Source of the DNA: Sphingomonadales bacterium 63-6 | GTDB lineage: Bacteria > Pseudomonadota > Alphaproteobacteria > Sphingomonadales > Sphingomonadaceae | NCBI GenBank assembly: GCA_001898545.1 | Contig: MKUB01000173.1 | Span: 19,524-61,620 of the forward strand | Direction of reading: 5' to 3' | DNA length: 42,097 nucleotides | Part shown: positions 1-42,097 of the stretch, piece after piece | Position numbering within the stretch: position 1 is the first letter of the stretch | Layout of the letters: each line of letters opens with the position of its first letter | The notes under the pieces: model-generated | What the model was told of the DNA's origin: nothing | The model's database searches: none | Seen by the model: only the letters and a program-made list of their open reading frames with translations | Position numbers and translations under genes: made by a program

Positions 1-909
1 GAGGAAGGCCGCTTCGCGCTGACCACCAAGGTGCGGGATGTGCTGCCGGAATTCACCGGCAAGCCTCGCGAGGAGGCGACCTTCTATCACCTCCTAACCC
101 ACACGGCTGGCATGCCCGGCGTATGGACCCCCAAGCCGGGCATGTATCTCGACCGTCTGTCCGACCTCTATGAGGCGACGATAGAGGCGGTGCATGGCGT
201 GGTGGAACCGGGCAGCCGCTGCGACTATTCGCCGCTGGTCAATCACGTGCTGATGGGCATGGCGCTGGTTCGCACCGACCCCAGGGGGCGGGATTATCAG
301 ACGCTGCTCTATGAAGACCTCTTCGCTCCGCTGAAGATGGACAGCACTTCCATGGGTCTGCGGGCGGATCTGAAAGACCGCCATGTGCGGCCCGATCTGC
401 GCGGCACGGTGCCGATCAAGCACCTCAGCCGCAATATCGAGGGCGACCACGCCCTGTTTGAAGACCCGGCGACCGAGGCTCCGCATGTCGGCTGCGCATC
501 AACCTCGGGCGATCTCTATCGCTTCGCGGAAATGCTGCGCCGGGACGGCGAGCTGGACGGGGTGCGCATCCTTTCCCCCCGCATTATCAAGGTGGCCCGG
601 CAGGTCCATACGGGTGCAATGCCCAACGAGCTTTACAAGGCCGCCCATCTGCGCGCCGGCTGGCCTGTCGCGCCTGCCTATATGGGGCTGGGCTTCAACG
701 TGCGCGGCACGGCCATCGTGAACCATCAGCTGGGCACGCTCACTTCGCCGGAGACTTACGGCAATTACGGCGCGGGCAGCACGCTCTTCTGGGTCGATCC
801 CGAACTGGATGTCAGCTTTGCCGCCACCAGCGCCGGAGTGATGACGCAGACGGCCAATATCGAACGCTTCCAGAAACTGTCCGACCTCGTCGTGTCGGCA
901 ATGGTCTGA
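1..909 (+). CDS. Serine hydrolase, class C beta-lactamase/esterase family (5' truncated by window)
   Basis: Frame is open from base 1 (EEGRFALTTKVRDVLPEF...). Beta-lactamase-family context HLLTHTAGMPG and YSPLVNHVLMG; C-terminal GNYGAGSTLFWVDPELDVSF. Confidence 0.8.
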   Translation, partial: EEGRFALTTKVRDVLPEFTGKPREEATFYHLLTHTAGMPGVWTPKPGMYLDRLSDLYEATIEAVHGVVEPGSRCDYSPLVNHVLMGMALVRTDPRGRDYQTLLYEDLFAPLKMDSTSMGLRADLKDRHVRPDLRGTVPIKHLSRNIEGDHALFEDPATEAPHVGCASTSGDLYRFAEMLRRDGELDGVRILSPRIIKVARQVHTGAMPNELYKAAHLRAGWPVAPAYMGLGFNVRGTAIVNHQLGTLTSPETYGNYGAGSTLFWVDPELDVSFAATSAGVMTQTANIERFQKLSDLVVSAMV

Positions 910-943
910 CGGCCCAAAGGGCCGCAGGATTGAGGATGATTGA

Positions 944-2506
944 ATGAGCGACGCAGACATCATTGCCATCGGTTCGGGCCACAACGGGCTTGTCGCCGCA
1001 GCCTATCTGGCGGTGGCGGGCAAGAAGGTACTGGTGCTGGAACGCAATGAATGGTTCGGCGGCGGCGTGGTGACGCGCGAACTGACGCGCCCGGGCTTCC
1101 GGCACGATCAGCATTCGATGAGCCACATCTTCATCCAGGGCAATCCGCTGCTGCTGAATGACGATCTGGGCCTGAAGTCGAAATATGGCCTGCGCTACGT
1201 CTTTCCCGATGTGCCAATGATGAGCGTGTGGGAAGATGGCGCCACCCTGCCGCTGCACCGCGATCCGGCGAAATCGGCCAAGGCGATCCGCAAATTCTCC
1301 CACAAGGATGCCGAAACCTTTCTGGAGATGTCGCGGCAGGCCGCGCAATGGCTGCCTATGATCCAGGCAGGGCTTTATTCCCCGCCCATGCCCATGGGCG
1401 CGCAGACGGCGATGATGGACCAGAGCGCCGAGGGCCGCGAGATCATGCGCACCATGGCCGTCAGCACCTTCGACCTGATGGAAGAGCTGTTCGAGCATGA
1501 CAAGGTGAAGGCCCATTTCGGCCGCGTGGCGGGCGAGAACCTCGTCAGCCCGGATGAGAAGGCCACCGGCATCGGCGCCTATGTGTTCCTCGGCTTCCTC
1601 GAAAAATTCGGCTTCGGCGTGCCCGTGGGTGGATCGGGCAGCCTTACTGCCGCGCTGATCGCCTGTATCGAGGACCATGGCGGCAAGGTGTTGAACAATT
1701 GCGAGGTTCGCGAGATCGTGACCGACGGCACGCACGCGACAGGCGTGGTGCTGGACGATGGCTCCCGTCTTTCGGCGAATGACGGGATCATCGGCGCGAT
1801 CCATCCGCACATCCTGCCCGATATGGTCGCGGCCCTGCCCGCCAACGTCGCGAAGAATGCGAAGCGCACTCACATCACCGATGCGGCCTGCTTCACGGTC
1901 CATGCCGCGCTCGATGCGCCGATGAAGTTCAAAGCGGGCGACATCTCGGCCGTGATGTATGAGTTGATGCCCGCCAGCTATGAGGACATGCGCCGCGCGT
2001 TCGACGAGCTGCGCTATGGCAATTTCTCGCCCACGCCGCTGGTCGGCGTCGGCCAGCTGACCCAGCACGATCCCAGCCGCGCGCCCGATGGCAAGGCGAT
2101 CTTCCACGCCTGGGACTATGTGCCCTACACGCGCAAGGATGGCCGCGACTGGGATGAGGCGAAGGGCGAATTCGCCGAGAAGATGATCCGCCGCATGGGC
2201 GATTTCATCGAGAACGTGCCCGATATCGTGCTCGATTATCACTGCGACAGCCCTGTGGACATGGAGCGGACCAGCCCCAGCTTCTTCCGCGGCGATCTGC
2301 ACGGCATTGCCACCACCACCTATCAGTCCGGCTCGCACAGGCCGACGCCCGAGCTGGGCCAATATCGCGTTCCGGGGGTGGAGGGGCTCTATCTCGTCGG
2401 GCCGTTCCAGCATCCGGGCGGCGGCGTGTTCGGCGCCGGGCGCGCGACGGCCCAGGTGATGGCCGAAGACTTCGGCATCGATTTCGACGGGATCAGCGTC
2501 GCATGA
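944..2506 (+). CDS. NAD(P)/FAD-dependent oxidoreductase, phytoene desaturase/CrtI-like family
   Basis: N-terminal Rossmann IIAIGSGHNGLVAAAYLAVAGKKVLVLERNEWFGGGVVT; C-terminal GLYLVGPFQHPGGGVFGAGRATAQ. Confidence 0.85.
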   Translation: MSDADIIAIGSGHNGLVAAAYLAVAGKKVLVLERNEWFGGGVVTRELTRPGFRHDQHSMSHIFIQGNPLLLNDDLGLKSKYGLRYVFPDVPMMSVWEDGATLPLHRDPAKSAKAIRKFSHKDAETFLEMSRQAAQWLPMIQAGLYSPPMPMGAQTAMMDQSAEGREIMRTMAVSTFDLMEELFEHDKVKAHFGRVAGENLVSPDEKATGIGAYVFLGFLEKFGFGVPVGGSGSLTAALIACIEDHGGKVLNNCEVREIVTDGTHATGVVLDDGSRLSANDGIIGAIHPHILPDMVAALPANVAKNAKRTHITDAACFTVHAALDAPMKFKAGDISAVMYELMPASYEDMRRAFDELRYGNFSPTPLVGVGQLTQHDPSRAPDGKAIFHAWDYVPYTRKDGRDWDEAKGEFAEKMIRRMGDFIENVPDIVLDYHCDSPVDMERTSPSFFRGDLHGIATTTYQSGSHRPTPELGQYRVPGVEGLYLVGPFQHPGGGVFGAGRATAQVMAEDFGIDFDGISVA

Positions 2507-2724
2507 AGATCTATTCCGCCGACAAGAGCGAGCTGATGCAGGTTTCCGCCATAGAGCGGAAAGGCAACGATCTCGTCCTCAAGGGCAAGGTCTTCGGCAC
2601 CATGCCGATGAGCGCCACGCTCACGCCCGAACAGGCGCGCGCGGCCTTCAAGCTGCTGACGCCCCAATTGATCCTGTTCCTGCTCACCATGCCGTTCCGG
2701 TCCTCGAAAGGAGCCAAGAAATGA
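2503..2724 (+). CDS. Small hypothetical protein (73 aa), overlaps both neighbours
   Basis: ATGA-type overlaps with the upstream desaturase stop and the downstream SDR start; C-terminal hydrophobic stretch LTPQLILFLLTMPF. Confidence 0.7.
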   Translation: MKIYSADKSELMQVSAIERKGNDLVLKGKVFGTMPMSATLTPEQARAAFKLLTPQLILFLLTMPFRSSKGAKK

Positions 2725-3506
2725 AGCGCCACGAAGACAAGACCATGCTCGTCACCGGCGCGGCCGGTGCCATCGGCTATGCCACCTGCGAAATCCTCGC
2801 CCGCGAAGGGGCGCAGGTGATGCTGGTGGATATCGATGGGGCCAAGCTGGAAGAACGAGTGAAGGCGCTCAGCGATGCGGGCTACACTGTCTTCGGCCAT
2901 CACGCCGATTGCGCGGATGAGCAGCAGGTGATCGGCTATGCGGAGGCGGCGCTGAAGGCGATGGGCCGGGTTGACGGTTTCTTCAACAATGCCGGAATCG
3001 AAGGGCACCTTGCCCCCACGCATGAATATGAAGTCGCCGAATTCGACCGGGTGCTGCATGTGAATTTGCGCGGCATGTTCCTGGGCCTGCGTTACGTGCT
3101 GCCGGACATGGTGAAGCGCGGCGCGGGGGCGGTGGTGAACACTGCCTCCATCGGTTCCGAACGCGGCCTTGCGGGCGCCTGCGCTTACAACGCAGCCAAG
3201 CATGGCGCAGTGGGCCTTACCCGCACGGCGGCGAGCGAAGTGGCACAGAGGGGCGTGCGCGTGAACTGCGTGATGCCCGGCGTGATCGAAACCCCGTTGC
3301 TGGTCGGCATGTTGGAACAGATGTTCGACGATGTCGCCGCCGGAATGCGCAAGTTGGGTGAAGTCGCCACGCTCAACCGCGTGGGCCAGCCCGCCGAAGT
3401 GGGCAATGTGGTCAGCTTCCTGCTCTCGGACGAAGCCAGCTACGTCAACGGCGCGAAATGGGAGATCGACGGCGGCGCGCTGGCGACGATCCGCAACGAC
3501 ATCTGA
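2721..3506 (+). CDS. SDR family oxidoreductase
   Basis: TGAAGAIGYATC cofactor motif, NNAGIEG, catalytic YNAAK, C-terminal YVNGAKWEIDGGALA. Confidence 0.92.
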   Translation: MKRHEDKTMLVTGAAGAIGYATCEILAREGAQVMLVDIDGAKLEERVKALSDAGYTVFGHHADCADEQQVIGYAEAALKAMGRVDGFFNNAGIEGHLAPTHEYEVAEFDRVLHVNLRGMFLGLRYVLPDMVKRGAGAVVNTASIGSERGLAGACAYNAAKHGAVGLTRTAASEVAQRGVRVNCVMPGVIETPLLVGMLEQMFDDVAAGMRKLGEVATLNRVGQPAEVGNVVSFLLSDEASYVNGAKWEIDGGALATIRNDI

Positions 3507-3537
3507 CGGAGCTTGTCCGTCGGTTTTCAGTCCTATT

Positions 3538-3621
3538 CGTCATTGCGAGCGTAGCGAAGCAATCCAGAGCGGAACGCTTTGGGCCCTGGATTGCTTCGGA
3601 CCGTTGGTCCTCGCAATGACG
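3538..3621. repeat. Intergenic palindromic repeat (CGTCATTGCGAG...CTCGCAATGACG)
   Basis: Terminal inverted arms CGTCATTGCGAG / CTCGCAATGACG with inner arms GAAGCAATCCAG / CTGGATTGCTTC, between convergent genes. Confidence 0.85.
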
Positions 3622-3625
3622 AAAA

Positions 3626-5098
3626 TTACCCGCTCAGCACCGCGTCCAGACCGGGCACGATCAGTGTGCGTCCGCCGCCGAAATCGTGGCGGACCACGAT
3701 CAGGCCCTTCCTTTCCAGATGTTCCAGCAGGCGGCGCGTGCGGCCCGGGGAACTGGTGCCGTAAACGCGGGACAGTTCCTCGTCATCCGGTTCCTCGATC
3801 CCCTCGGCGGCATGGCGAGCGATGGTGAGGAAGGGCGCCAGCACATCGTCATCCAGCGTGCTGCCCATTTCCAGAATGTGCTCGCGCACATGGGGCTCCA
3901 GTCCGTCCAGCCGGGCCAGCGCGATGGCGAACATTCGGCGAAATCCGGCCATGTCGGGCGTGGCGGCGCTGGCCTGTCGCTTGCGGCAATGGAGCAGGAA
4001 AGTCTGGTAGAGCGCGGCGGAAGGCTGGAAGGCGGCGCGCGGGTCCGACGCCATGGCGCGCATGATGTCTTCCACTACCTGCGCGGCGGCGCCGGGCGAT
4101 GCGGAAGAAGGCTCTACCCCATCCTCGTCGCTTGCCACGGGATCGGATTCGAAGCGGGTAATCTGTTCGGACAGCTGCTCGGCCGTGAAAGCGGGCGGCG
4201 GCGGCGCGGCGCGCTTGGCTTCCGCCTGGCTTTCCATCACGGCGGCCAGTTCGGCATGGAGCAAGGCCTGCATTTCCTCCGCAGGCGCGGTGGGGAGCGG
4301 GGCGAGCTTGCTGGCCGTCACCTTGGGACCGGACTTGACCGGGCCGACCTTAACCGCGCTGGGGCGGCGGCAGATCGCGGGGCCAAGGCCGAGGAAGCGC
4401 CCGCGCTCAAGGTCGCGAATGCGCTCTGCCTGCCGCCGCTCCATGCCCAGCAAGTCCGCCGCGCGCAGCATGTCGATATCGAGGAAAGTGCGCCCCATCA
4501 GGAAGTTGGAGGCTTCGGCAGCGACATTCTTCGCCAGCTTGGCAAGGCGTTGAGTGGCCACGATCCCGGCCAGCCCGCGCTTGCGGCCGCGGCACATCAG
4601 GTTGGTCATGGCATTCAGCGTGATGCGGCGCGTATCCTCGCTGATCTCGCCAGCCACGGCGGGCGCGAACATCTGCGCCTCGTCCACCACCACCAGAGCA
4701 GGGAACCAATGTTCGCGTGGGGCATCGAACAGGGCGGTCACGAAATGGGCGGCGCAGCGGATCTGCTGTTCCACATCCAGCCCTTCCAGCGCCAGCACCA
4801 CCGAAGCGCGATGCTGCCGCACCCGCGCGGCCAGCGCCTCGATCTCGGCAATGGAATGGGCGGCGCCGTCGATCACCACATGGCCGAAATGGTCGGCCAG
4901 CGAAACGAAGTCCCCCTCAGGGTCCACCACCACCTGCTGCACCATGCCGGCGCTCTCTTCCAGCAGCCGGCGCAACAGGTGCGACTTGCCGGACCCGCTG
5001 TTGCCCTGAACGAGCAAGCGGGTGGCCAGCAATTCTTCGAGATCGATCCGGACCGGCTGGCCCGTTTCGTCCTCACCTATGACGATGTGCGAATCCAC
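3626..5098 (-). CDS. HerA/DUF87-like ATP-binding protein with C-terminal winged-helix-like segment
   Basis: Walker A VQGNSGSGKSHLLRRLLEES, Walker B ALVVVDEAQMFAP; C-terminal RRLLEHLERKGLIVVRHDFGGGRTLIVPG. Confidence 0.8.
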   Translation of the reverse strand: MDSHIVIGEDETGQPVRIDLEELLATRLLVQGNSGSGKSHLLRRLLEESAGMVQQVVVDPEGDFVSLADHFGHVVIDGAAHSIAEIEALAARVRQHRASVVLALEGLDVEQQIRCAAHFVTALFDAPREHWFPALVVVDEAQMFAPAVAGEISEDTRRITLNAMTNLMCRGRKRGLAGIVATQRLAKLAKNVAAEASNFLMGRTFLDIDMLRAADLLGMERRQAERIRDLERGRFLGLGPAICRRPSAVKVGPVKSGPKVTASKLAPLPTAPAEEMQALLHAELAAVMESQAEAKRAAPPPPAFTAEQLSEQITRFESDPVASDEDGVEPSSASPGAAAQVVEDIMRAMASDPRAAFQPSAALYQTFLLHCRKRQASAATPDMAGFRRMFAIALARLDGLEPHVREHILEMGSTLDDDVLAPFLTIARHAAEGIEEPDDEELSRVYGTSSPGRTRRLLEHLERKGLIVVRHDFGGGRTLIVPGLDAVLSG

Positions 5099-5230
5099 GC
5101 GCCTGAGCTAGCGGCTGGTTCCGGGAGGACCAAGGGGGGAAGGGAGGTTTTCCAGATATGTCTGTGGCTGAACAGGTGCCGGGCCAGGATTCATGCAGAC
5201 ACGCAGGGAGTACCTTCTTGGTCCACGCTT

Positions 5231-5300
5231 CGTCATTCCCGCGAAGGCGGGAACCCAGTTCCGCTGTTGCCTCTAGGTTCCCGCCTTCGCGGGAATGACG
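5231..5300. repeat. Intergenic palindromic repeat (CGTCATTCCCGCGAAGGCGGGAACC...)
   Basis: CGTCATTCCCGCGAAGGCGGGAACC paired with GGTTCCCGCCTTCGCGGGAATGACG. Confidence 0.9.
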
Positions 5301-5360
5301 ATAGGAAGATCGGGCGCAACGTCATCGCGCATCCTGCGGCTTCGTGCGAAAAATAGGAGC

Positions 5361-5386
5361 GGGACCCCGGAACAAGTCCGGGATGA
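5361..5386. repeat. Half/compact copy of the CCCCGGAACAAGTCCGGGRTGA repeat
   Basis: GGGACCCCGGAACAAGTCCGGGATGA; the same core occurs in the paired copy at 35492-35578. Confidence 0.6.
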
Positions 5387-5401
5387 TCGGAGAAGTTTGG
5401 A

Positions 5402-6340
5402 CTACCCCCGCCCGCCCGCGCGATAATTCCTCGGGCTCATTTCGAAACGGCGGCGGAAGGCGCGGCAGAAGCTGGAGAGGTCGTTGAAGCCGACATCATA
5501 GGCCACATCCGTCACTGTCACGTCACCCCCCTCGCGCTCCAGCCTGCGGGCGGCGAGTTCCAGCCGGCGGTTCTGGATGAAGGCGCGCGGGGTGGTGCCC
5601 ATTTCGGCGAACAGCATCTGCACATAGCGCGCCGAAACACCCATGCGGCGGGCGAGGCGGTGAACATCCAGATCGGGATCGGTCAAATCCGCTTCCACCG
5701 CTTCGAACAGGGCGCGGCGGCGCTCGTCGCGGCGGTTAGGTTCGAGGGTGGGGCGGGATGCGGCATAGGCCATGTCCAGCAGGGGCCAGATCGCATCGCC
5801 CAGCGCATCCACCCATTCGCCGCTGCCGTCATGTTCCAGTTCTTCCCACGCATTGCGCATGAAGGTGGAAAACAGCGCGCCCGCGCCGCGCCGTCCGCTG
5901 ACGGGAACGCCCACCTGGCTGCGCAGATGGGGCATGCGTTCCTCCACCGTCGCCAGCGGCAGGCGGAGCACGATGGCCTGGGTATATTCCTCGAAACTCA
6001 GCCAGAGGGGCTTGGACGGATCGTAAAGAACGAAGTCCCCTTCCTCCAGCACGGCAGTGCGTCCGCCGGTGTGATTGGTGCTGCGGCCCCGGTGCTGTAC
6101 CTGGATGTTCAACACCCCGGCATTTTCATGGTCCGGTGCGCTGTAAATGCGGGCCGGGCTGGAACAGGGGGAGAGCAATTCGCAATCGCGCAATTTGCGG
6201 CGATAGAGCCGCGCCTCGAATGGCGATTCCCCAAGGGATTCGACCTGAATGGGCGCGACGAGGCGCGCGATATCGTTCCAGAAGGGCAGGCGGTCGGACG
6301 GCGCGACCTCTGCCGTGCTCAGTTGCTCGAGCAGCGACAT
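5402..6340 (-). CDS. AraC family transcriptional regulator (AraC-binding-like N-domain)
   Basis: C-terminal AraC HTH: VHRLARRMGVSARYVQMLFAEMGTTPRAFIQNRRLELAARRL...VAYDVGFNDLSSFCRAFRRRFEMSPRNYR. Start trimmed to MSLLEQLSTAEV. Confidence 0.9.
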   Translation of the reverse strand: MSLLEQLSTAEVAPSDRLPFWNDIARLVAPIQVESLGESPFEARLYRRKLRDCELLSPCSSPARIYSAPDHENAGVLNIQVQHRGRSTNHTGGRTAVLEEGDFVLYDPSKPLWLSFEEYTQAIVLRLPLATVEERMPHLRSQVGVPVSGRRGAGALFSTFMRNAWEELEHDGSGEWVDALGDAIWPLLDMAYAASRPTLEPNRRDERRRALFEAVEADLTDPDLDVHRLARRMGVSARYVQMLFAEMGTTPRAFIQNRRLELAARRLEREGGDVTVTDVAYDVGFNDLSSFCRAFRRRFEMSPRNYRAGGRG

Positions 6341-6452
6341 GACAACCAAACTCCCAATGCCGCGAGATTCGCGGCGGGCCTCGTATCGGGCCATTGGGAG
6401 GGGAGGTTATGGAGCCTTTGGGCGCTTGGCAAGCGGCGTGCGAATCGGACCC

Positions 6453-7346
6453 TCACGCGTCTCGTTCCGGGTCAAGCCCGGCGTCGGCCTCCACCACCTT
6501 GGCCATGGTGGTGAAATCCGCGTCCGGCCCGTAATCGGCCAGCGCCCGTTCCAGATAGCTGCGTACCACCTGCCCCAGTTGCAGCGGTACGCCCATGGCC
6601 TCCGCTTCTTCCAGCAGCAGGTTGGTGTCCTTCAGGCTCAGCGCGGCGGCGAAGCCGAAATCGAAGCTCCGCGGCAATACGGAACGGGGCCATTTGTCGC
6701 GCGTGGCGGAATTGATGCCGGTGCCGCTGTTCAGAACTTCGATCATGCGGGCAGGGTCCAGCCCGGCCTTGATCCCCATGGCCATGCCTTCGGAAGTGAC
6801 GCCGATGGCCACCGCGCCCAGCAGATTGTTGACCAGTTTCATTACCTGCCCGGCGCCCGGCGTTTCGCCCATGTAGAAGGGTTTGCCCATGCGCTGCAGC
6901 AATGGGAGAAGCTCATCATATTCTGTCTGCGGCCCGCCCGCCATGATGGCCAGAGTACCGTCTTTCGCGCCCTTGATCCCGCCGGATACGGGCGCGTCGA
7001 TGCTGGCGATGCCCTTGGCCGATAGCGCGGCGTGCAGATTCTGCGCCAGACGCGGGCCGGAGGTCGAAAGATCGCAGACTATCTTCACCCTGCCGCCTTC
7101 GGCCACCCCGCCGGGGCCGAGGATCGCCTCGCGCACGATGGGCGGAGTGGGCAGGCTGGCGAAGACAATGTCGCATTCATCGCCCAGCGCCCTTGCCGAT
7201 CCGGCGGCCTCCGCCCCCTGCGCCACCAGTGCGGCGACGGCGTCGGGCGAGACGTCATGCACCAGCAGGCGATCTACCTGACCGATCAGATTGGCCGCCA
7301 TATTGGCGCCCATGCGGCCAAGGCCGATGAAACCGACACTACTCAT
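6453..7346 (-). CDS. NAD(P)-dependent oxidoreductase, 3-hydroxyisobutyrate dehydrogenase-like
   Basis: MSSVGFIGLGRMGANMAANL; DAPVSGGIKGAKDGTLAIMAGG; GAGQVMKLVNNLL with the family catalytic Lys context. Confidence 0.9.
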   Translation of the reverse strand: MSSVGFIGLGRMGANMAANLIGQVDRLLVHDVSPDAVAALVAQGAEAAGSARALGDECDIVFASLPTPPIVREAILGPGGVAEGGRVKIVCDLSTSGPRLAQNLHAALSAKGIASIDAPVSGGIKGAKDGTLAIMAGGPQTEYDELLPLLQRMGKPFYMGETPGAGQVMKLVNNLLGAVAIGVTSEGMAMGIKAGLDPARMIEVLNSGTGINSATRDKWPRSVLPRSFDFGFAAALSLKDTNLLLEEAEAMGVPLQLGQVVRSYLERALADYGPDADFTTMAKVVEADAGLDPERDA

Positions 7347-8164
7347 AGAAACTCCGAAACAGATGTATGCGGGGGCAGATCTACGCGGGCGATGCCGTTT
7401 TCCGACGGGAAACAGGCCAGCACCAGCGGATCGTGGCCCGGGATGAGATGAGCGAGCGATCCGCCCGCAAGCTCCAGCGCGCGTGCCTGCGCGGCGCGAT
7501 ATTGCGGCTCGTCGATGAAGATCGGGAAGGGCAGCTTGCGTGCGATATTGGCGTAGAGATGGGCCGCATCGCTGGCCAGCACCACCGTGCCGCGCGCGGT
7601 CTCGCACGCCACCACCATCAGCCCGGCAGTGTGTCCGGCGCACAGCCGCAGCGATATTCCCGGGGCGAATTCGCTATCCCCGGTATGGAAAACCACCCTG
7701 TCGGCATAGAGCTTGCGCACCAGTTGGGTGACCGGCTCCCCATCGAAGGGTGCGCGGATATCATGGTCGCACATGGCGCGGCTTGTGGCGAAAGCCAGTT
7801 CGGCATCCTGCACATGGAAATGGGCGTTGGGGAATGTGCCCAGCGATCCGGCATGATCGTAATGGAGGTGAGTGAGGATCACATGCTCCACCAGCAGATG
7901 GTCGATCCCGGCATCGCGCAGCCCTTCGGCCACCGGGCGGATCAGCGTGCGCCCCCGTGCCATCGCCGCCGCCTCGCCAAAGCCGGTATCGACGATCACA
8001 GGCGGATGGTCTTCGCGGTGAATTGCCCAGACGAAGTAATCCAGCGGCATTGGCAGATCGTGATCGTCCACCGGCTGCGTGAAGTTGGCCGCCGTCACCC
8101 GCTCGTGCCGGGCATAGAGGATCGCGTCGATACGGGTGACGGGGGCGGTCATGGTCTCATGCAA
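7343..8164 (-). CDS. MBL-fold metallo-hydrolase (N-acyl homoserine lactonase-like family)
   Basis: HVILTHLHYDHAGSLGTFPNAHFHVQDAE; C-terminal LIPGHDPLV. ATGA overlap with the next gene. Confidence 0.85.
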   Translation of the reverse strand: MHETMTAPVTRIDAILYARHERVTAANFTQPVDDHDLPMPLDYFVWAIHREDHPPVIVDTGFGEAAAMARGRTLIRPVAEGLRDAGIDHLLVEHVILTHLHYDHAGSLGTFPNAHFHVQDAELAFATSRAMCDHDIRAPFDGEPVTQLVRKLYADRVVFHTGDSEFAPGISLRLCAGHTAGLMVVACETARGTVVLASDAAHLYANIARKLPFPIFIDEPQYRAAQARALELAGGSLAHLIPGHDPLVLACFPSENGIARVDLPPHTSVSEFL

Positions 8165-9338
8165 ACTTCAGCTGCACCGGCTGGCGGATCGGGCCATGGC
8201 CTACCGTGGTCATCCAGGGCTCGTAAGGGCCGGCCAGTTCAAAGCCTTCAACCTCACGGACGATGGTGCCGAGCAGCGCCTGCGCTTCCATCTGCGCCAG
8301 CACGCGGCCCACGCAGCCATGCACGCCATAACCCCAGCCGAGCGAGTGCTTGGTATCGCGTTCGATCCGATATTCTTCCGGAGCTTCCCAAAAGCGCGGA
8401 TCGCGATTGGCCGCGGCGAACATCAGCCCGCAGCGCGTGCCAGCGGGGATCAGGATATCGTCCACCTCCACGTTCTTCACCGCGATGCGCCCGGCCATGC
8501 GGCTGGGGCTGTCCCAGCGCAGGCTTTCATCGAAGGCCCCGCGTAGCAGCTTTGGATCGGCGCGCAGCTTCTCGTACTCGCCGGGGAACATTGCCCATGC
8601 GCGGATGGCATTGGCCATGGTGAGATAGGTGGTATCCGCCCCCGCGCTCAGCACGGTTTGCAGCAGCAGCTTGGCTTCGGCCAGAGTGACCTGGCCTCTA
8701 TCGGCCGCGCGGAAGAATTCCGCCCCGATCCCTTCCGGATCGATCGCATCGCGCTCGCATGTGGTTTCCAGCCATTCGATGACGCCGGAAAAATCCTGGT
8801 CCATCGCTTCGTCGAACAGCTCTCCGGGCGGGCCCATCGTGGCCCACACCATCTGGGAAAAGCCGTGCATATGGTGCCGCCCTTCCTTGGGCAGGCCCAG
8901 AATGTCGGGCAGCACGCGGAAGATATAGGCCTGGGTAATGTCACCCACGGCATCCACCACTTCGCCCTCCTTCGCGCGAAGCTCGTCCACGAATTCCTGT
9001 GCGGCACCCTCGAAAATCGTCTTCACGCGTTCCAGCGCGCGGGGGGAAAGGGCATCGGCCACCACCTTGCGCACCTGCGTGTGGCGCGGCGGATCGTCGG
9101 TCAGCAGGATTTCGGGTCGGGGCGAATTGGGATCGTGCCACGGGCGCGAGGCGGAGGAAAAGGTCTGCCAGTCCAGCAGGCCCTTGGTCACATGCTCATG
9201 CCGGGCGATCATCACCACACCATCATGCAGCCGCACGGCGGGGGCGAATTCGCGCAGGGCATCGTCCACTTCCCGCGCGTTACGCACGGCATCGGGGGTG
9301 AAGATGTCGAGCGGGTAATCGGGGATCGCGCGCGCCAT
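8157..9338 (-). CDS. Cytochrome P450
   Basis: I-helix LSAGADTTYL, ExxR in FDESLRWDSPSRMAGRI, heme loop LGWGYGVHGCVGRVLAQMEAQALL. Confidence 0.93.
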   Translation of the reverse strand: MARAIPDYPLDIFTPDAVRNAREVDDALREFAPAVRLHDGVVMIARHEHVTKGLLDWQTFSSASRPWHDPNSPRPEILLTDDPPRHTQVRKVVADALSPRALERVKTIFEGAAQEFVDELRAKEGEVVDAVGDITQAYIFRVLPDILGLPKEGRHHMHGFSQMVWATMGPPGELFDEAMDQDFSGVIEWLETTCERDAIDPEGIGAEFFRAADRGQVTLAEAKLLLQTVLSAGADTTYLTMANAIRAWAMFPGEYEKLRADPKLLRGAFDESLRWDSPSRMAGRIAVKNVEVDDILIPAGTRCGLMFAAANRDPRFWEAPEEYRIERDTKHSLGWGYGVHGCVGRVLAQMEAQALLGTIVREVEGFELAGPYEPWMTTVGHGPIRQPVQLKFA

Positions 9339-9339
9339 C

Positions 9340-10230
9340 TTACAGCCCCAGCCCCTTGAACCAGCGCTCGCCTTTGGCGTCGGTGGTGAAGTGGCCCGCC
9401 GTGGGATCGGCGAAATGAGCCCCGATTATCAGCACGCCGCTATCGGTATATTGCTCGGCAAAGCGCATGCGGCTGGCGCGCCCGGCATCCTTGTCCATGT
9501 CGAAGGTCGCGTCGCGTTCCGGCATGGCGCATTGCATCGGGTGGTGCATCAGATCGCCGGTGATGACGGCGCGCTCACCTTTGGAGTGGATGCAGACATG
9601 CACATGGCCTGGTGTATGGCCGTGGCTGGGCTCGCAATAGAGCTCCTCGCAAATGCGGTGATCGGCCTCGATAAAATCGGCCATGCCCGCTTCCACGATG
9701 GGATCGACGCATTCGATCATGTGGCCGGGGTGGTGGATGCCATCGTTGCGTATATGCTTCCACGCTTCGAACTCGGTCTTGCCGAAGAGATAGCGGGCAT
9801 TAGGGAAAGTCGGCCTGAACTCGCCGGTTGCCGGGTCTTTGTAAGTGTTCCAGCCGACATGGTCGAAATGCAGATGGGTGCACATCACAATGTCCACATC
9901 GTGCCGGCCGATCCCTAGGCTGGCGAGGTCCTCCAGAAACCCTTCGGGCAGGTGGCTGAACACCTCGAACTGTCGTTCCCGCCCGGCGCCGATGCAACTG
10001 TCCACCACGATGGTCGTGGTCGGGGTCTGCACCACGAAGCCCTGGAAATTCATCCGCTGCTGGCCTTCGGGCGTGGCATAATGGGGATGCAGCCATTCCA
10101 GCGCGAGCACTTCCTCCGGTGTCGTATCCGGCATGGTCATGTGGATGTCGTCATGGAAATCCCACACTTCCACGATCCGGCTGACGGTGACGTCACCCAC
10201 CTTCCAGCTCTTGACGTGTTCCTTGGCCAT
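9340..10230 (-). CDS. MBL-fold metallo-hydrolase
   Basis: MCTHLHFDHVGWN; EPSHGHTPGHVHVCIHSKGERAVITGDLMHHP. Start trimmed to MAKEHVKSWKVGDVTVSRIVE. Confidence 0.88.
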   Translation of the reverse strand: MAKEHVKSWKVGDVTVSRIVEVWDFHDDIHMTMPDTTPEEVLALEWLHPHYATPEGQQRMNFQGFVVQTPTTTIVVDSCIGAGRERQFEVFSHLPEGFLEDLASLGIGRHDVDIVMCTHLHFDHVGWNTYKDPATGEFRPTFPNARYLFGKTEFEAWKHIRNDGIHHPGHMIECVDPIVEAGMADFIEADHRICEELYCEPSHGHTPGHVHVCIHSKGERAVITGDLMHHPMQCAMPERDATFDMDKDAGRASRMRFAEQYTDSGVLIIGAHFADPTAGHFTTDAKGERWFKGLGL

Positions 10231-10243
10231 GCAATGCCTCTCC

Positions 10244-11929
10244 TCAGGCGGCTTTCTTCCTCGAACGCGGGGCCGCCTTCTTTGGGGCGGTCTTGTAACG
10301 GGCCACGGATTCCGGCGGCAGATCGGCAGCCGGAAGGGGTGCCTTGCCCAGAATGAAATCGGCCGCACGCTCGGCAATCATCACGCAGGGCGCATTGGTA
10401 TTGCCGCCGATGATGATGGGCATCACGCTGGCATCGGCCACGCGCAGCCCGGCAATGCCGTTTAAGCGCAATTGCGGATCGACCACCGCGTCCTTGTCGC
10501 CGCCCATGCGGCAGGTGCCGACCGGGTGGTGCACGGTATAGCCGGTGCCGCGAATATAGGCGTCGATCTCAGCATCGCTCTGCACATCGGGCCCGGGCGC
10601 GACTTCCACCCCGCCATAGGGGGCAAAGGCTTCGCTGGCGAAGACCTTGCGCGCGATGCGGATGGCGCGGATCAGGCAGTCGATATCGCCATCCTCCGCC
10701 AGCAGGCGCGGATCGATCGCGGGGGGCGCTGCCGGATCGGGGCTGGCCAGCCGCAAGGTGCCGCGCCCCTTGGGATAAAGCGCCACGGGGCTGATCGCGT
10801 AGCCATGGCCGATGGGGAAGGGAATCTTCGTGGTCAGGCGCTTGGCGGGCTGGAACACGAACTGGACGTCGGGCCGGGCCAGCGAAGGGTCCGTGCGCAG
10901 GAAGGCCACGCTTTCAAACACATTGCCCGCCAGCGGCCCCTTGCGGGTCAGGATATACTGGAACAGCTGGAAAATGTCGCGCGGCAGGGCCGGCAGCGAC
11001 AGGCCATAGGATGTGGTGTTCTTCGTTTCGACATGGATGGGGGAGGCGACATGGTCCTGATAATTGCCGCCTACTCCGGCAATGTCACGGATCACCTCGA
11101 TACCCATCTCCTGCAGATGCGCGCCCGGCCCGATGCCTGACAGCATCAGGATTTGCGGCGTTTGCACCGCGCCCGCGCTCAGGATTACTTCATGCCGGGC
11201 CAGCACGATCCGCCCGTCGAGCAGTTCAACGCCAATGGCGCGGCCCTCCTCCACCAGCACGCGGCGGACGGGGGAATTGGTCTGCACATGTACATTGCCG
11301 CGCTTCAGCGCCGGGCGCAGCATGTTGACCGATGTTGTTTCGCGTCGCCCGGCCCGCATCAGGCCCTGCCGACGGCCATAGCCTTCAGGATTGGCGCCGT
11401 TGAAATCGGGGCAGGCCGGGAATTGCAGCGATGCCAGCCCGTCCATGAAGGCATAGTTCAGCGGGTTGGGATTATCGACCACCTTGACGTTGATTGGCCC
11501 GCCCTTGCCGTGAAACACACTGGCCGGGAAATTCTCGTTATTCTCGGTGCGAGTGAAATAGGGCAGCACTTCCGAATAGGACCAGCCGGTTGCCCCGGCA
11601 TCTGCCCAATCGTCATAATCGGTGGGATGGCCCCGGAAATAGACCATGCCGTTGATGCTGCCCGAACCGCCCAGTACCTTGCCGCGCGGCACGGGAATCT
11701 GCCGCCCGGCCATGCCCGGCTGAGGAACTGTCGCGAAGTTCCAGTTGAGCGATTTGGTGTGAATCGCCGCCGCCACGAAGCTGGGCACATGGATGAAGGG
11801 ATGAATATCCGGGCCGCCCGCTTCCAGCAGGCAGGTCGTCCGATCTTCCCGTTCCCCCAGCCGCGCCGCCAGCGCCGCGCCTGACGTTCCGCCGCCCACC
11901 ACTACGTAATCGAATTCGGTACCACTCAT
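10244..11929 (-). CDS. GMC family oxidoreductase (choline dehydrogenase-like)
   Basis: FDYVVVGGGTSGAALAARLGE; GKVLGGSGSINGMVYFRGHPTDYDDWA; GTGYTVHHPVGTCRMGGDKDAVVDPQLRLNGIAGLRVADASVMP. Start trimmed to MSGTEFDYV. Confidence 0.93.
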   Translation of the reverse strand: MSGTEFDYVVVGGGTSGAALAARLGEREDRTTCLLEAGGPDIHPFIHVPSFVAAAIHTKSLNWNFATVPQPGMAGRQIPVPRGKVLGGSGSINGMVYFRGHPTDYDDWADAGATGWSYSEVLPYFTRTENNENFPASVFHGKGGPINVKVVDNPNPLNYAFMDGLASLQFPACPDFNGANPEGYGRRQGLMRAGRRETTSVNMLRPALKRGNVHVQTNSPVRRVLVEEGRAIGVELLDGRIVLARHEVILSAGAVQTPQILMLSGIGPGAHLQEMGIEVIRDIAGVGGNYQDHVASPIHVETKNTTSYGLSLPALPRDIFQLFQYILTRKGPLAGNVFESVAFLRTDPSLARPDVQFVFQPAKRLTTKIPFPIGHGYAISPVALYPKGRGTLRLASPDPAAPPAIDPRLLAEDGDIDCLIRAIRIARKVFASEAFAPYGGVEVAPGPDVQSDAEIDAYIRGTGYTVHHPVGTCRMGGDKDAVVDPQLRLNGIAGLRVADASVMPIIIGGNTNAPCVMIAERAADFILGKAPLPAADLPPESVARYKTAPKKAAPRSRKKAA

Positions 11930-12149
11930 CCCGCGCATCTCTCCCATGCCTGGTAGGGCGATAGACCCTGGGCCTGCCAAGCCGCTTGGCGGAGTGCGAA
12001 GAGGGATTGCCGGGAGGCGAAGGATGTCAGGCCCCGCTTGCCCAACCATCCCCTGTTCCGGACCGGGAGAAAGAGGCATAGCTCCAGCTTCGCTTGACAT
12101 CCTCCCCCCGCGCCGCTTTTGCGCCGCAATCGAGCCCTAGGAGCCCCAC

Positions 12150-12392
12150 ATGGACCGCGCAGAAGTCGAAACCCGTATCCGTTCGCTGATCGCCCCCTTC
12201 AACAAGAAGGGCGCAGACATTGCCGACGCCACCACTTTTGCTGGCGATCTGGAGTTCGACAGCCTGACCGTGATGGATTTCGTCGCCGCGATCGAAGACG
12301 AATTCGACATCATCATCAGCATGAACCAGCAGGCGGAAATCGAGAATTTCGGCCAGTTGGTGGATGCCGTCTGCAAGCTCAGCGGCAATTGA
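12150..12392 (+). CDS. Acyl carrier protein (80 aa), immediately upstream of spt
   Basis: ATTFAGDLEFDSLTVMDFVAAIEDEFDIIISMNQQAEIENFGQLVDAV, with the phosphopantetheine Ser in the FDSL context. Confidence 0.88.
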   Translation: MDRAEVETRIRSLIAPFNKKGADIADATTFAGDLEFDSLTVMDFVAAIEDEFDIIISMNQQAEIENFGQLVDAVCKLSGN

Positions 12393-12418
12393 GCGGGCAA
12401 TCAGGGAGTAGCCCGGAA

Positions 12419-13621
12419 ATGACTGGCGACCTGTTCAGCAAGTTCGACGACATCATTGCCCTGCGCCAGAGCCTGCTGGCCGGCGGGGGTGAAGATCCGT
12501 TCAGCCTGGTGATGGAGAAAGTGCTCTCCCCCACCCGCGCGATCTGCAACGGGCGGGACACGATCCTGCTCGGCACTTACAATTACATGGGCATGACCTT
12601 CGACCCGGACGTGATCCAGGCGGGCAAGGACGCGCTGGACAATTATGGCGCGGGCACCACAGGCAGCCGCGTTCTGAATGGCACCTATCAGGGCCACAAG
12701 GAATGCGAAGAGGCGCTGAAAGAGTTCTATGGCATGGATCATGCCATGGTGTTCTCCACCGGCTACCAGGCCAATCTCGGGATCATATCCACGGTCGCCG
12801 GAAAGGGCGATTACATCGTCCTCGATATCGATAGCCATGCAAGCATCTGGGATGGCTGTGCGCTCGGCAACGCCGAGGTAGTGCCCTTCAAGCACAATGA
12901 CATCGAGGCGATGGAAAAGCGCCTGAAGCGCATTCCCGAAGGCGCAGGCAAGCTGGTGGTTCTGGAAGGCGTCTATTCCATGCTGGGCGACATCGCCCCG
13001 CTGAAGGAAATGATCGCGGTCGCCAAGGCCAATGGCGCCATGGTGCTGGTGGACGAGGCCCATTCGATGGGCTTCATCGGCGAGCACGGGCGCGGCGTGG
13101 CCGAAGCCCAGGGCGTGCTGGATGATGTCGATTTCGTGATCGGCACTTTTTCCAAGAGCGTGGGTACGGTGGGCGGCTTCTGCGTGTCCAACCATCCCAA
13201 GTTCGAAGTGCTGCGCCTTGTCTGCCGCCCCTATGTCTTCACCGCCAGTCTGCCGCCCAGCGTGGTGGCGACGGCGGCAACCAGCATCCGCAAGCTGATG
13301 CATGGCGGGGAAAAGCGCGCGCATTTGTGGGAAAATTCCCGCACGCTGCATGGCGGGCTGAAGCAGCTGGGCTTCCAGTTGGGCACCGACGCCCCGCAGA
13401 GCGCGATCATCGCGGTGATTATGCCCGACCTGCAGAAGGGCGCGGCCATGTGGGAAGCGCTGCTGCACGAAGGGCTCTACGTCAACCTCGCTCGCCCGCC
13501 GGCAACCCCCGCGAACATGACCCTGCTGCGCTGCTCGCTCTGCGCCGAACATTCGGCCGAGCAGGTGCAGACTATCCTCGGCATGTTCGAGCGTGCCGGG
13601 AAGGCCGTCGGGATTATCTGA
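12419..13621 (+). CDS. spt: Serine palmitoyltransferase (alpha-oxoamine synthase family)
   Basis: Strong resemblance to remembered Sphingomonas SPT: DTILLGTYNYMGMTFDPDVI, LVVLEGVYSMLGDIAPLKEM, VLVDEAHSMGF, GTFSKSVGTVGGF. Upstream ACP is consistent. Confidence 0.88.
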   Translation: MTGDLFSKFDDIIALRQSLLAGGGEDPFSLVMEKVLSPTRAICNGRDTILLGTYNYMGMTFDPDVIQAGKDALDNYGAGTTGSRVLNGTYQGHKECEEALKEFYGMDHAMVFSTGYQANLGIISTVAGKGDYIVLDIDSHASIWDGCALGNAEVVPFKHNDIEAMEKRLKRIPEGAGKLVVLEGVYSMLGDIAPLKEMIAVAKANGAMVLVDEAHSMGFIGEHGRGVAEAQGVLDDVDFVIGTFSKSVGTVGGFCVSNHPKFEVLRLVCRPYVFTASLPPSVVATAATSIRKLMHGGEKRAHLWENSRTLHGGLKQLGFQLGTDAPQSAIIAVIMPDLQKGAAMWEALLHEGLYVNLARPPATPANMTLLRCSLCAEHSAEQVQTILGMFERAGKAVGII

Positions 13622-13637
13622 CTCGGCCTATCGAGAT

Positions 13638-13661
13638 GGGTGCGCTTCTGGGAGCGCACCC
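13638..13661 (+). terminator. Hairpin downstream of spt
   Basis: GGGTGCGCT-TCTGGG-AGCGCACCC; no strong T tract. Confidence 0.5.
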
Positions 13662-13685
13662 AATCCGACCAATTCTCGCTCGCCC

Positions 13686-15260
13686 TCACTCCCACTCGAT
13701 AGTGCCAGGCGGCTTCGACGTATAATCGTAGACCACCCGGTTGATCCCGCGCACTTCATTGATGATGCGCGTGGCGACGCGGCTGAGGAAGGCCGCATCA
13801 TAGGGATAGATGTCAGCGGTCATGCCATCGGTGCTGGTCACGGCGCGCAGTGCGCAGACGCTGTCATAGGTTCGCCCGTCGCCCATTACGCCCACGGTTT
13901 TGACCGGTAGCAGCACGGCGAAGGCCTGCCAGATCGCGTCATAGAGGCCCGCATTGCGGATCTCTTCCAGATAGATCGCATCGGCGCGGCGCAGAATGTC
14001 GCAGCGTTCCTTGGTCACTTCACCCGGAATGCGGATGGCCAGGCCCGGCCCCGGGAAGGGGTGACGGCCCACGAAGATTTCCGGCAGGCCCAGTTCCCGA
14101 CCGAGCGCGCGGACCTCGTCCTTGAACAATTCGCGCAGCGGTTCCACCAGCTGCATGTTCATGCGCTCAGGCAGGCCGCCGACATTGTGATGGCTCTTGA
14201 TCGTCACCGAAGGCCCGCCGGTGAAGCTGACGCTCTCGATCACGTCGGGATAGAGCGTGCCCTGCGCAAGGAAGTCCGCCCCGCCGATCTTCTTGGCCTC
14301 CGCCTCGAACAGATCGATGAAGGCCTTGCCGATGAACTTGCGTTTGGCTTCCGGATCGGTGACACCTGCCAGGCCGCCAAGGAACATCTCCTCCGCGTCC
14401 ACATGGACCAGCGGGATATTGTAATGGTCGCGGAACAGGGTGACGACCTGCTCGGCCTCGTTCATCCGCATCAGCCCGTGATCGACGAAAACGCAGGTGA
14501 GCTGATCGCCGATCGCCTCGTGGATCAGCACGGCGGCAACGGCAGAGTCGACCCCGCCGGACAGGCCGCAGATCACTCGGCCGCTGCCCACCTGGGCGCG
14601 GATTTCCTCGATCTTGGTTTTGCGGAACTCGGCCATCGTCCAGTCGCCCTTCAGGCCGCAGACATGGCGCACGAAATTGGCGATCAGCTTGGCGCCGTCG
14701 GGCGTGTGGACCACTTCGGGGTGGAACTGCGTACCGTAATAGCGCCGCTCGTCGTCCGCGATCAGGGCGAAGGGCGCGCCATCGCTGGTGGCAACGATGC
14801 GGAAGCCGGGAGCGAATTTCGTTACCTTGTCCCCGTGACTCATCCACACCTGATGCCGGTCACCCACTTGCCACAGGCCGTCGAACAGCACGCAGGGCTC
14901 GGTCACCGTCAGAAAGGCACGGCCGAATTCGCCGCCTTCGCCGGTTTCATGGCCGGGGCGGACTTCGCCGCCCAGTTGATGGCTCATTACCTGCTGGCCA
15001 TAGCAGATGCCCAGGATCGGCAGTCCGCTGTCGAACAACACTTGCGGCGCGCGCGGGCTGTCTTCGTCGCAGACCGAGGCGGGCGATCCCGAAAGGATGA
15101 TCCCCTTGGGCTTGAGGCGATGGAACGCCTCTTCCGCCATCGAGAATGGCGCGATTTCGGAATAGACCCCTGCTTCACGCACGCGGCGGGCAATGAGCTG
15201 GGTCACCTGGCTGCCGAAGTCGACAATCAGGATGGAGTCGGGAAGATGTGATGGTTCCAT
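13686..15260 (-). CDS. guaA: Glutamine-hydrolysing GMP synthase
   Basis: Class I GATase [41 protein letters not shown]-loop; [32 protein letters not shown]-terminus. Confidence 0.97.
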
Positions 15261-15394
15261 CCCGGCGCGTTAGTATCAAGCACGCCGCGCTGTCCAGCCA
15301 TCGCGCGCGTGCAACCCCGCGCGGAGAGCATCGGGGGATTGCAAGGCCGAGCATGACGAGAGTTTCCGCCCGGGCAATCAATGGTGAAAATTAT

Positions 15395-15448
15395 GCAACA
15401 CCGCTGTCATATTTCGCACTTGCAACATTTCCACATCGCGACCATTTG
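15395..15448 (+). promoter_or_regulatory. Element A of a four-copy promoter-like motif
   Basis: GCAA(15395)-N13-TTTCGCACTTGCA(15412-15424); TTGCAA-N17-CATTTG as a -35/-10-like pair. Confidence 0.6.
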
Positions 15449-15520
15449 CGCCCCCGGAAGCTGAGGGGGCACGAAGCCTTCCGGCGAACCCAAAGAAAAC
15501 ACAAACGACAGGTGGACACT

Positions 15521-15604
15521 ATGCGCATCCTCGCAACCCATGTCCTTCCGCTGCTTGCTGCGGTTTCGACCAGCGGCCTGCTGCTGAGCGCCGCGATCAT
15601 CTGA
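15521..15604 (+). CDS. Small ORF, 27 aa hydrophobic peptide (MRILATHVLPLLAAVSTSGLLLSAAII)
   Basis: ATG at 15521 preceded by AGGTGG; lies between element A and a GC-rich hairpin. Present in the track only as the tail of a longer ORF. Confidence 0.45.
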   Translation: MRILATHVLPLLAAVSTSGLLLSAAII

Positions 15605-15633
15605 TCACGCTCTCAATTGGACCCCCAAGGCAA

Positions 15634-15660
15634 GCCGCCCCCACCCAAGAGGGGGCGGCC
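15634..15660 (+). terminator. GC-rich hairpin after the first 27-codon ORF
   Basis: GCCGCCCCC-ACCCAAGA-GGGGGCGGC; weak T tract. Confidence 0.5.
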
Positions 15661-15714
15661 CCAAAGGGCGTTTGTTCCCATTTCATTTCCATGACAAGCA
15701 GCGTTGAGTTTCAC

Positions 15715-15768
15715 GCAACGCCCCTCGCAATTTTCGCATTTGCACAGTTTGCTTGTGCAGTGCACCAT
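15715..15768 (+). promoter_or_regulatory. Element B of the four-copy promoter-like motif
   Basis: GCAA(15715)-N13-TTTCGCATTTGCA(15732-15744); TTGCAC-N17-CACCAT. Confidence 0.6.
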
Positions 15769-15848
15769 GAGGCTCACAGAACGATTAGAACGACAAGTAC
15801 AGGATGACCAAGGAAGGCGGCCTGGACCACCTTAACGGAGAATTCGAA

Positions 15849-16142
15849 ATGCGTAGCCTTGTCGTAACCGCCTTTGCCGCCATGTGCCTCTCGGGCGCTT
15901 TCGCCGCCCCCGCCGCGGCTGAAGAAGTGTCCGTTTCCGTGCCGCACACCGATCTGGACCTCACCACCGAAGCTGGCCGCAAGGCCCTCGAAACCCGTGT
16001 TGCCGCCGCGATCAAGGTCGCCTGCGTCAAGCCGGACAGCCGCGATCTCAAGACCATGCAGGCCTGGGAAAGCTGCAAGTCGGCAGCCAAGTCCGGCGCT
16101 GAAGAACAGCTGGCCAAGAGTTTCGCGTTCGCAAGCATCTAA
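15849..16142 (+). CDS. UrcA family protein (secreted, two Cys)
   Basis: Signal peptide MRSLVVTAFAAMCLSGAFAAPAAAEE; VSVSVPHTDLDLTTEAGRKALETRVAAAIKVACV...WESCKSAA typical of UrcA. Confidence 0.82.
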   Translation: MRSLVVTAFAAMCLSGAFAAPAAAEEVSVSVPHTDLDLTTEAGRKALETRVAAAIKVACVKPDSRDLKTMQAWESCKSAAKSGAEEQLAKSFAFASI

Positions 16143-16164
16143 GCCGCGGCCGCCAGTTAATTCG

Positions 16165-16200
16165 AATGCCGTCCTCGCTCAGCGGGGGCGGCATTTTCGT
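16165..16200 (+). terminator. Hairpin downstream of the first UrcA gene
   Basis: AATGCCG-tcctcgctcagcggggg-CGGCATT followed by TTCGTT. Confidence 0.55.
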
Positions 16201-16233
16201 TATGTAGCATCCGTTATCGCAGTTGCATTGGGC

Positions 16234-16287
16234 GCAATGGACGTCGCTATTTTCGCACTTGCAGCATCGGCGGTAGGCCACCATATG
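16234..16287 (+). promoter_or_regulatory. Element C of the four-copy promoter-like motif
   Basis: GCAA(16234)-N13-TTTCGCACTTGCA(16251-16263); TTGCAG-N17-CATATG. Confidence 0.6.
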
Positions 16288-16313
16288 CGCCCTCAGCAAA
16301 CAGTTACACAGTT

Positions 16314-16352
16314 TCGCGGGCAGCTCCTCTCCCCCCCTTTAGCTGCCCGCGA
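16314..16352 (+). other. 12-bp stem hairpin in the 5' leader of the second 27-codon ORF
   Basis: TCGCGGGCAGCT-(15 nt)-AGCTGCCCGCGA perfect inverted repeat. Confidence 0.75.
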
Positions 16353-16373
16353 TCCCTTCCAAGGAGCCTAGTC

Positions 16374-16457
16374 ATGACCGCTTTCGCAAAGCGCGTTGTC
16401 GAACTCTATGTTCGGGGTGCCGCCAGGTATCCGATGCCGTTTATCTGGACGCTCTGA
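16374..16457 (+). CDS. Small ORF, 27 aa (MTAFAKRVVELYVRGAARYPMPFIWTL)
   Basis: AAGGAG Shine-Dalgarno at 16361-16366, ATG at 16374, TGA at 16455; flanked by element C and a strong terminator. Confidence 0.55.
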   Translation: MTAFAKRVVELYVRGAARYPMPFIWTL

Positions 16458-16489
16458 GCCTCCAAGAACGCATTCACGCGGAATAGTAG

Positions 16490-16520
16490 ACAGCCGCCCT
16501 TAGGGCGGCTGTTTTCGTTT
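16490..16520 (+). terminator. Rho-independent terminator after the second 27-codon ORF
   Basis: ACAGCCGCCC-TTA-GGGCGGCTGT followed by TTTCGTTT. Confidence 0.8.
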
Positions 16521-16552
16521 CCGTATCTTGTGCTGCGGTAGTTGTCGCAGAC

Positions 16553-16606
16553 GCAACAACCGGCGAAATTTTTGCATTTGCACAATTTCCTGCTGCACTG
16601 CAGCAT
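16553..16606 (+). promoter_or_regulatory. Element D of the four-copy promoter-like motif
   Basis: GCAA(16553)-N13-TTTTGCATTTGCA(16570-16582); TTGCAC-N17-CAGCAT. Confidence 0.6.
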
Positions 16607-16694
16607 GGCTTCGACAAACACAGCCTGCTCCTGGCGAGAAACCACAAGAGGGTCGCCAGGCCCGCACCGGTCGAACCTCGAAAAGGAATGTGCA

Positions 16695-19653
<2,959 letters not shown>

Positions 19654-19669
19654 CGAAGGCGCGCTTCGC

Positions 19670-19996
19670 TCAGGCAATACTGAGCGAAGCGATCTTCCCC
19701 TCCGCCAGTACAAAGCGATACCGCAATTCAATCGGACTGCCGGGGAAGTTTCCTTCCACCCGTGCAGTGACGATGGGCTCCTGCGCAGGCCCTTCCATGG
19801 CGAGCGGGGTGGAGATGAAGTTGTACTTCGCCCGCGCATCCTGTGCCCAGCGGGTGATTTCCTCATGCCCCTGGCGCCATTCGCCTTCGTCCAGAACGCG
19901 CGCATCCTCTGCGAAACATTGGGTGAGCTGGGCGATATCCGGTCCGTTGCCGGCGTTGAAATAGGTTCCAAGCGGGGCGGGTAAATCAAGGGCCAT
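19670..19996 (-). CDS. Nuclear transport factor 2 / SnoaL-like family protein
   Basis: MALDLPAPLGTYFNAGNGPDIAQLTQCFAEDARVLDEG...; length and pattern of the NTF2-like fold; divergent from the HxlR gene. Confidence 0.75.
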   Translation of the reverse strand: MALDLPAPLGTYFNAGNGPDIAQLTQCFAEDARVLDEGEWRQGHEEITRWAQDARAKYNFISTPLAMEGPAQEPIVTARVEGNFPGSPIELRYRFVLAEGKIASLSIA

Positions 19997-20045
19997 TGCT
20001 CATCTCCTCTTGCCTTGCCTGCCAGGGTAGGTTCCAACCTTCCTT

Positions 20046-20411
20046 ATGGCCAGTACCCACAAAAAAGTAAGCTACTCACCTACGGGTAAGATTGAGGATG
20101 TAACGCCTGACATGGCGGCAAGCGGCGCGGAGGCGGCCTTGCGGCTGATCGAAGGGCGCTGGAAACTGGTCATCATCTTCCATCTGTTCGACAAGGGAGT
20201 GCTGCGCTTTTCGGAACTGGAGCGGGCTATCCCCGCAGTTTCCCAGAAAATGCTGATCCAGCAATTGCGCGATCTGGAGCGGGATGGGATCGTAGAGCGG
20301 GAAATCTACCCCCAGGTGCCACCGCGCGTGGAATATCGCCTGTCCGAATGGGGTCAGGAGATGTGCCCTGCGCTGGATGCGCTGCTTGACTGGGGCGCCC
20401 GGCGGCGGTGA
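20046..20411 (+). CDS. HxlR family transcriptional regulator
   Basis: LRLIEGRWKLVIIFHLFDKGVLRFSELERAIPAVSQKMLIQQLRDLERDGIVEREIYPQVPPRVEYRLSEWGQEM. Confidence 0.93.
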   Translation: MASTHKKVSYSPTGKIEDVTPDMAASGAEAALRLIEGRWKLVIIFHLFDKGVLRFSELERAIPAVSQKMLIQQLRDLERDGIVEREIYPQVPPRVEYRLSEWGQEMCPALDALLDWGARRR

Positions 20412-20487
20412 CTTGCCGCAATGCGCAGTCGCCCTTTCGGGCCATCTGCGCCATGATGCTGTCATGCTTGGCTCTCAGGATTCGCGT

Positions 20488-22272
20488 ATGAAGCGCCTCG
20501 ACCTCCGCGCAATCGCTCTTCCCGCCGTCTTCGCTCTCACCCTTTCGGGCTGTGCCGCGAGTTACGATCACGGCGTCTTTTCGCTGCGGGAAAAAGCGCC
20601 CGAGGCAGCACCGGCGGCGACCGTTACTGTGGGGATCTTGGCGATCAACGACTTCCATGGCGCACTGGAACCGCCCAACCAGTCTGTTCTGGTGGATGAC
20701 GGCAAGGGCAGCGTCACGATGGTTCCCGCGGGCGGTGCCGCTTGGCTTGCCTCGGCGGTGGATTCGATCCGGGCGAAATATGCCAACAATGCCGTGGTTT
20801 CCGCGGGTGACCTCATCAGCGCCTCGCAGCTTGCCTCCTCGCTGTTCCTCGACGAGCCGGCCATCGGCGTGATGAACCGCATCGGGCTGGACTTCAACGC
20901 GGTGGGCAATCACGAATTCGACAGCGGCGAGCAGGAATTGCTGCGTAAGCAGACGGGCGGCTGCGCCAAATTCACCACTCGCGAACCGTGTCAGGTGGAA
21001 CAGTTTCCGGGCGCCAGCTTCCGTTTTCTTTCCGCCAGCACCTTCACGAAGGATGGCGAGACATTGTTCCCTGCCACGGGCATCAAGAGTTTCGGCAGCG
21101 GCAAGGCGAAGGTCAGCGTCGGCTTCATCGGGCTGACGCTGAAGGATACGCCCAGCCTCGTCTCGCCCGATGGCGTGGCCGGACTCACTTTTGGGGACGA
21201 AGCGCAGGCAATCAACGCAGCAATCCCCAAGCTGAAGGCCGAGGGCGCGGATGCCATCGTGGTGTTGATCCATCAGGGCGGGAGGACCGGCGGAACGCCC
21301 AACCCCAATGGCTGTGAGGCGCTATCTGGCGAAATTCTGCCGATTTTGGCACGGCTCGACTCGCGGGTGGATGTGGTCGTATCGGGCCATACCCACTGGT
21401 CCTATGTCTGCGATTACGGCACGATTGACCCGGCCCGGCCCTTCCTGCTGACCAGCGCGGGGGTGTTCGGCGAATTGGTGACCGACATCACGCTGGAGAT
21501 CGATCCTTCGGCCCGCCGCGTGGTGCGCAAGCAGGCGCATAATGTGATCGTGCAGTCGCGCCCCTATGTCTCGCCGCGGGGCGAAACGCCCAATTCGCCT
21601 CTGTTCGAGCAGTTCCAGCCCCGCCCCGACATTGCGAGCTATGTGAAGCTCTATACCGACCGGGCGGCCGAATATGCCCTGCGTCCGGTGGGAGCGATTG
21701 CCGGACCCGCAATCAAGGGCGACGGCCCGGATGGCGGCACCGCCGCGAACCTCATCGCCGATGCGCAACTCGCCGCGACCCGCAAGGCCGGCGCACAAAT
21801 CACCTTCATGAATCCCTTCGGTGTGCGCGCCACCCTCAATCCGGGGCCCGGCGGCGCACTGACTTTCGGCGATCTCTACAAGACCCAGCCCTTTGCCAAT
21901 ACGCTGGTGACCCAGACCATGACCGGGGCGGAAATCAAGGCCGTGCTTGAACAGGGTTTGGACGACAACGCCCCCGAACAGCACCTCGCCCCCTCGGCGG
22001 GCTTTACCTATTGGTACGACAGGAGCCTCCCCATTGGAGACCGGATCGTGAGGATCGAGTTGGACGGCAAGCCGCTCGACATGGCGGCAAGCTACCGCGT
22101 CACCACCAACAGCTTCCTGGCAAATGGCGGAGACAGCTTCACCCTTCTGGCAGCCCAGCGCGAGGCGACTGTCGGCATGAGCGATATCGAAGCGCTGGAA
22201 GTCTGGGTGAAGGGAGAGAAGCCGCGCGCCGTACCGCAGGAACAGCGCGAAGTGGACGTGGCGCAGCATTAG
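20488..22272 (+). CDS. Bifunctional metallophosphatase / 5'-nucleotidase family lipoprotein
   Basis: Lipobox LTLSGCAAS; LAINDFHGALEP, SAGDLISASQLAS, VGNHEFDSG, VSGHTHWSY, C-terminal YRVTTNSFLANGGDSF. Confidence 0.92.
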   Translation: MKRLDLRAIALPAVFALTLSGCAASYDHGVFSLREKAPEAAPAATVTVGILAINDFHGALEPPNQSVLVDDGKGSVTMVPAGGAAWLASAVDSIRAKYANNAVVSAGDLISASQLASSLFLDEPAIGVMNRIGLDFNAVGNHEFDSGEQELLRKQTGGCAKFTTREPCQVEQFPGASFRFLSASTFTKDGETLFPATGIKSFGSGKAKVSVGFIGLTLKDTPSLVSPDGVAGLTFGDEAQAINAAIPKLKAEGADAIVVLIHQGGRTGGTPNPNGCEALSGEILPILARLDSRVDVVVSGHTHWSYVCDYGTIDPARPFLLTSAGVFGELVTDITLEIDPSARRVVRKQAHNVIVQSRPYVSPRGETPNSPLFEQFQPRPDIASYVKLYTDRAAEYALRPVGAIAGPAIKGDGPDGGTAANLIADAQLAATRKAGAQITFMNPFGVRATLNPGPGGALTFGDLYKTQPFANTLVTQTMTGAEIKAVLEQGLDDNAPEQHLAPSAGFTYWYDRSLPIGDRIVRIELDGKPLDMAASYRVTTNSFLANGGDSFTLLAAQREATVGMSDIEALEVWVKGEKPRAVPQEQREVDVAQH

Positions 22273-22275
22273 GGA

Positions 22276-23118
22276 TTATCCCCAAAGCATATTCTTCGGT
22301 TCCGGAGTTCCCGCAAGAAAGGCAATGAAGGCAGACTGCACTTCTGCAGCGGAGAAGTGGCGGGATGATCCCCACTCATCTTCCGAAGCCAGAGGCAAGC
22401 GCCGGGCTGCAATATACGCCCCCGAACCGGGTCCGCGCTCGATCACGAAGCCCGGATATTCCAGAGCGGTCTGAATGAAACTGCCATCCGCATGATCGAG
22501 GATGGCGAAACCTGTCCCGGCCGCTGCGATCTCGTCGATTGCCTCGCGGATGGCTTCCGGCGTGGCGCAACCTTCCAGTATCTGTCCGTCGACCTGCAGG
22601 GTCATCGGGAGATAGGATCCGGCATACTCGGAAACAGCCGTTTCCTGGCGCTGCAGTGCAGGCCCCTTTGCGAGAGTCTTATCAAGAAAATCGACCAGCG
22701 GCGCAGCGTCCCGCCGGAAGGCATGCCCCGACCACAACACCAGTCCGCACATCAGCAAGAGGATTCCAAGAACGAATAGAAGACCTGCAGAAATTCGACG
22801 ATCTGGTGCAAGGGCAATGGCGACGATAGGAAAAGCGACCACGACAAAAACTGCCAGCGCAATTCCGGTGAGGTTTGAACCCGCGCGACCCCTTATCCGG
22901 GTCACACCATCCCGGTTAGACATAATGCCGAACAGCATGGGGCCATGGCGATTGAAGGCGCTAAGCCACAGGCAGATGACCGGCCCGACAATCCATCCGC
23001 GCGGCCCTTGCCTGACATCGAACCATGCTTTTAGGCGGGCCTGCATGGCTGCTTTCACATCAGGCGGAGCAAGGCGAGAGGCAACTTCGAAGCAAATTCC
23101 GAAGGGCTGAAACGCCAT
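22276..23118 (-). CDS. Hypothetical membrane protein (280 aa)
   Basis: Two to three hydrophobic segments (ALAVFVVVAFPIVAIAL; LLFVLGILLLMCGLVLW); convergent with the nucleotidase gene. Confidence 0.6.
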   Translation of the reverse strand: MAFQPFGICFEVASRLAPPDVKAAMQARLKAWFDVRQGPRGWIVGPVICLWLSAFNRHGPMLFGIMSNRDGVTRIRGRAGSNLTGIALAVFVVVAFPIVAIALAPDRRISAGLLFVLGILLLMCGLVLWSGHAFRRDAAPLVDFLDKTLAKGPALQRQETAVSEYAGSYLPMTLQVDGQILEGCATPEAIREAIDEIAAAGTGFAILDHADGSFIQTALEYPGFVIERGPGSGAYIAARRLPLASEDEWGSSRHFSAAEVQSAFIAFLAGTPEPKNMLWG

Positions 23119-23218
23119 TCCTTACTCCATAAAGCTAGGCGCGTACCTGTCTGCCCCTCCGCCACCTGGCGCCGCCGGGCGGTCCCCCCCGAGGGATGCC
23201 CCGGGGAGGATCGGGAAC

Positions 23219-24262
23219 TCACTTCTTGTCGAGATGCTTCGCCATGAAGGGCAGCACCACTTCGTCGAAGCGCTGGCCGATGCGGTTGACGTGGTCGCCG
23301 TCATAGACGGCCCATTGATTGGCGATGCCGAAGCGATCCAGCTCCTCGTGGATCATCGTATCGTCATGCAGCAGCCCGTCCTTGTCCCCGGCATCCGAGC
23401 CAATGGCGCGGAAGCTCTTGAGCGCGGGCACGTGGGAAGCAACCATGGCATAGGGCGAATTGGCCGCCCATTTGGCGATCACCAGCTGGTCCACCTTGCC
23501 GTCCTTATAGGGGAAGTCCGCGAAATAGGGCGGGTTCTGCGGGTTGGGTGACCATGCGACGATGGAGGAAAGCCCGGCACGAGTGCCGAAATCGGCCTTC
23601 ACGCCCTGCTCGATTGGCAGGCTGGAAAGCTTCTTCGCGCTTTCTTCCGTTTCGGTGCGCGGGCTGATGCAGCAGGCATTCTGCGCATAGATCGCGTTGA
23701 AAGTCTGCGGATAGGTCATGCCGATCACCCAGGTGCCGTAACCGCCCATGGAATGGCCCGCCAGGCCGCGCCCTTCGCGCTTGGCGATGGTGCGGTAATG
23801 GCTGTCCACATAGGCGACCAGATCCTTGGCCACGAAGGCACGGAAATCGCCGGTCGTCACCGAAGTGGAATACATGCTGCCGCCCAGCTTGGTGAGCGTA
23901 TCGGGCACTACCACGATGAATTCCTCGCCCCGCTTGGCCGAGTTGTTCACCGCATCGGGCACCTTCATGAAGTTGTAGAAATTGCGCCCATCAATCGCGA
24001 AGCCGTGGAGGTAATAGACCACGCGGTAACGCTTCTTCTTGTCCTTGCCATAGCTGGGGGGAAGCACCACCAGCGCCTCGCGCTCGGTGGAATTGCCTTC
24101 CAGATTGCCTTCCAGCGAAGGGCTGTGGACCTTGATCGTTTCCACCGTGATTCCGGCAGGCACCGGGGCGGGGGGCGCGGTGATGTTCTGCGCCATGGCG
24201 GGCGTGGCGGCCAGCACGGCGAATGTCGCCGCCAGAGCCGCGAGTTTCTTCAGCATTTCCAA
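23219..24262 (-). CDS. Secreted esterase D/S-formylglutathione hydrolase-like alpha/beta hydrolase (paralogue 3)
   Basis: Signal peptide LAALAATFAVLAATPAMAQ; SLEGNLEGNSTERE; nucleophile GHSMGGYGTW; YDGDHVNRI. Confidence 0.85.
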   Translation of the reverse strand: MEMLKKLAALAATFAVLAATPAMAQNITAPPAPVPAGITVETIKVHSPSLEGNLEGNSTEREALVVLPPSYGKDKKKRYRVVYYLHGFAIDGRNFYNFMKVPDAVNNSAKRGEEFIVVVPDTLTKLGGSMYSTSVTTGDFRAFVAKDLVAYVDSHYRTIAKREGRGLAGHSMGGYGTWVIGMTYPQTFNAIYAQNACCISPRTETEESAKKLSSLPIEQGVKADFGTRAGLSSIVAWSPNPQNPPYFADFPYKDGKVDQLVIAKWAANSPYAMVASHVPALKSFRAIGSDAGDKDGLLHDDTMIHEELDRFGIANQWAVYDGDHVNRIGQRFDEVVLPFMAKHLDKK

Positions 24263-24280
24263 GAATCCTTCCCTGTTCCT

Positions 24281-25297
24281 CTAGCGGTCCAGATGGGCGG
24301 CGAAGAAGGGCAGCACAGCACTGCGCAGCCGATCCTTCACCTTGTCCCCATGGCCGCCATCGTAGATCTCCAGCTTGTGAACGACACCGAAGCGGGTCAG
24401 TTCCGAAGACATGGCGCGGCTGTCCGTCGCGAGCCCGTCCTTGTCCCCTACATCGAGCATGATCGCTTCATATTGCTGCAACTCGCGAATATGCTGCGGC
24501 AACATGCCGATCAGCGAGTTGGCTGCCATGCGCGCCTGCACCACGGGGTCGATCGCGCCATCGGCCAGCAGCCCGGCATTGATGAAATTGGGCGGTCGCT
24601 GCGGGTCGGGCGACCATGCGGCCAGCTGCGCCAGATCGCCCTGTACGCCGCCAACAGGGGCGGACAGGTCCACCGTTCCATCGTCGGCCTGCGCGCGCTC
24701 CGCCATTTCCCTGGTGATGAGCTTCACCGATCCGCCGCCCGCGCTCATGACATAAAGGCTGGAGAACACTTCCGGGTGCTTCATCCCCACGCGCATCGCG
24801 CCGTAACCGCCCATGGAATGACCGGCCAGCCCCCTGCTTTCCCGCCGGGCAAGTGTGCGATAGTGAGCGTCCACCCAGGCGACGAGGTCGTGCGCCACGA
24901 AATCCTCGTAATTCCCGGTGGTGGGCGAGTTGGAATAGAACGATCCGCGATGCTTGGAAAAGCCGTCCGGCATCACGAAGATCACGTCATTGCCCGCCGC
25001 GCCCGCGCCGGTCAGCGCCGCTTCCAGATCGAACAGCTCCGCATAGGCCTTGGGCTCCACGAAATAGCCATGGAGGAAATAGACAACCGGATAGCGCTTA
25101 TCCGGGTGCTGGTCGTAACCCGGCGGGGTGACGACATAGACGGTGCGATCCGCCGGATTGCCTTCCAGATTGCTCGCGATGGCGGGGCTGTGGACCTTCA
25201 CCAGATCCACCCGCGCCTTTTCCTGTGCGGCGGCGGGGTGGATCTGGGCGAAGGTGGCGAGAATGAGCGCCGCAAGGACGGCAAGGCGCCGGGCCAT
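24281..25297 (-). CDS. Secreted esterase D-like alpha/beta hydrolase (paralogue 2)
   Basis: MARRLAVLAALILATFAQIHPAAAQEKARVDLVKVHSPAIASNLEGNPADR; GHSMGGYGAM; YDGGHGDKV. Confidence 0.85.
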   Translation of the reverse strand: MARRLAVLAALILATFAQIHPAAAQEKARVDLVKVHSPAIASNLEGNPADRTVYVVTPPGYDQHPDKRYPVVYFLHGYFVEPKAYAELFDLEAALTGAGAAGNDVIFVMPDGFSKHRGSFYSNSPTTGNYEDFVAHDLVAWVDAHYRTLARRESRGLAGHSMGGYGAMRVGMKHPEVFSSLYVMSAGGGSVKLITREMAERAQADDGTVDLSAPVGGVQGDLAQLAAWSPDPQRPPNFINAGLLADGAIDPVVQARMAANSLIGMLPQHIRELQQYEAIMLDVGDKDGLATDSRAMSSELTRFGVVHKLEIYDGGHGDKVKDRLRSAVLPFFAAHLDR

Positions 25298-25301
25298 GCG
25301 C

Positions 25302-26339
25302 TTATTGCCGCGCGAGATGCTGGGCGAAGAAGGGCAGCAGCTTCGTCCGGATACGTTCCGGAATGCGGTTGCCGTGATCGCCGTCATAGGTTTCCCAACC
25401 ATGGGCCACGCCATAAGTGGTCAATTCCGCATTCAGCGCCGTGTTGTCGTTGAACAGGAAATCCTTGTCGCCCACTTCCAGCCCGATGGCCTTCATCTGG
25501 CGCAGGGCCGGGAGATATTGCGGCACCATCGCCAGAATCGAATTGGCGGCGAGCTTGGCATTCACCAGCGGGTCCATCGTGCCGTCGGCTTTGAGCCCGG
25601 TATCGACATATTTGGGCGGCTTGGTCGGGTCGGGCGACCATGTGGCCAGAGTGGAAAGCTGGGCCAGCCCGCCGAAATCGGCCTTGGCGATATCCTCTTC
25701 AGTCATCGCCTCGATCTTCCTGGCGCCCGCCTCGTCCACTTTCATGGGTGAAAGGCAGCAGGCGCTCATCGCGTAGATGCTGGAGAAGGTCTGCGGATAT
25801 TTCATCGCCAGCCGCATGGTGCCATAACCGCCCATGGAATGGCCCGAAAGGCCGCGCGCCTCGCGCTTGGCGACGGTGCGGTAAGTGGCATCCACCCACT
25901 TCACCAGATCTTCGCCCACGAAAGCTTCGTAATTCCCGACAGTGGGCGAACTGGAATAGAAGCCGCCCTTCAGCTTGGAATGGCCATCGGGGATGACCAT
26001 GATCACTTCGTTCCCGGCGCGGGCAGCCTCGTCCACGGCCTCGTCGAACTTCATGGTCTCCTGATACATCTGGGGCGTGGCCCAGTAACCGTGCAGGAAA
26101 TAGACCACCGGATAGCGCTTTTCAGGATGCTGGTCATAGCCCGGAGGGGTGACCACAAAGGCACCGCGATCGGCGGAATTGCCTTCCAGATTGCCTTCCA
26201 TCGCCTTGCTGTGGAACGTCTTCCATTCGATCCGCGCCTTTTCCTGCGCTGCGGCCGGGCTGGCGGTCAGGGCAACCACCCCGAGCGCGGATAGGCCCAG
26301 TGCGGATTGGACAAGGCCCCGCTTGATACGATTGAGCAT
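25302..26339 (-). CDS. Secreted esterase D-like alpha/beta hydrolase (paralogue 1)
   Basis: Signal peptide to AAAQEKARIEWKTFHSKAMEGNLEGNSADR; GHSMGGYGTM; YDGDHGNRI. Confidence 0.85.
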   Translation of the reverse strand: MLNRIKRGLVQSALGLSALGVVALTASPAAAQEKARIEWKTFHSKAMEGNLEGNSADRGAFVVTPPGYDQHPEKRYPVVYFLHGYWATPQMYQETMKFDEAVDEAARAGNEVIMVIPDGHSKLKGGFYSSSPTVGNYEAFVGEDLVKWVDATYRTVAKREARGLSGHSMGGYGTMRLAMKYPQTFSSIYAMSACCLSPMKVDEAGARKIEAMTEEDIAKADFGGLAQLSTLATWSPDPTKPPKYVDTGLKADGTMDPLVNAKLAANSILAMVPQYLPALRQMKAIGLEVGDKDFLFNDNTALNAELTTYGVAHGWETYDGDHGNRIPERIRTKLLPFFAQHLARQ

Positions 26340-26453
26340 ATGGATTCTCCCCCGAGATATTTTTCTGCGGGGCAGTTAAGCAAAGCGGCGGGCCGCTGTC
26401 ACGGACATTGTCAAATTGGAGGTGGCGAGCGAGGCGACTTAAAATCACGTCAT

Positions 26454-26541
26454 CGTCATGCTGAGCTTGGTTCAGCATACATCCTTCCCCGCGCGCAGTT
26501 CTCGATCCCGAGAATGAATCCTACGCCAGTTCAGGGTGACG
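26454..26541. repeat. Degenerate intergenic palindromic repeat (CGTCATGCTGAGCTTGGTTCAGCA...TTCAGGGTGACG)
   Basis: Partial inverted arms CGTCATgCTGA / TTCAGgGTGACG between two minus-strand genes. Confidence 0.6.
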
Positions 26542-26551
26542 AAAAGGAACC

Positions 26552-28138
26552 TTACCGCATCAGCCCGCCAATCAGATTGCGCACGAAACGCCCGGCCAGC
26601 GGCCCGGCAATATCCGTGGCGATGGAGCCTGCCGCCGCAGTCACCCCGGTCTTCATCGGGTCGGCGCGGGATTTGCGGCCGGTAATGCTCGCGGCGGCGA
26701 TGCTGGCGGCCGATCCCGCAACGGCGCCGGTCGCGCGCTTGGTCGCCTTGCCGAAGATCGCTCCCCAGATGGAGGTGCTGGTGCGTTCCCGCTTGTTCAC
26801 TTCCTCTTCGCCCTTCTGGGCCACTTCCTGCGCAGTGGCGGCGGCATCGGCAGCCTTTTGCGCCAGCACCTCTTGCGCGCTCTCGCGGTCGATCCGCTCG
26901 TCATATTTCCCGTCCACCGGGCTGATCGAGCGGATGATGGCGCGCTCCTTTTCCGTCACCGGGCCCAGACGGGAGCGGGGCGGCTTTACCAGTGTGCGCT
27001 GCACGACCGATGGCGCGCCATCTTCCATCAGGGTGGAAACCAGCGCCTCGCCTACTTTCAACTCGGTGATGGCCTGCGCCACATCCAGATCGGGGTTGAT
27101 GCGGAACGTCTCCGCCGCTGCCCTGATTGCCTTCTGGTCGCGCGGAGTGAAGGCGCGCAGGGCGTGCTGCACACGGTTGCCCAGCTGACCGGCCACTTCC
27201 TCGGGAATGTCGATCGGGTTCTGGGTGACGAAATAGACGCCCACGCCCTTGGAGCGGATCAGACGCACAACCTGTTCGATCTTGTCCTGCAGTGCCTTGG
27301 GTGCATCGTCGAACAGCAGGTGGGCCTCGTCGAAGAAGAACACCAGCTTCGGCTTTTCCGGATCGCCCACTTCGGGCAGCGACTCGAACAATTCGGCCAG
27401 CAGCCACAACAGGAAGGTGGCGTAGAGCTTGGGGCTGCGCATCAATTTGTCGGCGGCCAGCACGTTGATGTAGCCGCGCCCCTGATCGTCCACTTTCAGG
27501 AAATCATTTATCTCCAGCGCCGGTTCGCCGAAGAACTGCGCCCCGCCCTGGCTGTCCAGCGTCAGCAGGGCACGCTGGATCGTGCCCACGCTGGCCTTGG
27601 TGACATTGCCGTATTTCGCGGAAAGAGCCCCGGCATTTTCCGCCGCATGGGCCAGCATGGCCTGTAGATCCGCAAGATCCAGCAGCAGCAGCCCCTGTTC
27701 GTCGGCATAGCGGAACACGATGTTCAGCACGCCTTCCTGCGTTTCGTTGAGGTCCATCAGGCGGGCCAGCAGCAGCGGGCCCATTTCGCTGATCGTGGTG
27801 CGGATCGGGTGGCCCTGCTCGCCATAAAGATCCCAGAAAATCGCGGGGTTATCGGAATAGGCATAGTCATCCATGCCAAGTTCCTTTGCCCGCGCCTCCA
27901 GGCTGGCCGCGTTCTTGAATGTGGGCGATCCGGCCATGCAGATACCTGAAAGGTCGCCCTTCACATCGGCCACGAAGACGGGGACGCCCTCTGCCGAGAA
28001 GCTTTCCGCAATGCCCTGCAATGTCACCGTCTTGCCGGTGCCGGTCGCGCCGGCGATCAGCCCGTGGCGGTTGGCGCGCTTGAGGTTGAGGACCTGCCTT
28101 TCGCCATTGGCGCCCAGCCCGATGAAGATGTCTGCCAT
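26552..28138 (-). CDS. DUF853 / HerA-like helicase family ATPase
   Basis: [104 protein letters not shown]. Confidence 0.93.
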
Positions 28139-28239
28139 GGCACTCCGGCTCCCTGAATTACTGACTTATGGTGATGCTGCCGCACTCGGGCGCGGTCAAG
28201 CGCTCGACTTGCGCGGGAAACTTACTAAAGCGGGGCCGC

Positions 28240-30048
28240 ATGGCCACGCGGCAACCCTTTATCCTGTTCGATGACGCGCGCGAGCACGGTGCGAGCGACG
28301 CGCAATTGTTCGAAAACCCGCGCGCGATCTTCGTCGCGCGCCGCCCGGAGGATGTGTCCGCCGTGCTCGAAGCGGCCGAGGCTGCCCGCCGCGAGCAGGG
28401 TGGAACGCTTGCCGGATATTTAGCCTATGAGGCCGGCCTCGCGCTGGAACCCCGGCTGATGCCGCGCGCTCAGGCGCGCACCGGGGCAGGCGGGCCGCTC
28501 GTCTGGCTGGCGCTGTTCGGCGATCCGCAGGTGATTCCCGCCGCCGATATGCCGCGCTGGCTGGCCGATCATGCCGGGGAGGGCCCGCCGCCCTCCATCG
28601 GGCCGATGCAGCCGCAGATTTCCACCGGCGCCTATATCGAGCAGTTCAATCGGCTGCAGGATGCGATCCAGGCTGGCGATATCTATCAGGCCAATTTCAC
28701 CATGCAGCTTTCCGGCTCCACGCGGGGCGATCCGCTGGCGCTCTATGCCGCGATTCGTCCTTCGGCCAATGCCGGTTATGGCGGGGTCATCTTCGACGGG
28801 TCGCACTGGCTGCTGTCGTTCAGCCCGGAACTGTTTTTCAGCCTGAAGGGCGATGCCGCCCGCTGCAAGCCGATGAAGGGCACGCGCCCCCGCGGGCGCG
28901 ACGCGGCAGAGGATGCCGCTTTGGCCGAAGAACTGGCCGCGTCGGTGAAGGACCGGGCCGAAAACCTGATGATCGTGGACCTGATGCGCAACGATGTCAG
29001 CCGCGTGGCGCTGGCGGGCACGGTGCGGGTGGAGCGGCCTTTCCAGGTCGAAACCTATCCCACGGTCCATACCATGACCACTACGGTCTGCGCGCAGTTG
29101 CAACCGGGGCTGGGCGCGATGGACATGATCCGCGCGCTGTTCCCTTGCGGTTCGATCACCGGCGCGCCCAAGATTCGCGCGATGGAACTGATCGACGAGA
29201 CGGAGCGCGATGTGCGCGGCCCCTATTGCGGCGCCATCGGCCGGATCGACGCCAATGGCGATGCCGCCTTCAACGTCGCCATCCGCACTATCCGCCTGAC
29301 GCCGGAGGAAAACGGCCGCGGCACGGCAGTGATGGGCGTGGGCGGGGCCATCGTGGCTGACAGTACCGCCATGTCCGAATGGCGCGAATGCCTGGTGAAG
29401 GCCGATTTCGTGCGGCAAGCCGCCGCCGGGTTCGACCTGATCGAGACGATGGGCTTCGATCCTGAAAAGGGCATTCCGCTGCTGGAACTCCATCTGGAAC
29501 GACTGAAGGCCAGCGCTGCCGAACTGGGCTTCGCTTTTGACCGCCATGCGGCGCGCAACCAGATTCAGGCCCTGTGCTTCGAACTGGAAGAGCCTGCCAA
29601 GCTGCGCCTGTTGCTGGCGCGCGGCGGGGCGACCACGCTGGAAACCGGGCCGATGCCCGCGCCGCCCGCCGGGCCCATGCGCTGCGCGCTGGTGCCCCTG
29701 CCGGTGGTAACCGGGGACTGGCGCCTGCGCCACAAATCCACCGACCGGGCCTTTTATGAAATGGCCTTCGACCTCGCCAAGCGGGCAGGCGCGAATGAGG
29801 CATTGCTGCTGCGCGATGACGGGCTGCTGACCGAAGGCAGCTTCACCAGCATCTTCGTGGAGCGGGATGGTATGTTGCTAACCCCGCCGCTCAGGCTGGG
29901 CCTGCTGCCGGGCGTGCTGCGCCGCCATCTGATCGAGGAAGGCAAGGCGATAGAGGCGGAACTGACCGTGGCCGATCTGGCCGATGGCTTCCTGCTGGGC
30001 AATGCCACGCGCGGGCTGATGGCCGCGCAATTGATGGGGAATGATTGA
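28240..30048 (+). CDS. Aminodeoxychorismate synthase component I fused to aminodeoxychorismate lyase (PabB-PabC)
   Basis: Chorismate-binding region CKPMKGTRPRGRD, DLMRNDVSRVA, FPCGSITGAPKIRAMELI; C-terminal class IV aminotransferase NEALLLRDDGLLTEGSFTSIFVERDG. Confidence 0.93.
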   Translation: MATRQPFILFDDAREHGASDAQLFENPRAIFVARRPEDVSAVLEAAEAARREQGGTLAGYLAYEAGLALEPRLMPRAQARTGAGGPLVWLALFGDPQVIPAADMPRWLADHAGEGPPPSIGPMQPQISTGAYIEQFNRLQDAIQAGDIYQANFTMQLSGSTRGDPLALYAAIRPSANAGYGGVIFDGSHWLLSFSPELFFSLKGDAARCKPMKGTRPRGRDAAEDAALAEELAASVKDRAENLMIVDLMRNDVSRVALAGTVRVERPFQVETYPTVHTMTTTVCAQLQPGLGAMDMIRALFPCGSITGAPKIRAMELIDETERDVRGPYCGAIGRIDANGDAAFNVAIRTIRLTPEENGRGTAVMGVGGAIVADSTAMSEWRECLVKADFVRQAAAGFDLIETMGFDPEKGIPLLELHLERLKASAAELGFAFDRHAARNQIQALCFELEEPAKLRLLLARGGATTLETGPMPAPPAGPMRCALVPLPVVTGDWRLRHKSTDRAFYEMAFDLAKRAGANEALLLRDDGLLTEGSFTSIFVERDGMLLTPPLRLGLLPGVLRRHLIEEGKAIEAELTVADLADGFLLGNATRGLMAAQLMGND

Positions 30049-31223
30049 TGCCCTCGCCGCATATTTCGCAGGCGCTCCAGCGGGTCGAACCCTCGCGCAC
30101 CACTGCGATGACCGACCGCGCAACCGAATTGCGGGAACAGGGGCGGGACATCATCTCGCTATCCGTCGGCGAGCCCGATTTCCCCACTCCCGCCCATGTG
30201 ATCGACGCCGCCAAGGCCGCGCTGGATGCCGGGCAGACGAAATATACCCCCGTCACCGGCACGATGCGTCTGAAACAGGCCGCTGCGCTGCATTTCAAAC
30301 GCGACCTGGGGATCGATGCCGATCCGAAGAATGTGATCGTCAGCGCAGGCGGCAAGCAGTCGATCTTCCACGCCCTGCTGGCAACGGTCAGCGCGGGCGA
30401 TGAAGTGATCGTGCCTGCCCCCTGGTGGGTCAGTTATCCGCAGATCATCCGCTTTGCCGGTGGCCGCGTGGTTCCGCTTATCACCCATGCGCAGAATAAT
30501 TTCCGCTTCACTCCCGGCGATGTCGAGGCGCTGATCACGCCGCAGACCCAGTGGCTGATGCTCAACAGCCCCGGCAATCCCACCGGCGCGGTCTATCCGG
30601 CGGAAATGCTGCTGGGCATTGGGGAAGTGCTGCGCCGCCATCCGCGCGTGCTGGTCCTGTCGGACGATATTTATTCGCCGCTGATCTACACCGGCCAGCC
30701 CCATGCCACGCTGGCCAATCTCTGCCCCGATCTGGCGGACCGTATCTGCACCGTATCGGGCGTGTCCAAGAGCCACGCGATGACCGGCTTCCGTATCGGC
30801 GTGGCCACCGGGCCCGAATGGCTGATTTCGGCCATGGGGCGGCTCCAGTCGCATAGCTCCGGCAATCCCGCCTCAATCAGTCAGGCCGCCGCTGTCGCTG
30901 CCTTTGAAGGGCCGCAGGACTTCCTGCAGGACTGGCGCGAGTGCTTCCGCGCGCGGCGGGATAGGGTGGTGAGCGCGATCAACGCCATCCCCGGCCTTTC
31001 GACCCCGGTGCCCGATGGCGCCTTTTATTGCTTCATCGATGCCAGCGCATGGATGGACCGCTTTGGTGATGATGAAGGATTGGCGATGCACCTGCTCGAT
31101 CATGGCGTGGCAGTAGTCGCTGCCTCGGCCTTTGGCGGAAAGGACGGCTTCCGCATCAGCTTTGCCGCCGACGATGCGGTACTGGCGGAAGCCATGCGGC
31201 GAATCGCCGGGGCGCTGGCATGA
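30048..31223 (+). CDS. Class I/II pyridoxal-phosphate aminotransferase (aspartate aminotransferase-like)
   Basis: SVGEPDFPTPAHVIDAAKAAL; NSPGNPTGAVY; SGVSKSHAMTGFRIGVATGP. Start overlaps the pabBC stop. Confidence 0.93.
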   Translation: MPSPHISQALQRVEPSRTTAMTDRATELREQGRDIISLSVGEPDFPTPAHVIDAAKAALDAGQTKYTPVTGTMRLKQAAALHFKRDLGIDADPKNVIVSAGGKQSIFHALLATVSAGDEVIVPAPWWVSYPQIIRFAGGRVVPLITHAQNNFRFTPGDVEALITPQTQWLMLNSPGNPTGAVYPAEMLLGIGEVLRRHPRVLVLSDDIYSPLIYTGQPHATLANLCPDLADRICTVSGVSKSHAMTGFRIGVATGPEWLISAMGRLQSHSSGNPASISQAAAVAAFEGPQDFLQDWRECFRARRDRVVSAINAIPGLSTPVPDGAFYCFIDASAWMDRFGDDEGLAMHLLDHGVAVVAASAFGGKDGFRISFAADDAVLAEAMRRIAGALA

Positions 31224-31900
31224 GCGCGCGCGTGAATCTGGCCGATCGCATCCTGTTCGAGGATGCCGAAGCATTGGTGATCGACAAGCCGGGCGGCCTG
31301 CCCCTGGACCGGCCGCGTGCCGGGGGCGAATCGCTGGACGATCATCTGGGCGAGCTGCGACTGGGCTTCCAGCGCGCGCCCGCGGCTGCGCATCGGCTGG
31401 ACATGGATACGTCCGGCTGCCTGCTGCTGGCCCGCAATCCCAAGGCACTGAAGCGATTCTCCCTGGCGTTCGAGGAACGGCGGGTTGAGAAGACCTATCT
31501 CGGCATTCTGGCCGGGGAAGTGGCGGAAGAGGAAGGCACAGTGGAACTGTCCCTCTCCAAGATCAGCAGTGCGGCCGATGGCTGGCGCATGATTCCCGCA
31601 CGCAAGGGAAAGCCTGCCATCACGCATTGGCGGCGAATCGCCGTGCAGAACGGTGTGACGCTGGTGGAGTTCAAACCCGTGACCGGGCGCACGCACCAGA
31701 TTCGCGTCCATGCGGCATCGGGCATCGGCTTCCCGCTGGTGGGCGATCCCGTTTACGGCAAACGCGATTCGCGCGTGAAGCGGACCATGCTGCACGCCTC
31801 TGCCTTGATGCTGGCGCGGGAAGGGAAGGAACCCATCTCCGCCAATGCACCGATGCCCGCCGATTTTGCCGTGTTCGGCTTTACCGGCGGCGATGACTGA
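31220..31900 (+). CDS. RluA family pseudouridine synthase
   Basis: VIDKPGGLPL; AAHRLDMDTSGCLLLAR; VTGRTHQIRVHAASGIGFPLVGDPVYG. Confidence 0.92.
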   Translation: MSARVNLADRILFEDAEALVIDKPGGLPLDRPRAGGESLDDHLGELRLGFQRAPAAAHRLDMDTSGCLLLARNPKALKRFSLAFEERRVEKTYLGILAGEVAEEEGTVELSLSKISSAADGWRMIPARKGKPAITHWRRIAVQNGVTLVEFKPVTGRTHQIRVHAASGIGFPLVGDPVYGKRDSRVKRTMLHASALMLAREGKEPISANAPMPADFAVFGFTGGDD

Positions 31901-32303
31901 GGACGATCTGGTCCACCGGGCCTTGGCGCTGGCGGAGGAAAGCTTCATCGCCGCATCCGGCCCCGGCGGGCAGAACGTCAACAAGGTGGCCACTGCCGTC
32001 CAGCTGCGAGTGAATGTCTTCGCGCTGCGTCTTACTCCGCCGGTATTCCACCGTTTGAAGGATCTGGCGGGCAGCCGGATGAACGCGAAGGGCGAGATCG
32101 TGATCGCGGCGCGCAATCATCGCACACAGGAAATGAACCGCGCCGATGCCCGCGCGCGACTCACCCAGCTGCTGGAAGAGGCCCAGCGCGAGCCCAAGAA
32201 ACGCGCCAAGAGCCGCCTGAATCGCATCGGCAAGGAGGCGCGCCTGCAATCCAAGAAGAAGCGCGGCAGCGTAAAGGCCGGGCGCGGCAAGGTGGAGTGG
32301 TAG
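31893..32303 (+). CDS. arfB: Alternative ribosome-rescue peptidyl-tRNA hydrolase ArfB
   Basis: SGPGGQNVNKVATAVQLR GGQ motif and a basic C-terminal tail KKRAKSRLNRIGKEARLQSKKKRGSVKAGRGK. Confidence 0.92.
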   Translation: MTEDDLVHRALALAEESFIAASGPGGQNVNKVATAVQLRVNVFALRLTPPVFHRLKDLAGSRMNAKGEIVIAARNHRTQEMNRADARARLTQLLEEAQREPKKRAKSRLNRIGKEARLQSKKKRGSVKAGRGKVEW

Positions 32304-32361
32304 AATGGCACCGCCGCGCTTGACTTTCGGCCACTTCTGACGCAATGGCCGCCCCCTGTAG

Positions 32362-32391
32362 GCGGTGCCACGCGCACCGCTTTGTTGTTTT
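32362..32391 (+). terminator. Rho-independent terminator between arfB and rpmG
   Basis: GCGGTGC-cacgc-GCACCGC followed by TTTGTTGTTTT. Confidence 0.65.
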
Positions 32392-32429
32392 GGCCCGCTG
32401 TGGCCATCAGAGAGATTTAGGATAGAGCC

Positions 32430-32597
32430 ATGGCGAAGCCCGCAACCGTCAAGATCCGGCTGGTCTCCACCGCCGACACCGGTTTCTTCTATGTGACCAA
32501 GAAGAATCCCCGCAACACGACCGAAAAGTTTAGCTTCCGCAAGTACGATCCGGTTGCTCGCAAGCATGTCGAGTTCAAGGAAGCCAAGATCAAGTAA
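32430..32597 (+). CDS. rpmG: 50S ribosomal protein L33 (not in supplied ORF track)
   Basis: 55 aa [55 protein letters not shown]. Confidence 0.97.
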
Positions 32598-32660
32598 GCT
32601 GGATTCCGGCTTGCTCCGGAATTCACGCACAGTTCAAGCCTTCGTGCTAACAGGCCGGGC

Positions 32661-33326
32661 ATGAACATGATCTCTGCATTTTCGAAGAGCGCCATCCGCC
32701 CGGTTATTGCCGGTGCGCTGGCGCTCGCCGTGCCTGCGCTGGCACTGGCCCCCGCCCTTCCCGCAGCCGCCGCTACCGATGCACGGCTCGATCAGGCAGT
32801 GGGCGCTTTGCGCGCGATCTCTACGCTCAAGGCCAACTTCACCCAGACGGACCGTAACGGCCAGCGGGTGCAGGGCGTGCTTTCGCTCAAGCAGCCGGGC
32901 AAGATTCGCTTCGAATATGAAAAGGGCGTCAACCTGCTGATCGTCGGCAATGGCAGTTCGCTGACCATGATCGACTATGATGTGGCGCAGGTGCAGCGCT
33001 GGCCGATCAAGAATTCGCCGCTCGGCGCCCTGCTCGATCCCAAGCGGGACGTGGCCAAGTTCGGCAAGGTGCAGCCCACCTCCAGCCCCGATGTGATCAG
33101 CATCGAGGTGAAGGACCCGGGCAAGCCCGAATATGGTGTTATCACGCTGATCTTCGTGAAAAAGCCGGGCGCGCCCGGTGGGCTTGAACTGGTCAGCTGG
33201 GTAGCCCTCGATTCGCAGAATCAACGCACCACGGTGCGGCTGTCCGATCAGCGTTACGGAGTCGCGATTCCCGACTCGACGTTCAAGTGGCGTGATCCTC
33301 GCGTAACGACTCGTCGCCCCGGCTAA
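32661..33326 (+). CDS. Outer membrane lipoprotein carrier protein LolA family
   Basis: Signal peptide; ISTLKANFTQTDRNGQRVQGVLSLKQPGKIRFEYEKGVNLLIVGNGSSLTMIDYDVAQVQRWPI. Confidence 0.9.
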   Translation: MNMISAFSKSAIRPVIAGALALAVPALALAPALPAAAATDARLDQAVGALRAISTLKANFTQTDRNGQRVQGVLSLKQPGKIRFEYEKGVNLLIVGNGSSLTMIDYDVAQVQRWPIKNSPLGALLDPKRDVAKFGKVQPTSSPDVISIEVKDPGKPEYGVITLIFVKKPGAPGGLELVSWVALDSQNQRTTVRLSDQRYGVAIPDSTFKWRDPRVTTRRPG

Positions 33327-33344
33327 ACGGCTCGGCAACAAGCC

Positions 33345-33545
33345 GAAACCTGCCTGCGATGAACTGCCCGAACCTGTTCAGGAGGGAGCAAGCTGGGGTC
33401 GCCTAAAACAGTCTCACAAGGCGGCGCGAGGAGGGTTTCCCCCCTGTTGCCCTGACCTCCGCCAAGCAAGCCGCCTTGCAGCGTGACGAACGCTCAAACG
33501 GAACCCTCGTCCCAATGCCCCCGGGACGAGGGTTCTTTTTGTTTG
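33345..33545 (+). ncRNA. Candidate structured intergenic RNA between lolA and the exonuclease III gene (family not assigned)
   Basis: About 300 nt non-coding gap with CAAGGCGGC(33417-33425)/GCCGCCTTG(33470-33478) and a 13-bp perfect stem terminator at 33501-33543. Confidence 0.35.
33501..33543 (+). terminator. Strong rho-independent terminator
   Basis: GAACCCTCGTCCC-AATGCCCCC-GGGACGAGGGTTC followed by TTTTTGTTTG. Confidence 0.92.
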
Positions 33546-33625
33546 TGCTTCCCGGCAGTGCCTAGGGCCTGTTGCAGCACCCTCGCCCTTGCCGCCCCGT
33601 GCCATCCCCCCTATCTCCCCCGGCC

Positions 33626-34420
33626 ATGGTCAAGATAGCTTCCTGGAACATCAATTCGGTGCGCCTGCGCATGCCGATCGTCGAACGCTTCCTGCAGGAG
33701 GAGGCGCCCGATGTGCTGTGCCTGCAGGAGATCAAGACGATCGAGGAAAGCTTCCCGCACAAGGCATTCGAAGAGCTGGGCTATACCTATCGCGCGATCC
33801 ACGGGCAGAAGGGCTATCACGGCGTCGCGACGGTCAGCCGCATTCCCTTGCGTGAATTTTCGCGGCATGACTGGCAGGACAATGGCGAGGCGCGCCATGT
33901 GGGCGTGGAACTGCTCGGGCCGGGCCAGGGCATGATTCTTGAGAACGTCTATATTCCCGCTGGCGGGGACGAGCCGGACCGCACGATCAATCCCAAGTTC
34001 GGGCAGAAACTCGATTTCTTCGAGCGGATGACCCGCTGGGCCGATAAAGTGGACAGACCCACTCTGATTGTGGGCGATTTCAACGTTGCCCCGCTGGAAT
34101 GCGATGTGTGGAATCACAAGCAATTGCTCAAGGTGGTCAGCCACACCCCCATCGAGGTCGAAACCCTGCAACGCTTCAAGGATGCGCATGGCTGGGTGGA
34201 TATCGGGCGGGAGCTGATCAAGGCGCCCGAACGCTATTACAGCTGGTGGAGCTATCGCTCGCCGGATTGGAAGGCCAATGATCGCGGCCGTCGGCTGGAC
34301 CATATGTGGGCCTCGCCCGACCTCGCAGCGCAGGCCACCGCCCATTCGGTGCGCGAGGATGCGCGCGACTGGGAAAAGCCGAGCGACCATGTGCCGCTGA
34401 TCACGGAGTTCTCGCTCTGA
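33626..34420 (+). CDS. xthA: Exodeoxyribonuclease III
   Basis: MVKIASWNINSVRLRMPIVERFLQEEAPDVLCLQEIKT; IVGDFNVAPLECDVWN; YSWWSYR; RRLDHMWASP; SDHVPLI. Confidence 0.95.
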   Translation: MVKIASWNINSVRLRMPIVERFLQEEAPDVLCLQEIKTIEESFPHKAFEELGYTYRAIHGQKGYHGVATVSRIPLREFSRHDWQDNGEARHVGVELLGPGQGMILENVYIPAGGDEPDRTINPKFGQKLDFFERMTRWADKVDRPTLIVGDFNVAPLECDVWNHKQLLKVVSHTPIEVETLQRFKDAHGWVDIGRELIKAPERYYSWWSYRSPDWKANDRGRRLDHMWASPDLAAQATAHSVREDARDWEKPSDHVPLITEFSL

Positions 34421-35481
34421 CACAACCCTCGCCCTCGCGCCGGGCCGCGCAGGCAGTGGATGCCCTGCGCCACGGCTGGCCGCTGGCGATGGAGGGCGGT
34501 CCCCTGCTGCTGCCCGTGGAAACCGCCATTGCGCCAGAGGCATCCTCGCGCCTGATGCTGATTTCCGCGGCCCGCGCCGCCACGCTGAAGCTGGCGAACC
34601 AGCGCGAGGCGGCAGAGCCCCATGCGCCGGTCCTGATGCGCGGTGCCGAGCCTTTCGGTCTAGCCGCCGCCCTGCCCATTGCAGACCCTTCGCTGGACCT
34701 TTCAGCGCCGCTCAAGGGCCCCTTCCTGGCCGAGCATCTCGGCTGGCGGGAAGCCGCCGCCGCCGCGCTGGAACTGGCGCGGATCGCAGGCATTCTTCCC
34801 GCTTTTCTGGTGGATCCGGAAAATGCCGGGGAGGCCCAGCCGGTCACCCCTGCCGATGTGGCCGCTCTGGCCGATGCGCAGCGCCTGTCCATCGCCACGC
34901 GAGCGCGCCTGCCGGTTTCGGCCAGCGAGGATGCGGAGATCGTCGCCTTCCGCAGCGCGGACGATCTGCGTGAGCATGTCGCGCTGGTGATCGGCCAGCA
35001 AAATGCGGACCGCCCGCCGCTGGTGCGGCTTCATTCGGAATGCCTGACCGGGGATATTCTCGGCAGCCTCAAATGCGATTGCGGGCCGCAGCTCGACGCC
35101 GCGCTCCACGCCATGGCGCATGAGGCACAGGCAGGGGGCTGGGGCGTGCTGCTCTATCTGCGGCAGGAAGGGCGCGGGATCGGCCTGGTCAACAAGCTGC
35201 GCGCCTATCGGCTGCAGGACCAGGGCTTCGATACGCTGGAGGCGAATCGCCGACTGGGCTTCCCCGAGGAAGCCCGCGATTTTGCGACGGCGGCGCGGAT
35301 GCTGGACCTGCTGGGTGTGCCTAGTGTGCGGCTGATGACGAACAACCCAGAGAAGGTGGCTGCGCTTTCAGCAGCGGGGGTCCATGTGATCGAACGCGTG
35401 CCCCACCAATTGCCCGCCAATCCGCATAACCAACGCTATCTCGACACCAAGCGCGACGGCGCGGGGCATTTGCTGGTTTAG
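34417..35481 (+). CDS. ribA: GTP cyclohydrolase II with N-terminal degenerate DHBP-synthase-like domain (start codon uncertain; ATG candidates 34306 and 34489, GTG 34456)
   Basis: RLHSECLTGDILGSLKCDCGPQLDAAL; LRQEGRGIGLVNKLRAYRLQDQGFDTLEANRRLGFPEEARDF; LMTNNPEKVAAL. Confidence 0.9.
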   Translation: MTQPSPSRRAAQAVDALRHGWPLAMEGGPLLLPVETAIAPEASSRLMLISAARAATLKLANQREAAEPHAPVLMRGAEPFGLAAALPIADPSLDLSAPLKGPFLAEHLGWREAAAAALELARIAGILPAFLVDPENAGEAQPVTPADVAALADAQRLSIATRARLPVSASEDAEIVAFRSADDLREHVALVIGQQNADRPPLVRLHSECLTGDILGSLKCDCGPQLDAALHAMAHEAQAGGWGVLLYLRQEGRGIGLVNKLRAYRLQDQGFDTLEANRRLGFPEEARDFATAARMLDLLGVPSVRLMTNNPEKVAALSAAGVHVIERVPHQLPANPHNQRYLDTKRDGAGHLLV

Positions 35482-35491
35482 GCGCGCCTTG

Positions 35492-35578
35492 GTCACCCCG
35501 GACTTGTTCCGGGGTCCAGCTTGTCGGTCGGCTGAAGGAAAAGAGAAAGCGGGATCCCGGAACAAGTCCGGGGTGACT
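35492..35578. repeat. Intergenic palindromic repeat (GTCACCCCGGACTTGTTCCGGG...CCCGGAACAAGTCCGGGGTGAC)
   Basis: Near-perfect inverted arms at the convergent intergenic gap. Confidence 0.88.
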
Positions 35579-35592
35579 GCTGTGGAGATGAA

Positions 35593-36546
35593 TCACCGCC
35601 GCTCGTAGCGCGTCAGCCCCTGCCCGAGCTTGTTCTGCCCAATATTGAGTCGCTGTCCGGTCCAGTCCGCCACGAAAACGGTCGGCTGGGCGCGCGGGGC
35701 GAGGCGGGCGTCGTTGCCCGAGATTTCCAGCCCGTCCGACGTATGGCGCAGATCTTCCGCGCCTACCGCGATCAGGGCGGAGCGGTTTTCCTTGCTGGTA
35801 CCCTGGACGAACCAATTATTGGTAATCTGGCCGGTGGCGCCGGCTGGCAGGTCGATCATGTAATTGGTTTCCCGCCCGCCCGTATCGTCGAAACTGCACG
35901 AGGCGATCTGCACCTGTGCCGCGCGCGATTTCACGTAATGGCCGCCGCGCCCCTGTTCGAAACGGCTCCGGGTGACGCGCAACTGGCCGTAATCGCCGAT
36001 ATAGATCGAATGGGCGCACCCGCCCGCGCCTTCGCAGGTGCCAAGGCGGGTGAAGGTGGACTTGTCGATCATGATCCGCCCGTTCTGCGCCTCGCCCGTC
36101 AGGATGCCCTGCTGGCTGTCGCGGAACCAGCTCTGCGCAATGGTGAGGTTGCCCTGTTCCAGACGGATGCCCGCGCCATTGCCATCGGGCACACGCAGGT
36201 TCTGGAAGACGAGGCCGGTGACGGTGGCGTTCTTGCCGCGCAGGACCAGGGCGGCCTTGCCTTCGCAGGTCACCCCGTCGAGTACCGCTTTGCCGGGTTC
36301 CGCCGCCAGATAAGTGATGCTGCCCGCTGTCTGCACCGCGCAATCGGCGTGGAGACCGGGCGCGATTGAGATCGACCCCTTGCCCCCGCCGATGGCATCG
36401 ACTGCCTGTTGCAGGCTGCCATAGGTCTTCCCGGTTTCCACCACCGTATAAGGTGCGCTGCGGGACTGGGCGAAAAGGGCTGTGCCCGACGCGGCGGCAA
36501 GCGCGGCGGCGCCGATGGCGAGCGGGATGCGGATGCGGTTCTCCAT
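35593..36546 (-). CDS. Secreted right-handed parallel beta-helix repeat protein
   Basis: Signal region AAALAAASGTALFAQS; GKTYGSLQQAVDAIGGGKGSISIAPGLHADC and repeated short beta-helix-like runs (GKNATVTGLVFQNLRV, QGNLTIAQSWFRDSQQGILTGEAQNGRIMIDKSTF). Confidence 0.8.
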   Translation of the reverse strand: MENRIRIPLAIGAAALAAASGTALFAQSRSAPYTVVETGKTYGSLQQAVDAIGGGKGSISIAPGLHADCAVQTAGSITYLAAEPGKAVLDGVTCEGKAALVLRGKNATVTGLVFQNLRVPDGNGAGIRLEQGNLTIAQSWFRDSQQGILTGEAQNGRIMIDKSTFTRLGTCEGAGGCAHSIYIGDYGQLRVTRSRFEQGRGGHYVKSRAAQVQIASCSFDDTGGRETNYMIDLPAGATGQITNNWFVQGTSKENRSALIAVGAEDLRHTSDGLEISGNDARLAPRAQPTVFVADWTGQRLNIGQNKLGQGLTRYERR

Positions 36547-36592
36547 GGCGCTCGCTCTAGCAGAACGCGGTTAAAGAGCCGCTAACCGCGTT

Positions 36593-36919
36593 TCAGCGTT
36601 GGCCCTTGGGCCGCTGGCGTGTACCTTCACCTCCGCCCTTCGGCGCATCGTCATCTTCCTTGCCGGACCGCCATTTCCACCCGCCCCGCGTCCGCTTGCG
36701 CGCGATCATCATCAGGACCACCGTGGCGCCAAGGACCACGGTAGTGGATGTGATGATGGCCGCCGAATCCCCGGTGCCGATGGCGAGCATGGCGCCCAGT
36801 ATCACCAGCGTATAGGCGGCCATCAGTACCCAGCCCTGCCAGGCAATGGGCATGCCCGCGCCGTAGCCATATTTCTTCGGCGCAAACCAGTCGCCAGGTT
36901 CAAGGAACTTGTGCAGCAT
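36593..36919 (-). CDS. Hypothetical small membrane protein
   Basis: GWVLMAAYTLVILGAMLAIGTGDSAAIITSTTVVLGATVVLMMIARKRTRGGWKWR; three-gene array with the RHH and SPFH genes. Confidence 0.65.
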   Translation of the reverse strand: MLHKFLEPGDWFAPKKYGYGAGMPIAWQGWVLMAAYTLVILGAMLAIGTGDSAAIITSTTVVLGATVVLMMIARKRTRGGWKWRSGKEDDDAPKGGGEGTRQRPKGQR

Positions 36920-36923
36920 CCGA

Positions 36924-37139
36924 TCACTCCGTCTGTTGTGTTATGTCCTTGGGCGGGCGGCCCCGGCGTGGTGGCTCGCCTGTCGCGACCTTCACTCCGC
37001 GCCGGGCCAGCGCCTCGCGCAGCAGCACTTCGACCTCGGCGTTGACTGAACGCAGATCCTGCGCGGCCAAGCGCTCGATCGCGGCATGAAGCGCCGGATC
37101 GAGCCGCAGGGGGAATGCTTTTTTCGCGGGGCCGGCCAT
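36924..37139 (-). CDS. Ribbon-helix-helix (Arc-like) small DNA-binding protein
   Basis: KKAFPLRLDPALHAAIERLAAQDLRSVNAEVEVLLREALARRG. Confidence 0.8.
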   Translation of the reverse strand: MAGPAKKAFPLRLDPALHAAIERLAAQDLRSVNAEVEVLLREALARRGVKVATGEPPRRGRPPKDITQQTE

Positions 37140-37146
37140 GGTTCGG

Positions 37147-38046
37147 TTACTGGTAGAGCGTACCCGTATTGACCACCGGCTGCGCTTCCCGGTCCCCGCA
37201 CAGCACCACCATCAGGTTGGAGACCATGGCTGCCTTGCGCTCGTCATCCAGGTCGACGATGCCATCCTCGGCCAGCTTCACCAGTGCATCTTCCACCATG
37301 CCCACCGCACCCATCACCAGCTTGGTGCGCGCGGCGATCACAGCCTCGGCCTGTTGGCGGCGTAGCATCGCCCCGGCGATTTCGGGCGCATAGGCGAGGT
37401 GGGTGAGGCCTGCCTCGTCCACGATGATGCCTGCCACCTTCAGTCGGTCATTGAGCTCGGCCTGCAATTCGGAACTGATCACATCCGCACTGCCGCGCAG
37501 GGTCGTCTTGTCGTCATCGCTCATATCGTCATAGGGGTGGCGCGCGCCCACGGTGCGCAGCCCGGCCTCGATCTGGATGTTCACGAATTCGCGATAATCG
37601 TCCACGTCGAAGCTGGCCTGCGCCGTATCCTGCACGCGCCACACCACGTTGCAGGCCACTTCGATGGGGTTGCCCCGCAGATCGTTGATCTTCACCCGTT
37701 CCGAATGGACGTTATGCGCGCGCACATTGAGCTTGCGGCGGCCTTGCCAGAACCACACCCAGCGCAGGCCCTGCGTCCGGTCCGTGCCGCGATAGGCGCC
37801 GAACTGCGTGATGACATAGGCCTGATTGGGCTGCACCATGTAGAAGCCGGCAAGGATCATCGCGAAGAACAGGATGGAAAGCACCAGCGGTACGCCCAGC
37901 ACCGGGTCCGCGCCGCCCTTCAGGGCCGCGATGCACCACCCGCCAATAGCGACGAGCCCCAGCATGATGAGCAACATGATGTAGCCGTTGAAGGTGCTGG
38001 CCGGCATTTCCCGGCTGACCGTCATGCCCCGATTGGAATCCGACAT
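37147..38046 (-). CDS. SPFH/Band 7 domain-containing membrane protein
   Basis: Two N-terminal TM segments then [46 protein letters not shown]...[20 protein letters not shown]; start trimmed to MSDSNRG. Confidence 0.9.
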
Positions 38047-38063
38047 CTGCGAATCTCCCCTGA

Positions 38064-38085
38064 ATGATATAATTATGATATCATA
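38064..38085. promoter_or_regulatory. Candidate RHH operator upstream of the SPFH gene
   Basis: ATGATAT-AATT-ATGATAT direct repeat with 11-bp period, containing the palindrome TATGATATCATA; 18 bp upstream of the SPFH start codon. Confidence 0.45.
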
Positions 38086-38223
38086 TTTTCTTGCCGGAAC
38101 TCCGTCAAACGGATTCGCCATGGGGAAAATTGCGGTTTGCATCGCAGCGCACCATGGCTAGGCTTGCAGCAGGGGAGCGCGCCTTGCCGCCCCCGGCCAT
38201 TTCCCGATTGGAAGAGAATACTC

Positions 38224-38526
38224 ATGAAGAAGCTTGTACAGATCGCCCTGGCATCGGCCGTCGCCCTGACCCTGTCCGCGTGCGGCAGCTCTGACGATGC
38301 CTCCACCGATGCCATGGCCGACGATGTTGAAGTGCCCGCGGATGAAGCGATGACCGGGGCTGAAGAGGCCGGCGCATTGCCCGCTGCCGACGCTCAGGCC
38401 ACCGAAGACGCCGCTCCGGCTGACGATGCCACCACTGCCGCGGAAGCCGCCGGCAACGCCGCTGCCGATGCAGTGGCCGATGTGGAGGCCGCCGCTGCCG
38501 AAAGCACCGGCGCGAAGACCAACTGA
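38224..38526 (+). CDS. Small Ala/Asp-rich putative lipoprotein
   Basis: MKKLVQIALASAVALTLSACGSSDD lipobox then low-complexity acidic/Ala tail. Confidence 0.7.
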   Translation: MKKLVQIALASAVALTLSACGSSDDASTDAMADDVEVPADEAMTGAEEAGALPAADAQATEDAAPADDATTAAEAAGNAAADAVADVEAAAAESTGAKTN

Positions 38527-38565
38527 GGCAGGGCCTCCTCCGTGGAGGCACGGCCAGTATGAAAG

Positions 38566-38603
38566 GCGGGCGCGGCCTAAGGGTTCGCGTCCGCTTTTTC
38601 TTT
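38566..38603 (+). terminator. Rho-independent terminator
   Basis: GCGGGCGCG...CGCGTCCGC (one G-U) followed by TTTTTCTTT. Confidence 0.7.
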
Positions 38604-38628
38604 ACCTGAAATGCACTATGATCTCGCC

Positions 38629-38877
38629 ATGCGCCATTCCATCCGCTTTCCAGCCCTGATCTCCGCCCTGCTTGCGTTCACCCCGGCCTTGCTGCTGGCG
38701 GGCTGCGGTCCGAACGACACCGATCCCGGGCCTGGCGGCGTAACCGTGGCGGAAGCGCGCGCGCTGGACGAAGCTGCCGAAATGATCGAGCAGCGCCGCC
38801 TGCCCGATGCCGCGCTGGAAAATGGCACGCAGGCGCCTGACGCCACGCCTTCTCCCAATGGGAATGCGGCGGAGTAA
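38629..38877 (+). CDS. Small putative lipoprotein
   Basis: MRHSIRFPALISALLAFTPALLLAGCGPND lipobox. Confidence 0.65.
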   Translation: MRHSIRFPALISALLAFTPALLLAGCGPNDTDPGPGGVTVAEARALDEAAEMIEQRRLPDAALENGTQAPDATPSPNGNAAE

Positions 38878-38880
38878 ACC

Positions 38881-39738
38881 ATGACTGACGCAAATGAATG
38901 GATCGGCCGCGAAGAGCGCCAGACCGACCGGCTGGACGTGCCCCTGGCGCATCGCTGGCTGGCGACACTGAACCTCACCCCGCGTGAGGATGGATCGATG
39001 CCGCAGGGCATTCACTGGTGTCTCTGTGTGCCCGAAACGCCCACCGCCCGGCTGGGCCCGGACGGCCACCCCGCCTCCGACGGTTCGCCCGGCAGCTTCC
39101 AGCGCCCGGTTCCCGCTGCGCGGCGCATGTGGGCGGGCAGCGATCTGACTTTCCACGCCCCGATCCCGGTCAGCGCCTGGATCGAACGCCTCAGCCGGAT
39201 CGAGACGATCGAGGACAAGCAAGGTGGCAGCGGCAAGCTGACCTTCGTGACGGTCAGCCATGAAACCCGCGCCGACAACGTCCTGGCCGTGACCGAGCGG
39301 CAGACGCTGGTCTATCGCGATGCACCCCCACCGGGTGCGCCGCCAGCCCCTCCGCCGCTGGGCGATACGCGCTTCAATGAAGGCGAATGGGAAGCGGTGG
39401 AGCGTATGATGCCCACCATGCCGCTGCTGTTCCGTTATTCCGCGCTGACCTTCAACACGCACCGCATCCATTACGATGCCGATTATGTGCGCGATGTGGA
39501 GAATTATCGCGGCCCGGTGGTGCATGGCCCGCTTACCGCCACGCTGCTGCTGCGGCTGGCCGCGCGCAAATGCGGAGAGAACCGGCTGGCGCGCTTCGCC
39601 TTTCGCGGCACCAGTCCGGCGATTGTCGATGAAGAACTGGTGCTGGCCCTGCGCGGCCCGCGCGATGCACTGGAACTGGGCGCCTTCGCGGCGGACGGGC
39701 GACAGGTCATGAAGGCTGAGGCTGCCTGTCAGGGGTGA
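38881..39738 (+). CDS. HTD2/MaoC-like (mesaconyl-C4-CoA hydratase family) dehydratase
   Basis: RRMWAGSDLTFHAPIPV; FRYSALTFNTHRIHYDADYVRDVENYRGPVVHGPLTATLLL hot-dog hydratase motif. Confidence 0.85.
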   Translation: MTDANEWIGREERQTDRLDVPLAHRWLATLNLTPREDGSMPQGIHWCLCVPETPTARLGPDGHPASDGSPGSFQRPVPAARRMWAGSDLTFHAPIPVSAWIERLSRIETIEDKQGGSGKLTFVTVSHETRADNVLAVTERQTLVYRDAPPPGAPPAPPPLGDTRFNEGEWEAVERMMPTMPLLFRYSALTFNTHRIHYDADYVRDVENYRGPVVHGPLTATLLLRLAARKCGENRLARFAFRGTSPAIVDEELVLALRGPRDALELGAFAADGRQVMKAEAACQG

Positions 39739-39760
39739 GCTCGGCAGGTAAGCCAACCTT

Positions 39761-39829
39761 CGTCATTCCCGCGTAGGCGGAATCCAGTTCCACGGTTGCT
39801 GCTGGATTCCCGCCTACGCGGGAATGACG
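39761..39829. repeat. Intergenic palindromic repeat (CGTCATTCCCGCGTAGGCGG...CCGCCTACGCGGGAATGACG)
   Basis: Inverted arms between convergent genes; same family as 5231-5300. Confidence 0.9.
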
Positions 39830-39845
39830 AAATTAGAGAAGCTGC

Positions 39846-40622
39846 CTACCCCAGATAAGGCGGCAGCGGCTTGATAAGGCTGAAATATTCCTCGGCCGGG
39901 GCATATTCCAGGGGCTTCAGCACGAAATCGGGCTGTTCCACCGCAATATCGGGCAACCGGTCCAGCAGATTGCGGATCAGGGTCAGCCGTCCGCGTTTCT
40001 GATCGTTGAAATCCACCAGCGTCCACGGGGCATAATCGGTGTGGCTGGCTGCCAGCATCTCTTCCCGCGCGGCGGTATAGGCGACGTATTTTTCCCGTGC
40101 CACGAGGTCGATTGGCGAGAGCTTCCAGCGCTTGAGCGGATCGTCATAGCGTTCCGCCAGCCGCTTTTCCTGTTCGGCCTGATCCGTGGTCAGCCAATAT
40201 TTGAACAGCACGATGCCGTCATCCACCAGCTGCTTTTCAAAGATGGGAACCTGCCGGAGGAAGGCATCCACTTGTGGCTGGGTGGCAAAGCCCATCACCT
40301 TTTCCACGCCTGCACGATTATACCAGCTGCGGTCGAACAGCACGATTTCGCCCGCGCAGGGCAGATGTTCGACATAGCGCTGGAAATACCACTGGCTGGC
40401 TTCCTGCTCGCTCGGCTTGGGCAGGGCCACAGTGCGGCACTGGCGCGGATTGAGCGGGGCGCTGATCGCGTGGATCACCCCGCTCTTGCCCGACGTATCG
40501 CGCCCCTCAAACAGCACCAGCACGCGCGCGCCGGTGGTCTTGGCCCATTGCGCCATGGACAGGAGTTCAAGCTGCATCGGCGCGAGCAGCTTTTCGTATT
40601 CCTTGCTCTTCAGCTTTCCCAT
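39846..40622 (-). CDS. ppk2: Polyphosphate kinase 2 family protein
   Basis: LVLFEGRDTSGKSGVIHAISAPLNPRQCRTVALPKPSEQEASQWYFQRYVEHLPCAGEIVLFDRSWYNRAGVEKVMGF. Confidence 0.93.
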   Translation of the reverse strand: MGKLKSKEYEKLLAPMQLELLSMAQWAKTTGARVLVLFEGRDTSGKSGVIHAISAPLNPRQCRTVALPKPSEQEASQWYFQRYVEHLPCAGEIVLFDRSWYNRAGVEKVMGFATQPQVDAFLRQVPIFEKQLVDDGIVLFKYWLTTDQAEQEKRLAERYDDPLKRWKLSPIDLVAREKYVAYTAAREEMLAASHTDYAPWTLVDFNDQKRGRLTLIRNLLDRLPDIAVEQPDFVLKPLEYAPAEEYFSLIKPLPPYLG

Positions 40623-40664
40623 GGGTGCAGACTGCCCCGAAACCGGGGCACTGTCAGCACCAAA

Positions 40665-41477
40665 TCAGCGGAGGGCCAGCCAGGCAATCGCCACCGCGCC
40701 CAGTACAATGCGATACCAGCCGAAGGGCGAGAAACCATGGCGGCTGACATAGGAAATGAAGGCCCGGATCACGATCAGCGCGACCACGAAGCTGACGACG
40801 AAGCCAATCGCGATCTCGTCCCACCCGACAGTGGCGACGCCTTGCGCGATCTCTTCATGGCCGCCAAGCAATTCCAGCGTGGAAGCGCCCACCATGGTCG
40901 GCACGGCGAGGAAGAAGGAGAGTTCCGCCGCCGTCTTGCGGCCGATGCCCATGGCCAGCGCGCCCATGATCGTGGCGCCGGACCGGCTGACGCCGGGCAC
41001 CATGGCCAGGCATTGCGCCAGACCCACGCCCAGCGCCTGTTTCAGCGGCAGTTCGGCCACGCCCTTTTCCGGGCCGGGATGGGCGTTCTTCTCGATCACC
41101 AGAATCGCGATACCGCCCAGCAGCAGGGCCCATGCCACTACCGAAGGGCTGCCCAGCAGCACGTCGATATAATCCTTCAGCAGCAAGCCAAGGATCGCTG
41201 AAGGCAGGAAGGCGGCCAGGATATTGCGCACGAACAGCAGGCTGCCCCGCTCCAGCCGCAACATGCCGATCCCCGCGCTCCAGAAAGTGCGCCAATATTG
41301 GACCACCACCGCCAGGATCGCGCCGAGCTGAATCACGACATTGAACATCGCCCATTGGTGCGAATCATAGCCGAACAGCTCTGTGGCGAGGATGAGGTGT
41401 CCGGTGGATGACACGGGCACGAATTCGGTGAGGCCCTCGACAATGCCGAGGAGGATCGCGGTAAGGGTCAGGTCCAT
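40665..41477 (-). CDS. uppP: Undecaprenyl-diphosphatase
   Basis: GIVEGLTEFVPVSSTGHLILATEL and MVPGVSRSGATIMGAL signature motifs. Confidence 0.96.
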   Translation of the reverse strand: MDLTLTAILLGIVEGLTEFVPVSSTGHLILATELFGYDSHQWAMFNVVIQLGAILAVVVQYWRTFWSAGIGMLRLERGSLLFVRNILAAFLPSAILGLLLKDYIDVLLGSPSVVAWALLLGGIAILVIEKNAHPGPEKGVAELPLKQALGVGLAQCLAMVPGVSRSGATIMGALAMGIGRKTAAELSFFLAVPTMVGASTLELLGGHEEIAQGVATVGWDEIAIGFVVSFVVALIVIRAFISYVSRHGFSPFGWYRIVLGAVAIAWLALR

Positions 41478-41610
41478 ATAATCGCGGTGATGGCGGCTGG
41501 GCCGTGCAAGTCAAGCGCGGTGAGGCAGGCCAAGCCATTCTTCGTGTATTTTCATCGCTCTTGCGGGTGGCCGACCCTGTGCCGGCCATCCGCAAGGGCA
41601 AAACAGTGCC

Positions 41611-42097
41611 TTACCAGATGTGGACGCGCTCTTCCGGCGGCAGATAGAGCTTGTCGCCCGGCTTCACATCGAACGCCTTGTACCAGGCATCGACATTGCG
41701 CAGCGGGCCGTTCACCCGGAACTTCTCGGGCGAATGGGGATCGGTCAGCATCTGCTGGCGAAGCCGCTCCGGTCGGCTGGTGGAGCGCCAGGCTTGCGCC
41801 CAGCCGAGGAAGAAGCGCTGGTCGCCGGTCAAGCCGTCGATCACCTTGTCCTCCTTGCCGCCCAGCGACATCTTGTAGGCGCGATAGGCCAGGCTGAGGC
41901 CCGAAAGGTCGCCGATATTCTCGCCCAGGGTCAAGCGGCCATTGACGCAGGTCTTACCCTCGTCGAGCGGGCAGAAGGCATCGTATTGTGCCGCCAGCTT
42001 GTCGCCCTTGGCGTCGAAGGCCTTGCGATCGGCTTCGGTCCACCAGTCTTCCAGACGGCCCTTGGCATCGTATTTCGATCCCTGATCGTCAAAGCCG
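41611..42097 (-). CDS. M13 family metallopeptidase (neprilysin-like), C-terminal part, N-terminus outside window
   Basis: TLGENIGDLSGLSLAYRAYK...FFLGWAQAWR...HSPEKFRVNGPLRNVDAWYKAFDVKPGDKLYLPPEERVHIW; frame continues upstream to the window edge. Confidence 0.9.
   Translation of the reverse strand, partial: GFDDQGSKYDAKGRLEDWWTEADRKAFDAKGDKLAAQYDAFCPLDEGKTCVNGRLTLGENIGDLSGLSLAYRAYKMSLGGKEDKVIDGLTGDQRFFLGWAQAWRSTSRPERLRQQMLTDPHSPEKFRVNGPLRNVDAWYKAFDVKPGDKLYLPPEERVHIW

Follow-up and report, generated by a model that had tools for sequence, protein, structure and literature searches.

The window, meaning the whole stretch of 42,097 nucleotides analysed from contig MKUB01000173.1 of Sphingomonadales bacterium 63-6, contains a cluster running from guaA through an array of small ORFs to gyrB. 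Each of the four ORFs in the array stands behind its own copy of one promoter-like element. The features of the cluster are listed below.

13686-19653: guaA-[array]-gyrB cluster, its order kept in several other genera; gyrB on the plus strand, named from its translation
13686-15260, minus strand: guaA, named from its translation
15384-15448, plus strand: predicted operator-promoter copy 1, upstream of microprotein A, profile score 38.3 bits; degenerate distal dyad GGTGA...GCAAC, TTTCGCACTTGCA over the -35 region, -10-like CATTTG at 15443-15448
15521-15604, plus strand: microprotein A, a hydrophobic protein of 27 aa (MRILATHVLPLLAAVSTSGLLLSAAII) with homologues that follow this element in other genera
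15634-15659, plus strand: G+C-rich hairpin after microprotein A, found by folding, a possible transcript end
15703-15768, plus strand: predicted operator-promoter copy 2, upstream of urcA 1, profile score 37 bits; distal dyad GTTGA...GCAAC, TTTCGCATTTGCA, -10-like CACCAT at 15763-15768
15756-15764, no strand assigned: putative PhaR/AniA-type palindrome core TGCAGTGCA, matching YGCRNYGCR and overlapping the -10 of copy 2
15849-16142, plus strand: UrcA-family protein 1, 97 aa, TIGR04433 at 60.9 bits (cut-off 25), signal-peptide-like start
16222-16287, plus strand: predicted operator-promoter copy 3, upstream of microprotein B, profile score 39.8 bits; complete distal dyad GTTGC-N7-GCAA, TTTCGCACTTGCA, -10-like CATATG at 16282-16287
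16314-16352, plus strand: leader hairpin of microprotein B, perfect 12-bp stem with C-rich loop CCTCTCCCCCCCTTT
16374-16457, plus strand: microprotein B, 27 aa, MTAFAKRVVELYVRGAARYPMPFIWTL; other genera have homologues downstream of the same element
16479-16523, plus strand: terminator-like inverted repeat after microprotein B (GCCGCCCTTAGGGCGGC then TGTTTTCGTTT)
16541-16606, plus strand: predicted operator-promoter copy 4, upstream of urcA 2, profile score 34.7 bits; distal dyad GTTGT...GCAAC, TTTTGCATTTGCA, -10-like CAGCAT at 16601-16606
16594-16602, no strand assigned: putative PhaR/AniA-type palindrome core TGCACTGCA, overlapping the -10 of copy 4
16695-16982, plus strand: UrcA-family protein 2, 95 aa, TIGR04433 at 57.1 bits (cut-off 25), signal-peptide-like start

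Elsewhere in the window, three similar esterase-like ORFs lie in tandem on the minus strand (23219-26339).

A scan of the window with GCAA-N13-TTTYGCAYTTGCA returned four zero-mismatch matches, at 15395, 15715, 16234, and 16553, all on the plus strand, against a mean of 0.42 in dinucleotide shuffles even with three mismatches allowed. The offset from GCAA to TTTYGCA is 17 nt in every copy, and TTGCAN is then followed by 17 nt and the -10-like hexamer. These results confirmed the positions and phasing given in a preliminary description of this DNA. Its placement of the copies 70 to 90 nt ahead of different small ORFs also held, the -10-like boxes ending 72-88 nt before the ATGs at 15521, 15849, 16374, and 16695. 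The complete distal dyad TTGC-N7-GCAA is present in copy 3 alone among the window copies, the left half being degenerate in copies 1, 2, and 4. A generic sigma-70 scan called no promoter, and an Rfam search of the window stretch itself gave nothing credible.

Microproteins A and B match no family in Pfam or NCBIfam, and the comparison with relatives reveals two conserved families that ordinary annotation passes over because of their small size. Against close relatives the codon differences are mainly synonymous. Counted as synonymous to non-synonymous, codon differences in microprotein A were 9:4 against genome G140 and 5:9 against the more distant G272, and in microprotein B 6:3 against G195 and 10:4 against G140. 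Microprotein B has a PMPFIW-type end, and at three loci (L035, L037, L039) A and B occur in tandem behind one element. The leader hairpin of microprotein B is found also in G071 and G195, and in G140 a stem of another sequence carries this type of loop; the C-rich-loop hairpin is absent in G009, G015, and G272 and was dropped as a general feature of these leaders. The C-rich loop CCTCTCCCCCCC resembles the anti-Shine-Dalgarno stretch of the sRNA SuhB.

Distribution of the element in the genome and the family

In the whole 3.5 Mb genome the exact pattern occurs five times, compared with about 0.0004 occurrences expected from base composition. The one further copy (G000:C156:4556) lies ahead of the sRNA SuhB (alpha-r8/MmgR, RF00519), which was assigned by the RF00519 covariance model with 52.7 bits at L001:1554-1631, over the 41-bit cut-off. 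The preliminary description had proposed scanning the genome and related sphingomonads, and this was done with a sequence-only profile built from 82 sites. In the own genome the profile found five clear sites only, namely suhB (55 bits) and the four window copies (35-40 bits), and the sixth-best match followed after a large gap, at E 0.027. This weak match (C160:41558, CTTCGCACTTGCA), in a TonB-receptor-like neighbourhood, was set aside as a further target, and another near match (L217) was rejected as lying inside a coding sequence. Further targets may be missing, because the draft genome is about 92% complete.

Across the family, the exact pattern was present in 120 of 301 genomes, and a control pattern read backwards in none of the 301. 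SuhB followed 69 of the 91 distinct G+C-rich sites inspected. When suhB loci were picked by RNA family alone (n = 30), the element stood at a constant distance in nearly all, and 10 loci had the exact pattern; the element is degraded at the suhB loci L185, L196, and L199. Judged by sequence, the same element is the predicted suhB promoter across Sphingomonadaceae. Since most sites precede suhB and suhB loci carry the element, the window copies belong to a family-wide class of suhB-type promoters. These scans support the earlier proposal of a specific regulator's site, tied to a promoter and defining a small predicted regulon. The regulon is not merely local, as had been supposed, because its best-conserved member, suhB, sits on another contig. 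The arrangement suggests that UrcA proteins are tied to an sRNA at the level of the promoter, and SuhB/MmgR is among the most widely conserved sRNA families of Alphaproteobacteria.

Additional profile matches were seen at L272 (G014), L278 (G081), and L280 (G017). Exact matches in Bacteroidetes, Firmicutes, and other groups beyond Alphaproteobacteria appear to be chance matches; the check covered GC-rich loci, and no suhB stood behind any of those inspected.

The lower scores of the window copies, 15-20 bits below suhB, could mean that suhB is the true target and that the window copies are relics of duplicated promoters, hardly used by the regulator. Three of the copies have a degenerate distal half-site, and the similarity between copies 2 and 4 is 79% over 57 nt, as expected of duplicates. 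However, all four copies retain an intact -35 half, and so do copies at the guaA-gyrB locus of other genera, some of which have complete distal dyads (L036, L038, L039). We therefore regard the relic explanation as unlikely.

Operator anatomy and a candidate LysR-type regulator

The logo of the 82 sites reads (R)TTGCR-N5-TGCAA(C), then TTTCGCA-CT-TGCACAA, 17 nt, and CATATA. The TTGC-N7-GCAA dyad is present in 61 of 82 sites versus 0.06 in shuffles, and TTTCGCA-N2-TGCRNAA in 56 of 82 versus 0; conservation of the -10 is loose. Two features thus go beyond the preliminary description: a GTTGC about 12 nt before GCAA, forming the other half of the upstream dyad, and an inverted repeat at the -35, where the relatives made visible the extension of the box into TTTCGCA-N2-TGCRNAA. 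With a transcription start some 7 nt beyond CATATA, the dyad centres would fall near -64 and -36; the predicted starts would then lie near 15455, 15775, 16294, and 16613 in the window, and about 60 nt after GCAA at suhB. The standard layout of LysR-type regulators comprises a recognition site and an activation site. A T-N11-A dyad near -65 and a second site over the -35, as expected of a LysR operator, were found here at a fixed distance, with positions that assume this predicted start. In its anatomy the element matches what is usual for the operator of a LysR-type activator.

A LysR gene that could encode this activator was found in 49 of 61 family genomes, and 19 of these 49 have it next to suhB and divergent from it across a gap of 82-220 nt. 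At L258, L259, and L262 this gap contains the operator, and at L260 the -35 half of it. In the genera with such divergent pairs, the LysR protein shares 45-60% identity with the query. The genera nearest to that of the window have their LysR gene elsewhere, not beside suhB. The own-genome orthologue (G000:C68:18900-19781, 86% identity), outside the window, lies behind a CorC-like gene and does not adjoin suhB, and upstream of it we found only a partial element (TTTTTCGCAACTA). Two of the relocated LysR genes (L231, L234) are preceded by a -35 copy; for most of them no copy of the element was detectable upstream. At L231, in a genome of the same genus, a profile site with the full palindrome TTTCGCACTTGCGAAA stands directly upstream of the LysR gene.

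Over the cut-offs, 47 of the 61 genomes have both LysR and suhB, none has suhB only, two have LysR only, and 12 have neither. The Fisher value of this co-occurrence (5e-11) is inflated by the relatedness of the genomes, so the adjacency of the two genes is the stronger argument. In seven of the 49 LysR genomes there was no profile match at E 1e-4. The 86% identical same-genus orthologue contains HTH_1 (PF00126, 66.4 bits) and LysR_substrate (PF03466, 95.2 bits) domains. The candidate protein was rejected as GcvA proper, with 165.9 bits for NF008352 against a cut-off of 288 bits, and is GcvA-like only. A class-level search outside the family gave proteins of only 33-36% identity at best, which were treated as paralogues. 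We infer that the regulator encoded beside suhB may also be the activator of the window genes. The statement that no regulator was described for the motif still stands within the literature searchable, but a specific candidate, the LysR gene, can now be named.

The element could instead be bound by an envelope- or metal-stress response regulator of the UzcR or ChvI kind. This possibility arises because urcA of Caulobacter is driven by UzcR (PMC8963506), two of the window targets likewise being UrcA-family proteins, and because the predicted Caulobacter ChvI motif, TTGC-N3-GCAA (PMC9731502), has the TTGC and GCAA halves. However, neither the UzcR motif CATTAC-N6-TTAA nor the ChvI motif was found in any of the 82 sites, the dyad spacing here being N7, and neither regulator explains the pairing of LysR with suhB. 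Binding by a UzcR- or ChvI-like protein appears improbable.

A PhaR-type palindrome as a possible second input

The sequence YGCRNYGCR has been described as the core of the PhaR/AniA palindrome (PMC12542648). It occurred in 18 of the 82 spacers compared with 0.3 in shuffles, 15 times at one position against the -10. The core is present in copies 2 and 4, the two urcA promoters, and in many suhB promoters, and copies 1 and 3 lack it. A phaR gene was also found (146 bits). Membership in a PhaR/AniA regulon, which calls for the core in the promoter together with a phaR gene, is thus predicted for copies 2 and 4 only among the window copies. According to a review (PMC6563040), PHB granules and a high growth rate favour suhB transcription in Sphingopyxis granuli, which would be in line with titration of PhaR.

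In genome G001 (L284), a further TTGCAATTGCA with a PhaR-like CTGCACTGCA lies just before the LysR start codon and is possibly the promoter of LysR itself.

For mmgR of Sinorhizobium meliloti, PMC8401924 reports control by NtrC and AniA/PhaR that relies on a conserved dyad between -35 and -10. NtrC activation with PhaR repression could operate here as well, the LysR gene then being an unrelated neighbour, and the enrichment of PhaR cores in the spacers would agree with this. Against it, the NtrC motif TGCAC-N5/7-GTGCA was found in one of 82 sites, and the PhaR core, missing from copies 1 and 3, accounts for the spacer only and not for the two conserved dyads. We consider this combination quite improbable. 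An alternative sigma factor, suggested earlier and for which TTTCGCAYTTGCA would be an extended -35, is very improbable: the -35 region is strongly conserved at a fixed distance from the -10-like box, but normal sigma contacts do not extend to the conserved distal dyad near -64, the -35 segment forms an inverted repeat of its own, and conservation of the -10 is loose. No such factor is needed, because the bipartite dyad and a divergent LysR neighbour fit an activator working with the ordinary holoenzyme.

The element is thus probably the operator-promoter of a GcvA-like LysR activator, with suhB as its primary target, the four window transcripts driven along with it, and PhaR added at copies 2 and 4. 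A LysR tetramer would sit on both dyads, TTGCR-N5-TGCAA near -64 and TTTCGCA-N2-TGCRNAA over the -35, and would bring the ordinary holoenzyme to a promoter that is weak by itself (TTGCAN-17 nt-CATATA-like), presumably activating rather than repressing it and perhaps in response to an inducer. The sRNA suhB (alpha-r8) would be the conserved primary target. In the window's genus, the same operator would drive the four short guaA-gyrB transcripts, which encode the pair of UrcA-family secreted proteins and microproteins A and B. Where the PhaR-type palindrome lies against the -10, as in copies 2 and 4 and many suhB promoters, it would add repression, lifted once PHB granules take up PhaR. More broadly, a LysR protein specific to Sphingomonadaceae and ancestrally divergent with suhB may have captured the guaA-gyrB cluster of UrcA and microprotein genes and, with PhaR, may couple carbon/PHB status to envelope microproteins and SuhB riboregulation; we see this wider scenario as evenly poised. 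The outcome is a concrete candidate regulator gene, its predicted operator, and a predicted regulon of five promoters.

Relation to known alphaproteobacterial systems

The literature searchable, with the primary papers on S. granuli SuhB and on mmgR regulation outside its scope, contained no description of the operator, the regulator, or the microproteins. SuhB of Sphingopyxis granuli TFA is the same sRNA in the same bacterial family, and the SuhB review names neither a regulator nor an operator (PMC6563040). MmgR of S. meliloti and SisA-D of Caulobacter belong to RF00519 like the SuhB studied here. Published work describes mmgR as dependent on its -35/-10 dyad and PhaR (PMC8401924, PMC12542648), whereas a LysR-type operator with a divergent LysR gene, as found here, is not reported for MmgR or SisA-D. 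According to the authors, the Caulobacter sisA-D (alpha-r8) promoters share no motif (PMC12559287), and we therefore do not extend the module to Caulobacter. The UrcA/UzcR regulon of Caulobacter resembles the one described here in placing UrcA-family small secreted proteins (TIGR04433) under one regulator. It differs in that the UzcR motif is absent here and the candidate regulator is of another class.

A parallel in regulator class is VtlR/LsrB of Rhizobiales (Brucella, Agrobacterium, Sinorhizobium), a LysR protein that, like the one proposed here, acts over sRNAs and tiny-ORF transcripts, and whose gene lies beside the abcR sRNA genes in Agrobacterium and Sinorhizobium (PMC7486931). Its target sRNA is AbcR, in contrast to the alpha-r8 SuhB here, and its gene adjoins trxB, whereas the LysR neighbours here are CorC- and YbeY-like genes or suhB; a search of the L233 flanks for a trxB-like CxxC found none. 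The VtlR box GCAT-N3-TG-N3-T is not enriched either (1 of 82 sites versus 0.6 in shuffles). Because the trxB neighbour and the box, two defining features, were not found, we did not file the LysR protein as VtlR. The parallel suggests that control of a few sRNAs and tiny ORFs by a LysR protein may be a recurrent arrangement in Alphaproteobacteria.
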